This document shows, one piece after another, positions 1 to 64,000 of a stretch of 64,000 nucleotides of DNA. The stretch is taken from positions 71,518 to 135,517 of the forward strand of contig PLBE01000215.1 in NCBI GenBank assembly GCA_003134435.1, read 5' to 3'. Both the position numbers and the translations under genes were made by a program. How positions within the stretch are numbered: the first letter of the stretch is position 1; each line of letters begins with the position of its first letter. Below the pieces are notes generated by a model, which was given only the letters and a program-made list of their open reading frames with translations, was not told where the DNA came from and did not search any database. The stretch is from Acidobacteriaceae bacterium. Its GTDB lineage: Bacteria > Acidobacteriota > Terriglobia > Terriglobales > Acidobacteriaceae.

Positions 1-2535
1 TGGATCGACATCAAGAACACCGACATGATGTTGATCATGGGTGGCAATCCCGCCGAAAACCACCCCTGCGGCTTCAAGTGGGCGATTGAGGCCAAGATCC
101 ACCGCAACGCCAAAACCATCGTCGTCGATCCGCGCCTGACCCGCACCGCCGCCAACGCGGATATGTACGTACAAATTCGCGCCGGCGCTGACATTGCCTT
201 CCTGGGCGGAGTCATCCGCTACGCCATTGCAAACAACCGCATTGCCAAAGACTATCTCCTGAACTACACCAACGCCGCGTTCATTATCAAAGACGGATTC
301 CATCTGCCCGAAGACGGCCTCTTCTCCGGGTTTGATTCCGAGAAAAAGATCTACGACAAGAAGACCTGGAACTACGAAGACGGCGGCGACCTCACCGGCA
401 AGCCAGTGGCGGCCACGCCAGCGGAAAAAATACCTGCGCCGGTAGCGCCGGGCGCCGCGCCGCCCCCACCCGCGCTCCCGGCAAAAATCGCCTTCGATCT
501 CTCGTTGCAGCATCCACGGTGCGTCTATCAGTTGCTCAGGAAGCAATACGAGCGCTACACGCCTGAAATGGTGGAGCGCATCACCGGCATTCCCCAAGAT
601 CAATTCCTCAAGGCCGCCGACCTGTTCACCTCCGTCCGCAAAGATGGCGACATGAAAAAGGTCGCCACCATCATTTATGCGGTCGGATGGACGCAGCACA
701 GCTTCGGCACCCAGATCATCCGCACCGCCGCCGTCCTGCAATTGCTGCTGGGCAACATCGGCCGCGCTGGAGGCGGAGTCAACGCGCTGCGCGGCCACTC
801 CAACATCCAGGGCGCAACCGACATGGCCGGAATCTTCGACATCCTCCCCGGCTATCTGAAAATGCCGAACCCCGCCGACGTCGACCTGGCAGCGTATCTG
901 AAGCGCACCACGCCGCTACCGTCCAAACCCGACCCGTGGGATTCGTTCAATTACTGGTCCAACACGCCAAAGTTCGCCGTCTCATTCCTGAAGGCGATGT
1001 ACGGCGCCGCGGCAACCAAAGACAACGACTGGGCCTTCAACTATCTGCCCAAAATCGATCGCAATTATTCCTGGGTGAATATCTGGAACGATATGTACGA
1101 GGGCAAGATCAAAGGCATTTTCGCCTTCGGCATGAATGGCGTCATGATCGGCCCCGATTCGAATAAGAATGTCGATGCCCTGAAGAAGGCCGACTGGCTG
1201 GTGGTGTGCGAAATCTATCCCGACGAAACCAGCGAATTCTGGCGCGCTCCGGGCATTTCTACGGAGGACATGAAGCAGATCAACACCACCGTCTATCGCT
1301 TGCCCGGAGCAGGCTTCGCCGAAAAGGACGGCACGTTCGTGAACTCCGCCCGCTGGCTGCAATGGAAGAATGTTGCCGTTCCTCCTCCCGGCCAAGCACG
1401 TCTCGACCAGGAAATCCTGGCTACCATCTTTTTGAAAGTTCGCGAACTCTACAAGAAAGAGGGCGGCAAGTTCCCCGATCCCATTCTGAACGCGTCGTTC
1501 GCTTACACGAATCCTTACAACCCGTCGCTCTCCGAGATTGCGAAAGAAATCAACGGCAAAGCGCTCGCCGACATCACCGACCCAAAGACCAATACGACCG
1601 TCAAGGCCGGGCAGCAACTCCCCGGCTTCGCCTGGCTCAAAGATGACGGCACGACGCTCGCTGGCAACTGGCTCTACTGCGGATCATGGACCGAAGCGGG
1701 TGCCATGATTCAGCGCCGTGGCACCGACGATCCCTCGGGTCTCGGCATCTATCCCAACTGGGCATGGTCGTGGCCCGCAAATCGCCGCGTGCTTTACAAC
1801 CGGGCCTCTTGCGATATGGATGGCAAACCCTGGGATCCTGCGCGCCGCCAGGTTTGGTGGGATGAAGCAAAGCAAACCTGGGTGGGTGTCGACGTGCCCG
1901 ATTTCAAAGTGGATTCCCCTCCCAAAGATCACATGGGCCCGTTCATCATGAATCCCGACGGCATCGGGCGTTTGTTCGTGCCGCTCGGAGGCTTGCAGGA
2001 CGGGCCTTTCCCCGAACACTACGAGCCCTTCGAAAGTCCGCTGATCAATCCGTTGCATCCGCAACAATCCAGTAATCCGGTGGCGAAGTCGTACAAGACG
2101 GACATGGATAAGTACGCCAGGACTGGTGGAGACTTCAACGTCATCTGCACGACCTATCGTTTGACCGAGCACTACCACTACTGGACTAAAAACAATCCTA
2201 TGAACGTGCAACTCGTGCCGGAACCATTCGTCGAAGTGCCTGCCGAATTGGCCGACCGCTTGGCCATTCGCGGCGGAGAAAAAGTGAGAGTTACCAGCGC
2301 GCGCGCAAATTACATTGCGAAAGCCATGGTCACGCGCCGCATTCGCCCGATGAAGATCGACGGCAAAGAAACATTCCAGATCGGCATTCCGATTCACTGG
2401 GGCTTCCGCGGCATTGCGGAAGATGAAGGCAAGACCTCGAAAACTCTGACCAATCAGCTGACGCCAACAGTGATCGATCCTAACGCGTTTACGCCGGAGT
2501 TCAAAGGCTTCCTGGTGAAGATCGAAAAAGTATGA
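1..2535 (+). CDS. Formate dehydrogenase large (molybdopterin) subunit, 5' truncated
   Basis: Catalytic subunit of a membrane-linked formate dehydrogenase that oxidises formate to CO2 at a bis-molybdopterin-guanine-dinucleotide cofactor. The frame is open from base 1, so the ATG at 25 is internal. The N-terminal part, with its [4Fe-4S] ligands and the Sec/Cys metal ligand, lies outside the window, so the selenocysteine question cannot be judged. About 845 residues are visible. They include the molybdopterin oxidoreductase body and, over the last 150 or so residues, a dinucleotide-binding domain of the FdnG type (segment around RLTEHYHYWTKN). An Ala/Pro-rich insertion lies at about bases 406-486 and looks like a flexible linker. 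The Fe-S and cytochrome b subunits follow directly. DMSO-reductase relatives are the alternative, but the order large/Fe-S/cytochrome b favours FDH-N. Confidence 0.93.
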   Translation, partial: WIDIKNTDMMLIMGGNPAENHPCGFKWAIEAKIHRNAKTIVVDPRLTRTAANADMYVQIRAGADIAFLGGVIRYAIANNRIAKDYLLNYTNAAFIIKDGFHLPEDGLFSGFDSEKKIYDKKTWNYEDGGDLTGKPVAATPAEKIPAPVAPGAAPPPPALPAKIAFDLSLQHPRCVYQLLRKQYERYTPEMVERITGIPQDQFLKAADLFTSVRKDGDMKKVATIIYAVGWTQHSFGTQIIRTAAVLQLLLGNIGRAGGGVNALRGHSNIQGATDMAGIFDILPGYLKMPNPADVDLAAYLKRTTPLPSKPDPWDSFNYWSNTPKFAVSFLKAMYGAAATKDNDWAFNYLPKIDRNYSWVNIWNDMYEGKIKGIFAFGMNGVMIGPDSNKNVDALKKADWLVVCEIYPDETSEFWRAPGISTEDMKQINTTVYRLPGAGFAEKDGTFVNSARWLQWKNVAVPPPGQARLDQEILATIFLKVRELYKKEGGKFPDPILNASFAYTNPYNPSLSEIAKEINGKALADITDPKTNTTVKAGQQLPGFAWLKDDGTTLAGNWLYCGSWTEAGAMIQRRGTDDPSGLGIYPNWAWSWPANRRVLYNRASCDMDGKPWDPARRQVWWDEAKQTWVGVDVPDFKVDSPPKDHMGPFIMNPDGIGRLFVPLGGLQDGPFPEHYEPFESPLINPLHPQQSSNPVAKSYKTDMDKYARTGGDFNVICTTYRLTEHYHYWTKNNPMNVQLVPEPFVEVPAELADRLAIRGGEKVRVTSARANYIAKAMVTRRIRPMKIDGKETFQIGIPIHWGFRGIAEDEGKTSKTLTNQLTPTVIDPNAFTPEFKGFLVKIEKV

Positions 2536-2563
2536 CAACAGTTCTCACTCCAACAGATTTGGC

Positions 2564-2605
2564 AACTGAGAACCGAAAACTGAGAACTGCGAACTGAGAA
2601 CCGGG
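2564..2605. repeat. 14-bp tandem repeat between the FDH large and Fe-S subunit genes
   Basis: The core AACTGAGAAC occurs three times at exactly 14-bp spacing (2564, 2578, 2592). The complementary GTTCTCA lies upstream at 2540-2546, so the spacer could fold. It fills most of the 84-bp gap between two genes of one operon. Its role is unknown. Confidence 0.6.
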
Positions 2606-2619
2606 AACCAGGTTCTAAC

Positions 2620-3516
2620 ATGCCAGACCGCAAGGCGCTACAAGCCGATATGATCTCAGCGCATACTGGGCCCTCTCCTGGCCACGGAATGCAGCGCGAC
2701 CTCGAAGTCTGCAAACTGATCGACACTACCACCTGCATCGGTTGCAAAGCCTGCGAGGTGGCCTGCGCCGAGTGGAACGACCTCCCCTTCACTCCCACCA
2801 CCTTCGACAATACTTACCAGACCATGCCGCAGACCAGCTACCATTTCTGGAACCTCATCAAGTTCAATGAGCACCAGAATCCCGATGGAACCATCCAGTG
2901 GCTGATGCGCAAGGACCAGTGCATGCACTGCGCCGACCCGGGCTGCCTGGCCGCCTGCCCGGCCGACGGCGCAATCGTCAAATACGCCAACGGGATCGTC
3001 GACTTCAATCAGGAAAACTGCATCGGCTGCGAATTCTGCGTTTCCGGATGTCCCTTCGAGATTCCGCGCTTTAATCCCATGACCAAGAAGGTCTACAAGT
3101 GCACGCTCTGCTCCGACCGCGTCGGCGAGGGACTCGAACCCGCGTGCATCAAAGCGTGCCCCACCGGCTGTCTGAAGTTCGGCAGCAAAGACGACATGAA
3201 ATTCATCGCCGGGGAGCGCGCGAAACAGTTGCGGGACAATTTCGGCTGGCAAAACGCCGGCGTCTACGATCCGCAATCGGTCGGCGGAACGCACGTGATC
3301 TACGTCCTCCACGACGCCACTGATCCCGAGCGCTATGGCGGCCTGCCCAGCAATCCAACCATCCCCTGGAGCTATACCGTCTGGAAATGGCTCTTCAAGC
3401 CAGTGCTCGGCACCTTCGCGCTATTCGGATTCCTGGGCGTGCTGGCGCATTACGTAACCTCCGGCCCGCGTTTGGCGCAACCCGAACCTCCCGGGAAGGA
3501 GAAGATCAATGGCTAG
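2620..3516 (+). CDS. Formate dehydrogenase iron-sulfur subunit (FdnH type)
   Basis: Electron-transfer subunit of 298 residues that carries electrons from the molybdopterin subunit to the membrane cytochrome b. Four cysteine groups for four [4Fe-4S] clusters are visible: CIGCKACEVAC, CMHCADPGCLAAC, CIGCEFCVSGC and CTLCSDRVGEGLEPACIKAC. A single hydrophobic segment near the C terminus (around LFKPVLGTFALFGFLGVLAHYV) should anchor it in the membrane, as in FdnH. The length matches the family. The stop overlaps the start of the cytochrome b gene by 8 bases, which indicates translational coupling. The Shine-Dalgarno before ATG 2620 is weak. Confidence 0.94.
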   Translation: MPDRKALQADMISAHTGPSPGHGMQRDLEVCKLIDTTTCIGCKACEVACAEWNDLPFTPTTFDNTYQTMPQTSYHFWNLIKFNEHQNPDGTIQWLMRKDQCMHCADPGCLAACPADGAIVKYANGIVDFNQENCIGCEFCVSGCPFEIPRFNPMTKKVYKCTLCSDRVGEGLEPACIKACPTGCLKFGSKDDMKFIAGERAKQLRDNFGWQNAGVYDPQSVGGTHVIYVLHDATDPERYGGLPSNPTIPWSYTVWKWLFKPVLGTFALFGFLGVLAHYVTSGPRLAQPEPPGKEKING

Positions 3517-4249
3517 CGGAGCGGTCGAGCGTTTTGACCACAAGGCTCGCGAGAGTTTCGAATCGCTTGGGAAAACGACCGTCTATCGCGGGGAATTGTT
3601 GCGCCATCCCGTGTACACTCGCGTCCTCCACTGGGCGGTTGCCCTCTTCTTCTTCCTCGCGCTTTTCACCGGCTTCGGCATTTATCTGCCCTGGCTCTTC
3701 CGCTGGTTCACTCCCATCTTCGGCGGCGGGCCGCTCAGCCGCATCATGCACCCTTATTTTGGGATGGCGTTCGTTTTCTTCTTCGGATTGCAGGCCTTGA
3801 ACTGGCTGCAGCCCATGCTCTGGACCCCGGCCGATTCGAAGTGGATGCGCAACATCATGAAAGTCGTCAGTGGCGAAGAAAAAATGGAGCCGCCCGAAAC
3901 CGGCTTCTTCAACGCGGGCCAGAAATTTCAATTCTGGGAGATCGTCGGCGGCTGCGTCGCCTACCTCATCACCGGCATCATCCTGTGGGCGGGCGCAAGA
4001 ACCTTCGGGAGAATCCCGGTCGCGATCAGCTACGTCGTACACGACATCTCCGCCCTGATCATGCTCGGCGGAATTTTCGTCCACATCTATCTGAGCACGA
4101 TCGGCGAGCCCGGCACTTTCCAGTCAATGATTCGCGGCGCGGTCAGCGAAGCCTGGGCTTGGACCTTCCACCCCGCGTGGTACAAACAGATCACGGGACG
4201 CGACCCCCTGCAGGCTTGTGAAGACGCGCGCCGCCAAATGAAATCCTGA
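3509..4249 (+). CDS. Formate dehydrogenase cytochrome b subunit (FdnI type)
   Basis: Integral membrane diheme cytochrome b of 246 residues that passes electrons from the Fe-S subunit to the quinone pool. Four hydrophobic segments are visible, with histidines in the usual places: HPVYTRVLHWAVALFFFLAL near residue 30, a segment at HPYFGMAFVFFFGLQ, ITGIILWAG, and ISYVVHDISALIMLGGIFVHIYL. The start overlaps the Fe-S subunit gene by 8 bases. The stop lies 3 bases from the stop of the convergent pseudokinase gene, leaving no room for a terminator hairpin between them. Confidence 0.93.
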   Translation: MASGAVERFDHKARESFESLGKTTVYRGELLRHPVYTRVLHWAVALFFFLALFTGFGIYLPWLFRWFTPIFGGGPLSRIMHPYFGMAFVFFFGLQALNWLQPMLWTPADSKWMRNIMKVVSGEEKMEPPETGFFNAGQKFQFWEIVGGCVAYLITGIILWAGARTFGRIPVAISYVVHDISALIMLGGIFVHIYLSTIGEPGTFQSMIRGAVSEAWAWTFHPAWYKQITGRDPLQACEDARRQMKS

Positions 4250-4252
4250 TCG

Positions 4253-5680
4253 CTACGGTTTGATTTGTTCGACCGAGTCGTCAATCGCGCGCCGGCTGAG
4301 CGCGAACTGCAACAGCCATTGACTCGGGACCGGTTGGCCGTTTTGCCGCGGAGGATCGAATTTCCACCCGCGAGCGGCCTCCAGCGCCGACTGCGCAAAG
4401 TGCCGGCTCGATCCGGATGACTTCAGCCGGGCCTGCGTGACGTTACCCGCCTCGTCCACGTCCACTTTCACCCGGATCCGAATCCTCCCTTTAATCGTAC
4501 GCAGCGCTGCCGGCGTAATCTGCGGTATCACGCGCTCGTTCACCTTACCCTCGGCAGACGCACCGGATGGAGCGGACGCCGCCCCGCTTGCTCCGCTTCC
4601 CGATGCGCGCTGCCCATCGTTCGCCGCCAAAGCAGGCGCCTCCGGCTTGGTTGAGTAGCCAGCGCCCGCGGAGGAATCAACGACATGTTCACCGGATTGC
4701 GATGCTGGATTAGGTGGCGATTTCGGCCGGGCAACCAGAAACGACGCCACTACGACGGCCGCCACCAGCCCGATCGTATAGGTCCACTTGGCGGATTGCC
4801 TCCCACCCCGCGCGGTTCCCGAGATGGCGGACGCTTCCGCAGCCGCCGCGTCGCCAACCGGCGCCCCTGGCGTTTTAGAAATGGCAACCTCACGCGCCGC
4901 CGCTACCGCTGGGGCAGAGGCTAACTCAGGTTGCGGACGCCGCAGACAATCGCCGATCTGGCTCAAACTCCAGCGCCGGGTAGGATCGACTTGCAGACAG
5001 TTTTCAATGATCTCCCGGAAGGGTTGCGGAATTCCATCCGGCACGACCGGCGCTTTCTTCTGCCGCAAATCGAGCACCGGCGCGCGTTGCGTCAGCACCT
5101 CGATCAACATGATCCCCAACTGCCAGACATCCACCGCCGCCGAGATTGTTCTGGTCGCTTCTGGAGGACCATAAGCATTGTCCACGTCCGCGTTGCTCGT
5201 CCTTACCCCGGGTACGGACAAAACGTCGCTCGCCAGTTTCACCTGCTCTCCACTGGCCAGAATGTTCGAGGGGTGGATGTGCCCGTGCACAAACCCCTGG
5301 TCGTGCAAATACTGCAACGCTTGCAGAATCGGCGGAAGCATCCCTCGCGCTTCATCCGCAGTTAGCGCGCGCTCCGGTATAACCTGGGAAAGATTTTCTT
5401 CCGCGTATTCCTCAACCACATAAAGGAGCTCTGTACCCTCGAGCCCGGATTCAAAAAGGCGAATCAGATTCGGATGGTTCAGTTCGCGGGCCGCCTGCCA
5501 ACGCTGGAGTCGCTTCACCACATCCGCGTCGCTGGGAATCAACTTGATCACCGCCTTGCCGGAAGCGCCATCCCTTTGCGTGAGAAACACGGCGCCGTGG
5601 TCGGAGCCGCCCAGGTAATTCTGCAACGGGTACTTCCCATCGATGATGCGGCCTTCCCACCATTTCACGATTTCGGTCAT
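4253..5680 (-). CDS. Membrane pseudokinase with C-terminal TonB-like domain
   Basis: 475 residues. Residues 15-250 have a Ser/Thr-kinase fold: a degenerate glycine loop (LGGSDHGAVF, 23-32), VIK lysine at 46, and an APE-like PPE near 172-174. The catalytic HRDLKPSN is replaced by HGHIHPSN (132-139), so the catalytic Asp is His134, and the DFG region reads ASDV (150-153). The loss of both catalytic residues predicts a pseudokinase. A transmembrane segment follows (about 300-317), then a Pro/Ser/Ala-rich linker and a TonB C-terminal-like domain (about 390-465, with GNVTQARLKSSG and GWKFDPPRQNG). It may be a scaffold that couples a cytoplasmic ligand to an envelope partner. Convergent with the FDH operon; no operon partner is evident. 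Confidence 0.85.
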   Translation of the reverse strand: MTEIVKWWEGRIIDGKYPLQNYLGGSDHGAVFLTQRDGASGKAVIKLIPSDADVVKRLQRWQAARELNHPNLIRLFESGLEGTELLYVVEEYAEENLSQVIPERALTADEARGMLPPILQALQYLHDQGFVHGHIHPSNILASGEQVKLASDVLSVPGVRTSNADVDNAYGPPEATRTISAAVDVWQLGIMLIEVLTQRAPVLDLRQKKAPVVPDGIPQPFREIIENCLQVDPTRRWSLSQIGDCLRRPQPELASAPAVAAAREVAISKTPGAPVGDAAAAEASAISGTARGGRQSAKWTYTIGLVAAVVVASFLVARPKSPPNPASQSGEHVVDSSAGAGYSTKPEAPALAANDGQRASGSGASGAASAPSGASAEGKVNERVIPQITPAALRTIKGRIRIRVKVDVDEAGNVTQARLKSSGSSRHFAQSALEAARGWKFDPPRQNGQPVPSQWLLQFALSRRAIDDSVEQIKP

Positions 5681-5850
5681 AGGGTCTCGTTCATCTCTTC
5701 TCGTTCATATTCGCGGCCTCGATCGCCCGCTCTATTGTATGTGAGTGCGCGCTCTGCCCGGTAGAAGGCTGCCAGGACGAGGAAGTGAAACGCAGCCTTT
5801 CGCTTGCCAACGGCTCGGAAATCTCCTGCCCAACACTTTACAATAGCCAC

Positions 5851-6210
5851 ATGAAGCCCGTCCCCGCCGAGATTCACGGTCAGCGCTACATCAGTCTGGC
5901 TACGTTTCGTAAGAGCGGCATCGCGGTCTACACACCCATCTGGTTCGCCGAATACGATAACAAACTCTTTTTCATGACGAACAGCAAATTGGGCAAGTGC
6001 AAGCGCCTCCGCAACAACCCCCAGGTAAAAATCGCACCCTGCACCATCCGCGGAAAGATCACCGGCCCCGAATTCTCCGCCACTGCCCGCAAAATGAGCC
6101 CGCAAGAAGCGGTCAGAGCGCGCCAGGCCATCAATGCGAAATACTGGCTCGCCCGCTTGCCGTTTCTATGGCGCAACACGGATACTTACTTCGAAATCAC
6201 CCTGCAGTGA
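5851..6210 (+). CDS. PPOX-class (F420/FMN-dependent) oxidoreductase family protein
   Basis: A small split-barrel protein of the pyridoxamine-5'-phosphate-oxidase-like class. The start is set at 5851 (MKPVPAEIHG), giving 119 residues; an in-frame ATG at 5785 adds 22 residues with no family character. Family marks are YTPIWFAEYDNKLFFMT, the basic stretch KCKRLRNNPQVKIAPC and RGKITGPEFSATAR, which match the F420-dependent PPOX subfamily well known from actinobacteria. Whether it uses F420, FMN or heme cannot be told from sequence. It is a single gene upstream of gap. Confidence 0.8.
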   Translation: MKPVPAEIHGQRYISLATFRKSGIAVYTPIWFAEYDNKLFFMTNSKLGKCKRLRNNPQVKIAPCTIRGKITGPEFSATARKMSPQEAVRARQAINAKYWLARLPFLWRNTDTYFEITLQ

Positions 6211-6409
6211 ATCGATTGGCGTGAGGGACTCCGACGCAACTCGTCATGGCACAGCTTGTGTTCCAGTTCGCGAACATTGGAGGCGGCCCAACGGGACGCA
6301 TGACGTTTACGCTGCCTCCTCGACCCTGTTACCATTAAAAGTTGTCTTGGGCCCGAGCACCAGGCCCCTGCAAATTTTTTTTGGCACTTAAATTTTCTTT
6401 GGAGGCACC

Positions 6410-7420
6410 ATGGCCGTAAAAGTTGGCATTAATGGATTTGGACGCATCGGACGTAACGTTCTACGCACCGCGCTTGCAGACAAGAACCTCGAATTCGTCG
6501 CGGTCAACGATCTCACCGATCCCAAGACGCTGGCTCACCTGCTCAAGTACGATTCGATTCTCGGCAACCTGCCGCACACCATCACCGCCGGTCCCGATAG
6601 CATTTCAATCGACGGCAAAGTCATCAAGGTTTTTAAAGAAAAAGATCCCGCCGCCTTGCCTTGGGATTCCGTCGGAGCGCAGGTCGTCATCGAGTCTACC
6701 GGGAAATTCACCGACGCCAACGAGGCCAAGAAGCATCTGCGCGGCTCGGTGAAAAGAGTCATCATCACTGCCCCGGCAAAGAACGAGGATCTCACCGTGG
6801 TTCTCGGCGTGAACGAACATAAATACGATCCGGCCAAGCACCACATCGTTTCGAATGCTTCCTGCACCACAAACTGTCTGGCTCCGGTCGCCAAAGTCAT
6901 CAACGACAACTTCAAAATCGTCAGCGGCACCATGACGACCATCCATTCTTATACGAACGATCAGGTGATTCTCGACTTTCCGCACAAAGACCTGCGGCGA
7001 GCCCGTGCCGCCGCGCTCAATATGATTCCGACCACCACCGGCGCGGCTAAAGCGCTGAAACTCGTCATCCCCGAACTGGCCGGCAAAATTGACGGCTTTT
7101 CCATGCGCGTGCCCACACCCAATGTCTCGGTCGTCGACCTGGTCGTCTGGGTAGAAAAAAAGACCACGAAAGAAGAGGTCAACGCCGCGCTCAAGGCGGC
7201 TTCCGAATCCGGACCGCTGAAAGGCTACCTGGGATACGAAGAGGGCGAACTGGTCTCGTGCGATTTCAAAGGCGACTCGCGTTCCTCCATCGTGGACTCG
7301 CCCATGACCCTGGTGGTCGGCGGTAACTGCGTCAAGTTGATCTCCTGGTATGACAACGAGTGGGGATACTCTTGCCGGGTTCACGACCTGATCAACCTGA
7401 TGGCCTCCAAAGGCCTGTAG
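6410..7420 (+). CDS. gap: Glyceraldehyde-3-phosphate dehydrogenase
   Basis: Cytoplasmic glycolytic enzyme of 336 residues that converts glyceraldehyde-3-phosphate, NAD+ and phosphate to 1,3-bisphosphoglycerate. The N-terminal Rossmann start is [14 protein letters not shown], the catalytic cysteine lies in [11 protein letters not shown] near residue 153, and the C-terminal [12 protein letters not shown] is typical. Full family length. ATG 6410 has a good ribosome site (TTTGGAGGCACC). It begins a glycolytic run with pgk, a macro-domain gene and tpiA on the same strand. Confidence 0.97.
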
Positions 7421-7435
7421 ATTAACTCGTCGTTA

Positions 7436-7542
7436 GTCGTTGGTCGTTCGCGGCTCGCTGATTCCTGTTCATCAGGGCCCGACTCCACGCGGAGTACAGC
7501 GAACCGCGGACACCGAACGACTGACGCCCAACGACCAACGAC
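7436..7542. repeat. 13-bp inverted repeat in the gap-pgk spacer
   Basis: GTCGTTGGTCGTT at 7436-7448 returns as its exact reverse complement at 7530-7542, 81 bases apart, inside the 138-bp gap-pgk spacer. The sequence between the arms is also GC-rich and partly self-complementary. It could fold the gap-pgk mRNA, or it could be a dispersed intergenic repeat. No terminator T-run is present. Confidence 0.6.
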
Positions 7543-7558
7543 CCGCAACCGGTGCCCT

Positions 7559-8770
7559 ATGCCTAAACTTTCCATTCGCGATCTTCCTCTCAACGATCAC
7601 CGCATCTTCATGCGCGTCGACTTCAACGTCCCCCTCGACGACGGGCGGGTCATGGACGACACTCGCATTCGCGAGACCTTGCCCAGCATCGAGTATGCCT
7701 TGCGCCATGGCGCTCGCCTGATTCTCGCGTCGCACCTGGGCAGGCCCAAAGGCAAACCGAATCCCAAACTGAGCCTTAAGCCCGTCGCGGAACGGCTCCG
7801 CATGTTGCTCGACAAAGAACTGTCGCGCGGCGAGAACGTCGGCTTCTGTCCCCAGTGCGTGGGTCCGGAAGCCGAAGAAATGGCCCTCAAACTCGAAAAG
7901 GGCCAAGCGCTCCTGCTCGAAAATCTCCGCTTCCATGCCGAAGAGGAAAAGAACGACGAGAACTTTTCCAGGCAACTGGCCAAACTCGCCGAGTTCTACG
8001 TCAACGACGCCTTTGGCACCGCCCATCGGGCTCACGCCTCCACGGTTGGCATCACAAAATTCGTGCAGAAATCGGCCGCCGGTCTGCTCATGGAGAAAGA
8101 ACTGGAATACCTCGGCCGCGTCCTGCAGAATCCCGAACACCCGTTCGTGGCAATCCTCGGCGGCGCCAAAGTCAGCGACAAAATCGGAGTCATCCAGAAC
8201 CTGCTCGACCGAGTCGACGCCCTCATCGTCGGCGGCGGCATGGCCTATACCTTCCTCAAGGCGCAAGGCGAATCCATCGGCAAAAGTCTGGTCGAAGAAG
8301 ACAAAATCGAACTCGCCCATGACCTTCTACAACAGGCGAAAACGCACAAGCTTAAGTTCCTGTTGCCCACCGATCACGTCATCGCCGACCGCGTCGAAGC
8401 AAACGCCGCCACCAGGATCATCGGCCCCGGCCAGCCCATTCCCGACAACATGATGGCCCTCGACATCGGACCCGTAACCACCGAAGCTTTTTCTGAAGAG
8501 ATCGCTCGCGCCCGCACCATTGTCTGGAACGGCCCCATGGGTGTTTTCGAAATTCCCCCTTTCTCCAAAGGCACTTTCAAGATTGCCCACGCCGTGGCCG
8601 AAAATGCCGGCGCGACAACCATCGTTGGCGGAGGAGACTCCGTCGCCGCCGTGAAAGCCGCCGGCGTTGCCGACAAGATCACCCACATTTCAACTGGCGG
8701 CGGCGCTTCACTGGAATTCCTGGAAGGCAAGAGACTGCCCGGAGTCGAAGCGCTCACCGACAAGAAATAG
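7559..8770 (+). CDS. pgk: Phosphoglycerate kinase
   Basis: Cytoplasmic enzyme of 403 residues that transfers phosphate from 1,3-bisphosphoglycerate to ADP. It has the N-terminal signature [12 protein letters not shown] (near residue 20), [16 protein letters not shown], the hinge and nucleotide region [13 protein letters not shown], and the C-terminal GGGDSVAA. The length is normal. No strong Shine-Dalgarno precedes ATG 7559. The macro-domain gene follows after 12 bases. Confidence 0.97.
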
Positions 8771-8782
8771 GTACCAGATGTC

Positions 8783-9517
8783 GTGTCCAACTTTTTGCGT
8801 GCGCTTCGTGCCGCTGGTATCAATGGCGATACTCTAAACCGCGCTTCACAGACTGCCCACGAGGAGCCGTCTGAAGGATCACTCTTGAGCGATGCCGGAG
8901 TCACTCTACCGCGCGACAACGACTACACCTTGCATCTTAAGGTCAGCGATCCGGATGAAGTGCGCTTCTTTCGAGGAGACCTTACGGAAGATCCGTCCGA
9001 CGCCATCGTCAATGCGGCCAATTCCGATTTATTACCCGGAGGCGGCCTCTGCGGCGCGATTAACTACAAAGGCGGCGCGGAGATTTTCCGCGAGTGCGGC
9101 CGCATTCGCCGCTCCAAGGGTCCGCTGGCGCCAGGAGGCGCTGTCCCCACCACAGCCGGGCAACGTCCTTCCAAGTATGTCATTCATGCCGTCGGCCCCG
9201 TTTGGGAAGGCGGAACCCGCGGTGAAGCCGGAATCCTTGCCCGGTGTTATCGCGAATCGATGCGTGTGGCCGATGATTTGGCTCTGCACTCCATTGCATT
9301 TCCCGCTATCTCCACCGGGATTTTCAGATATCCCGTCGTCCAGGCCGCGTCGGTGGCAATCCCCACGGTCATCGCCAGCCTGATCATCGCCAGGCATCTC
9401 GTGCTGGTTTCGTTTGTCTTGTTCGACAAAGTTACGCTCGATACCTTCGCCACTGCCGCTCTTACTCAGCGTCAGCCAGAATCTGATAGATCCTACGAGG
9501 TTTCAATTTCAATATGA
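8783..9517 (+). CDS. Macro-domain protein (ADP-ribose/O-acetyl-ADP-ribose binding or hydrolase)
   Basis: 244 residues. An N-terminal extension of about 70 residues precedes a macro domain with VNAANSDLLPGGGLCGAI (about 75-92), KYVIHAVGP and FPAISTGIFRYP. The pattern is that of the MacroD/YmdB group, which hydrolyse O-acetyl-ADP-ribose or remove mono-ADP-ribose. The start used is GTG 8783, 12 bases after pgk; it has no clear ribosome site, so the true start is uncertain. The stop overlaps the tpiA start in an ATGA, indicating translational coupling. The position between two glycolytic genes is unusual and suggests a link with NAD+ metabolism, which is inference. Confidence 0.87.
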   Translation: MSNFLRALRAAGINGDTLNRASQTAHEEPSEGSLLSDAGVTLPRDNDYTLHLKVSDPDEVRFFRGDLTEDPSDAIVNAANSDLLPGGGLCGAINYKGGAEIFRECGRIRRSKGPLAPGGAVPTTAGQRPSKYVIHAVGPVWEGGTRGEAGILARCYRESMRVADDLALHSIAFPAISTGIFRYPVVQAASVAIPTVIASLIIARHLVLVSFVLFDKVTLDTFATAALTQRQPESDRSYEVSISI

Positions 9518-10266
9518 GCAGAAAAAAAGTCCTCGCCGCTAACTGGAAGATGTACAAAACCCCCGACCAGGCTCGTCACTTCTTCCACGATTTCCTTACC
9601 CTGGTCCATGGCCACGACCGCGACGAGATCGTGGTCTGCCCGAACTATCTCGCGCTGGACGTTTCCATCCCGGCCGCCAAGGGCTCCAACGTTGCCATCG
9701 GGGCGCAAAATGTTCACTGGGAAAAGGAAGGCGCTTTCACCGGCGAGATCAGCACCAGCATGTTGCTCGCGATCGGTGTCACCCACGTCATCATCGGACA
9801 CTCCGAACGCCGGCAATATTTCGGCGAGACCGATGATACCGTCAACCTGAAACTCAAGGCCGCCCTCGAGGCCGGACTCATTCCCATCGTTTGCGTCGGC
9901 GAAGTTCTCGAGGAACGCGAAGCCGGACTCACCGACGACGTCCTGCGCCGCCAGTCGCTCCGCGCCTTCCACAAAGTCTCGGCCAAAAAAGCGGCCAGCC
10001 TCATCGTCGCCTACGAACCCGTCTGGGCGATTGGCACTGGCAAGACCGCCACGCCGCAGATGGCCGCCGACGCCCATGCCATCATCCGGGGTCAGGCCGC
10101 CGAGTCCTTTGGTCAGGAATTCGCCGACCAGCTCCGCATCCTTTACGGTGGCTCGGTGAAACCCGAGAATGCCCACACGCTGATGTCGGAAAAGGAAATC
10201 GATGGCGCGCTGGTGGGAGGAGCTTCACTGGATCCGAAATCGTTCGCGGCCATCGTCAAATACTAG
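9514..10266 (+). CDS. tpiA: Triosephosphate isomerase
   Basis: Cytoplasmic TIM-barrel enzyme of 250 residues interconverting dihydroxyacetone phosphate and glyceraldehyde-3-phosphate. It has AANWKMYK at the N terminus (Lys13 region), the catalytic His in IIGHSERR (about 95), the catalytic Glu in AYEPVWAIGTGKTA (about 168), and the phosphate loop LYGGSVKP. ATG 9514 overlaps the macro-domain stop by 4 bases. It is the last gene of the gap-pgk-macro-tpiA run. Confidence 0.97.
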   Translation: MSRKKVLAANWKMYKTPDQARHFFHDFLTLVHGHDRDEIVVCPNYLALDVSIPAAKGSNVAIGAQNVHWEKEGAFTGEISTSMLLAIGVTHVIIGHSERRQYFGETDDTVNLKLKAALEAGLIPIVCVGEVLEEREAGLTDDVLRRQSLRAFHKVSAKKAASLIVAYEPVWAIGTGKTATPQMAADAHAIIRGQAAESFGQEFADQLRILYGGSVKPENAHTLMSEKEIDGALVGGASLDPKSFAAIVKY

Positions 10267-10618
10267 TGGCTTAAGTACCGGGGGCTTAGGTATTAGACGC
10301 TCACTCATTAAGGAGTCGCGCCGTTTCGTAAATACTCTTTCGGAAGGATCTGCCTTGATCGACTGCCGAACCGATCGAAGTCTTTTGCCGGTTGTCCCGG
10401 TTACATAACCAGCCAATCGGTGATGGGGATCACACATCGCTGTGGGAAAGCACGCAGTTTCGACCCGTATTCGGGCTGTCCATCAAACCTGGGAACACTT
10501 GACCAAGTCATAAAAACCATCTTGTTTTGTTATATTTAAGTGATATTTTCATCAGTTTTCACCGGGCCCCGAAGATTGGCGAGGCACTTGCCAAAGTACT
10601 TGTGAGCGGAGGCAACAC
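10267..10618. other. Gene-free upstream region of the Crp/Fnr regulator
   Basis: 352 bases with no credible gene. The Crp-like palindrome at 10419-10434 is the clearest element. An AT-rich stretch at about 10510-10560 (around TTTTGTTATATTTAAGTG) could hold the promoter. The ribosome site GCGGAGG precedes ATG 10619. Confidence 0.6.
10419..10434. promoter_or_regulatory. Crp-like site upstream of the Crp/Fnr gene
   Basis: GGTGATGGGGATCACA matches TGTGA-N6-TCACA at 9 of 10 conserved positions. It lies about 190 bases before the Crp/Fnr-family gene, consistent with autoregulation. Two perfect matches occur elsewhere in the window (18503 and 56417). Confidence 0.5.
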
Positions 10619-11320
10619 ATGGCTGCACATGCCGTAATCAACCCCCAGAGACTTGTGCCGGTAGATAAGACCTTTTGCGACCTTCCCCCAGCCGTCGCCG
10701 AGGCCTTGGAGCAGGAAGCCCTTACCACCAGCTACCCAACTGGAGCTGTCTTGTTCGCGGAAGGGCAGGCTCCGCGGGGCGTGTTCATCGTGCGCCGAGG
10801 CCGCGTCAAGCTCTCCATCTGTGGCACCGACGGACGCACACTGATCCTGCGTATTGTCAACGCCGGTTGCCCCTTGGGTGTCGCCGCCGTCGTCTCCGGA
10901 CGCCAGTATGAAGCGACCGCCGAGACCCAGGAACCCAGCGAAGTCACTTTTCTGCGCCACGCCGACTTGCTCCGCCTCATGCGCCAGCACGGCGAGCTTG
11001 CCCTGTGGGTAACGCAGCACATCAGCGAGGATTACGCTTCCACTTGCCGTGAGATCCGTGACCTGATTCTTTCCGACTCGGCCAGCGAAAAGCTGGCTCG
11101 GCTGCTCGTGGGTTGGCTCGATCAGAACACCAAGGCCAAAAACCCCAGCCAGATGAAGCTGGCGCTGACTCACGAAGAGATCGGTCAGATGATCGGCTCT
11201 TCGCGGGAGACCGTCAGCCGTCTATTAGCGGGGTTCAAGAAGCAGCGCCTCATTCAGCAGACTGGCTCAACGCTCGTCATTCCCGACCGCGTGGCATTGG
11301 AATCGCTGATTACGGCATAG
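10619..11320 (+). CDS. Crp/Fnr-family transcriptional regulator
   Basis: 233 residues: a cyclic-nucleotide-binding-like beta barrel (about 20-130), a dimer helix, and a winged helix (about 180-225). The recognition helix reads SSRETVSR (194-201), keeping the Arg-Glu and final Arg that E. coli Crp uses (R180, E181, R185) to read TGTGA. The N-terminal cysteine cluster of FNR is absent: the only early cysteines are C20 and C68, and C84 is isolated. An oxygen-sensing Fe-S cluster of the FNR type is therefore unlikely. The effector is unknown. The gene points toward the cytochrome cluster, whose first gene has a perfect TGTGA-N6-TCACA upstream. Confidence 0.93.
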   Translation: MAAHAVINPQRLVPVDKTFCDLPPAVAEALEQEALTTSYPTGAVLFAEGQAPRGVFIVRRGRVKLSICGTDGRTLILRIVNAGCPLGVAAVVSGRQYEATAETQEPSEVTFLRHADLLRLMRQHGELALWVTQHISEDYASTCREIRDLILSDSASEKLARLLVGWLDQNTKAKNPSQMKLALTHEEIGQMIGSSRETVSRLLAGFKKQRLIQQTGSTLVIPDRVALESLITA

Positions 11321-11352
11321 CCTCTTCGAAATATAAGCAAGCCCCTCCTCCG

Positions 11353-11375
11353 GGGCCGGTCATCCCCACCGGCCC
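11353..11375. terminator. Hairpin between the convergent Crp/Fnr and 13-heme genes
   Basis: GGGCCGGT (11353-11360) and ACCGGCCC (11368-11375) form an 8-bp stem with a 7-base loop. It is followed by a T-rich but interrupted tract, not a clean U-run. The convergent position suits a bidirectional terminator. Confidence 0.4.
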
Positions 11376-11479
11376 TGGTTCTCTCTTTATGGCATTCTTG
11401 CTTTCGAGTGCCGCATCCTGCTGTTTTCTCACGATGCAAATCGCGCGCTGCTGTCTCTCTTCCCCCGCACTTCCCCAGA

Positions 11480-13561
11480 CTACGCGTCCGATTCTTCGTC
11501 GGATTCCGGCGACTCGACCAGTTTGGCCCGTTCCAGAGCCACCAGATACTCCGGCCGGGAATGGCGGTAGTGATCGGCTGGAACCTTGCCATTGAGCCAC
11601 GCCGTATCCATCGGGTAGACCATGGGGTCGAAGATCACCATGTAGAAATGCCAGATGAGGATCGAGAACGTGGCCAGAATCGCCTCATACCAATGCACGG
11701 CCGTGGCCGCGTCGGTCACCCATTTCGGAAAATGACGCAAGGTGAAATTATTGAACCACAACAGGAACCCGGATAGGCCCATGATGAACGTGCCCCACAT
11801 AAACGCCCAGTATTCCATTTTCTCAGCGTAGTTGAATTTCTTGAAGCGCGGCTCCATCTTCGAGAGTCCCAGGTTGTACAAAAGGACCTGCACCAGATCC
11901 GTCGCATCTTTGATTTCAGGCAACATCGCCATCAGGAACAAGCGGCCATCTCGCCGGTTCGTGGCAAGGTGAATGACGTGATAGATCGTGGCCGCGATCA
12001 GCACCACCGCTGCCGTGCGATGCAATCCGCCACGCACGCCGGTGCCAGCCTCCCAGAACAGCAGCGGCTTCGCCCACCAACTCTCGGGATACTTCAACGC
12101 AAATCCCGTAAAGACGAGCGTCGGAAAACTCGCCATGACGCCCCAGTGCGCGATGCGGAAACGCAGATTCATGCGCAGCGCCACTTGCCCCGTTTCCCGG
12201 CGCGGATGACGCCGGATCATCTTCCGCAACAGATCCAGCAAATTGTGCAGCAGCATGAAACCGAGCGTTGCCGGAATCAGCACCAGGTAGGTCCAGCGAA
12301 TCCACTGCACCACCGGATGATTTGGCCCCGCCTCCGTCTGCACATGGACGGGGCCGATGCTGAATTTGTCGTCGCCCACTCCTTTGTGACATTGCCCGCA
12401 CGTTTTCGCGAGATTCGCGGTATTGACAGTCGACCGCGGGTCGCTGGAACGCAGAATCGCGTGCACCCCGTGGCACGAAGCGCAATTTGCCGCAGTTACT
12501 TTGCCGCTCTTCAACGCCAGTCCGTGATAGCTGCCGGCATAGGATGGCAGGCGATCGGCCGGCAAGTCATTGCGCAGTGCCAGGCGGGGATCGCCGTGGC
12601 AACGTCCGCAAGTTTCCGCGGAAACATTCACTGCATTTAAAGGCGAACCCGCGCTCTTCGGATCCATGATCAGATGCTCGCCGTGGCAGTCAACGCAAAC
12701 CGGAGCATCGCGTACGCCGTCCTTGACCGCCACTCCATGCACACTCTCGTTGAACTGGCGGGCGATTTCCTTATGGCATTGCGCGCAGGTCTCCGGCACT
12801 TTCCAGTGATTGACCCTGGATCGCGCATCGGTGGCTGGATAGATGTCGTGACTGCCGTGGCAACTGGAACACGTTGCCGCTTCCTTGCCCTGTGCGACCG
12901 CGCGCGCATGCACGCTCTGCCGATAGGAATCCACCGGATGCGCCACCGGAATCTTGTGCCGTGACAGGAAGCCCGCATCGCTGTGACACTTTGCGCAAGT
13001 CTCCGCCATGTTCTTGCGGGCTATGGTCGAGTCCGCTTCGCTGGAGCCTTTCACCGCATGGATGGGTCCGTGGCATGAAACGCATTTCGGCGCGTCCGGG
13101 TCGCCATTCTTCGCCGCCTGCCCGTGAATACTGGATTCAAGCTCCTTCGCCTCCTCCGCATGACATTCCATGCACTTTCCCGGAATCAGTTTCTCCGTCG
13201 TGCTGAGTTCGTGCACGTTCCCGTGACACGAAGCGCATGCGGATTCACCGAGGATGGAGTGGGAACTGGCGGGGAAGGACTTGGCCTCGTCCGCATGGCA
13301 GGTGGAGCATTGCACCTTGGCCATTTTGGCGGGATGCGGAAACTCTTTGATGGCCGTGTGGCAGTCCTTGCAGCCGAGGACTCCATGCGCGCTGGCGGCA
13401 TGCTTGGCCGGGTCGATCGAGATGCTCTTCCCGGCGTCGGACTTCATTCCCGCCTGGCCATGGCAAGCCAGGCACTCCTGGTCGCCGGCGGCCGCCGACG
13501 ACGACGACGCCATGGAAAATGTCAAAGCCAGGGTAATCAAAGCAACCCGAATCACGCGCAT
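11480..13561 (-). CDS. 13-heme cytochrome c fused to a membrane cytochrome b domain
   Basis: 693 residues from ATG 13561, chosen because a signal peptide (MRVIRVALITLALTFSMASS) starts there. The in-frame start at 13642 would overlap the upstream gene and bury the signal. Thirteen CXXCH motifs occupy about residues 25-400 (first CLACH, last CGQCH). Beyond them are five or so hydrophobic segments with histidines (WIRWTYLVLIPATLGFMLLHNLL, LRFRIAHWGVMASF, GGLHRTAAVVLIAATIYHVIH, WHFYMVIF) that resemble a di-heme cytochrome b561/FdnI module. The fusion would link the quinone pool to periplasmic hemes in one chain. Last gene of the cytochrome cluster. Confidence 0.9.
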   Translation of the reverse strand: MRVIRVALITLALTFSMASSSSAAAGDQECLACHGQAGMKSDAGKSISIDPAKHAASAHGVLGCKDCHTAIKEFPHPAKMAKVQCSTCHADEAKSFPASSHSILGESACASCHGNVHELSTTEKLIPGKCMECHAEEAKELESSIHGQAAKNGDPDAPKCVSCHGPIHAVKGSSEADSTIARKNMAETCAKCHSDAGFLSRHKIPVAHPVDSYRQSVHARAVAQGKEAATCSSCHGSHDIYPATDARSRVNHWKVPETCAQCHKEIARQFNESVHGVAVKDGVRDAPVCVDCHGEHLIMDPKSAGSPLNAVNVSAETCGRCHGDPRLALRNDLPADRLPSYAGSYHGLALKSGKVTAANCASCHGVHAILRSSDPRSTVNTANLAKTCGQCHKGVGDDKFSIGPVHVQTEAGPNHPVVQWIRWTYLVLIPATLGFMLLHNLLDLLRKMIRRHPRRETGQVALRMNLRFRIAHWGVMASFPTLVFTGFALKYPESWWAKPLLFWEAGTGVRGGLHRTAAVVLIAATIYHVIHLATNRRDGRLFLMAMLPEIKDATDLVQVLLYNLGLSKMEPRFKKFNYAEKMEYWAFMWGTFIMGLSGFLLWFNNFTLRHFPKWVTDAATAVHWYEAILATFSILIWHFYMVIFDPMVYPMDTAWLNGKVPADHYRHSRPEYLVALERAKLVESPESDEESDA

Positions 13562-13598
13562 TGCAACACTCTTCTCCGCAATTTGACCCCACTCGGTT

Positions 13599-14444
13599 CT
13601 ATCGGTACGCAAACAAAACCGCATAGATAATCCACAGCACAATACTGAATCCCACTGCCAGTGCGACCCAGGCGAAGGCCCGAATCGTACGAGTCACAAT
13701 GGGCGGGTAAGCCTCCTCCATTTTTTCTTCCAGCTTCCCGCTGGCGACCAGCGCTTCATACTCTCTGGGCTTATCCCTCTTCAATTCCTCCAGCGGCATG
13801 CGCCCCGTGAAAACCGTGATGTCCATGGGAAATTTCTCCGGCCGCAGGTGCGTATTGAAAAAATGCACGGTGAAGATAAAGCCCGTGGCCAGCAGCGCCT
13901 CGTCGCTGTGAATGATGGTGGCAACATTCAAGAACGATCCCGGGATGAAGCGCGTGAAGAATACCGGGAACCAAAGCGTCAGGCCGGTGGAACCAATCAC
14001 CGCAATGCCCCAAAATACCGCGAAATAGTCGAACTTTTCCCAATACGTCCAGCGGCCATAGGCGGGCCGCTCGCCCCGGCCCACAAACCACTTCAGCGTA
14101 GCCACCAGTTCGCCTAGATCCTGTCGATTGGGAACCATGCTGCCGGGACCCATCACCAGTGACCACCACGAACTGTGCTCCCTCCTCTTCAACTTGTATA
14201 AGTCCACCAGGTGAGTGATGAAAACTCCGAACATTACCACTGCGGCTGTCCGGTGGATGTAACCCGCATTCTCGAATCCTCCGAGCAGATGCGAAAGCAC
14301 CGCGGCCCATCCCGTATACGAGAACTTCAGCGTCAAACCCGTCAGCGCCAGCGTAATGAAACTCACGATCATGCAGATGTGCAGGATTCTTTGCAGCCGG
14401 GTGAAGCGCACAAACTGCCGTTCTGGAACTTCGCCGTTAGGCAT
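13599..14444 (-). CDS. Membrane cytochrome b (FdnI/b561-like) of the multiheme cluster
   Basis: 281 residues with four main hydrophobic segments and histidines placed as in di-heme cytochromes b: [57 protein letters not shown], and a final anchor near the C terminus. It resembles the membrane domain fused to the 13-heme protein, so the two may derive from one duplication. The start overlaps the 19-heme gene by 8 bases. Likely role: quinol oxidation or quinone reduction feeding the multiheme proteins. Confidence 0.87.
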
Positions 14445-16482
14445 CGGGGCCCTCCTTGTTCGGCGGCGTTTCCTTACTGGCCTCGTGTTCCGCCTCGGCG
14501 GCGCGCAACTCCCGACGCATCTCGAAAGCCCGGGGCAGCCAGAGCAGCGTATGCAGCCCCCCGACCACGAACGTCCCCAGCAGCAGCGCGGTCATGCCCC
14601 AGAAGGTATAGAACAGGAATGGATATTTTCGCGGGTCGTGGTGCGTCGCGTGCGTCAGGTATCCGGCAAAGCGGCGAGTTGCGCCCGCATGGCACTTCTG
14701 ACACGTGGCGGCCACATTAGCCCGGCTCAGATGCGACCGCGGATCCGTAACCGCCATGATGTCGTGCGCGCCATGGCAGTCATAACACTTTGCCGCCTTG
14801 GTATACCCGAGCCGCGAAACTTTGCCGTGATACGTCTCAAAATAGGTCTTGGCGATCTCCGCGTGGCAGCGCCCACAAGTACTCATCACGTCGAGCCGGA
14901 AACTGTTTTCATCGGTGCGGCGAATGGCATGGGCGGTGTGGCAATCGTTGCAAACCGGAAGCGGCTTGTCGGACCCACCCACCCGTTTGGCGTGGATGCT
15001 GGTCTCGAACTGCTCCTCAATGCCGTGGTGGCAGCGGCCGCAGGTGGTCGGCACATTGGCGGCGTTCACACTGGATTTCGGATCCGTCCGCGGAAGCACA
15101 CTGTGGGCGGTGTGACAACTCGTGCAGGTCGCCGTTACCGTCAGGCCGTTCTTCAACAGCGTTCCGTGAATGCTTTCCGTATAGTTCGAAATAATCTCGT
15201 GCTGGCGCCCGGTATAGCGCACTGCGGCTTTGTTGCCTTCACGGTGACAGCGCGCGCACAGCCCGGGAACATTCGTGGGAAACGACGGCGAGTCGATGTC
15301 TTGTTTGCTCAGTACTCCATGCGTTCCATGGCACTCCTTGCAGGTCGGAGCATTCGGATCGTTCTTCGCGTTCAGTTGTCCGTGGATGCTGGCCGCATAC
15401 AACTTGCCGACTTCATCGTGGCAAGAGGTGCAATCGACTCCGCGGGTGATCGTCTCGCAGGGCCGCACCCGCGACGCGTTCACTTCCGAGTGACACTGGC
15501 TGCAAGCCACTCCCTTCTGGCTGTGCCGCGAATGGCTCACCTCTTCGAGGTTCACGTACATGGACTTTCCATCGCGACCGCGACGCAGTTTTTCGTCGGC
15601 ATGGCAACGCATGCAGTCGGCGTTGGCCATACCCTGGTCGTAAAAAACGTTCCTGATCTTATGCGGTTGATGGCAATCGGGGCAGGAGGGCAGAACATTG
15701 GCCTGCTTCTCCCATAGTTCGCCACGAATGATCTTCCGGTGGACGGTTTCAATTTGCGAATGGCATTTCGTACAGGTCGCCGCAATATTCTTCCGATTGA
15801 TCGAAGAAGCTGGGTCGGTGTGGGGCAGAATCAAGTGCGGCGTGTGACAGGTCGCGCAGTTGGGGGCGACCGACAGTCCTTTCTTCAGCAATGCTTCTCC
15901 GTGAATGCTCTCGGAGTAATTTTCCAGAATGTTGTCCTGGGCAATGAGACGATTGCGCGATACCGCCGTGCCCTCACGATGGCACTGTCCGCAAACCAAA
16001 GGCACTTTTAGCGGCGCCACCGCGGACCGCGGGTCCTTCACCGGAACAATATCGTGATTGCCGTGACAATTCACGCAGTGCGGCGCGAGCGTATCGCCCC
16101 GGGCGATCGCTTTGCCGTGGAGCGAGCGGGCATGTTGCTCCTGCTCCGTCGTGTGGCAGGTACCGCACTGCACCGGGGCGGGCTTCTCATGCGGAAAATC
16201 TTTGCCTTCCAGGTCAGCGTGACAGCCGGTACAACCGAAGCTGGCATGAACGGAACCCGCGAATTTCTTGCCATCCACATACAGCGGAGTCGTTTTGCCG
16301 GCTCGCGTCGGAGCAGAACTCTTGTCGCCATGGCACGCCAGACATTCCGCTCCCGGTTGTGGCTTTTCAGGCGCCGCTGCGTGTCCGAGGCTCTCCGGGA
16401 ACAGAAGGGAGAAAGCTGTGCCCACGAGCATCGCAACGACAACTCTCAGCCCCGCACACCGTCTCTTCCTTCGCGTGTTCAT
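14437..16482 (-). CDS. 19-heme membrane-anchored cytochrome c
   Basis: 681 residues from ATG 16482. A signal peptide follows at once (MNTRRKRRCAGLRVVVAMLV), and upstream in-frame ATGs would add a poor leader. Nineteen CXXCH motifs are counted, from CLACH near residue 45 to CQKCH near 610. They come with a recurring unit of the type ESIHG, then CxxCH, then a D(P)RS-x-N segment, then CxxCH. A transmembrane segment (FYTFWGMTALLLGTFVVGGLHTLLWL) lies near the C terminus with a charged cytoplasmic tail. This is a periplasm-facing electron wire. The stop overlaps the cytochrome b gene by 8 bases. Confidence 0.92.
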   Translation of the reverse strand: MNTRRKRRCAGLRVVVAMLVGTAFSLLFPESLGHAAAPEKPQPGAECLACHGDKSSAPTRAGKTTPLYVDGKKFAGSVHASFGCTGCHADLEGKDFPHEKPAPVQCGTCHTTEQEQHARSLHGKAIARGDTLAPHCVNCHGNHDIVPVKDPRSAVAPLKVPLVCGQCHREGTAVSRNRLIAQDNILENYSESIHGEALLKKGLSVAPNCATCHTPHLILPHTDPASSINRKNIAATCTKCHSQIETVHRKIIRGELWEKQANVLPSCPDCHQPHKIRNVFYDQGMANADCMRCHADEKLRRGRDGKSMYVNLEEVSHSRHSQKGVACSQCHSEVNASRVRPCETITRGVDCTSCHDEVGKLYAASIHGQLNAKNDPNAPTCKECHGTHGVLSKQDIDSPSFPTNVPGLCARCHREGNKAAVRYTGRQHEIISNYTESIHGTLLKNGLTVTATCTSCHTAHSVLPRTDPKSSVNAANVPTTCGRCHHGIEEQFETSIHAKRVGGSDKPLPVCNDCHTAHAIRRTDENSFRLDVMSTCGRCHAEIAKTYFETYHGKVSRLGYTKAAKCYDCHGAHDIMAVTDPRSHLSRANVAATCQKCHAGATRRFAGYLTHATHHDPRKYPFLFYTFWGMTALLLGTFVVGGLHTLLWLPRAFEMRRELRAAEAEHEASKETPPNKEGPDA

Positions 16483-16511
16483 TCTTTCCGCCATGTCCAA
16501 CCGGTCGATCC

Positions 16512-17960
16512 TCACTTCATGCCCAGATCCGTAAGCACCTTCGGATTGTCCTCCTGCACCGCCAGCAGGTTGTGGCACGCACTGCAGTCGTTGGTGATCG
16601 TCTGGCCATCGGCGCTGGTATGGCTCCCGTCATGACAACGGAAGCAGCCCGGCGAATCATTGTGCCCAATATTGTTGGGGTGAGTGCCCCAGGTCACGCG
16701 CATGTCCGGGAAAATGTTGCGCAGGTAGATCCGCGCTACCTCCGCGCCCGCTTGCTCCACCGCCGCCCGCCGCGCCTCATAGATGGCCGGGTAATTGGTC
16801 TGGTAAAACTTGTTGATTTCGGCCGCGATGCTCTGCCGGGCCACCTCGCGACTGGAGTAGTTCACCTTTAGAACCTCAACCGCCTTCTTCCTGATATAGG
16901 GCAGATCCGTGCTGATCTGCCCGCCGGACATCTGTTTGTCGACGGCGTTTTCAGGCAAGTCGAAGGCATGGGTCGGGCGGTTATGGCAATCGACGCAATC
17001 CATCACGCGATGTTCACCCTTTTCCAATTGTTGTGGCGTGGGTTTGGCATCGGTAGAAATAAATTCCGTGGTCTTCCCGCTATCGTCCGTGTAATACACG
17101 GCGGGAATTGTCATGCGATCGTTATCCGTCGAAATGTAGCGGATGCGCGCGTTGTCGGAGAGGTGGTGCCCGTGGATGCCAACCGATCCTTGCCAGGTTC
17201 GTCCACCGACTTTCAGCAGCAACACGTCGGTCTGCGGAGTATTTTTTTCGTCATCCTTATAACTCGTGTTGACCAGAAATTTGTCGCCCGTGAAACGCTG
17301 CGGCCAGTGACACTGCTCACACGTCTCCCGCGCCGGGCGCAGGTACTTCACCGGTGACGGAATCGGCCGCGAATAGGTGTGGAAGGTCACCGCAAACACT
17401 TGTCGCAACCCGGAGAGTTTCGACTTTACAAACCATCCCGCTCCCGGTCCGATATGACACTCCACACAAGCCACGCGCGAGTGCGGAGAATTCTGATACG
17501 CCGAATATTCGGGATCCATCACCGTGTGGCATGTCTTTCCGCAAAAATTCGTCGAGTCCATGTACTCCACGCCGCGGTACGATGCGGTTCCCACAATCAG
17601 CAGATTGAGCAGGGTCGCCACGCCAACGTATTCCAGGGTGCGCCGCACCACGGGCAAACCCAGATCAACCGCGGGGTAAGTCCCGGGCAACGTCCCCCTC
17701 TCGCGCAGACTTCGCCGCCGCAGCCAGATGCCTAGCGGAATCAAGAGCAGGCCCAGGATAAAAATGCCCGGGAGGATTAGAAAGACCAGCAGACCAACAT
17801 AAGGATGGGGCGGTCCCGGCAAGAATATGTCATAGAACCAGAAGGCGATGCTGGTCAGTGCCGTGCTCGTCGTGACCACCGCGCCCGTAAGCGTGACGGG
17901 ATTCTGCCCGAGAAAATAGATGGGCTGCAACCAGTCTCCGAAACGTTCTCGCAAATTCAT
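16512..17960 (-). CDS. NapC/NirT-like membrane cytochrome c
   Basis: 482 residues with three hydrophobic segments near the N terminus (about 25-45, 55-80, 110-130), then a periplasmic heme domain. The first heme motif is CGKTCH, a CX3CH rather than CXXCH, in the phrase STNFCGKTCHTVMDPEY. Five canonical motifs follow: CVECH, CEQCH, CVDCH, CFRCH and CSACH. This layout fits the NapC/NirT quinol dehydrogenase superfamily, extended at both ends. The 19-heme gene begins 29 bases downstream. Likely job: taking electrons from menaquinol to the cluster. Confidence 0.88.
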   Translation of the reverse strand: MNLRERFGDWLQPIYFLGQNPVTLTGAVVTTSTALTSIAFWFYDIFLPGPPHPYVGLLVFLILPGIFILGLLLIPLGIWLRRRSLRERGTLPGTYPAVDLGLPVVRRTLEYVGVATLLNLLIVGTASYRGVEYMDSTNFCGKTCHTVMDPEYSAYQNSPHSRVACVECHIGPGAGWFVKSKLSGLRQVFAVTFHTYSRPIPSPVKYLRPARETCEQCHWPQRFTGDKFLVNTSYKDDEKNTPQTDVLLLKVGGRTWQGSVGIHGHHLSDNARIRYISTDNDRMTIPAVYYTDDSGKTTEFISTDAKPTPQQLEKGEHRVMDCVDCHNRPTHAFDLPENAVDKQMSGGQISTDLPYIRKKAVEVLKVNYSSREVARQSIAAEINKFYQTNYPAIYEARRAAVEQAGAEVARIYLRNIFPDMRVTWGTHPNNIGHNDSPGCFRCHDGSHTSADGQTITNDCSACHNLLAVQEDNPKVLTDLGMK

Positions 17961-18082
17961 GTGGAACCGCCACTTCCCTTCGTTTCTAAGTGCCGCCTCT
18001 TACACACACTTCAACCTTGGCGTCCGGCAGTACGCCATTGCTCGACAGTCTCTTTAGTCTTGTTGGCTGGAACCAGCCAGGA

Positions 18083-18403
18083 CTATTTCTTCAAGCTGCG
18101 AATGTACGCCACCAGACCCTTAACCTCTTCCGGCTTCAGAGTGGCGTATTTCGGCATCTTGTTCTTGCCGTTGGTGATAATGTCCGAAAGTTCCGCGTCC
18201 GACATCTTCTGCACTTCGTCGGTCGTGAAATCATGCGCGCCCATTTTCTTCCCCATCGCCGAGCCCGTTCCGTCGGCTCCATGGCAGGCGGCGCACTTTG
18301 CTTTGAAAAGGTCCGCGCCTTGGGCATGTGCTGCCACGGGAACGCTCAGTACAACAGCCAACGCTGTTGCGATTATGAACACAGGGAGGTAAATTTTCTT
18401 CAT
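18083..18403 (-). CDS. Small monoheme cytochrome c (class I type)
   Basis: 106 residues from ATG 18403, which has GGAG eight bases upstream and begins a clear signal peptide (MKKIYLPVFIIATALAVVLS). An in-frame ATG at 18535 is not credible. One heme site, CAACHG, is followed by GTGSAMGKKMGAHDF. The distal Met is probably in KMPKYATLKPEEVKGLVAYIRSLKK. It is probably a soluble periplasmic electron shuttle. First gene of the cytochrome cluster, with a perfect Crp-type palindrome 100 bases upstream. Confidence 0.92.
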   Translation of the reverse strand: MKKIYLPVFIIATALAVVLSVPVAAHAQGADLFKAKCAACHGADGTGSAMGKKMGAHDFTTDEVQKMSDAELSDIITNGKNKMPKYATLKPEEVKGLVAYIRSLKK

Positions 18404-18502
18404 CTTCTGGCTCCATTTTCGAGTTTTTGTGGCCCACAACCGTACAACGAAAACTTGCGTATGAGCTGAGCAACATTGAACACTTTTTGCGTTGCGGGGT
18501 TC

Positions 18503-18518
18503 TGTGATCCCGGTCACA
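18503..18518. promoter_or_regulatory. Perfect Crp-type palindrome upstream of the cytochrome cluster
   Basis: TGTGATCCCGGTCACA is a perfect TGTGA-N6-TCACA. Its centre is about 107 bases before the ATG of the monoheme cytochrome gene, a plausible activator position. On the other side lies only the 3' end of ackA. Confidence 0.6.
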
Positions 18519-18569
18519 CCTGCTTGTAACCACAATGTTTTCCGGAGACTAGAGGATATCGGCTGGCAG

Positions 18570-19817
18570 CTAAGACTGTGTGAGGTTCCAGCAGGCGCGA
18601 GCGATCATCCAGTCTTCCTGCGCATGAATCATGAGAACACGGACGCCCGCATCCTTGGCCGAGATATCTTGATCGACATCCTTGCCCAAGGGCAATCGAG
18701 AGTTTTTCTCCTGGTCGAGCCGGACTCCCAGGAATCCGAGGTTTTCGCATACCGCGGCCCGAACTTCGGGTGAGTTCTCACCCACTCCGGCAGTGAATAC
18801 CAGAGCATCCAATCCACCCAGCACCGCCCCCATCGCGCCGATTCCCGATTGCAGGCGATGGACATAAATATCCAGCGCCAGCTTGGCCCGCATCTGTTTG
18901 GAGGGTTCAGCGCCATTCTTCGTGGCGGCAAGAATCTCGCGCATGTCACTGGAAATACCCGATATCCCCAGCAGCCCCGACTTCTTATTCAGCATGTCGT
19001 CCAGTTGTTCGCCCGACAACTTTTTCTGCCGCATCAGATAGGTAACGATGCCCGGATCCACGCTGCCCGAGCGCGTCCCCATCATCAGGCCTTCCAGCGG
19101 AGTGAAGCCCATGGTCGTGTCCACGCTGTGACCGTCGCGAATCGCCGCCAACGAGCAGCCATTTCCCAGGTGGCAACTCACCACTTTGAATGAGTTCAAT
19201 TTCTCGTCGTCCAATCTGCCCAGCAACTGTGGAGCGCGCTCCGCGCAATACTGGTGATTGATTCCGTGGAATCCGTAGCGCCGGATTCCCTGCTCGAACC
19301 ACTCGTACGGACCGGGGTAGGTGGACGCCGATAGCGCCATGGTGCGATGAAAGCCGGTGTCGAACACCGCGACCTGCTTCACCGTACCCAGCAGTTTCGC
19401 GACGATCTCCATGCCTTGCAGCTCGGACCGACTATGCAGCGGGGCGAAAGCCGAAGCCCTTTCGATCGCCGACCTGACCTCGGCGGTCACCACCGCGGGT
19501 TCAAAGTAGTGCGGCCCGCCGTGCACCACGCGGTGTCCCACCACATCAACATCGGACGGCCCCGAAACCACCTGCGTCCCACCGCTCCACAAACTGCGGA
19601 GCAAGCCCTCGATGCCTTCTCCCCGATCGCTCGTCGCAGCCTGGCCCTTTTGCGAACCTCCGTGCGCGTTCTTAATCGAATACTCGGCCTTGCCATCGGC
19701 CCACTCGATCTTCCCTTCCCAGGCACACGCCGGGGGCTGCTCGGGAAGCGAGCCTTCAATCTGGTAAAGACAGCTCTTCTGGCTGCTCGATCCGGAGTTG
19801 AGAACAAGCACGTTCAT
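18570..19817 (-). CDS. ackA: Acetate kinase
   Basis: 415 residues of the ASKHA fold, converting acetyl phosphate and ADP to acetate and ATP. It has [14 protein letters not shown] at the N terminus, GHRVVHGG, FDTGFHRTM, GIRRYGFHGINHQY, LGNGCSLAAI and TGFTPLEG-like GFTPLEGLMMGTRSGSVDPG. The start codon shares one base with the xfp stop (TGATG), so translation is coupled. Acetyl phosphate from phosphoketolase is the obvious substrate, giving one ATP per cleavage. Confidence 0.96.
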   Translation of the reverse strand: MNVLVLNSGSSSQKSCLYQIEGSLPEQPPACAWEGKIEWADGKAEYSIKNAHGGSQKGQAATSDRGEGIEGLLRSLWSGGTQVVSGPSDVDVVGHRVVHGGPHYFEPAVVTAEVRSAIERASAFAPLHSRSELQGMEIVAKLLGTVKQVAVFDTGFHRTMALSASTYPGPYEWFEQGIRRYGFHGINHQYCAERAPQLLGRLDDEKLNSFKVVSCHLGNGCSLAAIRDGHSVDTTMGFTPLEGLMMGTRSGSVDPGIVTYLMRQKKLSGEQLDDMLNKKSGLLGISGISSDMREILAATKNGAEPSKQMRAKLALDIYVHRLQSGIGAMGAVLGGLDALVFTAGVGENSPEVRAAVCENLGFLGVRLDQEKNSRLPLGKDVDQDISAKDAGVRVLMIHAQEDWMIARACWNLTQS

Positions 19818-22249
19818 CAGTAAGGCCAGACCCAGTCTCGGATCTCCGGCAAGTCGTCTCCCCGCTCGCGGATATATTGCTTGTGTTCAACCAGTTTGTT
19901 CCGCAACAACTGCTTGAAGTGGGCTCCGACCTTCTGCAACCTGGGAACACGGTCCACCACATCCCCAGCCAGGTGGAAACGATCCAGATCGTTCATCACC
20001 GTCATATCGAAAGGCGTTGTGGTCGTGCCCTCTTCCTTATAGCCACGCACGTGCAGATTGTCATGATTGTGGCGGCGATAGGTCAGGCGGTGAATCAGCC
20101 AGGGATAGCCGTGATAGGCAAATATAACGGGCTTATCCACCGTGAACATGGAATCGAAATCGGCGTCGGAAAGGCCGTGAGGATGCTCGTTCGAAGGCTG
20201 AATCGTCATCAGGTCGACAACATTCACCACCCGAATTCTGATGTCGGGAAAATGCTGCCGCAAGAGATCCACCGCCGCCAGGGTTTCAAGCGTCGGCACG
20301 TCGCCCGCGCAGGCCATCACCACATCGGGCTCGACGCCCTTGTCCGTGCTTGCCCATTCCCAGATGCCGATCCCGGTAGTGCAGTGTTCGATGGCCGACT
20401 CCATATCCAGAAACTGCAAGGCGGGTTGCTTGCCGGCCACGATCACATTGACATAATGACGGCTCCTTAGACAATGATCGGCCACCGAAAGCAGGCAGTT
20501 GGAGTCGGGTGGAAGATACACCCGCACGATGTCTGCTTTCTTATTCACCACATGATCGATAAAACCAGGATCCTGATGCGTAAAACCGTTGTGATCCTGC
20601 CGCCACACGTGCGAGGTCAACAAATAGTTGAGGGACGCAATCGGACGCCGCCACTCAATCTCACGCGTCACCTTCAGCCACTTCGCATGCTGGTTGAACA
20701 TCGAATCGATAATGTGGATAAACGCTTCGTAGCACGAGAAGAAGCCATGACGCCCGGTGAGCAGATAGCCTTCCAGCCAGCCCTGGCACATATGCTCGCT
20801 CAGCATCTCCACCACCCGCCCGCTCTGCGACAGATGTTCGTCCACCGGCAGCATCGGTTCCATCCACAGCTTGTCGGTAGTCTCATAGAGAGCGTCGAGC
20901 CGGTTGGACGCCGTCTCATCCGGGCCAAAAACGCGGAAGTTTTTCGAGTCCGCATTCAGCTTCATCACGTCGCGCAAGAATCCGCCCAACACCCGCGTCG
21001 CTTCCGAGTTCTCCGTCCCCGGCTTCGGAACCTTGACCGCATACTTGCGAAAGTCCGGCATCACCAGATCGCGCAACAGCAAGCCCCCGTTGGCATGCGG
21101 ATTCGCTCCCATCCTCCGCTCGCCCTTGGGAGCCAGTTCCGCAAGTTCCGGAATCAGCTTGCCGTTCTGGTCAAACAACTCCTCTGGACGATAGCTCCTC
21201 ATCCAGTCTTCCAGGATTTTCAGGTGGGCCGGCTTGGTTTGCAGATCGGCCACTGGCACCTGATGGGCTCGCCACGTGCCTTCAATCGGCTTGCCATCCA
21301 CTACTTTCGGACCCGTCCAACCCTTCGGGCTGCGTAAGACAATCATCGGCCAGGTCGGCCTGCCGGAGTCAGCGCCACGACCCGCCTTGTCGCTGCGAGC
21401 GTGATCCTGAATCGATCGAATCTCCTTCACAATCGTGTCCAGCGTTGCCGCCATCAGTTGGTGCATCGCTTCCGGCTCTTCCCCCTCAACGAAGAAAGGC
21501 TTCCAGCCGTAGCCGGTGAAGAACTGGGTGAGCTCCTGGTCGTTCATGCGCGCCAGCACGGTGGGATTCGCGATCTTCCAGCCGTTGAGATGAAGAATCG
21601 GCAGCACCGCGCCGTCCCGTGCCGGATTCAGAAATTTGTTGCCATGCCAGCTCGTAGCCAGCGGCCCCGTTTCCGCCTCGCCGTCTCCCACCACGCAACA
21701 GGCCAGCAGGTCCGGGTTGTCAAAAACCGCGCCGCACGCGTGCATGATCGAATAGCCCAGTTCCCCCCCTTCATGAATCGAGCCCGGAGTTTCCGGCGCC
21801 GCGTGGCTCGGAATCCCTCCCGGAAACGAAAACTGTTTAAACAACTTCTGCAGGCCCTCTTCGCTCTGCGTGATGTTGGGATAGAACTCGCTGTAGGTGC
21901 CTTCCAGATACGTATTGGCAACCATTCCCGGGCCCCCGTGACCCGGACCAGCCAGATAAATAACATTCAGATCGTGGTTCTTAATCAGGCGATTGAAATG
22001 CGCGTAAATAAAATTCAGCCCTGGAGTAGTCCCAAAATGTCCCAGCAGCCGCGGCTTGACGTGCTCCAGCTTCAGCGGTTCGCGCAGCAGCGGATTGGCA
22101 TAAAGGTAAATCTGGCCGACTGAAAGATAGTTGGCCGCGCGCCAATACGCATCGATCTTGCGCACCTCTTCCGGTGTTAGAGGCCGGGCCGTGAGTGCCT
22201 GGGCCGAAATGTCACGTTGCGGAGAGTTTGCGGTGGCTAGGGGAGTCAT
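19817..22249 (-). CDS. xfp: Xylulose-5-phosphate/fructose-6-phosphate phosphoketolase
   Basis: 810 residues, the usual length for the family. This thiamine-diphosphate enzyme cleaves xylulose-5-P (and often fructose-6-P) with phosphate to acetyl phosphate plus glyceraldehyde-3-P or erythrose-4-P. Seen in the sequence: [20 protein letters not shown] near 100-120, [19 protein letters not shown] (the ThDP/Mg motif), and [16 protein letters not shown] near the C terminus. An AGGA lies 5 bases before ATG 22249. It forms an operon with ackA and is divergent from the aminotransferase gene across about 170 bases. Confidence 0.96.
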
Positions 22250-22419
22250 CGTATCCTGCCTTTCGATTTCCTGCTGTCTCCCATTCTAAGTTTCCCGCAG
22301 TCAGTTTTGCCAGCGCTCGAAAAACGTCATCATCACCGAGACGACTTTCGTATGCCGCGATTCGTGCCCAACCTATTAAAGTGGTACGGGGCATCCCCGA
22401 GAAGGCTGGGGCCCATCTG

Positions 22420-23817
22420 ATGAATATGGCAACCTCGAGTGCGACCCTTGCTTCGCCTGACGCGTCTGAGGCCACTTCCCAACAAGGATCCAACTATAAG
22501 ACATATGTGAACCCGCAATGGGTCGCTCTGCTCAACCTGCTGGGCATGAACGTCGAGTACTTGCGCTGTATGGGCTGCGAGTTGTTCACCAGAGACGGCC
22601 GCCGCATCCTCGACTTTTTATCGGGCTACTGCGTTCACAACACCGGTCACAACCATCCATCCATCATCCTGGCGCTAAAGAACGAATTGAATCAGTGCGG
22701 CCCGGCAATGCTGCAAAGCCATGTTCCCGAGATCGCGGGTGAGTTGGCGCGGCGCTTGTGCGAGTTGTCGGGTGGCGACCTGCAAAAGGTCTACTTTGGC
22801 AGCAGTGGCAGCGAGGGCGTCGAGGCCGCCATCAAGTTTTCCCGTGCCACCACGCGCCGCGCCGGCATCGTCTATGCCAAGAGCAGTTTTCATGGACTGA
22901 CAACTGGCGCGCTCTCGCTGATGAACGATGCCTTCTGGCGAGAGGGCTTCGGCCCCCTGTTGCCGGATACCTTCGGCGTCCCTTACGGCGACATCGCCGC
23001 CCTCCAGGCCGCGCTGGCGACCAAAAATTATGCCGCGTTTATCGTCGAACCGTTACAGGCCGAAGGCGGAATCCAGGTACCCTCGCCAGCCTATTTGCGG
23101 CAAGCCCAAGAGGCGTGCCGGCGGACGGGCACGCTCCTCGTCCTTGATGAAGTGCAGACCGGCATGTATCGCACCGGAACTTTCCTGGCGGCGCACCATT
23201 TCAATGTGCAACCCGACATCGTGGTCCTGGCCAAGGCGCTCAGCGGCGGACTGATGCCCGTGAGCGCCGTCCTCATGACCAACAAGATCTACGACGCCGT
23301 CTATTCTTCGCTCCGGCGAGCCATCGTCCATACCTCGACCTTCAGCGAAAACAGCTTGTCCATGAGAGCGGGCCTGGCTACGCTTGACGTTCTCGAACGC
23401 GAAGAACTGGGCCCGCGCGCCTTCAGGCTGGGCGAGGAGTTTCGCGCCAAACTGCGTCGCGAACTAGCCGGCTTCGACATGGTCAAGGAAGTCCGCGGCA
23501 TGGGACTGTTGAACGGAATCGAATTTGTTCCGCCCAGGAAGCTGGCCTTTCGCGCGCTTTACGAAGCGTTTCACAAAATTCATCCTGCGATGTTCGGGCA
23601 GATTGTGGTCATGCGGATGTTCCGCGAGAAAGGCATCCTCACCCAAATCTGCGGCAACAACTTCATGGTCCTGAAAGCCGCGCCCCCGCTCATCGTAACC
23701 TCGGAACAACTAAATGAATTTGTGGAGGCGATTGGCTCCGTGGTCGAGATGGCGGAAACCTCGCCCGCCTTCTGGACCGAGGCGCTGCACATGGTTCGTC
23801 GGGCCGTCACTATATAA
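22420..23817 (+). CDS. Class III aminotransferase
   Basis: A PLP-dependent fold-type I transaminase of 465 residues. The start is taken at ATG 22420 (MNMATSSATL); the frame is open back to 22195 but that part has no family character and crosses the xfp promoter. Family marks: LDFLSGYCVHNTGHNHP, YFGSSGSEGVEAAIKFSR, SSFHGLTTGALS, LLVLDEVQTGMYRTG, and the PLP lysine in VVLAKALSGGLMPVSAV. The substrate is not evident; relatives act on acetylornithine, GABA, putrescine or diaminobutyrate. The yceI-like gene begins on the base after its stop. Confidence 0.87.
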   Translation: MNMATSSATLASPDASEATSQQGSNYKTYVNPQWVALLNLLGMNVEYLRCMGCELFTRDGRRILDFLSGYCVHNTGHNHPSIILALKNELNQCGPAMLQSHVPEIAGELARRLCELSGGDLQKVYFGSSGSEGVEAAIKFSRATTRRAGIVYAKSSFHGLTTGALSLMNDAFWREGFGPLLPDTFGVPYGDIAALQAALATKNYAAFIVEPLQAEGGIQVPSPAYLRQAQEACRRTGTLLVLDEVQTGMYRTGTFLAAHHFNVQPDIVVLAKALSGGLMPVSAVLMTNKIYDAVYSSLRRAIVHTSTFSENSLSMRAGLATLDVLEREELGPRAFRLGEEFRAKLRRELAGFDMVKEVRGMGLLNGIEFVPPRKLAFRALYEAFHKIHPAMFGQIVVMRMFREKGILTQICGNNFMVLKAAPPLIVTSEQLNEFVEAIGSVVEMAETSPAFWTEALHMVRRAVTI

Positions 23818-24465
23818 ATGAGGGAAACAAAAAGGAACATGCGGACTCTGCTCGGGCCTTCGCGCATCGGCGCTCTGGTGTTTGCCGGCGCCGCCCTCTT
23901 TCTCTCGGCCGCGCCCTCTTTCTCTCAAACCGCAAACGCTCCAGTCGCTGCGTCCGAAATTGTCCTCGCACTCGATCCTGCGCAATCCAGAGTGCATTGG
24001 AGCGTCGACAGCACTCTGCACACCGTGCACGGCACCTTCGCCGTCAAGAGCGGAACCGTGCATTTCGATCCCGAAACCGGGATGGCTGGCGGAGAAATTA
24101 TCGTGGATGCACCGAGCGGCGAGAGCGGAAATGGCGCCCGCGACCGGCGCATGCACAAAGAGATATTGGAGACCTCCAGGTATCCAGAAGTAATCTTCCG
24201 CCCCACCCGAGTCGAGGGCAAAGTACTCCAGCACGGGGCCTCGGACGTAAAACTGGGCGGTGTCTTTTCCATTCATGGCGCGGATCACGAACTCACCGCG
24301 CTGGTTCATGCTGAGCTGACCGCAAATGGCTGGAGGGGAACCGCGAAGTTCGAAGTGCCTTATGTAACCTGGGGCATCAAAGACCCAGGCAATTTCCTCT
24401 TGAAAGTGCAGCCCCGCGTGAACGTGGAACTCGAGATGTCCGGCGAACTCAGGAAAACAAAATAG
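23818..24465 (+). CDS. YceI-family secreted lipid-binding-type protein
   Basis: 215 residues. It has a signal peptide (residues 1 to about 37, hydrophobic LVFAGAALFLSAA) and a YceI lipocalin-like domain: LDPAQSRVHWSVDSTLHTVHGTF at the start, then GEIIVDAPSGESGNGARDRRMHKEIL and YPEVIFRPTRV. YceI-type proteins bind isoprenoid or fatty-acid-like ligands in the periplasm. The ATG follows the aminotransferase stop with no gap (TAAATG). A functional link between the two is not obvious. Confidence 0.88.
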   Translation: MRETKRNMRTLLGPSRIGALVFAGAALFLSAAPSFSQTANAPVAASEIVLALDPAQSRVHWSVDSTLHTVHGTFAVKSGTVHFDPETGMAGGEIIVDAPSGESGNGARDRRMHKEILETSRYPEVIFRPTRVEGKVLQHGASDVKLGGVFSIHGADHELTALVHAELTANGWRGTAKFEVPYVTWGIKDPGNFLLKVQPRVNVELEMSGELRKTK

Positions 24466-24510
24466 TCGCCCATCGCAGTCGACTCTGGGTTCGCTCCGTC
24501 GTTACAAGCG

Positions 24511-25596
24511 TTACAAGCCCCAGATCCGATTTGCTCCCACCACCAGGCCTAGTGTCAGGCACGCGATCAGAATCTCTCCGAGCGCCCCTACAATGAAGGG
24601 CCGCAACCCCTGCTGCGACATTTCGCGGAAGTTCGTGCGCAGGCCGACGCCCGCAAAAGTCAGCAGAAACGCCCACTTCGACAGATTCCCCAGCGACGTG
24701 ACTTGCCCTTTACTGAACCAGTGAAATCCCACCAGCACCGACATCACAAGAAAACCGAGGATGAATTTTGGGAACTTCTTCCACAGGAACGCCGCTTTGT
24801 TGGTAACCCTTTCGGCTTGGCCCCGCCCCGCCCAGTAGATGGCGTATGCCAGAACCACAAATCCGATCATCGCATTCCGCGCCGTCTTCGCCAGCACGGC
24901 AACTTTACCCGCCGCGTCCGAATACAAGGCCCCGGCCGCGGTTGCTTCCGCCGTATTGTCCACCCCCAGTCCAGCCCACAGGCCATAGGAAACATCATTC
25001 ATGTGCAGACTGTGCGCAATCGCTGGAAATGTGAATAGCGACAGAGCTCCCAGCGCCAGAATCGCGGCGATCGCGAAAGAGGAGTCCTCATCATCCGCAT
25101 CAATCGCCCCCTTGGCCGCAATGATCGCCGAAACCCCGCACACCGCCGATCCTATCGCCAGCAGCGATGTCAGCTTCGGCTTCAGCTTGAACAGTCTCCC
25201 GAGCAGCGTCATCAAGGCCAGCGAGAGTGTGATCTCGACCACCACCAGCACCAGACTGATGCCGCCCAACTTCAGAACATCGGCAAGCACGAAGCGTGCC
25301 CCCAGAAGCACGATCCCCAGCTTCAACCAGAATTCATAGGTGGCAATGCCAGACTGAAATACTTTTGGGATCGTCAAGGTGTTCGACAGAACCAGTCCGA
25401 TGAGAATGGCCCACAGAACATACTCGATGTTGGGAAACGTCCAGTGCTGCGCCTTGGCATAGGCGTTCACGGAACGCTCCAGAATCTTGGCGGCATATCC
25501 GATCCCCGCCAGCAGCAGAACACCCGGCACCATGCCCAGCGCATCCAGCAGGCGATTGTCGGAACCAACACGCGGCAAGGATGTTGAAGATGCCAT
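24511..25596 (-). CDS. YeiH-type putative sulfate exporter family membrane protein
   Basis: 361 residues with about ten hydrophobic segments and the UPF0324/YeiH features GKVAVLAKTARNAMIG, SAVCGVSAIIAAKGAI and LGARFVLADVLKLGG. The start is ATG 25596 with GGAGAAAGG just upstream; the frame is open to 25674 without a ribosome site. The family is annotated as putative sulfate/sulfite exporter, and the substrate is not proven. A 43-residue membrane protein gene precedes it by 64 bases on the same strand. Confidence 0.88.
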   Translation of the reverse strand: MASSTSLPRVGSDNRLLDALGMVPGVLLLAGIGYAAKILERSVNAYAKAQHWTFPNIEYVLWAILIGLVLSNTLTIPKVFQSGIATYEFWLKLGIVLLGARFVLADVLKLGGISLVLVVVEITLSLALMTLLGRLFKLKPKLTSLLAIGSAVCGVSAIIAAKGAIDADDEDSSFAIAAILALGALSLFTFPAIAHSLHMNDVSYGLWAGLGVDNTAEATAAGALYSDAAGKVAVLAKTARNAMIGFVVLAYAIYWAGRGQAERVTNKAAFLWKKFPKFILGFLVMSVLVGFHWFSKGQVTSLGNLSKWAFLLTFAGVGLRTNFREMSQQGLRPFIVGALGEILIACLTLGLVVGANRIWGL

Positions 25597-25660
25597 ACCT
25601 TTCTCCGTCCGGACTAGATTGAGTTCCTCTTTAACCTGAACTTGCTGCGACTTGATCTTG

Positions 25661-25792
25661 CTACCAGGGCACATTCTTGAGAACGTCGAATCTCACCGCC
25701 AAAGCCAGCAAAAGCGCGACGATCACCGCCCACCAATCAAGCGAGAGCGAATTGCTGTTACCGGAGGGAGAGGACTTTTCCGTGGTTGACAT
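25661..25792 (-). CDS. 43-residue single-span membrane protein upstream of the YeiH-type gene
   Basis: A short reading frame with strong support: AAGGAG lies 7 bases before ATG 25792, and the product has a polar Ser/Asn-rich N terminus (MSTTEKSSPSGNSNS). One hydrophobic helix of about 16 residues (WAVIVALLLALAV, about 21-33) follows, then RFDVLKNVPW. It ends 64 bases before the YeiH-type start on the same strand and is likely cotranscribed. It may be a small accessory subunit of the exporter. I recognise no family. Confidence 0.68.
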   Translation of the reverse strand: MSTTEKSSPSGNSNSLSLDWWAVIVALLLALAVRFDVLKNVPW

Positions 25793-26237
25793 TGCACGTT
25801 CTCCTTCGAGCCGGCGCGTGACCTTCAGTCCCATGCCGGCACATCATTGCCGCGCTGGTTTGTCCCGCAGTCAAGCGAGCCTCGCGGCATAAGAATTAAA
25901 CCAAACAAAAAGCCTAACGTCTACTACTAGAATAGACATTCTATACATTTGATGGACAGCAATCTGACGGCTAAGTCCCCGCGCCACATAAGGCTATTCA
26001 GGTGAATGTATAGTCAACTACTTACACTTCGGCATGTCCCAACCGCGGTTGCGATGCTGCATACAATTGCATATGGGAGGATGAATTGATCCGGGCGGAG
26101 GGCCCGCCGTTTAAGAGCAAGACTGGATGCCGCGTCACCACCGTCGCCTTGACCACGCCGCTGCCATCATGTCAGCGGAACCCACCGTCGCGACGCCGAC
26201 TTAACCTCGATTCCGGCTTCGCCGCCGAATCCACAAT
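25793..26237. other. Gene-free region upstream of the YeiH-type operon
   Basis: 445 bases without a credible gene. Base composition drops to AT-rich at about 25890-26030, where two inverted repeats lie (25928-25943 and 25941/26005). The remainder toward the aldo/keto reductase stop is GC-rich and holds nothing I recognise. Confidence 0.55.
25928..26013. promoter_or_regulatory. Nested inverted repeats upstream of the YeiH-type operon
   Basis: TAGAAT-AGAC-ATTCTA (25928-25943) is a perfect 6-bp hairpin. CTATACATT (25941-25949) recurs as AATGTATAG at 26005-26013, a perfect 9-bp inverted repeat 55 bases apart. The AT-rich setting 140-220 bases before the small membrane-protein gene suits operators for a LysR-type regulator with DNA looping; none is encoded nearby. 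Confidence 0.4.
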
Positions 26238-27359
<1,122 letters not shown>

Positions 27360-27431
27360 TCACCATGAGATGCGCGCAGTGGACCTTTGAGTGCATGGGC
27401 AGGCTACTTTGCCCTCAACCCAAGTGCCAAA

Positions 27432-28880
27432 TCAAAAATTCTCGAGCACCAGCTTCAGGAAATTCCAGAAACTCGCCACGGACGAAATCTGCACTCGCTC
27501 GTTCGGACTGTGCGGATCCACGATTGTCGGACCGAAAGACACCATCTCCATGCCGGGATACTTCTCGCCAATAACGCCGCACTCCAAGCCCGCGTGCATG
27601 GCAATCAGCCGGGCTGGTTCCCCGAAGAGTTTCTTGTGCACCTCCTGGAGCTTGCGCACGATTTCACTGTTGGGCTCCGGCTTCCAGCCCGGATACTTGC
27701 CGGCGTGCTCTACTTCAAAGCCGGCCAGGCGACATACGGTCGCAACCATGCGGGCCGCAGCCATCATGCTGCTCTCGATCGGGCTCCGCTGGCTGGTGAC
27801 AATTTCCACCACGTCGCCCTTGGTGGTCACCGTCGCCAGGTTGGTAGACGTTTGCACCAAACCGGGGACATCGGGGCTCATCGCGATAACCCCATGATGC
27901 AAGCTTGCGAGCAGCGCCACCGCTTGTTTCGCGTCCGTCGCGTCCAGCACCTTTCCCGGACGTTCGACTCTCTCAACCGTGATCCGCAATCCGGAATCGA
28001 ATCCCCCTAAGTCAGCTTGGTATCCCGTTTCGGCTGTGGCGATAAGCGATTTCAGTTCACTCTCGCGCGAGGGATTGACTACCACCAGGGCCGCAGCCTC
28101 GCGGGGAATCGCATTCTGCGCGCTGCCACCATTGATCTCCGCGATTTCGATGGGCAGACGATCCAGCAAGACCTGAAGCACCCCACCCATGATCCGCAGC
28201 GCATTGCCGCGGCCTTGGTGGATATCGACCCCGGAGTGGCCACCTTTCAGCCCAGACACCTTGACCCGCCATGCCGATCCCGCGACAGCAGCACCAAGGC
28301 TTACCTTTCGTCGAGCCGTCGTCTTGATGCCACCCGAGCAGCCAATACACAGAGTTCCCGTGTCTTCGTTATCAAGGTTGAGGAAATACTTCGACTTCAG
28401 CACGCCACCGGGGAACTCCGAAGCGCCCGTAAGCCCGGTCTCTTCGTCAATGGTGAAGGCAAATTCCAGTGGACCGTGGGCAATGTCCGTGCTCTCCATC
28501 ACGGCCAGTGACGCGGCTACGCCCACTCCATTATCGGCGCCCAGAGTCGTTCCATCCGCCTTCAGCCAATCCCCATCTCTCACAACTTTAATCGGATCGG
28601 TATCGAAATCATGTACCGTTCCCTCGTTCTTTTCACACACCATGTCGAGGTGGCCCTGCAGGAGCACCATGGGCGCTCCCTCCCGTCCCGGCCGCGCCCG
28701 CTTCCTGACCACGAGATTGCCGGCTTCGTCCTGCTCGCATTCCAGGCCCAGCTTTGTGGCCAGCGTTCGGATGTAGTCTCGCGCCGCAGCCTCCTTGGTA
28801 GAGGCCCGAGGAATGGCCGCCAATTTATCAAAGTGCTTCCATACTGCTTCGGGTTCCAGGTTCGCGAGGGCAGGGATCAT
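27432..28880 (-). CDS. pepD: Aminoacyl-histidine dipeptidase (M20 family)
   Basis: A zinc peptidase of 482 residues cleaving Xaa-His and related dipeptides. Metal and catalytic segments are visible: QGHLDMVCEKN (His and Asp), the bridging Asp in GADNGVGVA, DEETGLTGA (catalytic Glu pair), and the late His in GLECGVIGEKYPGMEMVSFGP. The HSGVDIHQGRGNA segment marks the dimerisation lid. Full family length. Transcribed alone. The 297 bases upstream hold no recognisable gene. Confidence 0.94.
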   Translation of the reverse strand: MIPALANLEPEAVWKHFDKLAAIPRASTKEAAARDYIRTLATKLGLECEQDEAGNLVVRKRARPGREGAPMVLLQGHLDMVCEKNEGTVHDFDTDPIKVVRDGDWLKADGTTLGADNGVGVAASLAVMESTDIAHGPLEFAFTIDEETGLTGASEFPGGVLKSKYFLNLDNEDTGTLCIGCSGGIKTTARRKVSLGAAVAGSAWRVKVSGLKGGHSGVDIHQGRGNALRIMGGVLQVLLDRLPIEIAEINGGSAQNAIPREAAALVVVNPSRESELKSLIATAETGYQADLGGFDSGLRITVERVERPGKVLDATDAKQAVALLASLHHGVIAMSPDVPGLVQTSTNLATVTTKGDVVEIVTSQRSPIESSMMAAARMVATVCRLAGFEVEHAGKYPGWKPEPNSEIVRKLQEVHKKLFGEPARLIAMHAGLECGVIGEKYPGMEMVSFGPTIVDPHSPNERVQISSVASFWNFLKLVLENF

Positions 28881-29177
28881 GACACGCTCCGTAGGATTAA
28901 AATCTCCCTGCTATCGTACAGCGCCGACGCTCTCAGCGCCGACCTCTTGACGAAGAAGCTTGCCTTCACCTTTGTTTCCGCACACGATCGATTCGCGCAA
29001 ACGGGTGGGTTCGTTACCTGAGTGGAGCCGGGAAGCGTCGGCTGAATCGGAACCGCAGACCTGTCCACCGGGCCCGCTACCTGAGGAGCCATTTCTTGTA
29101 GTAGCTTCCCCCGCCTGCCGCCCGCTCCGGTGTCTGCCCTGTTCCGATAACTTTCGCTGAAGGCCGTTGCTGCCGCT

Positions 29178-31721
29178 CTAGTGGGATCGTGTCACGGTAC
29201 CACTCAGATCAATCTGCGCCGCGGAGTGCGCGACGTAGACGCTGAATTCACCGGCATCCGCAACCCAGCCATGTTTCTCGCTGTCGTAATAGGAAAATGC
29301 TCTCCGGTCAAGAGTCAACGAAACCCGCCGCGTCTCGCCCGCGCTCAGCGGAACCTTGATGAATCCTTTCAACTCTTTCACCGGCCGGGGAACGGCGGCG
29401 TGCGATTCGCCAACATAAACCTCGGCAACATCCGATCCGCCGCGATCTCCGGTATTGGTTACATCGAAGCTGACCGTAACGAACTCGTCGCCAGTAACAC
29501 GCTCCGGAGATATGGCAAGATTCTTGTAGGCGAAAGTGGTGTAGGAAAGTCCGAAGCCGAACGGGAACAACGGCTTGACTTCGGACTTGTCGAAATGCCG
29601 GTAGCCTAGGAACACACCTTCCGAATAGACGACCTTGTTGTCCGCCTTGTTGTCCGTGCTTCTCGGATAGTAACTGTCATGCGTGGCGTTGTCTTCCCAG
29701 CGCTTCTCAAAGCTGATGGGCAATTTGCCGGACGGGCTGTATTCACCAAACAGAAGTTGCGCCAACGCGGTCCCGCCCTCTTGTCCCGCATACCATGCCT
29801 CGAAGAGCGCGGGCACACGATCGATCCAGCGGGCCGTATCAACGGCTCCGCCTGCGGTAACCACGACAATGACGTTCCTGTTCGCCGCCGCGAGTTGTTG
29901 AATGAGTTCGTCTTGCGCGGGAAGCAGTTCGAACGAGCGATCGCCGCCTTCGCTCTCGCTGTCGGGGTCGAAACCCACCGCTACGACGACCGCGTCGGAG
30001 TTGGCCGCAAGTTTCTTCGCGTCAGAGTCCACCGCCTCCTCCGGACGGATGATGCCAATCTTCGGCCCGCTATAGCTGCCGTGCACAAAATACTCGAATC
30101 GAATCTTATGCGGCCCGGCGGCCAGAGGAATGTGAACCTGACTGACGCGAGCGTTGATTCTCTGCCAGTCATCGATGATCAGTTTGTCGTCAAGAAAAAG
30201 GCGGGAACCACCTTCCTCGCCGCCACCCTGCGTGAACACGAGATAGTCGCCGGGATGGCTGGGCGTGAAGTAACCCGTCCAGCGAGCGGAAACGTCATTC
30301 CAGTTCACGCCATCGCCCAGCCCATGTTCGAAGTTGACGTGCTCGTCGGTGCGGTGTACGGCCGGTTGTCCGCTGAAAGAGGGATTGTTGAACAACTCGG
30401 CGCTCAAGCCGGGCTGCTTGCCGCCGGCATCGATCGTGAAACTCGTGGTCTCGGCCATCTCGCCGACCGAAGGTATTCCGCGGGCGTAGTAAGCCTTTGC
30501 GCCGCTTCCCGTCGCGAGATATGCGGAGATACCTTCCAGGTAGCTGACCGCGCTGAAGGGACGCACACCGGCGCTGCCTCCGCCCACGGGTTGCGCCGGA
30601 TAGGCATCCGGCCCGATGACGGCGATCGACTTGATCCTGTTTTTGTCCAGCGGCAGAAGATGGTCCTGGTTCTTCAGCAGCACCATACCCGAGCGCGCCG
30701 CCTCGAGTGCGACCTTGCCGCCCGGCGCGTTCAGCAACGGAATGGATAAGTCGGTCTGCTCGCGATCGAGCCAGCCGAAACGAATTGCGGTTCGAAGAAT
30801 CCGGCGTACCTTGTCGTCGATGGTCGCCTCGCTCACCTGGCCGGATTTCACCGCGGGTATGAGTTGGGCGCGATTCATGAACTTGCCCGACGGCATTTCG
30901 AGATCGAGCCCGCCATTGGCTGCGGCAACGCCGTCGTACGTTGCATCCCAATCGGACATGATGATGCCTTCGAAGCCCCACTGCTTTTTCGCGACATCGT
31001 TATTCAGATAGCCGTTCTGGGTGGCATGCCGGCCGTTGATCAGATTGTAGGAATCCATGATCGCGCCCACGTGCGCTTCTTTGACCGCCGCTTCAAAGGT
31101 GGGCAGATAAATCTCGTGCATGGTGCGTTCGTCGATGATCGAATCGGCGTCGTGTCGAAGGAATTCCTGGTTGTTGCCCATGAAGTGCTTGATGGTGGCG
31201 CTGACTCCCTGACTTTGTATTCCGTTGATGTAGGCGACGGCGGTGCGGGATGCAAGAAACGGATCCTCGCCAAAGTATTCGAAGTTTCTGCCGCACATCG
31301 GGGCGCGATAAATGTTGACTCCCGGCCCGAGCATGAAGTGGACGCCGCGGGCGCGCGCATCCTGTCCGATCACGGTCCCGATGCGCTGGGCCAGCTCCGT
31401 GTCCCAGGTGGCGGCCAGCCCGATGCCGCCGAAGGTCGTGGCAGGTCCATAGTTGCGCACGCCGATCGGGCCGTCGGACATTTTCAGCGGAGGCAGGCCA
31501 ATGTGCTTGATCCCGCGAATGTAGAAGTCATCGAGCCCGCCGATAAGGTCGATCTTCTCTTCCAGCGACAGTTGTTTGAGGATGGCCTCGGCGCGGTTGT
31601 CGATGGCAGGCGTAGTCGCGGATGGCGCCTGCGGCCAGGCGGCCGGGACGAAGTTCACGAGCACGATTGCCGAAGCCATTACTACAGTTATAAGTACCGT
31701 TGCAGGGTTCTTCCGGGCCAT
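29178..31721 (-). CDS. GH3 beta-glucosidase with PA14 insertion, exported
   Basis: 847 residues from ATG 31721, preceded by GGAGGT and starting a signal peptide (MARKNPATVLITVVMASAIVL). Domains in order: the GH3 (beta/alpha)8 barrel with nucleophile Asp257 in GIIMSDWD; the alpha/beta sandwich interrupted by a PA14 carbohydrate-binding insertion (about 434-559); and a C-terminal fibronectin-III-like domain (FDVTNTGDRGGSDVAEVYV). It should release glucose from the non-reducing ends of beta-glucans or oligosaccharides. Divergent from the TonB receptor gene, with a LacI-type palindrome between them. Confidence 0.93.
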   Translation of the reverse strand: MARKNPATVLITVVMASAIVLVNFVPAAWPQAPSATTPAIDNRAEAILKQLSLEEKIDLIGGLDDFYIRGIKHIGLPPLKMSDGPIGVRNYGPATTFGGIGLAATWDTELAQRIGTVIGQDARARGVHFMLGPGVNIYRAPMCGRNFEYFGEDPFLASRTAVAYINGIQSQGVSATIKHFMGNNQEFLRHDADSIIDERTMHEIYLPTFEAAVKEAHVGAIMDSYNLINGRHATQNGYLNNDVAKKQWGFEGIIMSDWDATYDGVAAANGGLDLEMPSGKFMNRAQLIPAVKSGQVSEATIDDKVRRILRTAIRFGWLDREQTDLSIPLLNAPGGKVALEAARSGMVLLKNQDHLLPLDKNRIKSIAVIGPDAYPAQPVGGGSAGVRPFSAVSYLEGISAYLATGSGAKAYYARGIPSVGEMAETTSFTIDAGGKQPGLSAELFNNPSFSGQPAVHRTDEHVNFEHGLGDGVNWNDVSARWTGYFTPSHPGDYLVFTQGGGEEGGSRLFLDDKLIIDDWQRINARVSQVHIPLAAGPHKIRFEYFVHGSYSGPKIGIIRPEEAVDSDAKKLAANSDAVVVAVGFDPDSESEGGDRSFELLPAQDELIQQLAAANRNVIVVVTAGGAVDTARWIDRVPALFEAWYAGQEGGTALAQLLFGEYSPSGKLPISFEKRWEDNATHDSYYPRSTDNKADNKVVYSEGVFLGYRHFDKSEVKPLFPFGFGLSYTTFAYKNLAISPERVTGDEFVTVSFDVTNTGDRGGSDVAEVYVGESHAAVPRPVKELKGFIKVPLSAGETRRVSLTLDRRAFSYYDSEKHGWVADAGEFSVYVAHSAAQIDLSGTVTRSH

Positions 31722-31921
31722 GAAACGACCTCCACGTAGTCGGTGCCGATGGTGCGGGACGAGGATACCATTTCCACAGATTTCACTAAAGCGCTTCAGC
31801 GAAGTACCACACCAACGTTCTCGGGATGTCGCCAGCCGCGTCATCCGGGCCACCGGCGGAATATAGATCTTCATACGTGACTTCCAAATTCTGTATCCGG
31901 CTCAATCGATTTAGCCCTTTA

Positions 31922-31935
31922 CAAAACCGGTTTTG
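31922..31935. promoter_or_regulatory. Perfect LacI-type operator between GH3 and TonB receptor genes
   Basis: CAAAACCGGTTTTG is a perfect 14-bp palindrome with the central CG typical of LacI-family operators. It lies 11 bases before a possible -35 TTGACT (31946) on the receptor side and 200 bases before the GH3 start. A similar sequence precedes the lacI gene of this locus. Confidence 0.6.
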
Positions 31936-32078
31936 CATTTTTTTCTTGACTTCAAACTCCTAGTAGTTTTCTATTACGGGGCAAAGGTCCAAGATTCAGC
32001 AATAGTCTTCTCCCGTCCTCATCGGCGATGACGACGATGAGACAAGACGACCGGTGCGACAATTCAGGAGGCGCTGCG

Positions 32079-35000
32079 ATGCGCGTTTCACAACGTTTGT
32101 GGGTAGGGTTCGTGGTTGGGTGTTTGTGCCTGTTGATGCTCGGGACTGCCATGGCCCAGTCGGATCGGGGAACCATCGCCGGCACCGTGCAGGATAGCTC
32201 CGGCGCTGCGGTGGCGGGCGCGGCGATTACCATCAAAGGCGCGGATACCGGCAGTGTTTACCAGGCCGTTTCCAGCGGCAACGGTTCCTACCGCGTGAAC
32301 GATGTCGCCATCGGTCGCTACGACCTGACCATCGAAGCCAAGGGCTTCAAGACGTCCCTGCAAAAGGGCGTCTTGATCGAGATCAACTCCGTCGCCGCCC
32401 TCAACATCACCCTCCAACCCGGCGATGTGAAGGAAGAGGTCACGGTTCTGGCCGATGCTCCAACCATCCAGACGGAAAGTTCCGAAATCGGCACGGTAGT
32501 CGGCGACAAGCAAATCCATGAACTTCCTCTGATGTTGAACACGACGGGTCAAAGCGGTGGAGTTCGCTCTCCCGAGACCTTCATCTTCCTCACTCCGGGA
32601 GCCACCGGCCAAGGCACGGTGGGCGACCACTCCTCAGCGGGTATCTACGAAACAAAAATCTCGGGTGGACAAAACTTCGGCTCGGAAATCCTTCTCGACG
32701 GCGCCAGCACGCAGCGTTCGGATTCGGGCACCGCTTTTGATCAGACCGCACCCTCGGTTGAGGCCCTGACCGAATTCAAAGTGACCACAGCTACCCCATC
32801 GGCTGAGTTTGGCCATACCTCCGGGGGCGTCGAAAGTTTCACCACCAAGTCCGGAACCAATAAGTACCACGGCAGCCTTTTCGAGCTATTCCATAACGAG
32901 GCCATGAATGCCCGGCCGTGGGCGTGCTGCGGACCCATCATCAAAGTGCCGCGCGACCGGCAGAATGATTTTGGTGGCGCGCTGGGCGGCCCCGTTCGGA
33001 TTCCACATGTTTACGACGGCCACGACAAGACTTTCTTCTTTTTCGCCTGGGAGCAGTACCGCAACCGGGTGAGCTTGCAGAACGATATTCTAACGCTGCC
33101 AACCAGCGCCGAGCGCGGTGGCGATTTCTCGGCTCTGCTGGGCCCCGGCCTGGTCGACCCTAATACCAGTTTGCCCGTGATTAACCCGTGCAATGGCCAG
33201 CAGGTCCTCCAAGGGCAGATATTCGATCCTTCGACCACTCAGGTGGTCGGTGGCCAAACCTGTAGATTGCCCTTCGCAGGCAACATAATTACGAACCTCA
33301 GCCCGGTGGCGCAGAAGATCCTCGGCTACTTGCCTCCAACCAATCTCCCCGGAAATCCGGCCAATGGAGTGAACGGTCTGCAGCAGAACTATCAGAATCC
33401 GGCGGGCACTACTCCCAAGGTGATCACCCAAACCAGTTTCCGCATCGACGAAGATCTCACGAACAAGAGCAAAATGTTCTTTTCGTATTCCAGCCGCGAG
33501 CAGAACATTCTGAATGGTAGCAACTTCGACCTTCCCGCTCCCCTCACGCCGGGTAATTACACCAACCGCTATTTCACCCATTATCTTCGTTACGGCTGGG
33601 ACTATCTCGCTACCCCGACCATACTCAACCACCTGACGGTTGGATTTAATCGCATCTACACCGCCGGCGTTGCACCGAGCGTGAATGGTTCGGATTGGGA
33701 GAAAGTGCTAGGAATCCCCGGCGCCAGCGGGCCCACCTTCCCTCAGCTCCAATTTAATGGCGCCCAATACGGAATCAGCTACAGCGGTTATAGCGATAAC
33801 AACTACGGCACCCAGATCCCCAACGCACTCGTCGTCGCCGATAGCGTTTCATGGTCACGTGGCCGTCACTCCTTCAAATTTGGCTTTGATTGGCGCTCCT
33901 ATCAATATTCGCTCGAGAACACCGGGCAGGAATCGCCGACCTATGTGTTTAACAGCCGCGAAACCGCCTTCGCTCCCGTCAGCCAGAATCCCAATGCCGG
34001 CAATACGGGCGACTCAATGGCCAGTTTCCTGCTAGGTTTGCCCGACCAGGAATCTCTCACCGTCACCTCGCATTTCTCTCGCTGGATCCAAAACTACTAC
34101 GCCGCTTTTGTCCAGGATGACTTCAAGGCCCGCCGGAACCTCACTCTGAACCTCGGACTGCGCTGGGATATCAATACGCCGAGGCACGAAGCCCTGGGAG
34201 CGCAGTCGGTGCTCTCGCTGACGGCCAACAACCCCCTTTCGCCGGGACAACCCGGCGCCCTGATCTACGGCAAGAGTGCGACCGGCGCCGATACTTACTA
34301 CAAGAGCTTTGGTCCACGGATCGGGTTTGCCTATTCACCAGACCAAACACCGGGCACCGTCGTCCGCGGAGCCTATAGCATCTACTATGCTCCGCTTACC
34401 TACTCCGATTTCGGAGGCAGTCTCAGCAGCGGAACCACGGCGAGCCCGAATTTCCAGAACTCCGATCAGTTCACGCCGGTGTCTTCGCTCGATGCCGGGT
34501 TCCCCGCATATACGCCGCCCAGCAACACTCAAGATCCGACGCTCCTGACCTTCACCCAGAGCAGTCCCAACTACGTGGCGCCGGACTATGGGCGGCCCGC
34601 CATGGTCCAGAACTGGGATCTGCAGGTCCAACACCAGATCGCCCCAGACTTGATCATGAGCATCGCTTACGTGGGTCAACATGCGACACGGCTGCTCTCC
34701 AATTTGGCTCAGGTCAACCTGCCCAATCCCCAGTACAACTCCCTCGGCGCCAACTTGAACCTGCTGGTCACCGACCCCGCCGCCGCCCCCATTCTAGCCA
34801 GCCTGGGAAAAACCGTTCCTTCCTGGTTTGTTCCCGGCTGGGGTAATAACGCCACCATCGGACAGTTACTCCGGCCATTCCCGCAATACTGGAACATCAC
34901 CACCAGTTGCTGCCTGGAGAATAAGGGCCAATCCACCTACAACGCATTGCAGGCCACTCTCGAGCGCCGCTTCCGCAACGGCTTGAACCTGCTGGCGTCG

Positions 35001-35786
35001 TACACCTTCTCCAAGACCCTCACCGACGCCGATACGTCTTTCCCGACGGAAACGGGTTTCAATTCCAACGTCTTCGGCGCCCAGAATCCTTATAACCTCA
35101 AGGGTGAAAAAGCCGTCAGCTATCAGGACATACCGCACACCTTCGTGATCAGCTATCTCTACGAGCTTCCGATGGGGCCCGGCAAGAAATATCTGAACCA
35201 CGGCGCGGCCAGCAAAGTGGCTGGCGGCTGGCAAATCAGCGGCATCCAGCGTTATCAGGCTGGATCGCCTGCGGTCATCAATGAGTATGCAACCTCAAAC
35301 CCCTATAGCACCGGGAATTACCGCTTCAGCCTGATTCCAGGGCAATCTGTTTTTGGACCGAATCCTACGCAATGGACACCCGCCCTGAATAGCACTTGGA
35401 ACAGCGGCTGCCATACCGTGAATGGCATCTTCCAACCCAACCAGGCGGGTCCTTCTCCCGTGAACTGCAATGCCTTCGAGGATCCCAGCGCCGCCTCCCT
35501 TAGTGCCGGCGGCGGTTACGTCTTCGGAAACATTCCCACCGCCGTCTCCTGGTGGCGAAGCCCCGGTTACAAAAACGAGGATATGTCGTTGATCAAACGA
35601 ACCGCGGTTCATGAGGGCCAGTCGATCCTGCTGAAGTTTGACGTCCAGAATGTCTTTAACCGGCATATCTTCGGGGGTATCGACGGCAACCCGTACGACT
35701 CCTACTTCGGTGTACCAGGAGGCGGCGGCCATACCGTGCTTAATAGCCCGCGGACCATTCAGGCCACGATCCGTTACGAGTTCTAA
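32079..35786 (+). CDS. Oar-like TonB-dependent outer-membrane receptor
   Basis: 1235 residues from ATG 32079, with AGGAGG 7 bases upstream and a signal peptide (MRVSQRLWVGFVVGCLCLLMLG). Residues 28 to about 115 are a carboxypeptidase-regulatory-like beta-sandwich (GTIAGTVQDSSGAAVAGAAITIKG). The plug follows (VTVLADAPTIQTESSEIG onward, with TPSAEFGHTSGGVESFTTKSG), then a long beta barrel ending in a C-terminal aromatic (TIRYEF). This architecture is common in Acidobacteriota for polysaccharide or peptide uptake. No SusD-like partner gene is present. A strong terminator follows. Confidence 0.94.
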   Translation: MRVSQRLWVGFVVGCLCLLMLGTAMAQSDRGTIAGTVQDSSGAAVAGAAITIKGADTGSVYQAVSSGNGSYRVNDVAIGRYDLTIEAKGFKTSLQKGVLIEINSVAALNITLQPGDVKEEVTVLADAPTIQTESSEIGTVVGDKQIHELPLMLNTTGQSGGVRSPETFIFLTPGATGQGTVGDHSSAGIYETKISGGQNFGSEILLDGASTQRSDSGTAFDQTAPSVEALTEFKVTTATPSAEFGHTSGGVESFTTKSGTNKYHGSLFELFHNEAMNARPWACCGPIIKVPRDRQNDFGGALGGPVRIPHVYDGHDKTFFFFAWEQYRNRVSLQNDILTLPTSAERGGDFSALLGPGLVDPNTSLPVINPCNGQQVLQGQIFDPSTTQVVGGQTCRLPFAGNIITNLSPVAQKILGYLPPTNLPGNPANGVNGLQQNYQNPAGTTPKVITQTSFRIDEDLTNKSKMFFSYSSREQNILNGSNFDLPAPLTPGNYTNRYFTHYLRYGWDYLATPTILNHLTVGFNRIYTAGVAPSVNGSDWEKVLGIPGASGPTFPQLQFNGAQYGISYSGYSDNNYGTQIPNALVVADSVSWSRGRHSFKFGFDWRSYQYSLENTGQESPTYVFNSRETAFAPVSQNPNAGNTGDSMASFLLGLPDQESLTVTSHFSRWIQNYYAAFVQDDFKARRNLTLNLGLRWDINTPRHEALGAQSVLSLTANNPLSPGQPGALIYGKSATGADTYYKSFGPRIGFAYSPDQTPGTVVRGAYSIYYAPLTYSDFGGSLSSGTTASPNFQNSDQFTPVSSLDAGFPAYTPPSNTQDPTLLTFTQSSPNYVAPDYGRPAMVQNWDLQVQHQIAPDLIMSIAYVGQHATRLLSNLAQVNLPNPQYNSLGANLNLLVTDPAAAPILASLGKTVPSWFVPGWGNNATIGQLLRPFPQYWNITTSCCLENKGQSTYNALQATLERRFRNGLNLLASYTFSKTLTDADTSFPTETGFNSNVFGAQNPYNLKGEKAVSYQDIPHTFVISYLYELPMGPGKKYLNHGAASKVAGGWQISGIQRYQAGSPAVINEYATSNPYSTGNYRFSLIPGQSVFGPNPTQWTPALNSTWNSGCHTVNGIFQPNQAGPSPVNCNAFEDPSAASLSAGGGYVFGNIPTAVSWWRSPGYKNEDMSLIKRTAVHEGQSILLKFDVQNVFNRHIFGGIDGNPYDSYFGVPGGGGHTVLNSPRTIQATIRYEF

Positions 35787-35812
35787 GGCTGGCTTGCCCG
35801 CTGTAGACCTGA

Positions 35813-35841
35813 GGCTGGACCTTGTGTCCAGCCTTTTTATT
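35813..35841 (+). terminator. Rho-independent terminator after the TonB receptor gene
   Basis: GGCTGGAC (35813-35820), a 5-base loop, and GTCCAGCC (35826-35833) form a perfect 8-bp stem. It is followed by TTTTTATTTAT. It separates the receptor gene from the downstream TPR gene. Confidence 0.88.
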
Positions 35842-35881
35842 TATGTCCGGCCCAGGGTTTAGAATTCCTTACGTGAAACTG

Positions 35882-37117
35882 ATGATGTTTTTGGCCAAAC
35901 ATAGGCTATCTCTCCGTAATTCCCTCTACTCGCTCACCCTCGCGATCCTCTTTTGCTTATCTCTCGTCTGTCTTCCTCTGATCCTGTGTTCACGCGTCGC
36001 TGCGCAGTCCGCCGTCGAAGCTCAGTTTGCGCTAGCGACCCAAGCCATGCAGTCTGGCAACCTGGACTCCGCCGCCAACGGCTTCGCCGCCATCGTCAAG
36101 CAGTCTCCAGCCTTTGCCGAGGCTCACTTTAATCTTGGGCTGGTTCGCGAAGAGCAGGGCAAATACGACGAGGCGATTGCCAGCTTTCAAAAAGCGCTGG
36201 CGCTCAAGCCGCGACTGCATGGCGCGAATCTGTTTCTGGGAATCACCGAGTTCAGGTTAAATCATCTCGAAAAAGCTCACGCCGCTGTGGCCAAAGAGAC
36301 TGCCGGCTATCCCAAGGACGCCTCCGCCTGGATGTGGCTCGGCGTCGTCTGTCTGGCTCAGGACAAGCCCGAGGAAGCCGCGGACGCTCTGGACCGTGCC
36401 GCCAGACTCAAGCCCGATGATGGAGACATTCTCTACCACCGCGGCCGGGCACACCTGCTCGTCTCGAAAAACAGCTACGCTCGCATGTTCAAAGTCGATC
36501 CCGGTTCGTGGCGCGTGCACCGCGTCCTGGCCCAGGCCAACGCCGAAGCCGATCGGCACGTGGAAGCGATCGCGGAGTATGAGGCGGCCATCAAACTGGC
36601 TCCGACACAGCCCGGCCTGCACGAGGAGCTGGGATCGGAATACCGCAATGCCAACAAGATTCCGGAAGCCGAGCAGGCATTTCAGCGTGAGCTTGAGCTT
36701 GATCCCAATAACGTGCTGGCGCGGTACAAACTCGGAGCCATTGCGATCGAGCAGGGCGACGGCGCCAAAGGAAAAGAGCTGATCGAGGCCGCGCTGCGCG
36801 AAAAACCGGGACTGATCCATTCCGACTACAACCTGGGCCGGGCGGAGATGCTGCTGGGCGAGGATGCGTCCGCCGCCGAACACCTGCAGCACGCCGCGAC
36901 CACGGACACCGATTCCGACGTGGTGGAACAAGCCTGGTATCAACTGGGAACCGTTTACCGCCGGCTGCACCGCATGGACGAGGCTCGCAACGCCATGGAG
37001 ACGTTCCAGAGACTGAAGGATGAAGGGGCCAAGCGTTCACAACAGTCGCTGGAAAATTATCGCAAAGCGCATCCCGAGGCTTCCGAGCCGAAGCCCACCT
37101 CCGACAATCCTCAGTAG
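35882..37117 (+). CDS. Exported TPR-repeat protein
   Basis: 411 residues from ATG 35882. A hydrophobic leader (SLTLAILFCLSLVCLPLIL, about 14-32) is followed by about nine tetratricopeptide repeats (for instance AEAHFNLGLVREEQGKYDEAIASFQKAL). The start is uncertain: ATG 35843 and GTG 35873 are in frame, and none has a clear Shine-Dalgarno. TPR proteins beside acidobacterial TonB receptors are common and may assemble receptor complexes; no catalytic domain is seen. It converges with the TPR gene of the CRTAC1 operon. Confidence 0.85.
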   Translation: MMFLAKHRLSLRNSLYSLTLAILFCLSLVCLPLILCSRVAAQSAVEAQFALATQAMQSGNLDSAANGFAAIVKQSPAFAEAHFNLGLVREEQGKYDEAIASFQKALALKPRLHGANLFLGITEFRLNHLEKAHAAVAKETAGYPKDASAWMWLGVVCLAQDKPEEAADALDRAARLKPDDGDILYHRGRAHLLVSKNSYARMFKVDPGSWRVHRVLAQANAEADRHVEAIAEYEAAIKLAPTQPGLHEELGSEYRNANKIPEAEQAFQRELELDPNNVLARYKLGAIAIEQGDGAKGKELIEAALREKPGLIHSDYNLGRAEMLLGEDASAAEHLQHAATTDTDSDVVEQAWYQLGTVYRRLHRMDEARNAMETFQRLKDEGAKRSQQSLENYRKAHPEASEPKPTSDNPQ

Positions 37118-37190
37118 CGCTGTTATTAGATTTGCCAGTAGATTCGTTAGTAGATTCGACAATGTCGAACCGCAATGGACTCCAACTCCA

Positions 37191-38258
37191 TCACTTGGGC
37201 GGCGACTGCGAACCGGCTGAGCGGGTTTTTAAGTCCGAAGTTTTTTCGAATTCAGCTTGAGCCCGATCCATCGCGTGTTGATCTTTGTAGAGTCTGCCCA
37301 ATTGATAATGAGCGGTAGGATTGTCCGGCTCCAGACGAGTCGCGGTTTCCAGTTCGCGCTGGGCCGCCTCCAGCTTGCCGCTTTGCCGGTAGGCGACGCC
37401 CAGAGTCAAGTGGCAAAAAGCGTTGTTGGGGGCGAGCGCCACTGCCTTTTCCAACGGCGGCAGGGCTTCCGTGAGCTGCCCTTGCTCCATAAGAAGGTTG
37501 CCCAGATTGACGTACGGCTGTTCGCTCGGATGCGGACTTTGTTCCTGCCAGGCGACGGCTTGCCGGTACGCCTCGATCGCGGCGGCGGGCTGGCCGTCGG
37601 TCTCGTAAATCAGCCCGAGGTTGTTCTCCGCTCTGACGTCGCGGGGATCGAGACTCAGCACGGCTAGAAACGCCTGCCGGGCCTCGGCTCGCTGCGACTT
37701 TGTGTAATACGCCCGGCCGAGGTAATACCAGGCGTCTTTATTCCTGGGGTCGCGTTCGACCGCGGCCCGCAACCATTTGATGGCGTCGGCGTAATCATCA
37801 AGCAGCACGTAGTCGAGGCCAACAATCTTCAGATCGTCCGCCGCAGGAGGAGTGATCGCGGCGGCGCGCGTGTAAATAGCCAGCGAATCCGATGGCCGGT
37901 TTTCGCGATGCAGAACAAAGCCGAGCAGGTACAGCGCTTCGGAAGAATCGGGATGAAACGCCAGATAGCCGCGCAACGCTTTCTCGGCGCCAGGGAAATC
38001 CGAGAGATGAACCAGGGACTTGCCCTGGTAGATCAGCGCCTCCGTTGCGCCCGGAGAAGCGGCCTCGGCGCGCGCAAATGATTCGGCTGCCGATGAATAA
38101 TGGCCGGCGCGAAATTCAGCCACGCCTTGACCGAAGTCCCCAGATGACGGAGCGCTGACTTGCGGAGAAGAAAAACATAGGCTGCTGGCGAATATGATGG
38201 ACCACGAGAAGATAAAACGCGGGTTGAAGCGACGCGAGTTTGTCGGTGGCGCGCTCAT
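37191..38258 (-). CDS. Exported TPR-repeat protein of the CRTAC1 operon
   Basis: 355 residues. A signal peptide (RFIFSWSIIFASSLCFSS, about 14-31) is followed by about eight TPR units (AWYYLGRAYYTKSQRAEARQAFLAVLSLDP and others). The ATG overlaps the stop of the upstream CRTAC1-like gene in a 4-base ATGA, so translation is coupled. Last gene of a three-gene operon. Probably a protein-interaction partner of the two CRTAC1 proteins. Confidence 0.87.
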   Translation of the reverse strand: MSAPPTNSRRFNPRFIFSWSIIFASSLCFSSPQVSAPSSGDFGQGVAEFRAGHYSSAAESFARAEAASPGATEALIYQGKSLVHLSDFPGAEKALRGYLAFHPDSSEALYLLGFVLHRENRPSDSLAIYTRAAAITPPAADDLKIVGLDYVLLDDYADAIKWLRAAVERDPRNKDAWYYLGRAYYTKSQRAEARQAFLAVLSLDPRDVRAENNLGLIYETDGQPAAAIEAYRQAVAWQEQSPHPSEQPYVNLGNLLMEQGQLTEALPPLEKAVALAPNNAFCHLTLGVAYRQSGKLEAAQRELETATRLEPDNPTAHYQLGRLYKDQHAMDRAQAEFEKTSDLKTRSAGSQSPPK

Positions 38259-40012
38259 GGTTTCTGCGCCGCTGCTTTGGGCGTTTCGTCAATCTGTAGA
38301 ATCTGATCCGCGGCCACGTCCTTGATCGTTTGCCTGATTCCGCTGGGCCAGCGAATTTCAATCTTCAGAGCGACATTGTCCTTCCCCAATCCAAAGTGTA
38401 CCCGCTTGTCGCTGGCGGAGAGATAGCTGCCGGCCGTCGAGACGGTGGCGAACTGCGAGCCCGCGGCGGTAACCATTTCGACTTCAGCGCCAATCGCATC
38501 GCGGTTGCTGGTGTGTCCTACCAGTTTCAAGAGGAGCCAATGATTCTGCGTCGGCGTCTGGTTATGAAGCACATGGATCGGCCCGTCATTGGTGGTGACG
38601 ACGGCATCCAGCCGACCATCGTTATCGAGATCGCCAACGGCCAAGCCACGCGCCACCCACGCCTGGCTAAAGACGCTTCCCGATTGCGCGGAGACATCCA
38701 CAAACCCATGGCCCGTGTTCCGCGCCAGCAGCATGGGCTCACGATAGCGCAGGTGCGGAAAATTCAGTTCGATGGTATCGAGGTCGTGGCCCTGCGCGAT
38801 GAGCAGATCCTTCCAGCCGTCGTTGTCATAATCGAGAAAACGCACTCCCCATCCCGAGTGTCCCAGCGTCATCTGTGACAGGCCGGCGTTCGCGCTTACA
38901 TAATTGAAGGAGCCATCGCCGTTGTTCAGGTAAAGCGCATAACGCTGGTTGGCAAGATCGGTGACCACCAGGTCCGGCCAACCATCGTTGTTGTAATCGG
39001 CGAAGTCGACACCCATCCCAGCATAGGTTCGTCCGTCGATGTCGACGGCCACTTCGGAAACCAGAGCCACATCTTCAAAGGTGCCGTTTCCTTTGTTGTG
39101 GTATAGAAATTCAACCATCGAATCGTTGGCCACAAAAAAATCGATGTGGCCGTCGCGATCATAGTCGGCAATCGCTAGACCGAGTCCCTTCGCGGGCTTG
39201 GCGAGACCGATTTTCTCGCCCATCTCAGTGAAAGTTCCGTCCTTATTATTGTGATAGACCAAGGGGGCGATGGGCTTAAAGTGATCGGGATGGCAGTACG
39301 CGCGGTAACCTTCTTTGTGTTCGCCACACCACAAGTCGTCGAAATCCCAATCGAGATATCGCAACACGACCAAGTCGAGATAGCCGTCGCCATCCAGGTC
39401 AATCCAAGCCGCGCCGCTTGACCATCCGCCTCCTGCCACGCCGGAAGTCTGGGTCACGTCGGTGAAAGTTCCATTGCCATTGTTGTGGTAGAGACGGTTG
39501 CCGCCGTAAGCGGTTACGTAAACATCTTCGAATCCATCGTTGTCGTAATCGCCAACCGCCACTCCCATCCCGTATCCGACGCCTTGCAGGCCGGCTTTCT
39601 CGGTGACATCTTCAAATGTGCCGTCGGGCTTTTGATGATACAGCCGGTTCCAGTACTCCGGGCCAGTTTTTTGAGGAATCGTCCCCTTGGGAGTGGGATC
39701 GGCGAGCGGAGTTCCATTCACCACGAAGATGTCGAGCCGTCCATCGTTGTCGTAATCGAAGAGCGCGACTCCCGGGCCCATGGTTTCGAGCAAGTACTTT
39801 CTGGAAGTGTGCGAAGCCCGATACTGAAAGTTAATGCCGAGGCGCGGTGCGATGTCGACGAACGATTCCAATGATTCCGCAGACGGCGGCTTAGCAGAAT
39901 GCTCCTGGGAAGCGGCAAACGACGGCAGCCAGCAAAATAGCCAACCAGCGATCGCGAGAACACTAAGCCTGGTGCGATGCAGTTCTCGGGTGCCTGGCCG
40001 TCTCCGCTTCAC
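38255..40012 (-). CDS. CRTAC1-type VCBS/FG-GAP repeat protein with ASPIC-UnbV domain (second copy)
   Basis: 585 residues with an N-terminal signal segment (VLAIAGWLFCWLPSFAAS). Seven or so FG-GAP/VCBS beta-propeller repeats follow, each with a calcium loop of the type DYDNDGxxD. The C terminus is an ASPIC/UnbV domain (SASDKRVHFGLGKDN and IEIRWPSG). It overlaps both neighbours by 4 bases. Such proteins are secreted or surface-bound and probably bind glycans or proteins; no enzymatic role is established. Confidence 0.9.
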   Translation of the reverse strand: MKRRRPGTRELHRTRLSVLAIAGWLFCWLPSFAASQEHSAKPPSAESLESFVDIAPRLGINFQYRASHTSRKYLLETMGPGVALFDYDNDGRLDIFVVNGTPLADPTPKGTIPQKTGPEYWNRLYHQKPDGTFEDVTEKAGLQGVGYGMGVAVGDYDNDGFEDVYVTAYGGNRLYHNNGNGTFTDVTQTSGVAGGGWSSGAAWIDLDGDGYLDLVVLRYLDWDFDDLWCGEHKEGYRAYCHPDHFKPIAPLVYHNNKDGTFTEMGEKIGLAKPAKGLGLAIADYDRDGHIDFFVANDSMVEFLYHNKGNGTFEDVALVSEVAVDIDGRTYAGMGVDFADYNNDGWPDLVVTDLANQRYALYLNNGDGSFNYVSANAGLSQMTLGHSGWGVRFLDYDNDGWKDLLIAQGHDLDTIELNFPHLRYREPMLLARNTGHGFVDVSAQSGSVFSQAWVARGLAVGDLDNDGRLDAVVTTNDGPIHVLHNQTPTQNHWLLLKLVGHTSNRDAIGAEVEMVTAAGSQFATVSTAGSYLSASDKRVHFGLGKDNVALKIEIRWPSGIRQTIKDVAADQILQIDETPKAAAQKP

Positions 40013-41868
40013 GGTTCGACCATTCCTTTACCTTCAATCACGCTGAAAATCCGGTCCACCGCGGGGATTTGAATCTCTTCCCTGTTGCCGCTTGGCCACT
40101 GGATCTCGAGCTTGTCGACTTTGGCTGCCGCACCCAGCCCAAAGTGCAGGCGCGGATCGGAGCTGGAAGCATAACTTCCACCGCTGAAAACATCACCGCG
40201 CTGGCGAATCGCGCCGGTGGTGACGAAGACCTTGGCGCCGATGGCATCGCGCGGGCTCTTGGCTCCTCCGACCAGCCGAAGCCCTAGCCAGTGGTTTGAG
40301 TTGTGGATGACATTGCGGAGGAGCACTGGCGTGGAGTCGATGACGTTCAGCACTACATCGATGTGGCCGTTGTTGAACAAATCGCCAAATGCCGCGCCGC
40401 GCGCGGAAACCACGACCGCCAGTCCGCTGCCGGTGGCGGGCGCAACTTCCTCAAATTTGGATCCATTCAAATTCCGGAACAGGAGCGGACGCTGCCCGAA
40501 CGTCGTGCCCCAGTCCTGCTTGTCGACCCCGGGATACACATGTCCGTTGGCGACAAAGATATCGAGCAAGCCGTCATTATCGTAGTCGAGAAATCCGGTT
40601 CCCCAACCGAGAAACGGGATCGTGGCATTGCCAATGCCCGCGGCGTAGCTGACGTCCGAAAAGCTGGCATCGCCATCGTTGCGATAGAGAGTGTTGTAGT
40701 CGTCGGAAAAATTAGTAATGTGAAAATCGACGCGTCCGTCGCGATTGTAGTCGCCGACGGCGATGCCCATTGCGGCCTGCTCGCGGCCCTCATCGTTCAA
40801 AGCGAATCCAGAAAGATAGCTGATGTCTTCGAAAGTCCCGTCGTGTTTGTTGCGGTAGAGATACTTTGGGACGGAGTCGTTGGCTACCAGTAAATCCAGC
40901 CAGCCATCATCATCCACGTCCACAAAAACCGAGGCCAGGCCATAGTACCCGCGAGGATCGGAAACGCCCGCCTTCAGGCTCACGTCGGTGAAGGTGCCGT
41001 CACCGTTGTTATGGAAGAGGTGGTCGCTCTCTCCCGGCAGGCCCCGCGGACCGCACATCACGTCAATACCGCGAAAGCGGCAAAAGCCCGGCGGGAGGCC
41101 TCCCTTGCCGGCAATGGGCGGGTTGTCAGGATCGAACTTCACGTAGCCGGGAACGAACAGATCCAGAAAACCGTCGCGGTCATAGTCGCCCCAGGTCGCG
41201 CCCGCCGACCAACCTCCGAGAGCCACGCCCGCCTTTTCGGCCACGTCCGTGAAAGTTCCGTCGTGGTTGTTATGGTAGAGCCGATTCTTGCCGAAGTTGG
41301 ATACGTAGATATCGGGCCAGCCATCCCGGTCGTAATCGCCCACTACCGCCCCGAAGCCCCAACGCTCATTGGCAACACCGGCTTTTTCCGTGACATCGGT
41401 GAAGGTGCCGTCGTGATTGTTATGCAGGAGCATGGCCCGCGGCGGCGACTCTTTGCCCTTTAACGCGGGAAACGTCGATCCGTTTACCAGATAAATATCC
41501 AGCCAGCCATCATTGTCATAGTCGATCAGCGCCACTCCCGAACCCGGCGTTTCCAGGATTGTGCTTTTCTCGGGAGTGCCGGACTGGTGATGAAACTTGT
41601 CCAAGCCGGCCGCGTGGCTGATATCCACAAAGACCACGGGCGCGCCATCCACGAAACCCCCTGCCGTGATGGGGCGGGACAAGGCATCTTTCACTGGAGC
41701 GTGAGCCACGCCCGTGCTCATTCCGCTTTGTGCCGCTGAATCCCCGCGTTCCGGATTTTGCCCCCATGCGATGCCGCAAGTCACCAGCAGCGCGGCGAGC
41801 AGAAGCTTGCCGCACGACACTCCCAACCGGGAGTCACAAATCAATGGACGGGAGGTAAGTTCTGGCAT
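40009..41868 (-). CDS. CRTAC1-type VCBS/FG-GAP repeat protein with ASPIC-UnbV domain (first copy)
   Basis: 619 residues from ATG 41868; the frame is open to 41970, but the signal segment (CGKLLLAALLVTCGIAWG) fits the shorter form. The propeller repeats carry loops such as DYDNDGWLDIYLVNG and DYDRDGWPDIYVSN. The C terminus is ASPIC/UnbV (SSSDPRLHFGLGAAAKVDKLEIQWPSG). It is a paralogue of the next gene, with which it overlaps by 4 bases. Divergent from lacI, with a degenerate LacI-type site in the spacer. Confidence 0.9.
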   Translation of the reverse strand: MPELTSRPLICDSRLGVSCGKLLLAALLVTCGIAWGQNPERGDSAAQSGMSTGVAHAPVKDALSRPITAGGFVDGAPVVFVDISHAAGLDKFHHQSGTPEKSTILETPGSGVALIDYDNDGWLDIYLVNGSTFPALKGKESPPRAMLLHNNHDGTFTDVTEKAGVANERWGFGAVVGDYDRDGWPDIYVSNFGKNRLYHNNHDGTFTDVAEKAGVALGGWSAGATWGDYDRDGFLDLFVPGYVKFDPDNPPIAGKGGLPPGFCRFRGIDVMCGPRGLPGESDHLFHNNGDGTFTDVSLKAGVSDPRGYYGLASVFVDVDDDGWLDLLVANDSVPKYLYRNKHDGTFEDISYLSGFALNDEGREQAAMGIAVGDYNRDGRVDFHITNFSDDYNTLYRNDGDASFSDVSYAAGIGNATIPFLGWGTGFLDYDNDGLLDIFVANGHVYPGVDKQDWGTTFGQRPLLFRNLNGSKFEEVAPATGSGLAVVVSARGAAFGDLFNNGHIDVVLNVIDSTPVLLRNVIHNSNHWLGLRLVGGAKSPRDAIGAKVFVTTGAIRQRGDVFSGGSYASSSDPRLHFGLGAAAKVDKLEIQWPSGNREEIQIPAVDRIFSVIEGKGMVEP

Positions 41869-42024
41869 GGAATCGAGCTGGAAAACCGAATCTTTCAACG
41901 ATCTTCTCACAGAACCCGCGGTTCGGCAAAAAACGAGGAGTTGCGGTTTTACGAGCAAAGCACTTGACATTCGAGGCCGAAAAGCAACACGATGTTACGT
42001 CGAAAAAACCATCAAATGCCATTA

Positions 42025-42038
42025 CAAAACCGCTTTAA
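42025..42038. promoter_or_regulatory. Degenerate LacI-type operator between CRTAC1 operon and lacI
   Basis: CAAAACCGCTTTAA shares 11 of 14 bases, including the intact left half-site CAAAACCG, with the perfect palindrome at 31922-31935. It lies between the divergent CRTAC1 operon and the lacI-type gene, suggesting autoregulation and co-control. Confidence 0.45.
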
Positions 42039-42134
42039 TTGTAGTAGTCTGCGGTGCTGTTGCTGGGGTGCGGCGTGCCGGGTTTCCCTGGGGCTGCTCC
42101 CTGTGCTGTGCGAAGGACTGTTCCCACGACGACC

Positions 42135-43208
42135 ATGGATCGAGAGCGTGTGAAGAACTCTTCCAAATCGGCTTCTCCGGCAAAACCAGTGAGTCTTCGC
42201 GGGCTCGCGGAGTACCTCAAGCTATCGCCCGCCACAGTGTCGGTGGTGGTGAATAATTCGCCCGCAGCCAAGGCAATCCCCAAGCACACAAAGGATCGAG
42301 TGCTGCAGGCGGCGCGGAAGCTGGCGTATCGGCCCAATTTCTTTGCGCGCTCTTTGAGCCTCCAGCGCGGTTTCACCGTGGGCGTGCTGGTGCCGGAAAT
42401 CAGCGAGGGTTATGCCGCGTCGGTCATGCGCGGGATCGAAGATGAGTTATTGAGCGAGGGCTACTTCTATTTTGTCGCGAGCCATCGCGGCAAGCCCGAT
42501 TTGATCCAGGAGTATCCGCGCATGCTGGTCGACCGGGCGGTTGAGGGAGTGATTTTCTTGAACACTCCGGTGGTGCAGGCGCTGCCGGTTCCGGTGGTCG
42601 CGATCGCGGGTCATCTTCGGATGCCGGGGGTGACGAATATTGCCGTCGACAACGGGAAAGCAACCTTCGCAGCGCTCGAACACCTTGTCGCGCTCGGCCA
42701 CCGGCGCATCGCATTTTTTAAAGGCCACAAACGCAGTTCAGACACTGAGTACCGGTGGAGAGGAGTCCTCCGAGCGGCCGCGAAACTTGGGATTCGAGTT
42801 CGCCCCGAGCTGACCATTCAATTGCAGCACGAAGTGCAAGATCCCTTGCCGTCGGTTCCGGATGAAGGCTATGCCAGCGCACGCGAGTTGCTCGCCACCG
42901 GAGAGCCGTTTACCGCGCTGTTTGCCTTCAATGACATTTCCGCGATTGGCGCGGTAAGTGCCTTTCGAGATGCCGGATTGCGCGTGCCAGTAGACATTTC
43001 AGTCGTGGGGTTTGATGACATTCAGGCGTCGTTGTACGTGACTCCCCGTCTGACCACGGTGCGGCAACCACTGCGGCAGATGGGAGAGACGGCTGCGAAA
43101 CAACTTTTGATGCGGATATCGAATTGCCCTGGAAAAGCGCCGCAACTGATTTCAATGGTCCCCGAGTTGGTCGTGCGCGAGTCGACAGGACCGGCCCGGG
43201 CGCTTTAG
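42135..43208 (+). CDS. LacI-family transcriptional regulator
   Basis: 357 residues from ATG 42135; the frame is open to 42054 but the extra part is not family-like. The N-terminal helix-turn-helix reads VSLRGLAEYLKLSPATVSVVVNN (about 19-41), followed by a hinge helix (YRPNFFARSLS) and a periplasmic-binding-protein-like sensor domain (GVLVPEISEGYAASVMRGIE to the C terminus). The ligand is probably a sugar released from the glycan handled by this locus. Candidate operators are at 31922 and 42025. Confidence 0.94.
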   Translation: MDRERVKNSSKSASPAKPVSLRGLAEYLKLSPATVSVVVNNSPAAKAIPKHTKDRVLQAARKLAYRPNFFARSLSLQRGFTVGVLVPEISEGYAASVMRGIEDELLSEGYFYFVASHRGKPDLIQEYPRMLVDRAVEGVIFLNTPVVQALPVPVVAIAGHLRMPGVTNIAVDNGKATFAALEHLVALGHRRIAFFKGHKRSSDTEYRWRGVLRAAAKLGIRVRPELTIQLQHEVQDPLPSVPDEGYASARELLATGEPFTALFAFNDISAIGAVSAFRDAGLRVPVDISVVGFDDIQASLYVTPRLTTVRQPLRQMGETAAKQLLMRISNCPGKAPQLISMVPELVVRESTGPARAL

Positions 43209-43242
43209 ATCGAGTTTTACATGAACCGTGCGTCAAAAGACC

Positions 43243-44115
43243 TCAGGGCTGTGCCGATTCTTTCGGCGCCGGTTCAGATCGCCGGTACACCCGCACGTAA
43301 TCCACCAGCATGCTTTGCGGAAAAACCGTCGTCGGGTCCGGATCGCCCGGCCAGTACCCCCCCACCGCGAGGTTGAGGATTAGAAAGAACGGCTTGTCGA
43401 AAACCCACTTCCAGCCTGGTTGAAGGTCGGCTCGCGTGCGTCGTACGTAACGTTCCCGATCAACGTAGAAATTCACGGAATCACGGTCCCACTCGACCGC
43501 GAAGACATGGAAGTCGTCGGCGAAGCGCTGTTTTCCCGGGAGAGTGTACGCCGCCTCGATCCCGGTTCCCCCGACATATCCCGGGCCGTGAATCGAACCA
43601 TGAATCGTCGCCGGTTCTTTGCCGATGTTTTCCATGATGTCGATTTCGCCGCAGGCGGGCCAGCCCACATTCCCGATGTCATCGCCAAGCATCCAGAATG
43701 CGGGCCACATCCCCTGTCCCGCGGGAATCTTGATCCGAGCCTCAAAGCGGCCGTAGGTTTGCGAGAACTTCCCGAAAGTCTTCAGCCGCGCCGAGGTGTA
43801 GTTTCTGGCCACGCCGTCGGGACCGGTGTACTTTTCCGCGATCGCTCGGATCACGAGATTACCCTCGTGGAGCGAGGCGTTCGCGGTGCGATCGGTGTAA
43901 TACTCAAGTTCCTGGTTGCCCCAACCTTTACCCCCGGTTTCAGCCACCCACTTCGTACCGTCTATCCCGGACCCGTTAGGACCATCGAATTCGTCGCTCC
44001 AGACTAGCGTCCAGTGTTTGTCGGCGGAGAGCGCGGTGTTTTGGGAACCGCCCCTGATGGCCACGGCAGTGACGATCGCGCACAGGCAAATAAGCTTGTT
44101 TCGTCTGACTTTCAT
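43243..44115 (-). CDS. GH16 endo-beta-glucanase (laminarinase-like), exported
   Basis: 290 residues from ATG 44115, with GGAG 6 bases upstream and a signal peptide (LICLCAIVTAVAI). The GH16 beta-jelly roll has the catalytic motif GEIDIMEN (Glu157 nucleophile, Asp159, Glu162 acid/base). Laminarinase-type flanks are also present: WSDEFDGPNG, YTSARLKTFGKFSQTYGRFEARIKIPAGQGMWPAFWML and the C-terminal LILNLAVGGYWPGDPDPTTVFPQ-like region. The extra Met in MEN fits the beta-1,3-glucanase branch. It would cut beta-1,3(4)-glucan into oligomers for the GH3 enzyme. Confidence 0.92.
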   Translation of the reverse strand: MKVRRNKLICLCAIVTAVAIRGGSQNTALSADKHWTLVWSDEFDGPNGSGIDGTKWVAETGGKGWGNQELEYYTDRTANASLHEGNLVIRAIAEKYTGPDGVARNYTSARLKTFGKFSQTYGRFEARIKIPAGQGMWPAFWMLGDDIGNVGWPACGEIDIMENIGKEPATIHGSIHGPGYVGGTGIEAAYTLPGKQRFADDFHVFAVEWDRDSVNFYVDRERYVRRTRADLQPGWKWVFDKPFFLILNLAVGGYWPGDPDPTTVFPQSMLVDYVRVYRRSEPAPKESAQP

Positions 44116-44184
44116 CAAGAACTCCGTTCGCGGGCGGGCTGCGCCGCAACGCGCCCATTATTGCAAACAAACCAGGAGGATGCG

Positions 44185-44256
44185 ATGGCGACGGACAAAA
44201 ACAGACGAGCGCTTCTAATATCCTCGGCCGCAGGACTGGCAGCGCTCGCGCGATGA
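44185..44256 (+). pseudogene. Truncated gene start (23 codons) of a lost exported protein
   Basis: AGGAGG stands 7 bases before ATG 44185. The product, MATDKNRRALLISSAAGLAALAR, is a leader with a basic stretch and hydrophobic run that looks like the start of an exported protein. It then stops at TGA 44254, inside the first unit of a tandem repeat. A strong ribosome site leading to a decapitated leader suggests a deletion that removed the gene body. Confidence 0.5.
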
Positions 44257-44332
44257 TTTCGCTGATGATTTCGCTAAGGATGATTTCGCCAAGGATGATT
44301 TCGCCAAGGACGATTTCGCCAAGGACAATTTC
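44252..44332. repeat. 15-bp tandem repeat (GATGATTTCGCCAAG)
   Basis: Six consecutive units: a 12-base GATGATTTCGCT, then 15-base units starting at 44264, 44279, 44294 and 44309, and a partial GACAATTTC at 44324. Read in frame they would encode DDFAK repeats. It sits exactly at the break of the truncated gene, so slippage or recombination probably happened here. Confidence 0.85.
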
Positions 44333-44485
44333 CTCATTCCTGCGATCGGGGCGATGTGGTTATCGTGGTAGTGCCGGGTCGTTCTGGCAGAGTGTGTGTT
44401 TGTGCTCTCTGGACTTTCGAAAGTTTGGCGACGTTCTGCTGGGCGCCGCCGACTGACGAAGAACAGGGAATCGCGATTCAGCAAG

Positions 44486-44590
44486 ATCCAAACGACCCTA
44501 GATCTGTACACGCAGGAAGACAGCGACGAGACACGGGCGGCGCAAGGCGAATTCCTCTCCGCCGTGGGGATGACTACAGCAGTGCAGTAA
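44486..44590 (+). pseudogene. C-terminal remnant of a tyrosine (phage-type) integrase
   Basis: The frame reads IQTTLDLYTQEDSDETRAAQ and then GEFLSAVGM before a stop. This is the typical end of a tyrosine recombinase, with the nucleophile tyrosine in LDLY. The rest of the enzyme, with its Arg-His-x-x-Arg residues, is missing upstream. It lies 66 bases from the 3' end of tRNA-Asp, where such integrases insert. Confidence 0.6.
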
Positions 44591-44656
44591 TTTTGTGGGT
44601 TGGGTTGTGGGTTCGGCTTGCACTAACCAAACACTCCTAACTGCTTTGGAATGAAT

Positions 44657-44733
44657 TGGCGGGGACGACGGGACTCGAACCCGCGGCCTCTGCCGTGACA
44701 GGGCAGCGTTCTAACCAACTGAACTACGTCCCC
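44657..44733 (-). tRNA. tRNA-Asp (GTC)
   Basis: 77 bases including an encoded CCA. The acceptor stem GGGGACG pairs with CGTCCCC; the D-loop is AGTTCAGTTGGTTAGAA; the anticodon stem CTGCC/GGCAG holds the loop CTGTCAC with anticodon GTC; the T arm is CGGGTTCGAACCCG. All four arms fold. Confidence 0.95.
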
Positions 44734-45040
44734 ACTCGCCAAATCAACAAGATGCGAAATGTCCAGTGTTTATGCGGCTTTGCACACTTTGCATATCGTG
44801 CACGGTTTGCGCGGAACGACCAGAATTGCTCGTATTCCTGTCCGAACCGCCCATAAACCGCCAGTAAGAAACCATAGGAAATTTCACAACCAAAATTATC
44901 GTAGCAGCTTCTCAGAAAACGCGAAAGCCCTCGGCCCTCTCTCACGCGGAAGTCCATCGGCTTTTATAACCAGCAGGAATGAGCGTCTGCCGAAAAGTCA
45001 TTAGACGACATCCATTTTGCGAGCTAGGGTGAACCAAAAG

Positions 45041-45060
45041 CAGCGATCTAAAGATCGCTG
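45041..45060. repeat. Palindrome with CTAAAG core
   Basis: CAGCGATCT, two bases, then AGATCGCTG: a perfect 9+2+9 hairpin. It shares its size and CTTTAG/CTAAAG centre with palindromes at 48301, 60454 and 60494, suggesting a REP-like family. Confidence 0.6.
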
Positions 45061-45109
45061 CCGGAGGTTCCCATGTTGTATTTCACTCACCAGGCTCTGT
45101 CTACGCGGT

Positions 45110-45253
45110 TTCACCGCCCTGCAAACGCTCTTTACCGGTACCGTAGCGAAGGTCGCGAGCCTGATCGCCATCGTGATCGGCGGCTACCAGTTTGCCCATG
45201 GCGAGCCCGGCGGCAAGAAAGCATTGGCCGGCGTGGCGGCTCGTACTGGCATC
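45110..45253 (+). pseudogene. VirB2/TrbC-type conjugative pilin fragment
   Basis: The frame encodes FTALQTLFTGTVAKVASLIA, then IVIGGYQFAHGEPGGKKALA and GVAARTGI. This is the core of TrbC/VirB2 pilins: two hydrophobic helices around a short basic loop after FAHGE. The frame then runs into unrelated residues, and no intact start or neighbour genes (virB3/virB4) are present. It is read as a decayed piece of a type IV secretion or conjugation module. Confidence 0.55.
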
Positions 45254-45504
45254 TTTTGCCTGAAATGTTGGCTTCCTTGGGCATTGTCCTTTCCAGAGTC
45301 GAAAATGGCGTTCTTCGCTATTTTCACAATCTATGACGATTCGAAAATAGTTGGATTGGCTATTTGCGCGGATGAAAGCAACCCCGACCGCGGGCGCGAC
45401 TCTTGCCACTGGGCCGCCCGTTGCAACCTCGGAGACTCGATCAACCTTCGCGGCTTTGTCCGCGTGCTTGCCTTCGTCCATCAACTCGGCGTCCGCGCGC
45501 TCTA

Positions 45505-46251
45505 CTACCAGGGGAGTTCCTGACCCAGATGAATGAAGCGTCCACTCGGCCCGTCCCCACCAAGCAATGCGAGTTGGACGCTGGTCTTGGCTCCATCCAC
45601 TACCTCCATCGGAGCTTTTTCCGTCCCCATGTCTGTCTTCACCCAGCCCGGATGTGCGGAGTTTACCTTGATGTTTGTGCCTTTCAGTTCGGCCGCGAGA
45701 TGAATCGTGAATGCATTCAGCGCCGTTTTTGAGGCGTCATAGGCGAACGTCTTAATGCTCGCGATCGGGCTTTTCGGATCTGCGTGGAGTGTCAGTGATC
45801 CAAGAATGCTGGAAAGATTGACAATACGGCCCGCCGAACTCTTCTTGAGAAGCGGAAGAAATTCTCTGGTCACCGCAACTACAGCAAATACATTCGTGCC
45901 GAACACTTTCTGCAGTTCCCTTTCGGTGGTCTCGATGGTCTTGCCCGCAAACATCCCGTCTTCCGCTCCGACTCCCGCATTGTTGATGAGAATGTCCAGC
46001 TTCCCGTATCTCTCGGAGACCGCCTTCGCGGCAGCCGCCCGATCCTCCGCGCTGGTCACGTCAAGCTTTACCGGGAACACATCGAGTCCTTCGGCCTTGA
46101 GTCGCTCTGCGGTTTCATTCGCGGCGGCCAACGAGCGCGCTGCCACCACCACTGTGATGCCTTCTTTCCCCAACTGCCGGGCTGTTTCCAGACCGATACC
46201 CCGGTTCGCACCCGTGACCAGCGCCACCTTCTTATCGCCATGACTCGCCAT
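45505..46251 (-). CDS. SDR-family NAD(P)-dependent oxidoreductase
   Basis: 248 residues with a Rossmann fold: cofactor motif TGANRGIG (14-21), NNAG near 92, catalytic Ser in NLSSILGS, and Tyr-x3-Lys in YDASK. AGGAGG lies 9 bases before ATG 46251. The pattern resembles carbonyl-reductase-like members; the substrate is not evident. It stands alone between the integration scar and tRNA-Leu. Confidence 0.92.
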   Translation of the reverse strand: MASHGDKKVALVTGANRGIGLETARQLGKEGITVVVAARSLAAANETAERLKAEGLDVFPVKLDVTSAEDRAAAAKAVSERYGKLDILINNAGVGAEDGMFAGKTIETTERELQKVFGTNVFAVVAVTREFLPLLKKSSAGRIVNLSSILGSLTLHADPKSPIASIKTFAYDASKTALNAFTIHLAAELKGTNIKVNSAHPGWVKTDMGTEKAPMEVVDGAKTSVQLALLGGDGPSGRFIHLGQELPW

Positions 46252-46425
46252 TCCAGACTACCTCCTGTCAAAGAGATGCAGCAGTTTGATTCGCGTTGCA
46301 CAAGTTGGGATTAAGCCGCGCGATGGCGGAGAGTGGATTGGGGTAGGCGCTGCGAACCCCGAATGGTTCAAACCAAGGCACAATGAATATGAATAAAGTG
46401 CCGCTCTGACATCGCCCTAAAGCAT

Positions 46426-46510
46426 TGGTGCGAAAGGGGGGACTCGAACCCCCACGGTTTTACCCGCCAGATCCTAAGTCTGGTGCGTCTGCCAATTCCG
46501 CCACTTTCGC
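46426..46510 (-). tRNA. tRNA-Leu (TAG)
   Basis: 85 bases with encoded CCA, a class II tRNA with a long variable arm. Acceptor GCGAAAG/CTTTCGC; anticodon stem CCAGA/TCTGG with loop CTTAGGA, anticodon TAG; T arm GGGGGTTCGAGTCCCCC. The 386-base gap around it (46252-46637) holds nothing else recognisable. Confidence 0.95.
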
Positions 46511-46637
46511 ATGCGTTCTGCCGCTGTCCGCCAATCAACCCCGGTCATCACAGTCTAGATGCGGAACTGCGCCATTTGCAACGTCCGCACTCGACCGTCC
46601 GGACTGGGCTACGGGCGCCTGACCTCACCCTCCAACT

Positions 46638-47288
46638 TCAGACTTCTTTTCTCGCCACCAACTCGACCGTCGCCTTCTCTTCCACCTTCTCCCGGTAATG
46701 CAATATGCGCAGCCCATCCACCAACTGTCGGAGTTCCCCCGCCCTCAGCAGATGTGACGGGTCCTTGGGACCGTCTGCCCGCTTCCTTTGCTGCCAGGTG
46801 AAGGTCTTGTAGATCAACAGTCCTCCCGGTCGCAATGCCTTGACCATCTCCGGAAAGATCGTTCGCTCCAGATAAAAAAATGCCATCACCAATTCGAACC
46901 TTGATTCGAACCTCTTGCCAGTCGCCGCGTCGGACGCCACCGCGAACTGAGTTTGCGAAGCTTTAAAGTGAGTGAGATCATCTACTACAAAGTGAATGTG
47001 GGACCCGAACTGGCCGGCATGCTGCCGCGCCTGTTCGACTCCGGTTTCGGAGACATCGATCAGTGTGACCTCCCAACCCTGCTGCGCCAGCCAGATCGCG
47101 TGCCGTCCCGCGCCTCCCGCGAGGTCAAGCGCGTTTCCTCCGTCCGGAAACAGCGGCACAATGTACCGCGAGAACGCTAGCCGTAGGAACGGGTCGGGAA
47201 TCAGCCACGACCCCGGTGATTCCCTATATTTCCGGTTCCAGCGCTCGCGTTCATCGGGTTCATCACCAGGAAAAGGAGAATGCGCCAT
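46638..47288 (-). CDS. Class I SAM-dependent methyltransferase (TehB-like)
   Basis: 216 residues from ATG 47288; an in-frame TTG at 47312 is possible. Motif I is ALDLAGGAGRHAIWLAQQG, followed by an acidic VTLIDVS, VDDLTHF, and the post-motif FYLERTIFPEMVKALRPGGLLIYKTF. The last segment resembles the TehB/small-molecule methyltransferase group. The substrate is unknown. Divergent from the oxidase subunit III gene. Confidence 0.87.
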   Translation of the reverse strand: MAHSPFPGDEPDERERWNRKYRESPGSWLIPDPFLRLAFSRYIVPLFPDGGNALDLAGGAGRHAIWLAQQGWEVTLIDVSETGVEQARQHAGQFGSHIHFVVDDLTHFKASQTQFAVASDAATGKRFESRFELVMAFFYLERTIFPEMVKALRPGGLLIYKTFTWQQRKRADGPKDPSHLLRAGELRQLVDGLRILHYREKVEEKATVELVARKEV

Positions 47289-47468
47289 AGTCGAGAATTT
47301 CGTGATTGGCAAGTTGATGACTTCTTCCAGGGTTAAGGTTCAAGTGGCCCGGTTCAAGTCATCAGCTTGCAAACAACCAAAATTGCCCAACTGCACAATT
47401 ACCATATCGCGCATGAAGCTTTCCGATCATAACTCGCACCGCCTGTACGAACCATCGAGGCAACCCGC

Positions 47469-48206
47469 GTGACGCCCGTCTCAACCCGGCCCACCGGCCA
47501 TAACGGCTCGTCGCTCCCACCGCGCGCTGGCGGAGGTGGCGACGGTATGCCCGACTTCATGCCGAACTCGATGCCGAATTATGGCGAGCGCCTGCGCCGC
47601 GCCCGCATGGGACTCGCCGTCGCCATGACACCGATCCTCATGCTCTTCATTTCGTTCACGGCGGCCTACGTCATCCGGCGCGGATTCGTAAGCCTGGATG
47701 TGAGCGCCGCGGGCTATGTCCAAACCTGGGTTCCAGTGCGCTTGCCCTGGATATTGCTGCTGGCCAATACCGCAATCCTCATCGCCAGCAGCATCACCAT
47801 CGACATGGCGCGGCGCGAAGTCACCCGGGAAGCGGCCCTCGCTCCCGTGCAATCGATTCCGGGAGTCTCGCTCGGCGACGAGCGCCGTTTCCCCTGGCTC
47901 GCGCTTACCACCACTCTCGGTTTCGCGTTCCTGGGCGGACAGCTCTTCTTCTGGAGCAAGCTCTCCTCGTCCGGCTTTCACCTCGCCGGTGGCACCAGCA
48001 GTTCCTTCGTTTACATTCTCACGGCCATGCACGGTCTCCATCTCGCCGGCGGCGTGCTGGCTCTTTTGTTCGCCAATGTCGCCTCCGCGCTGCACCGGCC
48101 AGTCGAAACCCGCCGCATCGTCGTTGATATCACATCCTGGTATTGGCATTGCATGACGGCCCTGTGGATTTACATCCTGGTGCTGTTTTCCTTTGCCGCA
48201 AGCTAA
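47469..48206 (+). CDS. Cytochrome c oxidase subunit III-like protein
   Basis: 245 residues with about five hydrophobic segments. Subunit III features are MGLAVAMTPILMLFISFTAAYVIRR, LTAMHGLHLAGGVLALLF and DITSWYWHCMTALWIYILVLFSF. The GTG start at 47469 gives a Gly/Pro-rich leader; ATG 47547 (MPDFMPNSMPN) is also possible. No subunit I, II or IV gene is adjacent, so this is an orphan copy, or the other subunits are encoded elsewhere. Confidence 0.87.
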   Translation: MTPVSTRPTGHNGSSLPPRAGGGGDGMPDFMPNSMPNYGERLRRARMGLAVAMTPILMLFISFTAAYVIRRGFVSLDVSAAGYVQTWVPVRLPWILLLANTAILIASSITIDMARREVTREAALAPVQSIPGVSLGDERRFPWLALTTTLGFAFLGGQLFFWSKLSSSGFHLAGGTSSSFVYILTAMHGLHLAGGVLALLFANVASALHRPVETRRIVVDITSWYWHCMTALWIYILVLFSFAAS

Positions 48207-48300
48207 AGCAGAAGCAGTCGATCCGCGGGTGCTGGCTCACTTTGAATTTGTTTTGAAAGAGCGCGGCTTCAGTCGCGCCGTTACCCTCGATTTTTCCTTC

Positions 48301-48312
48301 CGGCTTTAGCCG
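48301..48312. repeat. Short palindrome with CTTTAG core
   Basis: CGGCTTTAGCCG, a perfect hairpin in the coxC-uvrA spacer. A related GC-rich sequence (GCGCGGCTTCAGTCGCGC) lies about 40 bases before it. Confidence 0.5.
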
Positions 48313-48386
48313 CTGACGAAATGCGTTTTCCTAAGTGAGCCACTAGTGGCCCTCGGCAGCAAACCCGTCTGCCGCCAACCACGATT

Positions 48387-48392
48387 TATAAT
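48387..48392 (+). promoter_or_regulatory. Possible -10 element of uvrA
   Basis: A consensus TATAAT lies 49 bases before the uvrA ATG. No good -35 hexamer is found at 16-18 bases, and no LexA-type box is recognised. Confidence 0.35.
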
Positions 48393-48440
48393 AGAAAGAT
48401 TCGATAGCCGGTTTCCATCCGTCTGTAGTGCCAGGGGAAG

Positions 48441-51377
48441 ATGTCGACAGATAGCATTGTGGTGCGCGGGGCTCGGGTTCACAACCTCAAGAACATCGAT
48501 TTTGAGATCGAGCACAACACTTTGACCGTGGTCACGGGTGTCTCCGGCTCCGGCAAATCCTCGCTTGCCTTCGACACGATTTATGCCGAGGGTCAGCGGC
48601 GTTACGTCGAGTCGCTGTCGGCATACGCGCGGCAGTTTCTGGAGCGGATTGAGAAGCCCGACGTGGATCTGATCGACGGCATCGCCCCCGCCGTCGCCAT
48701 CAAGCAGAAAAACTCTACCCGCAACCCGCGATCTACGGTCGCCACGGCCACCGAAATTTTCGATTACTTGCGCCTGCTCTTTGCCCGCGTCGGTCGCACT
48801 TACTGTCTCCTGTGCGGACAGGAAGTGAAGAAAGATACGGTGGATGAAGTTGCTGACCGCTTGCTTGCCTTGGGTGAGGGCACTCGGCTGAATGTCTTCT
48901 TCCCGATTCAGGTTCATCTGCCCCCAGCCTCGGACAAAAACGCTAAGAATCTGCGCCCCAGGAAAAAGTCCGCCGAGTCTGCCCTTCCTTCTGACGCGAT
49001 TAAGGCGCGACTCTTCGATCTGCGCAAACGTGGCTTCAACCGCATCTTCCAAAATGGACAGATCTTCGAGTTCTCCACCCCCGAATCTCTGCTCGACGTC
49101 AACTTCTCCCAACCGGTCTTTGGCCTCGTCGACCGGCTCGTAGTCGCCTCCGACCAGCGCGCGCGCATTGTCGATGCGGTCGAGATCGCCTATCGCGAGG
49201 CGGGCGAGGTGATCTTCGAAACCGCGCCCCGCAGCGAAGACGGCGATGGCACAACTCCGCGGCGCCTGCGCTTTTCGCAGCGCTTCGAATGCAAGAATGA
49301 CGGCAGCCGTTACGAAGAGCCGGAGCCGCGCCTGTTTTCCTTCAACAACCCTTATGGCGCCTGTCCACGCTGTCAGGGCTTCGGCAACACCATCGATTTC
49401 GATCTCGACCTCGTGATCCCCGATAAGGGCAAGACTTTGAACGAAGGCGCGATTGAGCCCTGGACGAAACCGAAATATCGCCCGCTGTTCACTGAACTCA
49501 AGCGCTTCGCGCGCCAGGCCGCAATTCCCCTCGACGTCCCTTGGCACGAACTGGACCCCGAGCAGCAGAAATTAATCGTGAACGGCGACGCGGCGTTCGA
49601 CGGCGTGCGCGGATTCTTTCAGTATCTTGAGCGCAAAAAATACAAACTGCACGTGCGCGTGTTTCTCAGCCGCTATCGCGGATACTCGCTCTGCTCAGCT
49701 TGCGGTGGAACCCGCCTCCGTGTAGAAGCGCGTCAGGTCAAGATCGATGGCAAGAACATTTGCCAGGTCTGCAGTATGACCGTCGAAGAAGCGGCGCGAT
49801 TCTTCGATCGAATCGCGCTTTCGACCGGCCAGGCCGCGATTGCCGACAAACTCCTAATTGAACTTCGCGAACGCCTGCGTTTCCTCAACGAAGTCGGCCT
49901 CGAATACCTGACCCTGGATCGTCTGTCCTCCACCCTCTCGGGCGGCGAAGCCCAACGCATTCAGCTCGCAACTTCCCTCGGCTCCCGCCTGGTGGGCACG
50001 CTGTATGTCCTCGATGAGCCTTCCATCGGACTGCACAGCCGCGACACTCACCGGCTGATCAAAATCCTGCAGGACCTGCGCGACTTGGGAAATACGATCC
50101 TGGTGGTCGAGCACGATCCCGACATCATGCGAGCCGCCGACCGCATTCTCGATCTCGGTCCGGGAGCGGGAGAAAGTGGCGGAAAAGTCGTCGGCGCCGG
50201 CACTTTCGACGAGATCGTCAAGTTGCCGCACTCGCTCACCGGCCGATATCTGGGTGGCGAACTGCGCATCCAGGTTCCGGTGAAGCGCCGTCAACCGGGG
50301 GCGCACAGACTACGCCTCACCGGCGCGCGCGCTCATAATTTGAAACACATCGATCTGGAGATTCCCCTGAACCTGCTGGTGGCGATTACCGGCGTATCCG
50401 GATCGGGAAAATCGTCTTTGCTGCATGACGTTCTCTATCCAGCCGTGGCCTCCGCGAAACGGCAGGCAAATAGCGGAAGTGGCGGCGCGATTCTGTGGGA
50501 CACCGTATCCGGCGAGGATTACCTCGATGAGGTCGTGCTCGTCGATCAATCGCCCATCGGCCGCACTCCGCGCTCGAATCCGGTCACCTATATCAAGGCG
50601 TTTGATATCATCCGCGAACTCTTTGCGGCCCTGCCTGAAGCCACCAAACGTGGTTTCCCCGCCGGACACTTCTCCTTCAACGTGCCCGGCGGACGCTGCG
50701 AAACCTGCCAGGGCGACGGAACCGTCACCGTCGAAATGCAGTTTCTCGCCGACGTCGAATTGATCTGCGACGAGTGCAAGGGTACACGCTACAAGCCGCA
50801 AGTGCTCGAAGTCCGTTATAAGGGCAAGAATATTCACGAAGTGCTCGATCTCACCATTCGTGAGGCTTTGAAGTTTCTCGCCGACGTGCCCCGCCTTACA
50901 GAAAAATTGCGCGTGCTCGACGAAGTCGGCCTCGGCTACCTGCGCCTTGGCCAATCCGCGACCACGCTTTCTGGTGGCGAGGCCCAGCGCATGAAGCTGG
51001 CCGCGCACCTGCAACCAGGAAGTCGTTCGCCGAACCGGACCGCCCCGGGTAGTGACCGGCCCCGGCACAAGCGCCGCGTGCTTTACATTTTCGATGAACC
51101 CACCACTGGCCTGCACTTCGACGACGTCAGCAAACTGCTTTCCGCTTTCCGGCGTCTCATCGATGCCGGAGGTTCGATTGTCGTCATCGAACACAATCTC
51201 GAAGTCATCAAAACGGCGGACTGGGTCATCGATCTCGGTCCCGACGGCGGCGATCGGGGCGGCAACCTGGTCGGCTCAGGTACGCCCGAAAGCATCGCCG
51301 GGTTGAACAACTCTTACACTGGACAGTACCTCAAGCAGGTCTTGAACGGAAATGGCGTGCGCCATGGCGACCAGTAG
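48441..51377 (+). CDS. uvrA: UvrABC excinuclease subunit A
   Basis: 978 residues. DNA-damage recognition ATPase with two ABC modules. The first Walker A is [12 protein letters not shown] (about 31-42), with [12 protein letters not shown] and [12 protein letters not shown] further on. The second Walker A is [13 protein letters not shown], with [12 protein letters not shown] and [12 protein letters not shown]. Zinc-binding CxxC pairs are present ([28 protein letters not shown]). About 17 residues rich in Arg/Pro/Ser are inserted between the second signature and Walker B. AGGGGA precedes ATG 48441. A TPR gene follows. Confidence 0.97.
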
Positions 51378-51432
51378 AAAGCCAATGGAGCGCCGGGCAT
51401 CCCCGGCCCTCCTCCGCGCGAACAACCCGCGT

Positions 51433-52746
51433 ATGAAACGCCCGGCCGACAACGCGATTCTACTCATCATCTTCTTCCTGCTGACCGCCTGCGCTCTGGC
51501 ACAAACTCACTCCACCGTCCGCCATTACAAGGAACGCATCGATGACACCCCGCCGGAAATCGCCCAGGCCGAAGACGCCATCCAAAAAAACGATTTCGCG
51601 GCCGCGGAAACGCTGCTCAAAAAGGCGATCGATAAAGATCCCCGAAACTATCAGGCCTGGTTCGATCTGGGATTTGTTCTCAATCGCCTCGGCCGCGTCG
51701 ATGATTCCATCCACGCCTACCGCCAGTCGGTAGCCGCCAAGCCCGATGTTTTCGAGTCGAATCTGAACCTGGGACTCATGCTCGCCCGCGACAAAAACCT
51801 CGAGGCCGAACGTTTTCTCGTCGCCGCCACCACTCTCAAGCCTACCGATCACGTTTCAGAAGGTCAGGCCCGCGCCTGGCTCGCGCTCGCCCATCTGATC
51901 GAAGATTCCAAGCCTGAAGAAGCGCTGAAAGCCTATCGCAAAGCCTCCGAGCTCACCCCCAAGGATACCGAACCCCTTCTGTCAGCCGGCCTGCTGCATG
52001 AGCGGCAAAAAGAATTTTCCGCCGCCGAAACGGAGTACAAACAAGTCCTGGCCTTGGACCCCCATTCCACGGAAGCCGCGATCGGTCTCACCAACATCTA
52101 CATGAAGTCCGGGCACTTGCCCGACGCCGAGCCCTTGCTCCGGCGTCTTGCCTCCGAGCGTCCCGGCGACGCCGGTATTCATCTCCAATTGGGGCGACTC
52201 CTGGCCGCGCAGGGCAAAAAAGATGACGCCATCACCGAGATCCAGACGGCCACCAAACTCGCTCCCACCGACACCCAGGCGCAGCGCGAGTTGACCGACC
52301 TTTATGCCAGCACCGGAAAAAATGACCTTGCGGAAAGTGCTTACCGCACCCTGATTGCCGCTCAGCCCAACGATCCTGAATTGCACCGAGGATTAGGCCA
52401 GGCTCTGCTCCGTCAGAAAAAATTCGCCGAAGCGCAACAGGAATTCTATGCCGCCGTCCAGCTCAAGCGTGATTGGCCCGATCTTTACGTCGATTTAGCC
52501 TTTGCGGCCAGTGAGAATAAGAACTATGACCTCACCATAAAAGCCCTGGACGCGCGCGCCAAATTCCCCGCCGAGATGCCCGCCGTCTGCTACTTTGTCC
52601 GGGCCTCGGCTTACGATCACCTGCACGACTATAAAAACGCGTCGATCAACTATCACCTCTTCCTTCAAGCCGCCAAAGGGCAGTATCCTGATCAGGAGTG
52701 GCAGGCCCGCCATCGCCTGATCGCGATCGAGCCCAAGAAGCATTGA
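51433..52746 (+). CDS. TPR-repeat protein, probable lipoprotein
   Basis: 437 residues from ATG 51433; the frame is open to 51352, inside uvrA. The leader MKRPADNAILLIIFFLLTAC fits a lipobox (LTAC, Cys20), although ALAQ just after it could also be cut by signal peptidase I. About ten TPR units follow (AWFDLGFVLNRLGRVDDSIHAYRQSV and others). It is followed after 5 bases by the next small exported protein, so the three genes to 53746 are probably one operon. Function unknown. Confidence 0.85.
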   Translation: MKRPADNAILLIIFFLLTACALAQTHSTVRHYKERIDDTPPEIAQAEDAIQKNDFAAAETLLKKAIDKDPRNYQAWFDLGFVLNRLGRVDDSIHAYRQSVAAKPDVFESNLNLGLMLARDKNLEAERFLVAATTLKPTDHVSEGQARAWLALAHLIEDSKPEEALKAYRKASELTPKDTEPLLSAGLLHERQKEFSAAETEYKQVLALDPHSTEAAIGLTNIYMKSGHLPDAEPLLRRLASERPGDAGIHLQLGRLLAAQGKKDDAITEIQTATKLAPTDTQAQRELTDLYASTGKNDLAESAYRTLIAAQPNDPELHRGLGQALLRQKKFAEAQQEFYAAVQLKRDWPDLYVDLAFAASENKNYDLTIKALDARAKFPAEMPAVCYFVRASAYDHLHDYKNASINYHLFLQAAKGQYPDQEWQARHRLIAIEPKKH

Positions 52747-52751
52747 CGACT

Positions 52752-53216
52752 ATGCGCCGTCTGACGATCTTATTACTCCTCATGACCTTTGCCGTCGCTT
52801 TGCGCGCGGCCGCCAAGGACGAAACCGTGGACGAACTCAAGTCGCGCTTTGCCAGTGCGCGGCCCGAGGACCGCCCTGAACTCGCCGTCCGCATCGCCCA
52901 GCATCAGCTTCGCGATGCCGACAAGCTCTACGCTGATGGCAAAGTCGAGTCCGCCCGCGCTGCGGTCGAAGACATTGCCTCATACTCCGAAAAAGCTCGC
53001 GACGCCGCCATTGAAACCAAAAAACGGCTCAAGAATGTCGAGATCGATGTTCGGAAAATGGCGGAGAAATTGCGTGACATCAAACGCACTCTCGCCTTCG
53101 AAGATCAGGCTCCGTTGGAAGAGGCCATCCGTCGCATGGAAGACGTCCGCACCACACTGCTCAAGGAAATGTTCACCGACAGTAAGAAGAAAGACAATAA
53201 GAAGGAGCCGAAATGA
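52752..53216 (+). CDS. Exported helical protein of unknown function
   Basis: 154 residues from ATG 52752. A signal peptide (MRRLTILLLLMTFAVALRAAA) is followed by a largely helical, charged body with possible coiled coil (about 45-135) and a Lys/Asp-rich tail. No family recognised. Its stop overlaps the next ATG in ATGA, so the two are translated together, and both have similar size and composition. Confidence 0.8.
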   Translation: MRRLTILLLLMTFAVALRAAAKDETVDELKSRFASARPEDRPELAVRIAQHQLRDADKLYADGKVESARAAVEDIASYSEKARDAAIETKKRLKNVEIDVRKMAEKLRDIKRTLAFEDQAPLEEAIRRMEDVRTTLLKEMFTDSKKKDNKKEPK

Positions 53217-53746
53217 AATCCGGTAAGCACTGGCGCTCAATCCTCGGCCTCGCGCTTCTGTTAGCGCTCCCGCTGGCCGCCCAGCGCCGTCGCGACCCGC
53301 TCAATCCGCTGGAGATCGACCAGCTTCGCGATGCCATGCTCGACCCGGACCTGCGCCTCAAACTCTATGTGAAATTCTCCCGCGATCGCATGACCAGGCT
53401 GGAACAGATGCGGAGCGACCCCAAGACCACCGATCGCGGCCTCCAGACCCATGACATGCTCGAAGATTTCCTCGCCGTCTACGACGAGCTCAACGACAAC
53501 ATCGACATGTATGTCGGGCGCAAGGACGATATTCGCAAGCCCTTAAAAGTAGTCATCGAAGCCGACACTGAATTCCAGTCCAAACTGCGCGCGCTCAAGA
53601 ACTCCGCCAACACCAATGCCGCCGAAGCGAGCCAGTACGAGTTCCTGCTCACCGACGCCCTCGACACCGTCGACTCCAGTGCCGACGACCATCGCAAAAC
53701 CGTCGCCGAAGTCGAAGAATACGTGAAGCACAAGAAGAAGAAATAA
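53213..53746 (+). CDS. Exported helical protein of unknown function (partner of the preceding gene)
   Basis: 177 residues. A signal peptide (MKSGKHWRSILGLALLLALPLAA) precedes a charged helical domain and a lysine-rich C terminus (HKKKK). No family recognised. The start overlaps the previous stop by 4 bases. It may form a complex with the preceding protein and the TPR lipoprotein upstream; this is inference from gene order only. Confidence 0.8.
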   Translation: MKSGKHWRSILGLALLLALPLAAQRRRDPLNPLEIDQLRDAMLDPDLRLKLYVKFSRDRMTRLEQMRSDPKTTDRGLQTHDMLEDFLAVYDELNDNIDMYVGRKDDIRKPLKVVIEADTEFQSKLRALKNSANTNAAEASQYEFLLTDALDTVDSSADDHRKTVAEVEEYVKHKKKK

Positions 53747-53785
53747 GACGCCTCGACCTCTGCCGTTCTCGTTAGAAGGCCTTTT

Positions 53786-53816
53786 GCGGATGTGATCTAG
53801 CCGCGGATGTAATCTA
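53786..53816. promoter_or_regulatory. Direct repeat upstream of the GntR gene
   Basis: GCGGATGTGATCTA (53786-53799) and GCGGATGTAATCTA (53803-53816) differ at one base and are spaced 17 bases start to start, ending 22 bases before the GntR ATG. Tandem sites so close to the start suggest an autoregulatory operator. Confidence 0.4.
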
Positions 53817-53838
53817 TGCTGAGTTAAGATAAAGCCCC

Positions 53839-54756
53839 ATGCAGCTCTGGTTTGCCCGCGGCAGCTCAGTCACCATTCGCGAACAACTTGTAACCCAGGT
53901 GATTCTCGGCATCCTCAGCGACGATCTCGCTCCCGGCCAGCGCCTGCCCAGCACCCGAGAACTAGCGCGGCGTTTTCGATTGCATCCCAACACGGTAAGC
54001 GCGGGCTATCGCCAACTCGAACGCGACCGCTGGGTCGAACTCCGCCACGGCAGCGGTGTTTATGTTCGCCAGCGCAAGCCCGAACTCGCTCCCTCCTCCC
54101 CGCTCCCGCTCGATCACTTGATTGCCCGGCTCTTTCAGTCGGCGCGCGAACTCGGCGCTCCCCTCAGCACCGTCCGCTCTCGCCTGCGCCAATGGCTCGA
54201 ACTCCAACCGCCCGACCACTTCCTCCTGATCGAGCCCGACGAGGAACTGCGCCGGATTCTCGCAGATGAAATCGCACAAGCCGTGGATTTTCCAGTACGA
54301 AGCTGCAGTCTGCACGACTGCCCGCGGACTTCCGAAGGAGCCATTCCAGTCGCGCTCCCCAATCGCATCGCCGCCGTTCGGCAAGCCCTTCCCGAAGATG
54401 TCGAAGCGATTACCTTGCAGGTGCGCTCCGTGCCCACCTCGCTCGCCGGTTGGCTGCCCGCTCCATCAGGCAAGCTCGTCGGAGTGGCCTCAAGCTGGCC
54501 GGATTTCCTGAAATTAGCGCGCACCATCCTGCACGCCGCCGGATTCCACCCCGACGCGCTCCTGTTCCGCGACGCCCGAAAACCAAACTGGCAGCGCGGC
54601 CTGCAGCAGACCGCCGCCGTCGTCTGCGATTCGGTCACGGCAACCCGGCTTCCCCCAGGCTGCCGCGCCATTCCCTTCCCCTTCCTCTCCGAAGTTTCGA
54701 TTGCCGAACTCCGGCGCTTCGTTGCCTTCATCACTCATCCCATCGAGTCATTGTGA
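53839..54756 (+). CDS. GntR-family regulator with an unusual C-terminal domain
   Basis: 305 residues. The N-terminal winged helix (about 8-75: REQLVTQVILGILSDDLAPGQRLPSTRELARRFRLHPNTVSAGYRQLERD) is of the GntR/YtrA-MocR type. The remaining 220 residues are not a full aminotransferase domain, because no PLP lysine motif is seen. They resemble only a shortened effector region with TLQVRSVPTSLAGWLP and a DNA-PKG-like surface I cannot name. Transcribed alone, with tandem repeats before the start. The target is unknown. Confidence 0.83.
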   Translation: MQLWFARGSSVTIREQLVTQVILGILSDDLAPGQRLPSTRELARRFRLHPNTVSAGYRQLERDRWVELRHGSGVYVRQRKPELAPSSPLPLDHLIARLFQSARELGAPLSTVRSRLRQWLELQPPDHFLLIEPDEELRRILADEIAQAVDFPVRSCSLHDCPRTSEGAIPVALPNRIAAVRQALPEDVEAITLQVRSVPTSLAGWLPAPSGKLVGVASSWPDFLKLARTILHAAGFHPDALLFRDARKPNWQRGLQQTAAVVCDSVTATRLPPGCRAIPFPFLSEVSIAELRRFVAFITHPIESL

Positions 54757-54817
54757 CACCTCAAGAAGTGTCTGAAGCCCACACTTTGCAACGCTCCGCC
54801 GCGGCTACCATCCGCTC

Positions 54818-55405
54818 ATGCCATACCCAACCGCCCTCTCGCCCCTGTTCACGTTTTTTCTAGCGACCTCGATGGCCATCGCCCAGACGGGAGACTGGCA
54901 GGCAGTCCAGCATCTCCCCAGCGGAACCCGGCTCAAAATCAAACTGCAACGCGGCCGCACCTTTGGCCATTGCGCTTTCATGGGAGCAACCGACGATGTG
55001 CTCGACTGCGACTATCCGGGTCTGACTTACATCCAGGGTCATTACCGCCGCGACAACGTCAAAGCCGTCTATTTGACCCACAATGCCCGAGCCATCGGGC
55101 TCGGAATCGGCGCTGGAGCTGGCGCCATCCTCGGCGTAACCACCATCCACGCCCCCGCCGCCAACCGCGGATTCCTTACCCTGATCGACGTTGGCATCCT
55201 TGGCGGCACAGGCTATTTCTTCGGCATGATATTAGATCCATTTCTGCACGGTCGGGCAGTTTATCTCAGCCCCAATCCAACCCCCAATGTCGCCCCGTCT
55301 CCCATGGCGAAACCACGCAACCCCAATCCCCCGGCCAATAACCTGCCCTGTCTTCGCGACGGCGTGACGCGGCAGTGCATCGATCGATCATCAACCGATG
55401 AATAA
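54818..55405 (+). CDS. Membrane-associated protein with glycine-zipper segment, unknown function
   Basis: 195 residues. It has a signal-like N terminus (SPLFTFFLATSMAIAQT), then a small beta-rich region (LPSGTRLKIKLQRGRTFGHCAFMG) and a DCDYPG segment. A glycine-zipper hydrophobic stretch (IGLGIGAGAGAILGV, about 92-106) comes next, then another hydrophobic stretch around LIDVGILGGTGYFFGMIL, and a Pro/Asn-rich tail with two Cys. Similar small proteins occur in Acidobacteriota without assigned function. Confidence 0.75.
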   Translation: MPYPTALSPLFTFFLATSMAIAQTGDWQAVQHLPSGTRLKIKLQRGRTFGHCAFMGATDDVLDCDYPGLTYIQGHYRRDNVKAVYLTHNARAIGLGIGAGAGAILGVTTIHAPAANRGFLTLIDVGILGGTGYFFGMILDPFLHGRAVYLSPNPTPNVAPSPMAKPRNPNPPANNLPCLRDGVTRQCIDRSSTDE

Positions 55406-55525
55406 AAGATACGTTGCCGATGGAAAAATCGCTTAGTCGAACTTCGCGCCGCTTTCTTTCCGACGTCTGATCCTTGAAAACCGAAGCTGACGGCCCCTCC
55501 CCGCCTCTGCTACTCTTCCCTCACC

Positions 55526-56212
55526 GTGCCTCCCAATCTCGCCGAAATATTTCACCAAGCCTATCGCGAACTCCGTCCGCGCACCCCTGCGCCAGCGATG
55601 CATACTCGCTTTTATCCCTTTGTCTCCATCAACAACACCATCCGCCTCCGCCAGGGAGAGCTCTACATTCGCCTCTCCGACCTGCTCGAAGGCGCGCCCG
55701 ATTCCGTGCTGCACTCGATCGCCCACATCCTGCTCGCCAAGCTCTATCGCAAGCCCGTCGAGCGCGCTCATAGCACTCGCTATCGCCGCTATATTGCCGG
55801 CCACGATCTTGCCGCTAAAGCGCGTCTCGTCCGCCAGGTGCGCGGCCGCAAGCTGATCCGCTCCGCTCGCGGCCACCACTACCATCTCGAGGAAATCTTC
55901 GACGACCTCAACCGCCGCTTTTTTCACGGACTCCTCGGTCGCCCCCAACTCACCTGGAGCCACACCCACGCCCGCAGCAGCCTCGGCCACTACGATCCCG
56001 CCCACAACGCCATCGTCATCAGCCGCGTCTTCGACCACCCTCGCGTCCCCCGCTACGCCGTCGAATACATCGTGTATCACGAGATGCTGCACTTGAAGCA
56101 TCCCGTCAAACTTCGAGGCAGCCGGAGATGCGTGCATTCCAGGGAATTTGTGGCGGAGGAGAATCTCTTCCCTGAACTAGCCCAGGCAAAGAAGTTCCTG
56201 CGGATACTCTGA
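55526..56212 (+). CDS. SprT/YgjP-like zinc metalloprotein
   Basis: 228 residues from GTG 55526 (the start is uncertain; ATG 55598 is in frame). The zinc motif HEMLHLKHP (about 191-199) is HExxH followed by a downstream His in CVHSREF, as in SprT-like/M48-related proteins. Segments such as LGRPQLTWSHTHARSSLGHYDPAHNAIVISRVFD match that fold. It may be a protease acting on DNA-protein crosslinks or a related peptidase. Transcribed alone upstream of the iron locus. Confidence 0.82.
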   Translation: MPPNLAEIFHQAYRELRPRTPAPAMHTRFYPFVSINNTIRLRQGELYIRLSDLLEGAPDSVLHSIAHILLAKLYRKPVERAHSTRYRRYIAGHDLAAKARLVRQVRGRKLIRSARGHHYHLEEIFDDLNRRFFHGLLGRPQLTWSHTHARSSLGHYDPAHNAIVISRVFDHPRVPRYAVEYIVYHEMLHLKHPVKLRGSRRCVHSREFVAEENLFPELAQAKKFLRIL

Positions 56213-56416
56213 GTGCAATGCGATCATGCGCCGATACTTGGGGAACAGGGTAGCCAACCAGAACTCATTAGCTGTCCACTTACAAGAAATATGGGGTTCC
56301 AACAGGCCCACGTGCTCCCGCTACCATGGCCCTTACGATTCGAAAGCAGGGACGGTCGTGACAATGGGTTTGATGTGTTGCCCTGCGGAAATACCATTCA
56401 ATGCTCCCTTTCCCCG

Positions 56417-56432
56417 TGTGATGTAAATCACA
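56417..56432. promoter_or_regulatory. Perfect Crp-type palindrome upstream of the iron locus
   Basis: TGTGATGTAAATCACA matches TGTGA-N6-TCACA perfectly; its inner TGAT-N4-ATCA also resembles FNR/DNR half-sites. It is 119 bases before the FTR1 start and 59 bases before the Fur-type boxes. Confidence 0.6.
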
Positions 56433-56490
56433 GCAATCCGTGATTCACTGCGTTGACCGCCCCCCACTCCAAACCGTATCCTATTGATAT

Positions 56491-56511
56491 TGAAATTGAA
56501 TTTCATTTTCA
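56491..56511. promoter_or_regulatory. Overlapping Fur-type boxes before the FTR1 gene
   Basis: TGAAATTGAATTTCA (56491-56505) is a perfect 7-1-7 palindrome. A second, imperfect 7-1-7, TGAATTTCATTTTCA (56497-56511), overlaps it with a 6-base offset, the arrangement described for two Fur dimers on one site. The position 25-45 bases before ATG 56536 would block transcription when iron is plentiful. Confidence 0.65.
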
Positions 56512-56535
56512 ATTAGAAAGCGGTGCCTTTTCCCA

Positions 56536-57786
56536 ATGCTCCAGGCATTCATCATTACCCTTCGCGAAGGCGTCGAAGCGGCTCTCATCGTCGGTATTAC
56601 CCTCGCCTATCTCGCCAAAATCGGCCGCAACGATCTCCGCAAATCGGTCTACGCCGCGCTGGCCGCCGCTTTTGCCGGATCGATTGGCGTCGCCGTCATC
56701 GTCTCCCGCTTTAAGCTCAATGAAGACATCTTCGAAGGCTGGGTCATGCTCATCGCCGCCGTCTTCGTCATCACCATGATCGTCTTCATGATGAAGACCG
56801 GCCGCAAGCTCAAGGGCCAGATCGAAAGCAAGGTCGGTTTGTTTGCCCGCGGCGACGCCTGGATCGGCCTCTTCCTCTTTATCTTCCTCATGGTCATGCG
56901 CGAAGGCGTCGAGACGGTTCTCATCCTCTCCGCTGTGACCTTGAACTCCAGCGAACTGATGAGCTTTATCGGCACCCTCTCCGGCGTGGTCGTCGCCGTC
57001 CTCTTCGGCGTCATGTTCGTTAAGGGCAGCGTCAAGATCAATCTCCAGAAATTCTTCAAAGTCACCACCGCGATTCTCTTCCTCGTTGCCGGACAGCTCA
57101 TCATCTCCGGCCTGCACGAACTCTCCGAGAATGGCGTGCTTCCCTCTTCTCGTCAGGAGATGGCCATCATCGGTCCTATCGTGCGCAACGATTTCTTTTT
57201 CTTCGTCACCATCCTCGTTCTGGCCGCGCTCATGGTGCTGTTTGAAATGAAGAGCCGGCAACCGGTCGAACTTCCTCCCGCCGGCGCTGCCCGACGGAAA
57301 GCCCTCTGGACCGCCCGCCGCGAGCGTCTCTGGATGGCCTCGGTTTACGTCTGCTCGTTCATCTTTATCGTGATGGTCACCGCCGGCTTCATTTACGAGA
57401 AGAGCGCCAGCGCGCTTTCGCCCGCTACTGAAGTGACTTTCGTTGACGGTAAGATTTCCATTCCCCTGAAGCAGGTTTACGATGGCGAACTCCATCGCTT
57501 CGAGGCCAAGGAAGGCGGTGTCGAAGTCCGCTTCTGGCTCTATCAAAAGCCCGACGGAAAAATCGCCACCCTCTTTGACGCCTGCGAAATCTGCGGCGCG
57601 GTCGGATTTTATAAAGGAGCGCAGGGAGTGATCTGTAAGAATTGCGCCGCTCCCATCAATCCGCAGTCGGTCGGCATGCCCGGCGGCTGCAATCCGATCC
57701 CGCTGAAAGCCCAGGTCACCGACGATGCGGTCATTGTCTCGGAAACCGACGTCGCGGCTGGGCGGCGCTATTTCGAGCAGAAATAA
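56536..57786 (+). CDS. FTR1-family iron permease fused to a DUF2318 domain
   Basis: 416 residues. Residues 1 to about 240 are the membrane permease with seven hydrophobic segments and two REGxE iron motifs (REGVE at 10-14 and 122-126), which bind and conduct ferric iron. After a further membrane span (about 267-286), residues 295-416 form a DUF2318 domain with CEIC (350-353), CKNC (367-370) and C385 in a GCNPIPL motif. DUF2318 is usually a separate membrane protein in FTR1/FetABC-like iron uptake loci. Here it is fused. The ABC permease follows after 4 bases. Confidence 0.9.
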   Translation: MLQAFIITLREGVEAALIVGITLAYLAKIGRNDLRKSVYAALAAAFAGSIGVAVIVSRFKLNEDIFEGWVMLIAAVFVITMIVFMMKTGRKLKGQIESKVGLFARGDAWIGLFLFIFLMVMREGVETVLILSAVTLNSSELMSFIGTLSGVVVAVLFGVMFVKGSVKINLQKFFKVTTAILFLVAGQLIISGLHELSENGVLPSSRQEMAIIGPIVRNDFFFFVTILVLAALMVLFEMKSRQPVELPPAGAARRKALWTARRERLWMASVYVCSFIFIVMVTAGFIYEKSASALSPATEVTFVDGKISIPLKQVYDGELHRFEAKEGGVEVRFWLYQKPDGKIATLFDACEICGAVGFYKGAQGVICKNCAAPINPQSVGMPGGCNPIPLKAQVTDDAVIVSETDVAAGRRYFEQK

Positions 57787-57790
57787 ATAA

Positions 57791-59110
57791 ATGTTTCCTC
57801 GCATCGTCTACGAATCGTTCCGCCGCCAGGCCCGCCGCAAGTTGCTCGCGGGCATCGCCATTACGCTCGGCGTAGCCGTTGCCACCGCCATGATCGCCGT
57901 CGCCACCGACATCGGCGACAAGATCAATCGCGAACTGCGCAGCTACGGCGCTAATCTGGTCGTCACTCCGCAGGAAGACACACTCGACGTGGAAGTCGGC
58001 GGCCTCAACTTGAAACCTCCCAGCGACGGCGCATTCCTCAACGAAGCCGACCTGCCGAAAATCCGTGGCACCTTCTGGCACCACAACATCGTCGGCTTCT
58101 CCCCCATGCTGCCCGTTACCGTAAAACTCGGCGCCGGCAGCGATGCCAAGGACGTCACGCTCCTCGGCACCTACTTCGATAAAGCCCTCCGCTTCGGAAA
58201 AGAAGACTTCACCACCGGCGTACGAATCACCCACCCCTGGTGGAAAGTCTCGTGTTCGGACGGGCGTCTCGCCCCTCCAAGCCGAGTCGAAGACCCGGCA
58301 GCCGCATGCAGTTGGCCAAATGATGACTCGCAAAATGTCTTGATCGGCGAGCGTCTGGCCGCCAAGCTGTCCAAGCACTCAGGCGACAACCTCGAAATCA
58401 ACGGCCGCCAACTCACCATCTCCGGCATTCTCTCCACCGGCGGCGTCGAAGACGACCAGATCGTCGCGCCGCTCGCCCTGGCCCAGCAGGTTCTCGGCAA
58501 ACCCGGAGCCGTCCGCCGCGTCTATGTCAGCGCTCTCACCAAGCCCCCGGATGCCCTCTCCGTCCGCGATCCCAAGTCCATGACTCCCGAGGTTTACGAC
58601 CGCTGGTACTGTTCGCCCTACGTCGAGTCGATTGCCTACCAGTTGCAGGAGGCCATTCCACATTCGCACGCCGAACAGATCCGCCAGGTCGCGCAAAACG
58701 AAGGCACCGTGCTCTCGCGCATCAAAGGACTCATGCTGCTGATCACGTTCGCCGCGCTCCTGGCTTCCGCATTGGCCGTTTCCGCCGCCATGGCTACGGC
58801 TATCTATGAACGCCGCGTCGAAGTCGGCCTGATGAAAGCTCTCGGCGCCGGCGACCTCGTCGTCTCGGCGATTTTCTTTGCCGAAGCGCTGCTGCTCGCC
58901 CTGGTCGGTGGCCTCGCCGGATTTTCTGCTGGAGCTCTCCTCGCCCGCCAGATCGGCCGTTCCATTTTCAACTCGCGGATTTCCATCGAGCCCGTGCTCT
59001 TTCCCATCATCCTCGGCATCGCCGTCTTCGTGACCTTCGCCGGAAGCGCCGCCGCCATTCGCCGCGCCGTGAAGTTCGATCCCGTCTTTGCCCTGCGGGG
59101 AGAAGGATAA
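57791..59110 (+). CDS. FtsX/MacB-type ABC permease, first of the iron locus
   Basis: 439 residues. It has one N-terminal span (KLLAGIAITLGVAVATAMIAV), a long periplasmic domain (about 50-320), then three spans (around LLITFAALLASALAVSAAMATAI, FFAEALLLALVGGLAGFSAGALL and FPIILGIAVFVTFAGSAAAI). This is the MacB/LolC topology. The start is 4 bases after the FTR1 stop. A cysteine pair in the periplasmic domain (CSDGRLAPPSRVEDPAAACS) is notable. It probably moves an iron-loaded substrate or carries reductant rather than a drug; this is inference from context. Confidence 0.9.
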   Translation: MFPRIVYESFRRQARRKLLAGIAITLGVAVATAMIAVATDIGDKINRELRSYGANLVVTPQEDTLDVEVGGLNLKPPSDGAFLNEADLPKIRGTFWHHNIVGFSPMLPVTVKLGAGSDAKDVTLLGTYFDKALRFGKEDFTTGVRITHPWWKVSCSDGRLAPPSRVEDPAAACSWPNDDSQNVLIGERLAAKLSKHSGDNLEINGRQLTISGILSTGGVEDDQIVAPLALAQQVLGKPGAVRRVYVSALTKPPDALSVRDPKSMTPEVYDRWYCSPYVESIAYQLQEAIPHSHAEQIRQVAQNEGTVLSRIKGLMLLITFAALLASALAVSAAMATAIYERRVEVGLMKALGAGDLVVSAIFFAEALLLALVGGLAGFSAGALLARQIGRSIFNSRISIEPVLFPIILGIAVFVTFAGSAAAIRRAVKFDPVFALRGEG

Positions 59111-59133
59111 GGATTTAAGGATAACGATTAAAG

Positions 59134-60315
59134 ATGACGACGAGCACCACTCCCGGCACGCTCCTCACTCCGCTGCAGGTCGCCAATCGCCGTGCCCATG
59201 CGCCCCATACTTCCATGTTCATGCGCATGCTTCTTCGTGCGGCCGTGCTTCGTCGCAGGCGCGCCGCCTCTGCCCTGCTCGCCATGATCGTTGCCGCCGC
59301 CGTCGCCACCGCCATGATGAATCTCTACGTCGACGTGCAAGCCAAGCTCCGCACCGAGTTCCGAAATTATGGCGCCAACCTGGTCGTCGTCGCCAAAGAA
59401 GGACAGGCCTTGCCCGCCGACGCGCTGTCCACAGTCGAATCCGTTCTCGGCGCGAAAACCCTGGCCGTTCCTTTTTCCTACGCCGTCGCTCGCACGAATG
59501 ACGGACAATCGGTGGTCGTCGTCGGCACGGACTTCGCTCGCGCCCACCAGTTGAACCACTGGTGGAAGGTCAGCCGTTGGCCCGATGCCCCCAACCAGGC
59601 GTTGATCGGCATGCGCGCCGCCGCCGTGGTTGGCCCCGGAGCAAGCCCCAGTCGCCAGCCTTTTGCACTCACATTCCAGGGCAAGGCGATTCAACTCGTC
59701 CCCGCCGGCATGCTCCAGACTGGCGCCGGCGAAGATAGCCGTATCTATCTCGATCAATCTGAATTCCAGAACTGGACCGGCGTCGCGCCCTCCACCATAG
59801 AAGTCGCTGCCAACGGAACCGCCGCCGATGTCGACGCATCAATCCGTAAACTCACCCAACTCCTGCCCAATGCCGATATTCGCCCCGTCCGCCAGATCAT
59901 GGAAGGCGAAGCCAACGTGCTCAATAAAACGCGCGCCACGCTTTACGCCTCCGCCACCCTCGTCGTGCTCACCTCCGCGCTCTGCGTGCTCGCCACGCTC
60001 ATCGGATGGGTCTTCGACCGCCGTCGCGACTTCGCCATCATGAAAGCGCTGGGCGCGTCCGAACATCTGGTCAACGGATTCTTCGCCGCCGAGGCCGCGG
60101 CTTTGGGCGTAGTCGGCGCGATCCTCGGCTTCTTCATTGGCATCGCCGTCGCCGTCTGGATTGGACGCGTTAACTTTCACGCGCCTGTCGTGCCGCGTTT
60201 CAGCGTCTTTCCCTACATTCTCGCGGGCAGTGTTGCCGTGGCCCTGCTCTCGGCTGTCCTGCCGATTGTCCTCCTCCGCCGCGTGCAACCGGCTATCATT
60301 CTGAGGGGAGAATAG
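59134..60315 (+). CDS. FtsX/MacB-type ABC permease, second of the iron locus
   Basis: 393 residues with the same four-span topology as the previous gene (N-terminal ASALLAMIVAAAVATAMMNLY; three C-terminal spans from about residue 268). It is a diverged paralogue, sharing for example LRTEFRNYGANLVVVAKEG with LRSYGANLVVTPQED. Two such permeases with one ATPase would form a heterodimeric transporter. The spacer to the ATPase gene is 224 bases and full of repeats. Confidence 0.9.
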   Translation: MTTSTTPGTLLTPLQVANRRAHAPHTSMFMRMLLRAAVLRRRRAASALLAMIVAAAVATAMMNLYVDVQAKLRTEFRNYGANLVVVAKEGQALPADALSTVESVLGAKTLAVPFSYAVARTNDGQSVVVVGTDFARAHQLNHWWKVSRWPDAPNQALIGMRAAAVVGPGASPSRQPFALTFQGKAIQLVPAGMLQTGAGEDSRIYLDQSEFQNWTGVAPSTIEVAANGTAADVDASIRKLTQLLPNADIRPVRQIMEGEANVLNKTRATLYASATLVVLTSALCVLATLIGWVFDRRRDFAIMKALGASEHLVNGFFAAEAAALGVVGAILGFFIGIAVAVWIGRVNFHAPVVPRFSVFPYILAGSVAVALLSAVLPIVLLRRVQPAIILRGE

Positions 60316-60329
60316 CGCGTGTCTCAACC

Positions 60330-60507
60330 CTATCGCTTCGGCTCAGTCCTATCGCTCCGGCTCCGGCTCAGTCCTATCACTCCGGCTCAGTCATATCGCT
60401 CCGGCTCGGCCCTATCGCTCCGGCTCCGGCTCAGTCCTATCGCTTCGTATCAGGGTATCGCTTTAGCGATACCGAAACTCGTCGAAGCCAGACGCGCCTT
60501 TAGGCGC
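60330..60507. repeat. Tandem CTATCGCTCCGGCTC repeats followed by two palindromes
   Basis: From 60330 to 60450 the unit CTATCGCTCCGGCTCAGTC recurs about five times with variants (doubled CCGGCT, TATCAC, GGCC). Then come a perfect 9+2+9 palindrome with CTTTAG centre (60454-60473) and GCGCC-TTTA-GGCGC (60494-60507). All lie between the second permease and the ATPase gene of one operon. Confidence 0.75.
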
Positions 60508-60539
60508 TGCCCGGCAACACTACAAGAGGTAACATCGGT

Positions 60540-61772
60540 ATGATCCAACTCAAGAACGTCACCAAGAGTTATCCCGCCAGAGCTGAAGAAAACAATGGCG
60601 GACACTCTCTCATCAACGCCCTCGACGACATCTCTCTCTCCATCGCTTCCGGCGAGTGGGTCGCCATGATGGGCCCCTCCGGCTCCGGCAAGAGCACCAT
60701 GGTCAATCTCATCGGATGCCTCGACCGCCCCACCACCGGCGAGATCTGGCTTGACGGACAGAACGTAGCCAGCCTCAGCGCCTCCGACCTCAACCACGTC
60801 CGCGCCGAAACTATCGGCTTCGTCTTTCAGCAGTTCCACATGATCCCGTATCTCACCGCCGTCGAAAACGTCATGCTTGCGCAATACTTCCACAGCATGA
60901 CCGACGAAAAGGAAGCCCTCGAAGCTCTCGACCGCGTCGGCCTCAAAGACCGCGCCGGCCACCTGCCCTCGCAGCTTTCCGGTGGCGAGCAACAGCGTGT
61001 TTGCATCGCCCGAGCCCTCATTAACGATCCGAAAATCGTCCTCGCCGACGAACCCACCGGCAACCTCGACGCCGTCAATGAAGAAATCGTTCTGCGCCTC
61101 CTCCGCGAACTTCACCAGCAGGGCCGCACCATCGTCATGGTGACCCACGATCCCGTGGTCGCGCGTCTGGCCGACCGCCGCATCGAACTCCACCATGGAA
61201 AAATCGCCGCCCAGGAAGTCTTCGCCATGGCCGACGATGAGCAGTTCGACGAAGTGCTGGAAGAACTGTTTGCCTTGGAAGAGCACGGCCAAATCGCTGA
61301 GATCGGACGCATGGAAGTGCACGGCGCTCTGCCCGTTTCCATCGCCGTCGAAAAAATGGCGGCTATGGGATTGGTAACCACCCGCCCCCACCCCCCCGAA
61401 GGCCACGATCACAAGCCCTTCGTGAATCCCTGCCACGACGCACTGAAGCCGGCCGGCTTTTCGACGGGTGACGGCTCTGCCATCGTCGAACTCACCGCGC
61501 GTGGACACCAGCGCGCCGCCGACATCATCCGCCGCCACCGCCTCGCCGAACGTCTCTTCACCGATTCGCTCGCCATGGACAGCGAAACCGAAATCGAGCA
61601 GCAGGCCTGCAAGTTCGAGCACATCCTCTCACCCGAAGCCACCGACAAAATCTGCACCTTCCTCAACCACCCGCGCACCTGCCCTCACGGCGCCCCGATT
61701 CCGCCCGGCCCCTGCTGCGGACGTGGCGCCGAACCGAGGCAGACCGCTGGTGCCTTGTCCCGTCAACATTAG
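60540..61772 (+). CDS. ABC transporter ATPase fused to a DtxR-type iron-sensor domain
   Basis: 410 residues. Residues 1-225 are a MacB/LolD-type ATPase: Walker [10 protein letters not shown] (45-53), Q-loop near 97, signature LSGGEQQR (146-153), Walker B IVLADEP (166-172), switch His203. Residues 232-393 match a DtxR/IdeR-type regulator: a winged-helix-like part ([20 protein letters not shown], then KMAAMGLVT) interrupted by a loop, and the iron-binding dimerisation part [10 protein letters not shown] with [11 protein letters not shown] and [12 protein letters not shown]. Ligands equivalent to DtxR H79, E83, C102, E105 and H106 are present as H333, E337, C357, E360 and H361. It probably lets iron control the pump directly. 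Confidence 0.9.
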
Positions 61773-61799
61773 TTTTGCATTGTTATCAGTTTTGAATTC

Positions 61800-61825
61800 T
61801 CATCCTGAGCGAAGCGAAGGACCTG
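61800..61825. repeat. Dispersed intergenic motif CATCCTGAGCGAAGCGAAGG
   Basis: The motif lies in the spacer after the ATPase gene. Very similar TCATCCTGAGCGAAG sequences are familiar as dispersed intergenic repeats in Acidobacteriota and other phyla. I see no second copy in this window. Confidence 0.4.
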
Positions 61826-61910
61826 TGCTCTTGTCCGAACCGCGTACCGCAGCCTTCAGGCGGGAAATAGCCCCGCTTCCACACGGCATTAACCACCAAG
61901 ATTCTGTTTG

Positions 61911-62510
61911 CTACTTCTTCCCAAAGAACTTCCCCAACCCCAAGCGAACCTGCACCGTATTCAGTCCCGGATTCGGCACCGTCAACCCGGCATTCGAGAT
62001 GTGCATATACCGGACATCCACCGACCACGTATGTTCACGGAAGAAATACATTCCAAAAGCCGCGCCCGTCGTAAAGTTAATCGTCGACGTTCCCGCCGGA
62101 ACTTCATGCGTTGTAAACAGCGTACCGCCATTTAATTCGAGATACGGAGCAACATGTCCGTGCGTGGCGAAAATCCATTTGAAGCCTACCGGATTTACTC
62201 CCCCGCCGTAAGCCGTATTGGAGCGCTGGAACACCACAAATGCCGGCACCGCATCGACCGCAAGCTCGAAACGTCCGCTAAGAAAGCCCGGCAAGTGCGG
62301 CTGCGTCAAAATCCATCCATAGCGCACTCCCGCGTTCCAGACGCTGGTATCCTTGGTTCCACCGGGAACGGAATAGCCGCCCCCCGTCCAAACCTCGACT
62401 TCGTGGCCGCCCTCCTCCGGGCGGTCCTGGGCCAGCGTCAACCGCGTTGTGAGGAGCAACGTAAGAAGCAAGAAAACAACGGAGGCCAGACCTCGAAGGG
62501 ATCGCGTCAT
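61911..62510 (-). CDS. PagL-like acyloxyacyl hydrolase family outer-membrane protein
   Basis: 199 residues from ATG 62510, beginning a signal peptide (LASVVFLLLTLLLTTRLTLAQ). The rest is predicted beta barrel, and the end matches lipid A 3-O-deacylase PagL: YMHISNAGLTVPNPGLNTVQ, with the catalytic His-x-Ser, then a final LGLGKFFGKK. PagL removes a 3-O acyl chain from lipid A. Some family members are only structural, so activity is inference. The Shine-Dalgarno is weak. Transcribed alone. Confidence 0.75.
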   Translation of the reverse strand: MTRSLRGLASVVFLLLTLLLTTRLTLAQDRPEEGGHEVEVWTGGGYSVPGGTKDTSVWNAGVRYGWILTQPHLPGFLSGRFELAVDAVPAFVVFQRSNTAYGGGVNPVGFKWIFATHGHVAPYLELNGGTLFTTHEVPAGTSTINFTTGAAFGMYFFREHTWSVDVRYMHISNAGLTVPNPGLNTVQVRLGLGKFFGKK

Positions 62511-62629
62511 AAGTATGATCAGGGTCGAAACAGAACGATACCCGAACCCAAACCAGGAAACAAATCCTTCGGTCCGCGGCACAACTCCTTGGCTCACCTC
62601 AGCACGGTGCTTGCCCCGCAACCCGCGTT

Positions 62630-63373
62630 TTACAGGCCCAGTCCCCCATCCACCGCCAGCACCTGCCCGGTAATAAACTTCGGAGCCGTCGCAAAGAACA
62701 TCACCGCCGCGGCAATCTCCGTTGCCGTTCCGTTGCGCTCCATCGGCGTCCGCTTCGCCGTCTTTTTCATGAACGCCGCCGCCGATTTTTCGCCCAGATC
62801 AATCACACCCGGAGCCACCGCATTCACCGCAATCTCCGGCGCCAGTGCTTTCGCCATGCCTTTTGTCAGCATATGCACCGCCGCCTTCGACGAGCAATAG
62901 TGCACATGGGTCGCCCACGGGCGCAGTCCGCCCAGCGACCCCATATTAATGATGCGCCCTCTGCGCTTTCTCAAATACGGCAGCGCCTCACGCGACACCA
63001 GAAAAGGTCCGCGCGCATTCGAAGCGAAAATCGCATCCCACTCCGCGACCGTAATCCTCTCAAACTCCACGTCCTCATAATTCGCGGCGTTATTCACCAG
63101 TACGTCAATGCCGCCCAGTTCCTTCGCCACTTCTTTCACCATCTCGCGGACACTTCTCTCCTCGGTAATATCGCAGCGTACCGCCAGCGCTTCCACGCCA
63201 TGTTGCGCCAACTCTCCCACCACCGCCCGCGCCTCGCGCGCCGACTCGCGATAGGTAATCGCCACGTCGGCGCCGTTTTCCGCCGCCGCCAAAGCAATCG
63301 CCCGCCCCAGGCGCTTTGCCCCGCCCGTTACCACCATCGTCTTTCCAGAAAGCGCTCCGCCGTTGGTCGTCAT
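62630..63373 (-). CDS. SDR-family reductase with pteridine-reductase-like motif
   Basis: 247 residues from ATG 63373; the frame is open to 63475 without family character. The cofactor motif reads TGGAKRLG (about 16-23), the TGX3RXG form known from pteridine reductases and FolM. NNAANYED, MGSLGG and YCSSK supply the Asn, Ser, Tyr and Lys of the active site. The end GQVLAVDGGLGL is typical. It could reduce dihydropterin or an unrelated carbonyl compound. Divergent from the glutaredoxin-like gene. Confidence 0.88.
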   Translation of the reverse strand: MTTNGGALSGKTMVVTGGAKRLGRAIALAAAENGADVAITYRESAREARAVVGELAQHGVEALAVRCDITEERSVREMVKEVAKELGGIDVLVNNAANYEDVEFERITVAEWDAIFASNARGPFLVSREALPYLRKRRGRIINMGSLGGLRPWATHVHYCSSKAAVHMLTKGMAKALAPEIAVNAVAPGVIDLGEKSAAAFMKKTAKRTPMERNGTATEIAAAVMFFATAPKFITGQVLAVDGGLGL

Positions 63374-63477
63374 CGTGATGATTCTATATCCAGAGTTGCT
63401 GCGCCCTTCAACGCCCTCAGCCCACCAGTCCTCAGCCACCCTTGGAAAGCCCTCTTCCAACTGATAAACTGCCACCC

Positions 63478-63723
63478 ATGACGCCGCCTCGGGAAGTCGT
63501 CGTTTATTCCCGCAAAGGATGCCATCTCTGCGAAATCGTCAAGGAGAGCATCGTCAAACTTCACAAGCATGGCGGCTTCACCTGGCGTGAAATCGACGTT
63601 GACTCCGACACCGAGGCCCGGCGCCTCTACAGCGACGAAGTCCCCGTAGTCTTCATCAACGGCCGCAAAGCGTTCAAATACCGTATGGACGAGCAGGAAT
63701 TCCTCCGCAAACTCAGCGCTTGA
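63478..63723 (+). CDS. Glutaredoxin-like protein
   Basis: 81 residues from ATG 63478; ATG 63442 is in frame but overlaps the divergent promoter. A thioredoxin fold with redox motif CHLC (about 15-18 in VYSRKGCHLC), cis-Pro segment EVPVVFING, and REIDVDSDTEARRLY. It resembles the DUF836/glutaredoxin-2-like group of small disulfide reductases. The acyl-CoA synthetase gene follows after 74 bases. Confidence 0.9.
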   Translation: MTPPREVVVYSRKGCHLCEIVKESIVKLHKHGGFTWREIDVDSDTEARRLYSDEVPVVFINGRKAFKYRMDEQEFLRKLSA

Positions 63724-63797
63724 TCTTCTAAAGCAATGTGCCGCCTGCCCGTCCCCTTGACTTTTAACTTCCGCCCTCTGGCACTACAATCTCCTCG

Positions 63798-64000
63798 ATG
63801 GCCCGTACCCAGTTGTACGCCGATCCCGCTGACCGCTTTGTTCACGACATCGTTCTCCACAGCTGCAAACGGAACGCCGGCAAGACAGCTCTGATCGACA
63901 GTTCATCCGGACGTCGTCTCACTTTCGCCGAATATGGCGACCTCGTCGAGTCCCTCGCCCGCGGCCTCATCTCCGCCGGACTCGCTCCCGGAGAAGTCGT
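63798..64000 (+). CDS. AMP-dependent acyl-CoA synthetase, 3' truncated
   Basis: The first 67 codons are visible and run off the window end. The start is ATG 63798. The text DRFVHDIVLHSCKRNAGKTA then GRRLTFAEYGDLVESLARGL matches the N terminus of ANL-superfamily ligases (4-coumarate-CoA ligase or fatty-acyl-CoA synthetase type). The catalytic P-loop and A8 motifs lie outside the window, so the substrate cannot be judged. Confidence 0.85.
   Translation, partial: MARTQLYADPADRFVHDIVLHSCKRNAGKTALIDSSSGRRLTFAEYGDLVESLARGLISAGLAPGEV

Follow-up and report, generated by a model that had tools for sequence, protein, structure and literature searches.

We examined a 64-kb stretch of the genome of a soil bacterium (the whole stretch is called the window here), in which a minus-strand gene encodes a protein of 475 amino acids. 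This protein joins a kinase-like domain to a TonB-like C-terminal domain through a membrane span. The gene, its parts and its neighbors are as follows.

4253..5680 (-): whole gene, pseudokinase, membrane span, linker and TonB_C (open reading frame with an ATG start; Pfam; orthologues mostly full-length)
4955..5620 (-): pseudokinase domain, residues 21 to 242 (Pfam Pkinase, 93.4 bits, E = 2e-26, exceeding the curated cutoff)
5543..5545 (-): retained ATP-site Lys, residue 46, in AVIK (Lys in 84 of the 88 members that align at this position)
5279..5287 (-): HGH replacing HRD, residues 132 to 134 (alignment with intact kinases; Asp absent in 87/89)
5222..5230 (-): SDV replacing DFG, residues 151 to 153, with an Asp one place later (18/18 alignments; HMMER alignment to PknB)
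4730..4786 (-): single membrane span, residues 299 to 317, with neither His nor Ser-X3-His (hydrophobicity of one stretch)
4547..4729 (-): linker rich in Ala, Ser and Pro, residues 318 to 378 (AlphaFold2 pLDDT mostly below 50)
4256..4546 (-): TonB_C-type C-terminal domain, residues 379 to 475 (Pfam TonB_C at residues 401 to 455, 42.2 bits, E = 1.1e-10, exceeding the curated cutoff)
5785..6210 (+): F420-dependent PPOX-class oxidoreductase, the divergent neighbor (TIGR03666, 117.2 bits)
6410-7420: gapA-like gene beyond the PPOX gene (named by eye)
7559-8770: pgk-like gene after the gapA-like gene (named by eye)
8783-9517 (+): macro-domain protein, flanked by the pgk-like gene and a triosephosphate-isomerase-like gene (these two named by eye)

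The original prediction held that the marks of the kinase fold remain and that a membrane span separates it from a TonB_C-type C terminus. Both statements agree with the Pfam matches and the single hydrophobic stretch, and the C terminus also matches the NCBIfam model tonB_Cterm (44 bits against a cutoff of 27.1). Structure prediction, proposed for the two ends of the protein, modeled both well, one as a kinase fold and the other as the fold of the TonB C-terminal domain (CTD). The AlphaFold2 model of the whole protein, based on 27 aligned sequences, has a mean pLDDT of 81.5; taken in blocks of ten residues, the value mostly exceeds 90 across the kinase and TonB halves. In a fold search with this model, the best PDB match to the kinase half was Aurora A (8c1d; Z 25.4, root mean square deviation [rmsd] 2.4, 235 residues aligned). 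Since kinases filled the results of that search, the tail was modeled and searched alone (pLDDT 85.6). It matched solved TonB C-terminal domains, namely, the CTD of Escherichia coli TonB (1xx3; Z 9.9, rmsd 2.2, 87 residues aligned) and TonB bound to the receptor FoxA (6i97_D; Foldseek E = 2e-4; Z 9.6, rmsd 2.1, 89 residues aligned). A C terminus unlike TonB, which would have refuted the original prediction, was therefore not what these models showed. The linker varies from 32 to 123 residues among 73 family members (median of 75). With one span in the protein, the TonB_C tail would lie across the membrane from the kinase fold.

Catalytic motifs and age of the family

We aligned 92 family members and pieces, counting sequences with identical last 200 residues once. 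Motifs were counted over the 89 rows that hold the kinase part, leaving out three tail-only pieces. At the position of the HRD Asp, most members have His (43) or Arg (40), and the others have Gly (3), Ala (1) or Asp (2). The predicted loss of the catalytic Asp is thus borne out across the family. The two members with a catalytic-loop Asp (HGD; L060:1471-3135 [+] and L162) have SSD in place of DFG and are each other's nearest relatives in the tree.

Eighteen intact kinases from the same genome were aligned with the window protein, and all of them placed S-D-V under D-F-G, as did the HMMER alignment to PknB. This placing is supported by L127, an intact kinase from the window genome in which the same short loop goes with a normal DFG. 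None of the 89 members has Asp at the DFG-Asp position (Ser in 59, Thr in 9, Ala in 6 and other residues in 15), whereas the residue after it is Asp in 88. The claim that the magnesium Asp is gone therefore stands for the DFG position itself, but the ASDV sequence keeps an Asp one place later. Elsewhere in the pocket, the catalytic-loop Asn (Asn 139) is kept in 87 of the 89 members, and the glycine loop is degenerate (second Gly in 0 of the 87 members with a residue there). The retained ATP-site Lys and displaced Asp mean that nucleotide may still be bound; judged from these motifs, the cytoplasmic kinase fold would no longer phosphorylate. With its kinase fold and the conserved loss of both the HRD Asp and the DFG Asp, the protein has the sequence and fold features of a bacterial Ser/Thr pseudokinase.

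Close homologues with intact HRD and DFG, which according to the original prediction would have implied a recent loss, were not encountered among these members, and the two HGD members still lack the DFG Asp. Because the HRD Asp is absent from 87 members and the DFG place is free of Asp in all 89, the loss must be old. A recent loss of activity is ruled out by the family-wide replacements. In a quick tree, 88 family rows formed one side of a branch against the 18 intact kinases (SH-aLRT of 100); the catalytic columns were left in, which can favor the grouping of the family members. Several long branches of this tree were flagged, its inner order is poorly resolved, and its intact kinases come from the window genome alone. 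Of six close pairs tried, four were unsaturated and gave dN/dS values of 0.28 to 0.36 for the kinase part; two of these four share G008. Synonymous sites were saturated in the other two pairs (G015/G013 and G018/G029), which therefore say little. For the TonB part, dN/dS was 0.72 in one close pair (G017/G008). On this sequence evidence, the pseudokinase family is old and is maintained by purifying selection.

The window protein was used as a query (E = 1e-20) against its own genome and 60 relatives, and 26 of the 61 genomes matched. Besides the window genome itself, the matching genomes belonged to the genus (19 of 23 relatives), to other parts of the family (5 of 13) and to other orders of the class (1 of 10), whereas the remainder of the order gave none (0 of 14). 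When 299 genomes drawn from the whole class were searched with a family profile (A1, E = 1e-60), 59 matched, spread over four families. In a phylum-wide sample, which is thinner per class than the class sample, 3 of 297 genomes matched at E = 1e-50, all in the same family as the window genome and including it. Two genomes with different family labels (G172 in f7 and G341 in f1; loci L069 and L070) had members that agreed in their motifs and in the length of the frame; one of the two was dropped from the alignment as identical over the last 200 residues, which points to recent transfer or a binning error.

The window genome holds 21 other kinase matches, 18 of which have both HRD and DFG. Two lie outside this tally, as one starts past the HRD position (L129) and the other sits at a contig end (L007). 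The last (L130, C136:56270-56731) is degenerate, with HRS for HRD, GYG for DFG and Lys for the loop Asn, making the window gene one of two degenerate kinases seen in this genome. On its contig, L130 lies about 2.6 kb from two genes (L091 and L096) for receiver-like TonB_C proteins.

Tails, gene neighborhood and ExbB

Some relatives carry different tails. A SPOR domain replaces TonB_C in two members (L185:325-1635 [-] and L186:374-1741 [+]), with scores of 21.6 and 23.9 bits that barely exceed the Pfam cutoff of 21. SPOR domains usually bind peptidoglycan. The TonB_C match falls below the cutoff in L160 and L183, and the open frame of L160 extends about 300 residues further upstream. In the tree, a clade of paralogues (L178, L180, L181, L184 and others) has a different ending, and in the long paralogues scanned (L178 and L184) Pfam gives only the kinase part above the cutoff. 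The four named paralogues have a Cys-containing stretch of the CDECGK type and a tail without a Pfam name; L184 has two family genes in tandem. Some relatives lack the tail: in G002, L176, L177 and the first copy in L184, the open frame holds the kinase half only. A search with a profile built on the TonB tail (E = 1e-12) gave 31 matches in 29 of 151 genomes. Twenty-five of these are tails of pseudokinases from the class search of 299 genomes, and one more, in G062, belongs to a frame whose kinase part appears degenerate by eye. This tail subtype thus mostly travels with the pseudokinase.

We clustered the open reading frames around 24 loci (18 in the genus and 6 outside) and read the larger frames of the six non-genus loci and of G018 by eye. 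The gapA-like (336 aa) and pgk-like (403 aa) clusters each lie near the gene in 15 of the 24 loci, and the PPOX gene does so in 9. Formate dehydrogenase genes are found near it in eight loci each, within the genus, and the convergent neighbor varies. Six more open frames on the strand of the gene (cluster 9) are, by their position, probably antisense shadows of the PPOX gene. Among the six loci outside the genus, no neighbor recurred in at least three loci. The neighborhood is therefore partly conserved within the genus and has no evident functional link to the gene. An operon with a partner was considered and rejected; the gene neighborhood indicates no partner.

Two single loci had other neighbors. 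In L140 (G055 C4:141000-157000), a kinase of 876 residues with intact HRD and DFG is encoded about 3.4 kb downstream on the same strand and is a possible active partner of the pseudokinase. In L144 (G031 C19:1-9000), the coding sequence downstream of the pseudokinase gene is 1,262 residues long and resembles a TonB-dependent receptor by eye.

The original prediction suggested that a kinase-fold sensor might drive or gate a TonB-dependent process. In E. coli, Ser16 and His20 of the TonB span contact ExbB, as described in PMC12215075, and the span His is reported there and in PMC8928145 to be essential; the title of a paper cited in PMC8928145 states that Asn can replace His20. Neither His nor Ser-X3-His occurs in the 19-residue span core of any of 73 members (76 with a tail match minus the 3 tail-only pieces). 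We also searched for ExbB relatives with the six ExbB matches of the window genome as queries (E = 1e-5). None were found in the window or in any of 23 stretches that flank the gene in relatives, and both positive-control stretches were recovered. The lack of Ser-X3-His and of a nearby ExbB weakens the "driving" role without disproving motor coupling.

How special the missing motif is can be judged from the other TonB_C proteins of the same genome, which has 27 TonB_C matches (two share a frame). Ser-X3-His spans are found in L084, L097, L107 and L109, plus a fifth, L101. Most of the TonB_C proteins lack the motif whether or not they have a cytoplasmic domain, so its absence is not special to the pseudokinase family. 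L109 lies about 1.2 kb from an exbB gene. A second exbB-adjacent TonB_C gene (L083) is cut by the contig end and stayed outside the motif comparison. Five TonB_C proteins of this genome with a single span and no Ser-X3-His have a domain before the span. It is a GAF domain above the cutoff in L087 (C5) and L092 (C44), a receiver-like domain in L091 and L096 (both C136; 17.7 bits against a cutoff of 30.2) and unassigned in L098 (C149), with no match above the cutoff.

Known systems and possible functions

Both halves of the protein are known modules. Its kinase fold is that of PknB-type Ser/Thr kinases, and among PDB sequences the family profile matched PknB best (3.9e-24). PknB carries PASTA domains, whereas the window family has TonB_C in their place and lacks HRD and DFG. 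With TonB energy transducers (PF03544), the protein shares the fold of the C-terminal domain and a linker after one span. The span of an energy transducer lies close to the N terminus; the window protein differs in having 298 residues before its span and in lacking Ser-X3-His.

Transmembrane pseudokinases have precedents as well. The text of PMC12599244, a 2025 review of pseudokinase families, describes EssB/YukC of type VII secretion and mycobacterial MviN (ActPs3 family) as such. Like the window protein, they are membrane proteins whose cytoplasmic kinase fold lacks catalytic residues, and a scaffold role is reported there for EssB/YukC. Their motifs differ according to the table in that review (VALT and Lsidhpsr in MviN, LDMR and Ytfvlapd in EssB). 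The AVIK and HGHIHPSN of the window protein do not match the ActPs3 motifs. On the tail side, a similar layout is found in GltG of Myxococcus xanthus, which PMC3169522 describes as an FHA domain, a span and a TonB_C domain and as binding AglR of the AglRQS gliding machine; GltG and GltJ are likened to TonB in PMC9389320. GltG thus also combines a cytoplasmic signaling domain, a transmembrane segment and a TonB-like periplasmic tail (PMC3169522). It differs in having FHA instead of a kinase fold (no FHA match in the window protein with Pfam at E up to 1), and the identified neighbors in the window are metabolic.

Neither "TonB" nor "Acidobacteri-" occurs in the text of PMC12599244, figures aside. 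A literature search by title and start of abstract, with most subscription journals outside its coverage, found no paper describing a pseudokinase combined with TonB_C. The family is real, conserved and apparently undescribed. Transmembrane pseudokinases and signaling domains on a TonB tail are both known, and what appears to be new is their combination.

Our preferred explanation, held tentatively and with a little less than balanced confidence, is that the protein is a bitopic inner-membrane scaffold or sensor, with a noncatalytic pseudokinase, a TonB-fold tail that docks at the envelope and no drive from ExbB/ExbD. The cytoplasmic kinase fold would serve as a protein-binding module, perhaps one that binds nucleotide, as in EssB/YukC and MviN. 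The TonB-CTD fold, held on a flexible linker after the single span, would reach into the periplasm. There it may dock on an envelope partner, which could be a receptor in the outer membrane with a TonB-box-like peptide or else a periplasmic protein. Docking would position or cluster the pseudokinase, so that the state of the envelope could be passed to a putative cytoplasmic partner. No proton-motive drive from ExbB/ExbD would be involved. The swap to a SPOR tail in two members and the GAF-span-TonB_C layout in the same genome support this scheme, as do, by analogy, the precedents of GltG (a tested interaction) and of EssB/YukC and MviN. Several observations weaken it: the gene neighborhood points to no partner, Ser-X3-His is also missing from most other TonB_C proteins of this genome, and GltG binds the ExbB-like AglR, so a sensor-TonB_C protein can be motor coupled. 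In addition, the retained Lys, Asn and displaced Asp leave room for atypical catalysis, two members have a loop Asp (L060 and L162), and some relatives consist of the kinase half only. Sensing or anchoring at the envelope nevertheless seems more likely than powering transport. A wider and rather doubtful reading would make the protein one of a lineage-wide set of unpowered TonB-fold receptors. Pseudokinase, GAF or receiver-like modules would each be joined by one span to a tail in contact with outer-membrane receptors or some other envelope partner, and the state of the outer membrane would be read directly in the cytoplasm without ExbB/ExbD. The pseudokinase would then act as an adaptor to cytoplasmic partners, possibly the many active kinases of the genome.

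The signal could also run from the inside out. Here, the pseudokinase would read the state of the cytoplasm from nucleotide or a phosphorylated partner and control when the tail would compete with true TonB for receptors, acting as an unenergized brake on uptake. This kind of gating is unlikely in our judgment. It draws support from the TonB-CTD fold of the tail and its match to the receptor-bound chain 6i97_D, and spans uniformly without Ser-X3-His make receptor occupancy without pulling conceivable. Competition is plausible with 27 TonB_C matches in one genome, and the receptor-like coding sequence downstream in G031, named by eye, is a faint hint in the same direction. The two SPOR-tailed members, however, suggest an envelope anchor over a receptor competitor. 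An atypical enzyme has a still smaller chance of being correct. In that case Lys 46, Asn 139 and the displaced Asp 152 would bind ATP and metal for another chemistry, as in SelO and SidJ, which PMC12599244 lists as pseudokinase folds that can be active. The near-universal retention of these three residues fits such a role, but the missing second Gly of the glycine loop and the replacement of the catalytic Asp by His or Arg in 83 of the 89 members argue against it.

Least likely of the functional readings, and in our view improbable by a wide margin, is an energized TonB that links ExbB/ExbD to a receptor in the outer membrane and is regulated by the kinase fold. Such a protein would be expected to have the TonB_C fold, linker and single span observed here, and the genome has six ExbB homologues. 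The binding of GltG to AglR and the patchy occurrence of Ser-X3-His among the TonB_C proteins of the genome are also in its favor. Against it, the spans of the family have neither His nor Ser-X3-His, yet the motif is present in four TonB_C proteins of the genome, one of them (L109) near exbB, and the flanks hold no ExbB relative. Decay of the kinase gene to a functionless state would account for the missing catalytic residues, but it is scarcely credible: the dN/dS of the kinase part is low in four close pairs, and in four families of the class the frame stays open and carries replacements of the same kind. Random decay was rejected on the dN/dS values.

Bacterial pseudokinases have been little studied. 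The uniform replacements in this family, together with a tail of known fold, make concrete tests possible: nucleotide binding by the pocket and TonB-box binding by the tail. If the tail does bind receptors without ExbB, TonB-fold domains would gain a use in signaling that is separate from energy transfer, a use common to the GAF and receiver-like versions encoded in this genome.

What the first reader, a model, noticed from the sequence alone, without database searches (positions are those of the whole stretch)
60540..61772. ABC ATPase carrying a complete DtxR-like iron sensor
The protein joins a MacB/LolD-type ATPase (all motifs intact) to a region with both the winged helix and the metal-binding dimerisation part of DtxR/IdeR. 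H333, E337, C357, E360 and H361 sit where DtxR has H79, E83, C102, E105 and H106; only the H98 position is changed (Glu). A transport ATPase with its own ferrous-iron sensor would let iron stop or start the pump without new transcription, or let the ATPase act as a repressor too. I know of no described protein that works this way.
Basis: partly seen in the sequence, partly recalled or inferred. Interest (0 to 1): 0.82.

Follow-up and report, generated by a model that had tools for sequence, protein, structure and literature searches.

The report
Iron-pump ATPase with built-in iron sensor
In many soil Acidobacteria the ATPase that helps run an iron-uptake system carries its own iron-sensing domain, borrowed from the diphtheria-toxin-repressor family but with its DNA-gripping part worn away, so it probably switches the pump directly rather than switching genes.

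Summary
ORF 60540-61772 (410 aa) is one reading frame joining a MacB/LolD-type ABC ATPase (Pfam E 1e-35) to a DtxR-type metal-binding/dimerisation domain (E 2e-25); the predicted fold matches DtxR at Z 17.6, rmsd 1.9 Å. Around 100 Acidobacteriota loci carry the fusion, with metal ligands essentially invariant and a constant linker, so it is not a frameshift.

It is the last gene of FTR1-FtrD / permease / permease / ATPase, the FetMP-FetABCD (E. coli Fls) iron-uptake cluster; the ATPase core is 60% identical to the unfused 232-aa E. coli plasmid protein.

The sensor is not a complete DtxR. It lacks the SH3/FeoA domain. Its winged helix fails the Pfam DNA-binding model, has no predicted second HTH helix, lacks the recognition motif and is acidic. 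A conserved Fur-box-like palindrome lies upstream of the operon. DNA repression by this protein is therefore unlikely; iron feedback on the ATPase is most likely, but untested.

The sensor's nearest relatives lie beside feoB and share the eroded winged helix. Precedents: Chlamydia YtgCR (metal permease fused to a DtxR repressor, released by cleavage) and MetN/ModC trans-inhibition. New variant of a known kind.

The parts
56491..56505 (+). Fur-box-like 7-1-7 palindrome TGAAATTGAATTTCA, 45 bp upstream of the first gene
   Evidence: such a site is in 59 of 78 operons compared, 55 of 59 Terriglobales; about 0 in mononucleotide shuffles
56536..57786 (+). FTR1 iron permease fused to FtrD-like (DUF2318) membrane protein; FetM + FetA equivalent
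   Evidence: Pfam FTR1 128 bits, FtrD-like 99.8 bits
57791..59110 (+). MacB/FtsX-type ABC permease 1 (FetB equivalent)
   Evidence: Pfam FtsX, MacB_PCD; 38% identical to the E. coli plasmid Fls permease
59134..60315 (+). MacB/FtsX-type ABC permease 2 (FetC equivalent)
   Evidence: Pfam FtsX; 28% identical to the E. coli plasmid Fls permease
60540..61214 (+). ABC ATPase domain, residues 1-225 (FetD equivalent); Walker A 45-53, Q97, signature LSGGEQQ 146-152, E171, H203
   Evidence: Pfam ABC_tran; 60% identical to the E. coli plasmid Fls ATPase over 202 residues; motifs conserved in 54 homologues
61233..61475 (+). degenerate winged-helix part, residues 232-312, with the acidic first helix (E238) and an H/C-rich wing insertion 283-312
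   Evidence: AF2 model without the second HTH helix; below cut-off for PF01325; charge and motif comparison
61494..61703 (+). DtxR metal-binding and dimerisation domain, residues 319-388
   Evidence: Pfam Fe_dep_repr_C; Foldseek and VIA-align against DtxR/IdeR
61680..61718 (+). CPHGxPIPxGxCC signature, residues 381-393
   Evidence: 99 of 100 fused and all feoB-linked relatives, 0 of 21 canonical DtxRs of the phylum

Best explanation
The protein is the FetD-type ATPase of an FTR1/Fet iron-uptake operon, probably Fur-controlled, to which an iron-type DtxR sensor module has been joined. Cytoplasmic Fe(II) binds at E238/C357/E360/H361 (primary site) and H333/E337/E353 (ancillary site). As in DtxR, binding would draw the first helix (233-249) towards the dimerisation domain. 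That helix follows the ATPase core by a short linker of fixed length, so the movement would be passed to the two ATPase domains, which the sensor dimer bridges. When cellular iron is sufficient this most likely holds the ATPase in an inactive arrangement and stops FTR1-dependent uptake at once, as methionine does in MetN and molybdate in ModC. Shown here: fusion, fold, conserved ligands, fixed linker, operon context, Fur-like site, loss of DNA-binding features. Inferred: iron as the ligand, Fur binding, coupling to ATP hydrolysis, and the direction (inhibition).
For: Metal ligands 87-90 of 90; fold Z 17.6, rmsd 1.9 Å over 132 residues against DtxR. Cys at the C102 position, as in iron-sensing DtxR/IdeR, where 21 canonical DtxRs of the phylum lack it (Glu in those displayed, as in MntR). 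The metal/dimer domain is as conserved as the ATPase (0.91 against 0.86) and more so than the HTH (0.76). Constant linker. Fused operons with enough flanking sequence have the same four genes; deletion of fetD in C. jejuni causes a growth defect that depends on iron (PMC10783030). The domain is optional: 27 of 49 sampled FetD ATPases are unfused, some in the same family and operon, as expected of a regulatory add-on. PF01325 fails, the HTH region is acidic, the recognition motif is absent, and the operon has a Fur-like site, so transcription is accounted for separately. The genome has no FeoB_C hit, so this may be a main Fe importer.
Against: No metal-binding, ATPase or uptake data. The substrate of FetBCD is unknown even in Campylobacter (PMC10783030, PMC6083913), so what is being gated is uncertain. 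H98 is replaced by Glu and the SH3 ligands are missing, so the ancillary site may be weak. The full-length model is poor (pLDDT 61), so the sensor-ATPase arrangement is unseen. Direction of control is an analogy.
Confidence: 0.6

Rival explanations
1. The C-terminal part is released, by proteolysis as in Chlamydia YtgCR or by internal translation from an ATG at 61227 with AGGAAG at 61213-61218, and acts as a soluble iron-dependent repressor.
For: YtgCR precedent, with permease-repressor fusions reported in 11 phyla (PMC5599777). The internal ATG position is a start codon in 47 of 54 Terriglobales homologues and has an SD-like sequence in 32 of them.
Against: PF01325 below cut-off, second HTH helix not predicted, HTH region net charge about -2 against +2 in canonical DtxRs, recognition motif 0 of 100. 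The internal ATG is missing in distant fusions. A Fur-like site already lies at the promoter. Synonymous constraint at the site is not outstanding.
Confidence: 0.12
2. The sensor works in the other direction or as a relay: Fe(II) bound by the domain activates the ATPase, or the domain takes up iron arriving through FTR1 and hands it on as a chaperone.
For: Ligands and additional near-invariant Cys/His residues (C372, C381, H383, C392, C393; H284, H289, H291, C298, H299 in the Terriglobales) fit metal handling. YiiP-type transporters are activated by metal (PMC10710835).
Against: For an importer, activation by its own cytoplasmic product would run away; the DtxR fold is a metal switch in its characterised members (established knowledge). 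The His-rich insertion is missing in the other fused lineages.
Confidence: 0.17
3. The domain is only a dimerisation clamp for the two ATPase domains; its metal site is inherited and not used as a switch.
For: The DtxR domain is a dimerisation domain; C-terminal dimerising domains occur on importer ATPases such as MetN (PMC10710835).
Against: The metal ligands are among the most conserved residues of the module, which a pure clamp would not need; L171 is the only sampled case seen with the Cys lost, and its frame also has a stop.
Confidence: 0.08

Closest known systems
FetMP-FetABCDEF (Campylobacter) / FetMP-Fls (E. coli, Salmonella plasmids)
   Same: Same core genes and order: FTR1, DUF2318 protein, two FtsX-type permeases, ATPase; ATPase core 60% identical
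   Different: The E. coli ATPase ends at residue 232 without a sensor; here no FetP or thioredoxin gene was found in the operon, and FTR1 is fused to FtrD
DtxR/IdeR iron-dependent repressors
   Same: Two-domain fold, primary-site Cys-Glu-His and ancillary His-Glu
   Different: Fused to an ATPase, no SH3 domain, H98 to Glu, M10 to Glu, DNA-binding helix eroded and acidic
feoB-linked DtxR-FeoA proteins (e.g. Pelobacter propionicus pPRO1)
   Same: Same metal domain and CPHGxPIPxGxCC tail; also lack a recognisable DNA-binding helix; same branch of the tree, 99/96 support
   Different: Stand-alone, with a FeoA domain, directly downstream of feoB
Chlamydia YtgCR
   Same: A metal-ABC transporter subunit fused to a C-terminal DtxR domain
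   Different: Fused to the permease subunit; the DtxR part is cleaved off and represses transcription with Fe(II) (PMC5599777, PMC7755916)
MetN and ModC importer ATPases (trans-inhibition)
   Same: C-terminal dimerising domain on the ATPase senses the imported substance and blocks transport (PMC10710835)
   Different: Unrelated sensor folds; no iron-sensing ABC case appeared in the passages of that review that I read

Membership tests
FetD/Fls-type ABC ATPase | Intact Walker A, Q-loop, signature, Walker B, H-loop | tested here: met
   conserved in 54 homologues; Pfam ABC_tran 123.7 bits
FetD/Fls-type ABC ATPase | Operon with FTR1, FtrD/DUF2318 and two FtsX-type permeases | tested here: met
DtxR/IdeR family | Metal-binding and dimerisation domain with Cys-Glu-His primary site | tested here: met
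   PF02742 89 bits; C357/E360/H361 90 of 90
DtxR/IdeR family | N-terminal HTH DNA-binding domain (PF01325) | tested here: not met
   12.4 bits against cut-off 26; control DtxR of the same genome 47.5 bits; no second HTH helix in the model
DtxR/IdeR family | C-terminal SH3/FeoA domain (many members) | tested here: not met
   no PF04023 match; feoB-linked relatives do match
DtxR/IdeR family | Metal-dependent DNA binding | not testable with these tools
   needs EMSA or footprinting; sequence argues against it
YtgCR-type transporter-repressor fusions | DtxR domain fused to the permease subunit of a metal ABC transporter | tested here: not met
   fused to the ATPase subunit
YtgCR-type transporter-repressor fusions | Cleavage releases an active repressor | not testable with these tools
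   needs immunoblot of the native protein
Trans-inhibited importer ATPases (MetN, ModC) | C-terminal domain that binds the imported substance and inhibits ATP hydrolysis | not testable with these tools
   architecture fits; needs ATPase and metal-binding assays

The most novel reading that the evidence does not exclude
A whole subfamily of DtxR-like proteins (signature CPHGxPIPxGxCC, Cys-type metal site, eroded acidic HTH) has given up DNA and serves as the cytosolic Fe(II) sensor of iron transporters: fused to the FetD ATPase in one setting and encoded beside FeoB, with a FeoA domain, in another. Both would be fast post-translational iron feedback.
Probability: 0.45. Interest if true: 0.78.

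Novelty: new variant of a known kind. Interest (0 to 1): 0.62.

Why it matters
Iron feedback in bacteria is described mostly as transcriptional. A Fur-type promoter site plus an iron sensor inside the transporter ATPase would be two-level control, fast and slow, of the same importer. It also gives a handle on an open question: what the FetBCD ABC transporter does, since an iron-switchable ATPase can be assayed. It warns against annotating every DtxR-like protein beside feoB as a transcription factor.

Tried and rejected
Frameshift or assembly fusion: rejected, the same in-frame join is in about 100 loci from many genomes with a fixed linker. ATPase as its own repressor: disfavoured. Internal translation start at 61227: kept only as a rival; synonymous constraint at E226 ranks 25th of 291 positions. 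Full-length structure: poor model, not used. Tree of the metal domain: fused and feoB-linked forms are together against canonical DtxRs with 99/96 support, but on only 80 columns; whether fusion happened once or twice, or was undone, is unresolved. Other phyla: the one genome-contig scan returned only Acidobacteriota in its best 80 loci, and centres outside the phylum could not be named; in plasmids no fusion was seen among the 30 records listed of 47 with DtxR matches. Ten literature searches of the open-access library found no description of an ABC-ATPase/DtxR fusion; subscription papers were not searched.

Full report
Observation. The frame 60540-61772 is continuous. AlphaFold2 on residues 232-410 with 54 sequences gave pLDDT 83. 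Foldseek returns only DtxR-family chains among its top 50, and VIA-align gives DtxR at Z 17.6, rmsd 1.9 Å over 132 residues.

Not an artefact. Homologues with the same join occur among the loci of the relatives search and in the 80 loci kept from genome contigs, all but a few complete; the two sets overlap. Between VTHD of the ATPase and the first sensor helix there are 36 residues in 92 of 95. The metal/dimerisation part is as conserved as the ATPase core (mean majority 0.91 against 0.86), while the C-terminal tail is not (0.27).

Ligands. H333, E337, C357, E360 and H361 are 90 of 90; E353 87 of 90; E238, which takes the place of DtxR M10, 89 of 90. Canonical DtxRs fetched from the same phylum lack the Cys (Glu in those displayed, the MntR arrangement), whereas fused proteins and their nearest stand-alone relatives have Cys, the DtxR/IdeR arrangement. 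That points to iron, from established knowledge of these families. Further near-invariant Cys/His residues are C372, C381, H383, C392 and C393, and in the Terriglobales an insertion with H284, H289, H291, C298 and H299; the other fused lineages displayed lack the insertion.

DNA-binding half. The region fails PF01325 (12.4 bits, cut-off 26), while the genome's own other DtxR reaches 47.5. The model shows the first helix, a coil where the second HTH helix should be, and a third helix. The recognition-helix motif used as a yardstick is in 14 of 21 canonical proteins and 0 of 100 fused ones; mean charge of the region matching residues 250-282 is +2.2 in canonical, -1.9 in fused and -2.4 in feoB-linked proteins; the first helix averages -6.8 in fused proteins. 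In that comparison the feoB-linked group of 19 includes two fused proteins sorted wrongly (L071, L075), so it is really 17. One relative, L102, lacks about 34 residues of this region but keeps the metal domain.

Context. Upstream lie FTR1-FtrD and two FtsX-type permeases. This is the core gene set of the E. coli/Salmonella FetMP-Fls and Campylobacter FetMP-FetABCDEF clusters; the E. coli plasmid ATPase is 232 aa, 60% identical over 202 residues, and ends where the sensor begins here. In C. jejuni fetD deletion impairs growth and the FetBCD substrate is unknown (PMC10783030; PMC6083913). In the mapped Acidobacteriota loci, fused ATPases close the same four-gene operon (L164 and L171 showed only the ATPase at the cut-off used). 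In a phylum sample of 396 genomes, 49 have a FetD orthologue at E 1e-68 or better: 22 fused (17 genera) and 27 unfused (5 genera, 21 genomes in one genus), by comparing with the maps. The unfused genomes checked in the same family keep the four-gene operon, so the sensor is dispensable for the pump.

Promoter. A 7-1-7 palindrome resembling a Fur box, TGAAATTGAATTTCA, lies at 56491-56505. Sites of this type, or of a TGCAACTnAGTTGCA variant, occur in 59 of 78 operons, median 39 bp upstream of FTR1, against about none in mononucleotide shuffles; these operons are related, so the count is not of independent events. A quick look at five unfused operons with the same patterns found none near the assumed start, which was not pursued. 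The genome has three Fur-family genes and no FeoB_C match. Fur binding is inferred.

Origin. The closest stand-alone relatives have the same CPHGxPIPxGxCC tail plus a FeoA domain (in the four scanned) and lie next to feoB in 16 of 17 cases, including a Pelobacter propionicus plasmid. The tree separates fused plus feoB-linked from canonical DtxRs (99/96 support) but cannot settle how often fusion occurred.

Mechanism and ranking. The evidence favours iron-dependent control of the ATPase itself. Inhibition at high iron follows the MetN and ModC precedent (PMC10710835) but is an analogy. Release of a repressor, as in Chlamydia YtgCR (PMC5599777, PMC7755916), is the most important rival because the precedent is real; it is disfavoured by the eroded HTH.

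Novelty. DtxR fused to a metal transporter is known (YtgCR), and ABC ATPases with substrate-sensing tails are known (MetN, ModC). A DtxR-type sensor on the ATPase of a Fet system, with the DNA-binding part lost, was not found in ten searches of the open-access library. I file it as a new variant of a known kind.

Noticed in passing
L113 8839-9498; L144, L153, L154, L156, L157, L160-L163, L172, L173, L175, L176, L179, L183: Stand-alone DtxR-FeoA proteins directly downstream of feoB have an iron-type metal site but no recognisable DNA-binding helix; they may be FeoB regulators rather than transcription factors.
   Followed up: partly
window 56491-56505: Fur-box-like palindrome conserved upstream of the FTR1 operon; a minority of relatives carry TGCAACTnAGTTGCA instead, perhaps a different Fur-family protein's site.
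   Followed up: yes
window 61213-61229: SD-like AGGAAG followed by an in-frame ATG at the ATPase/sensor boundary, common in Terriglobales; could give a free sensor protein.
   Followed up: partly
window 60325-60444: Imperfect tandem repeat (about 44-bp unit containing CTATCGCTCCGGCTCAGTC) in the gap between the second permease and the ATPase gene.
   Followed up: no
L171 8057-9166: A fused relative with the key Cys changed to Phe and a TAG reported inside its matching frame; possibly decaying.
   Followed up: no
L181 7071-8790; L182 7626-8867: Further DtxR-like frames beside FeoB-like genes with another domain arrangement (224 plus 385 aa; 414 aa open frame).
   Followed up: no
window 63442-63723 and 62630-63475: A glutaredoxin-like (DUF836) gene and a short-chain dehydrogenase lie just downstream of the operon; ordinary.
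   Followed up: no
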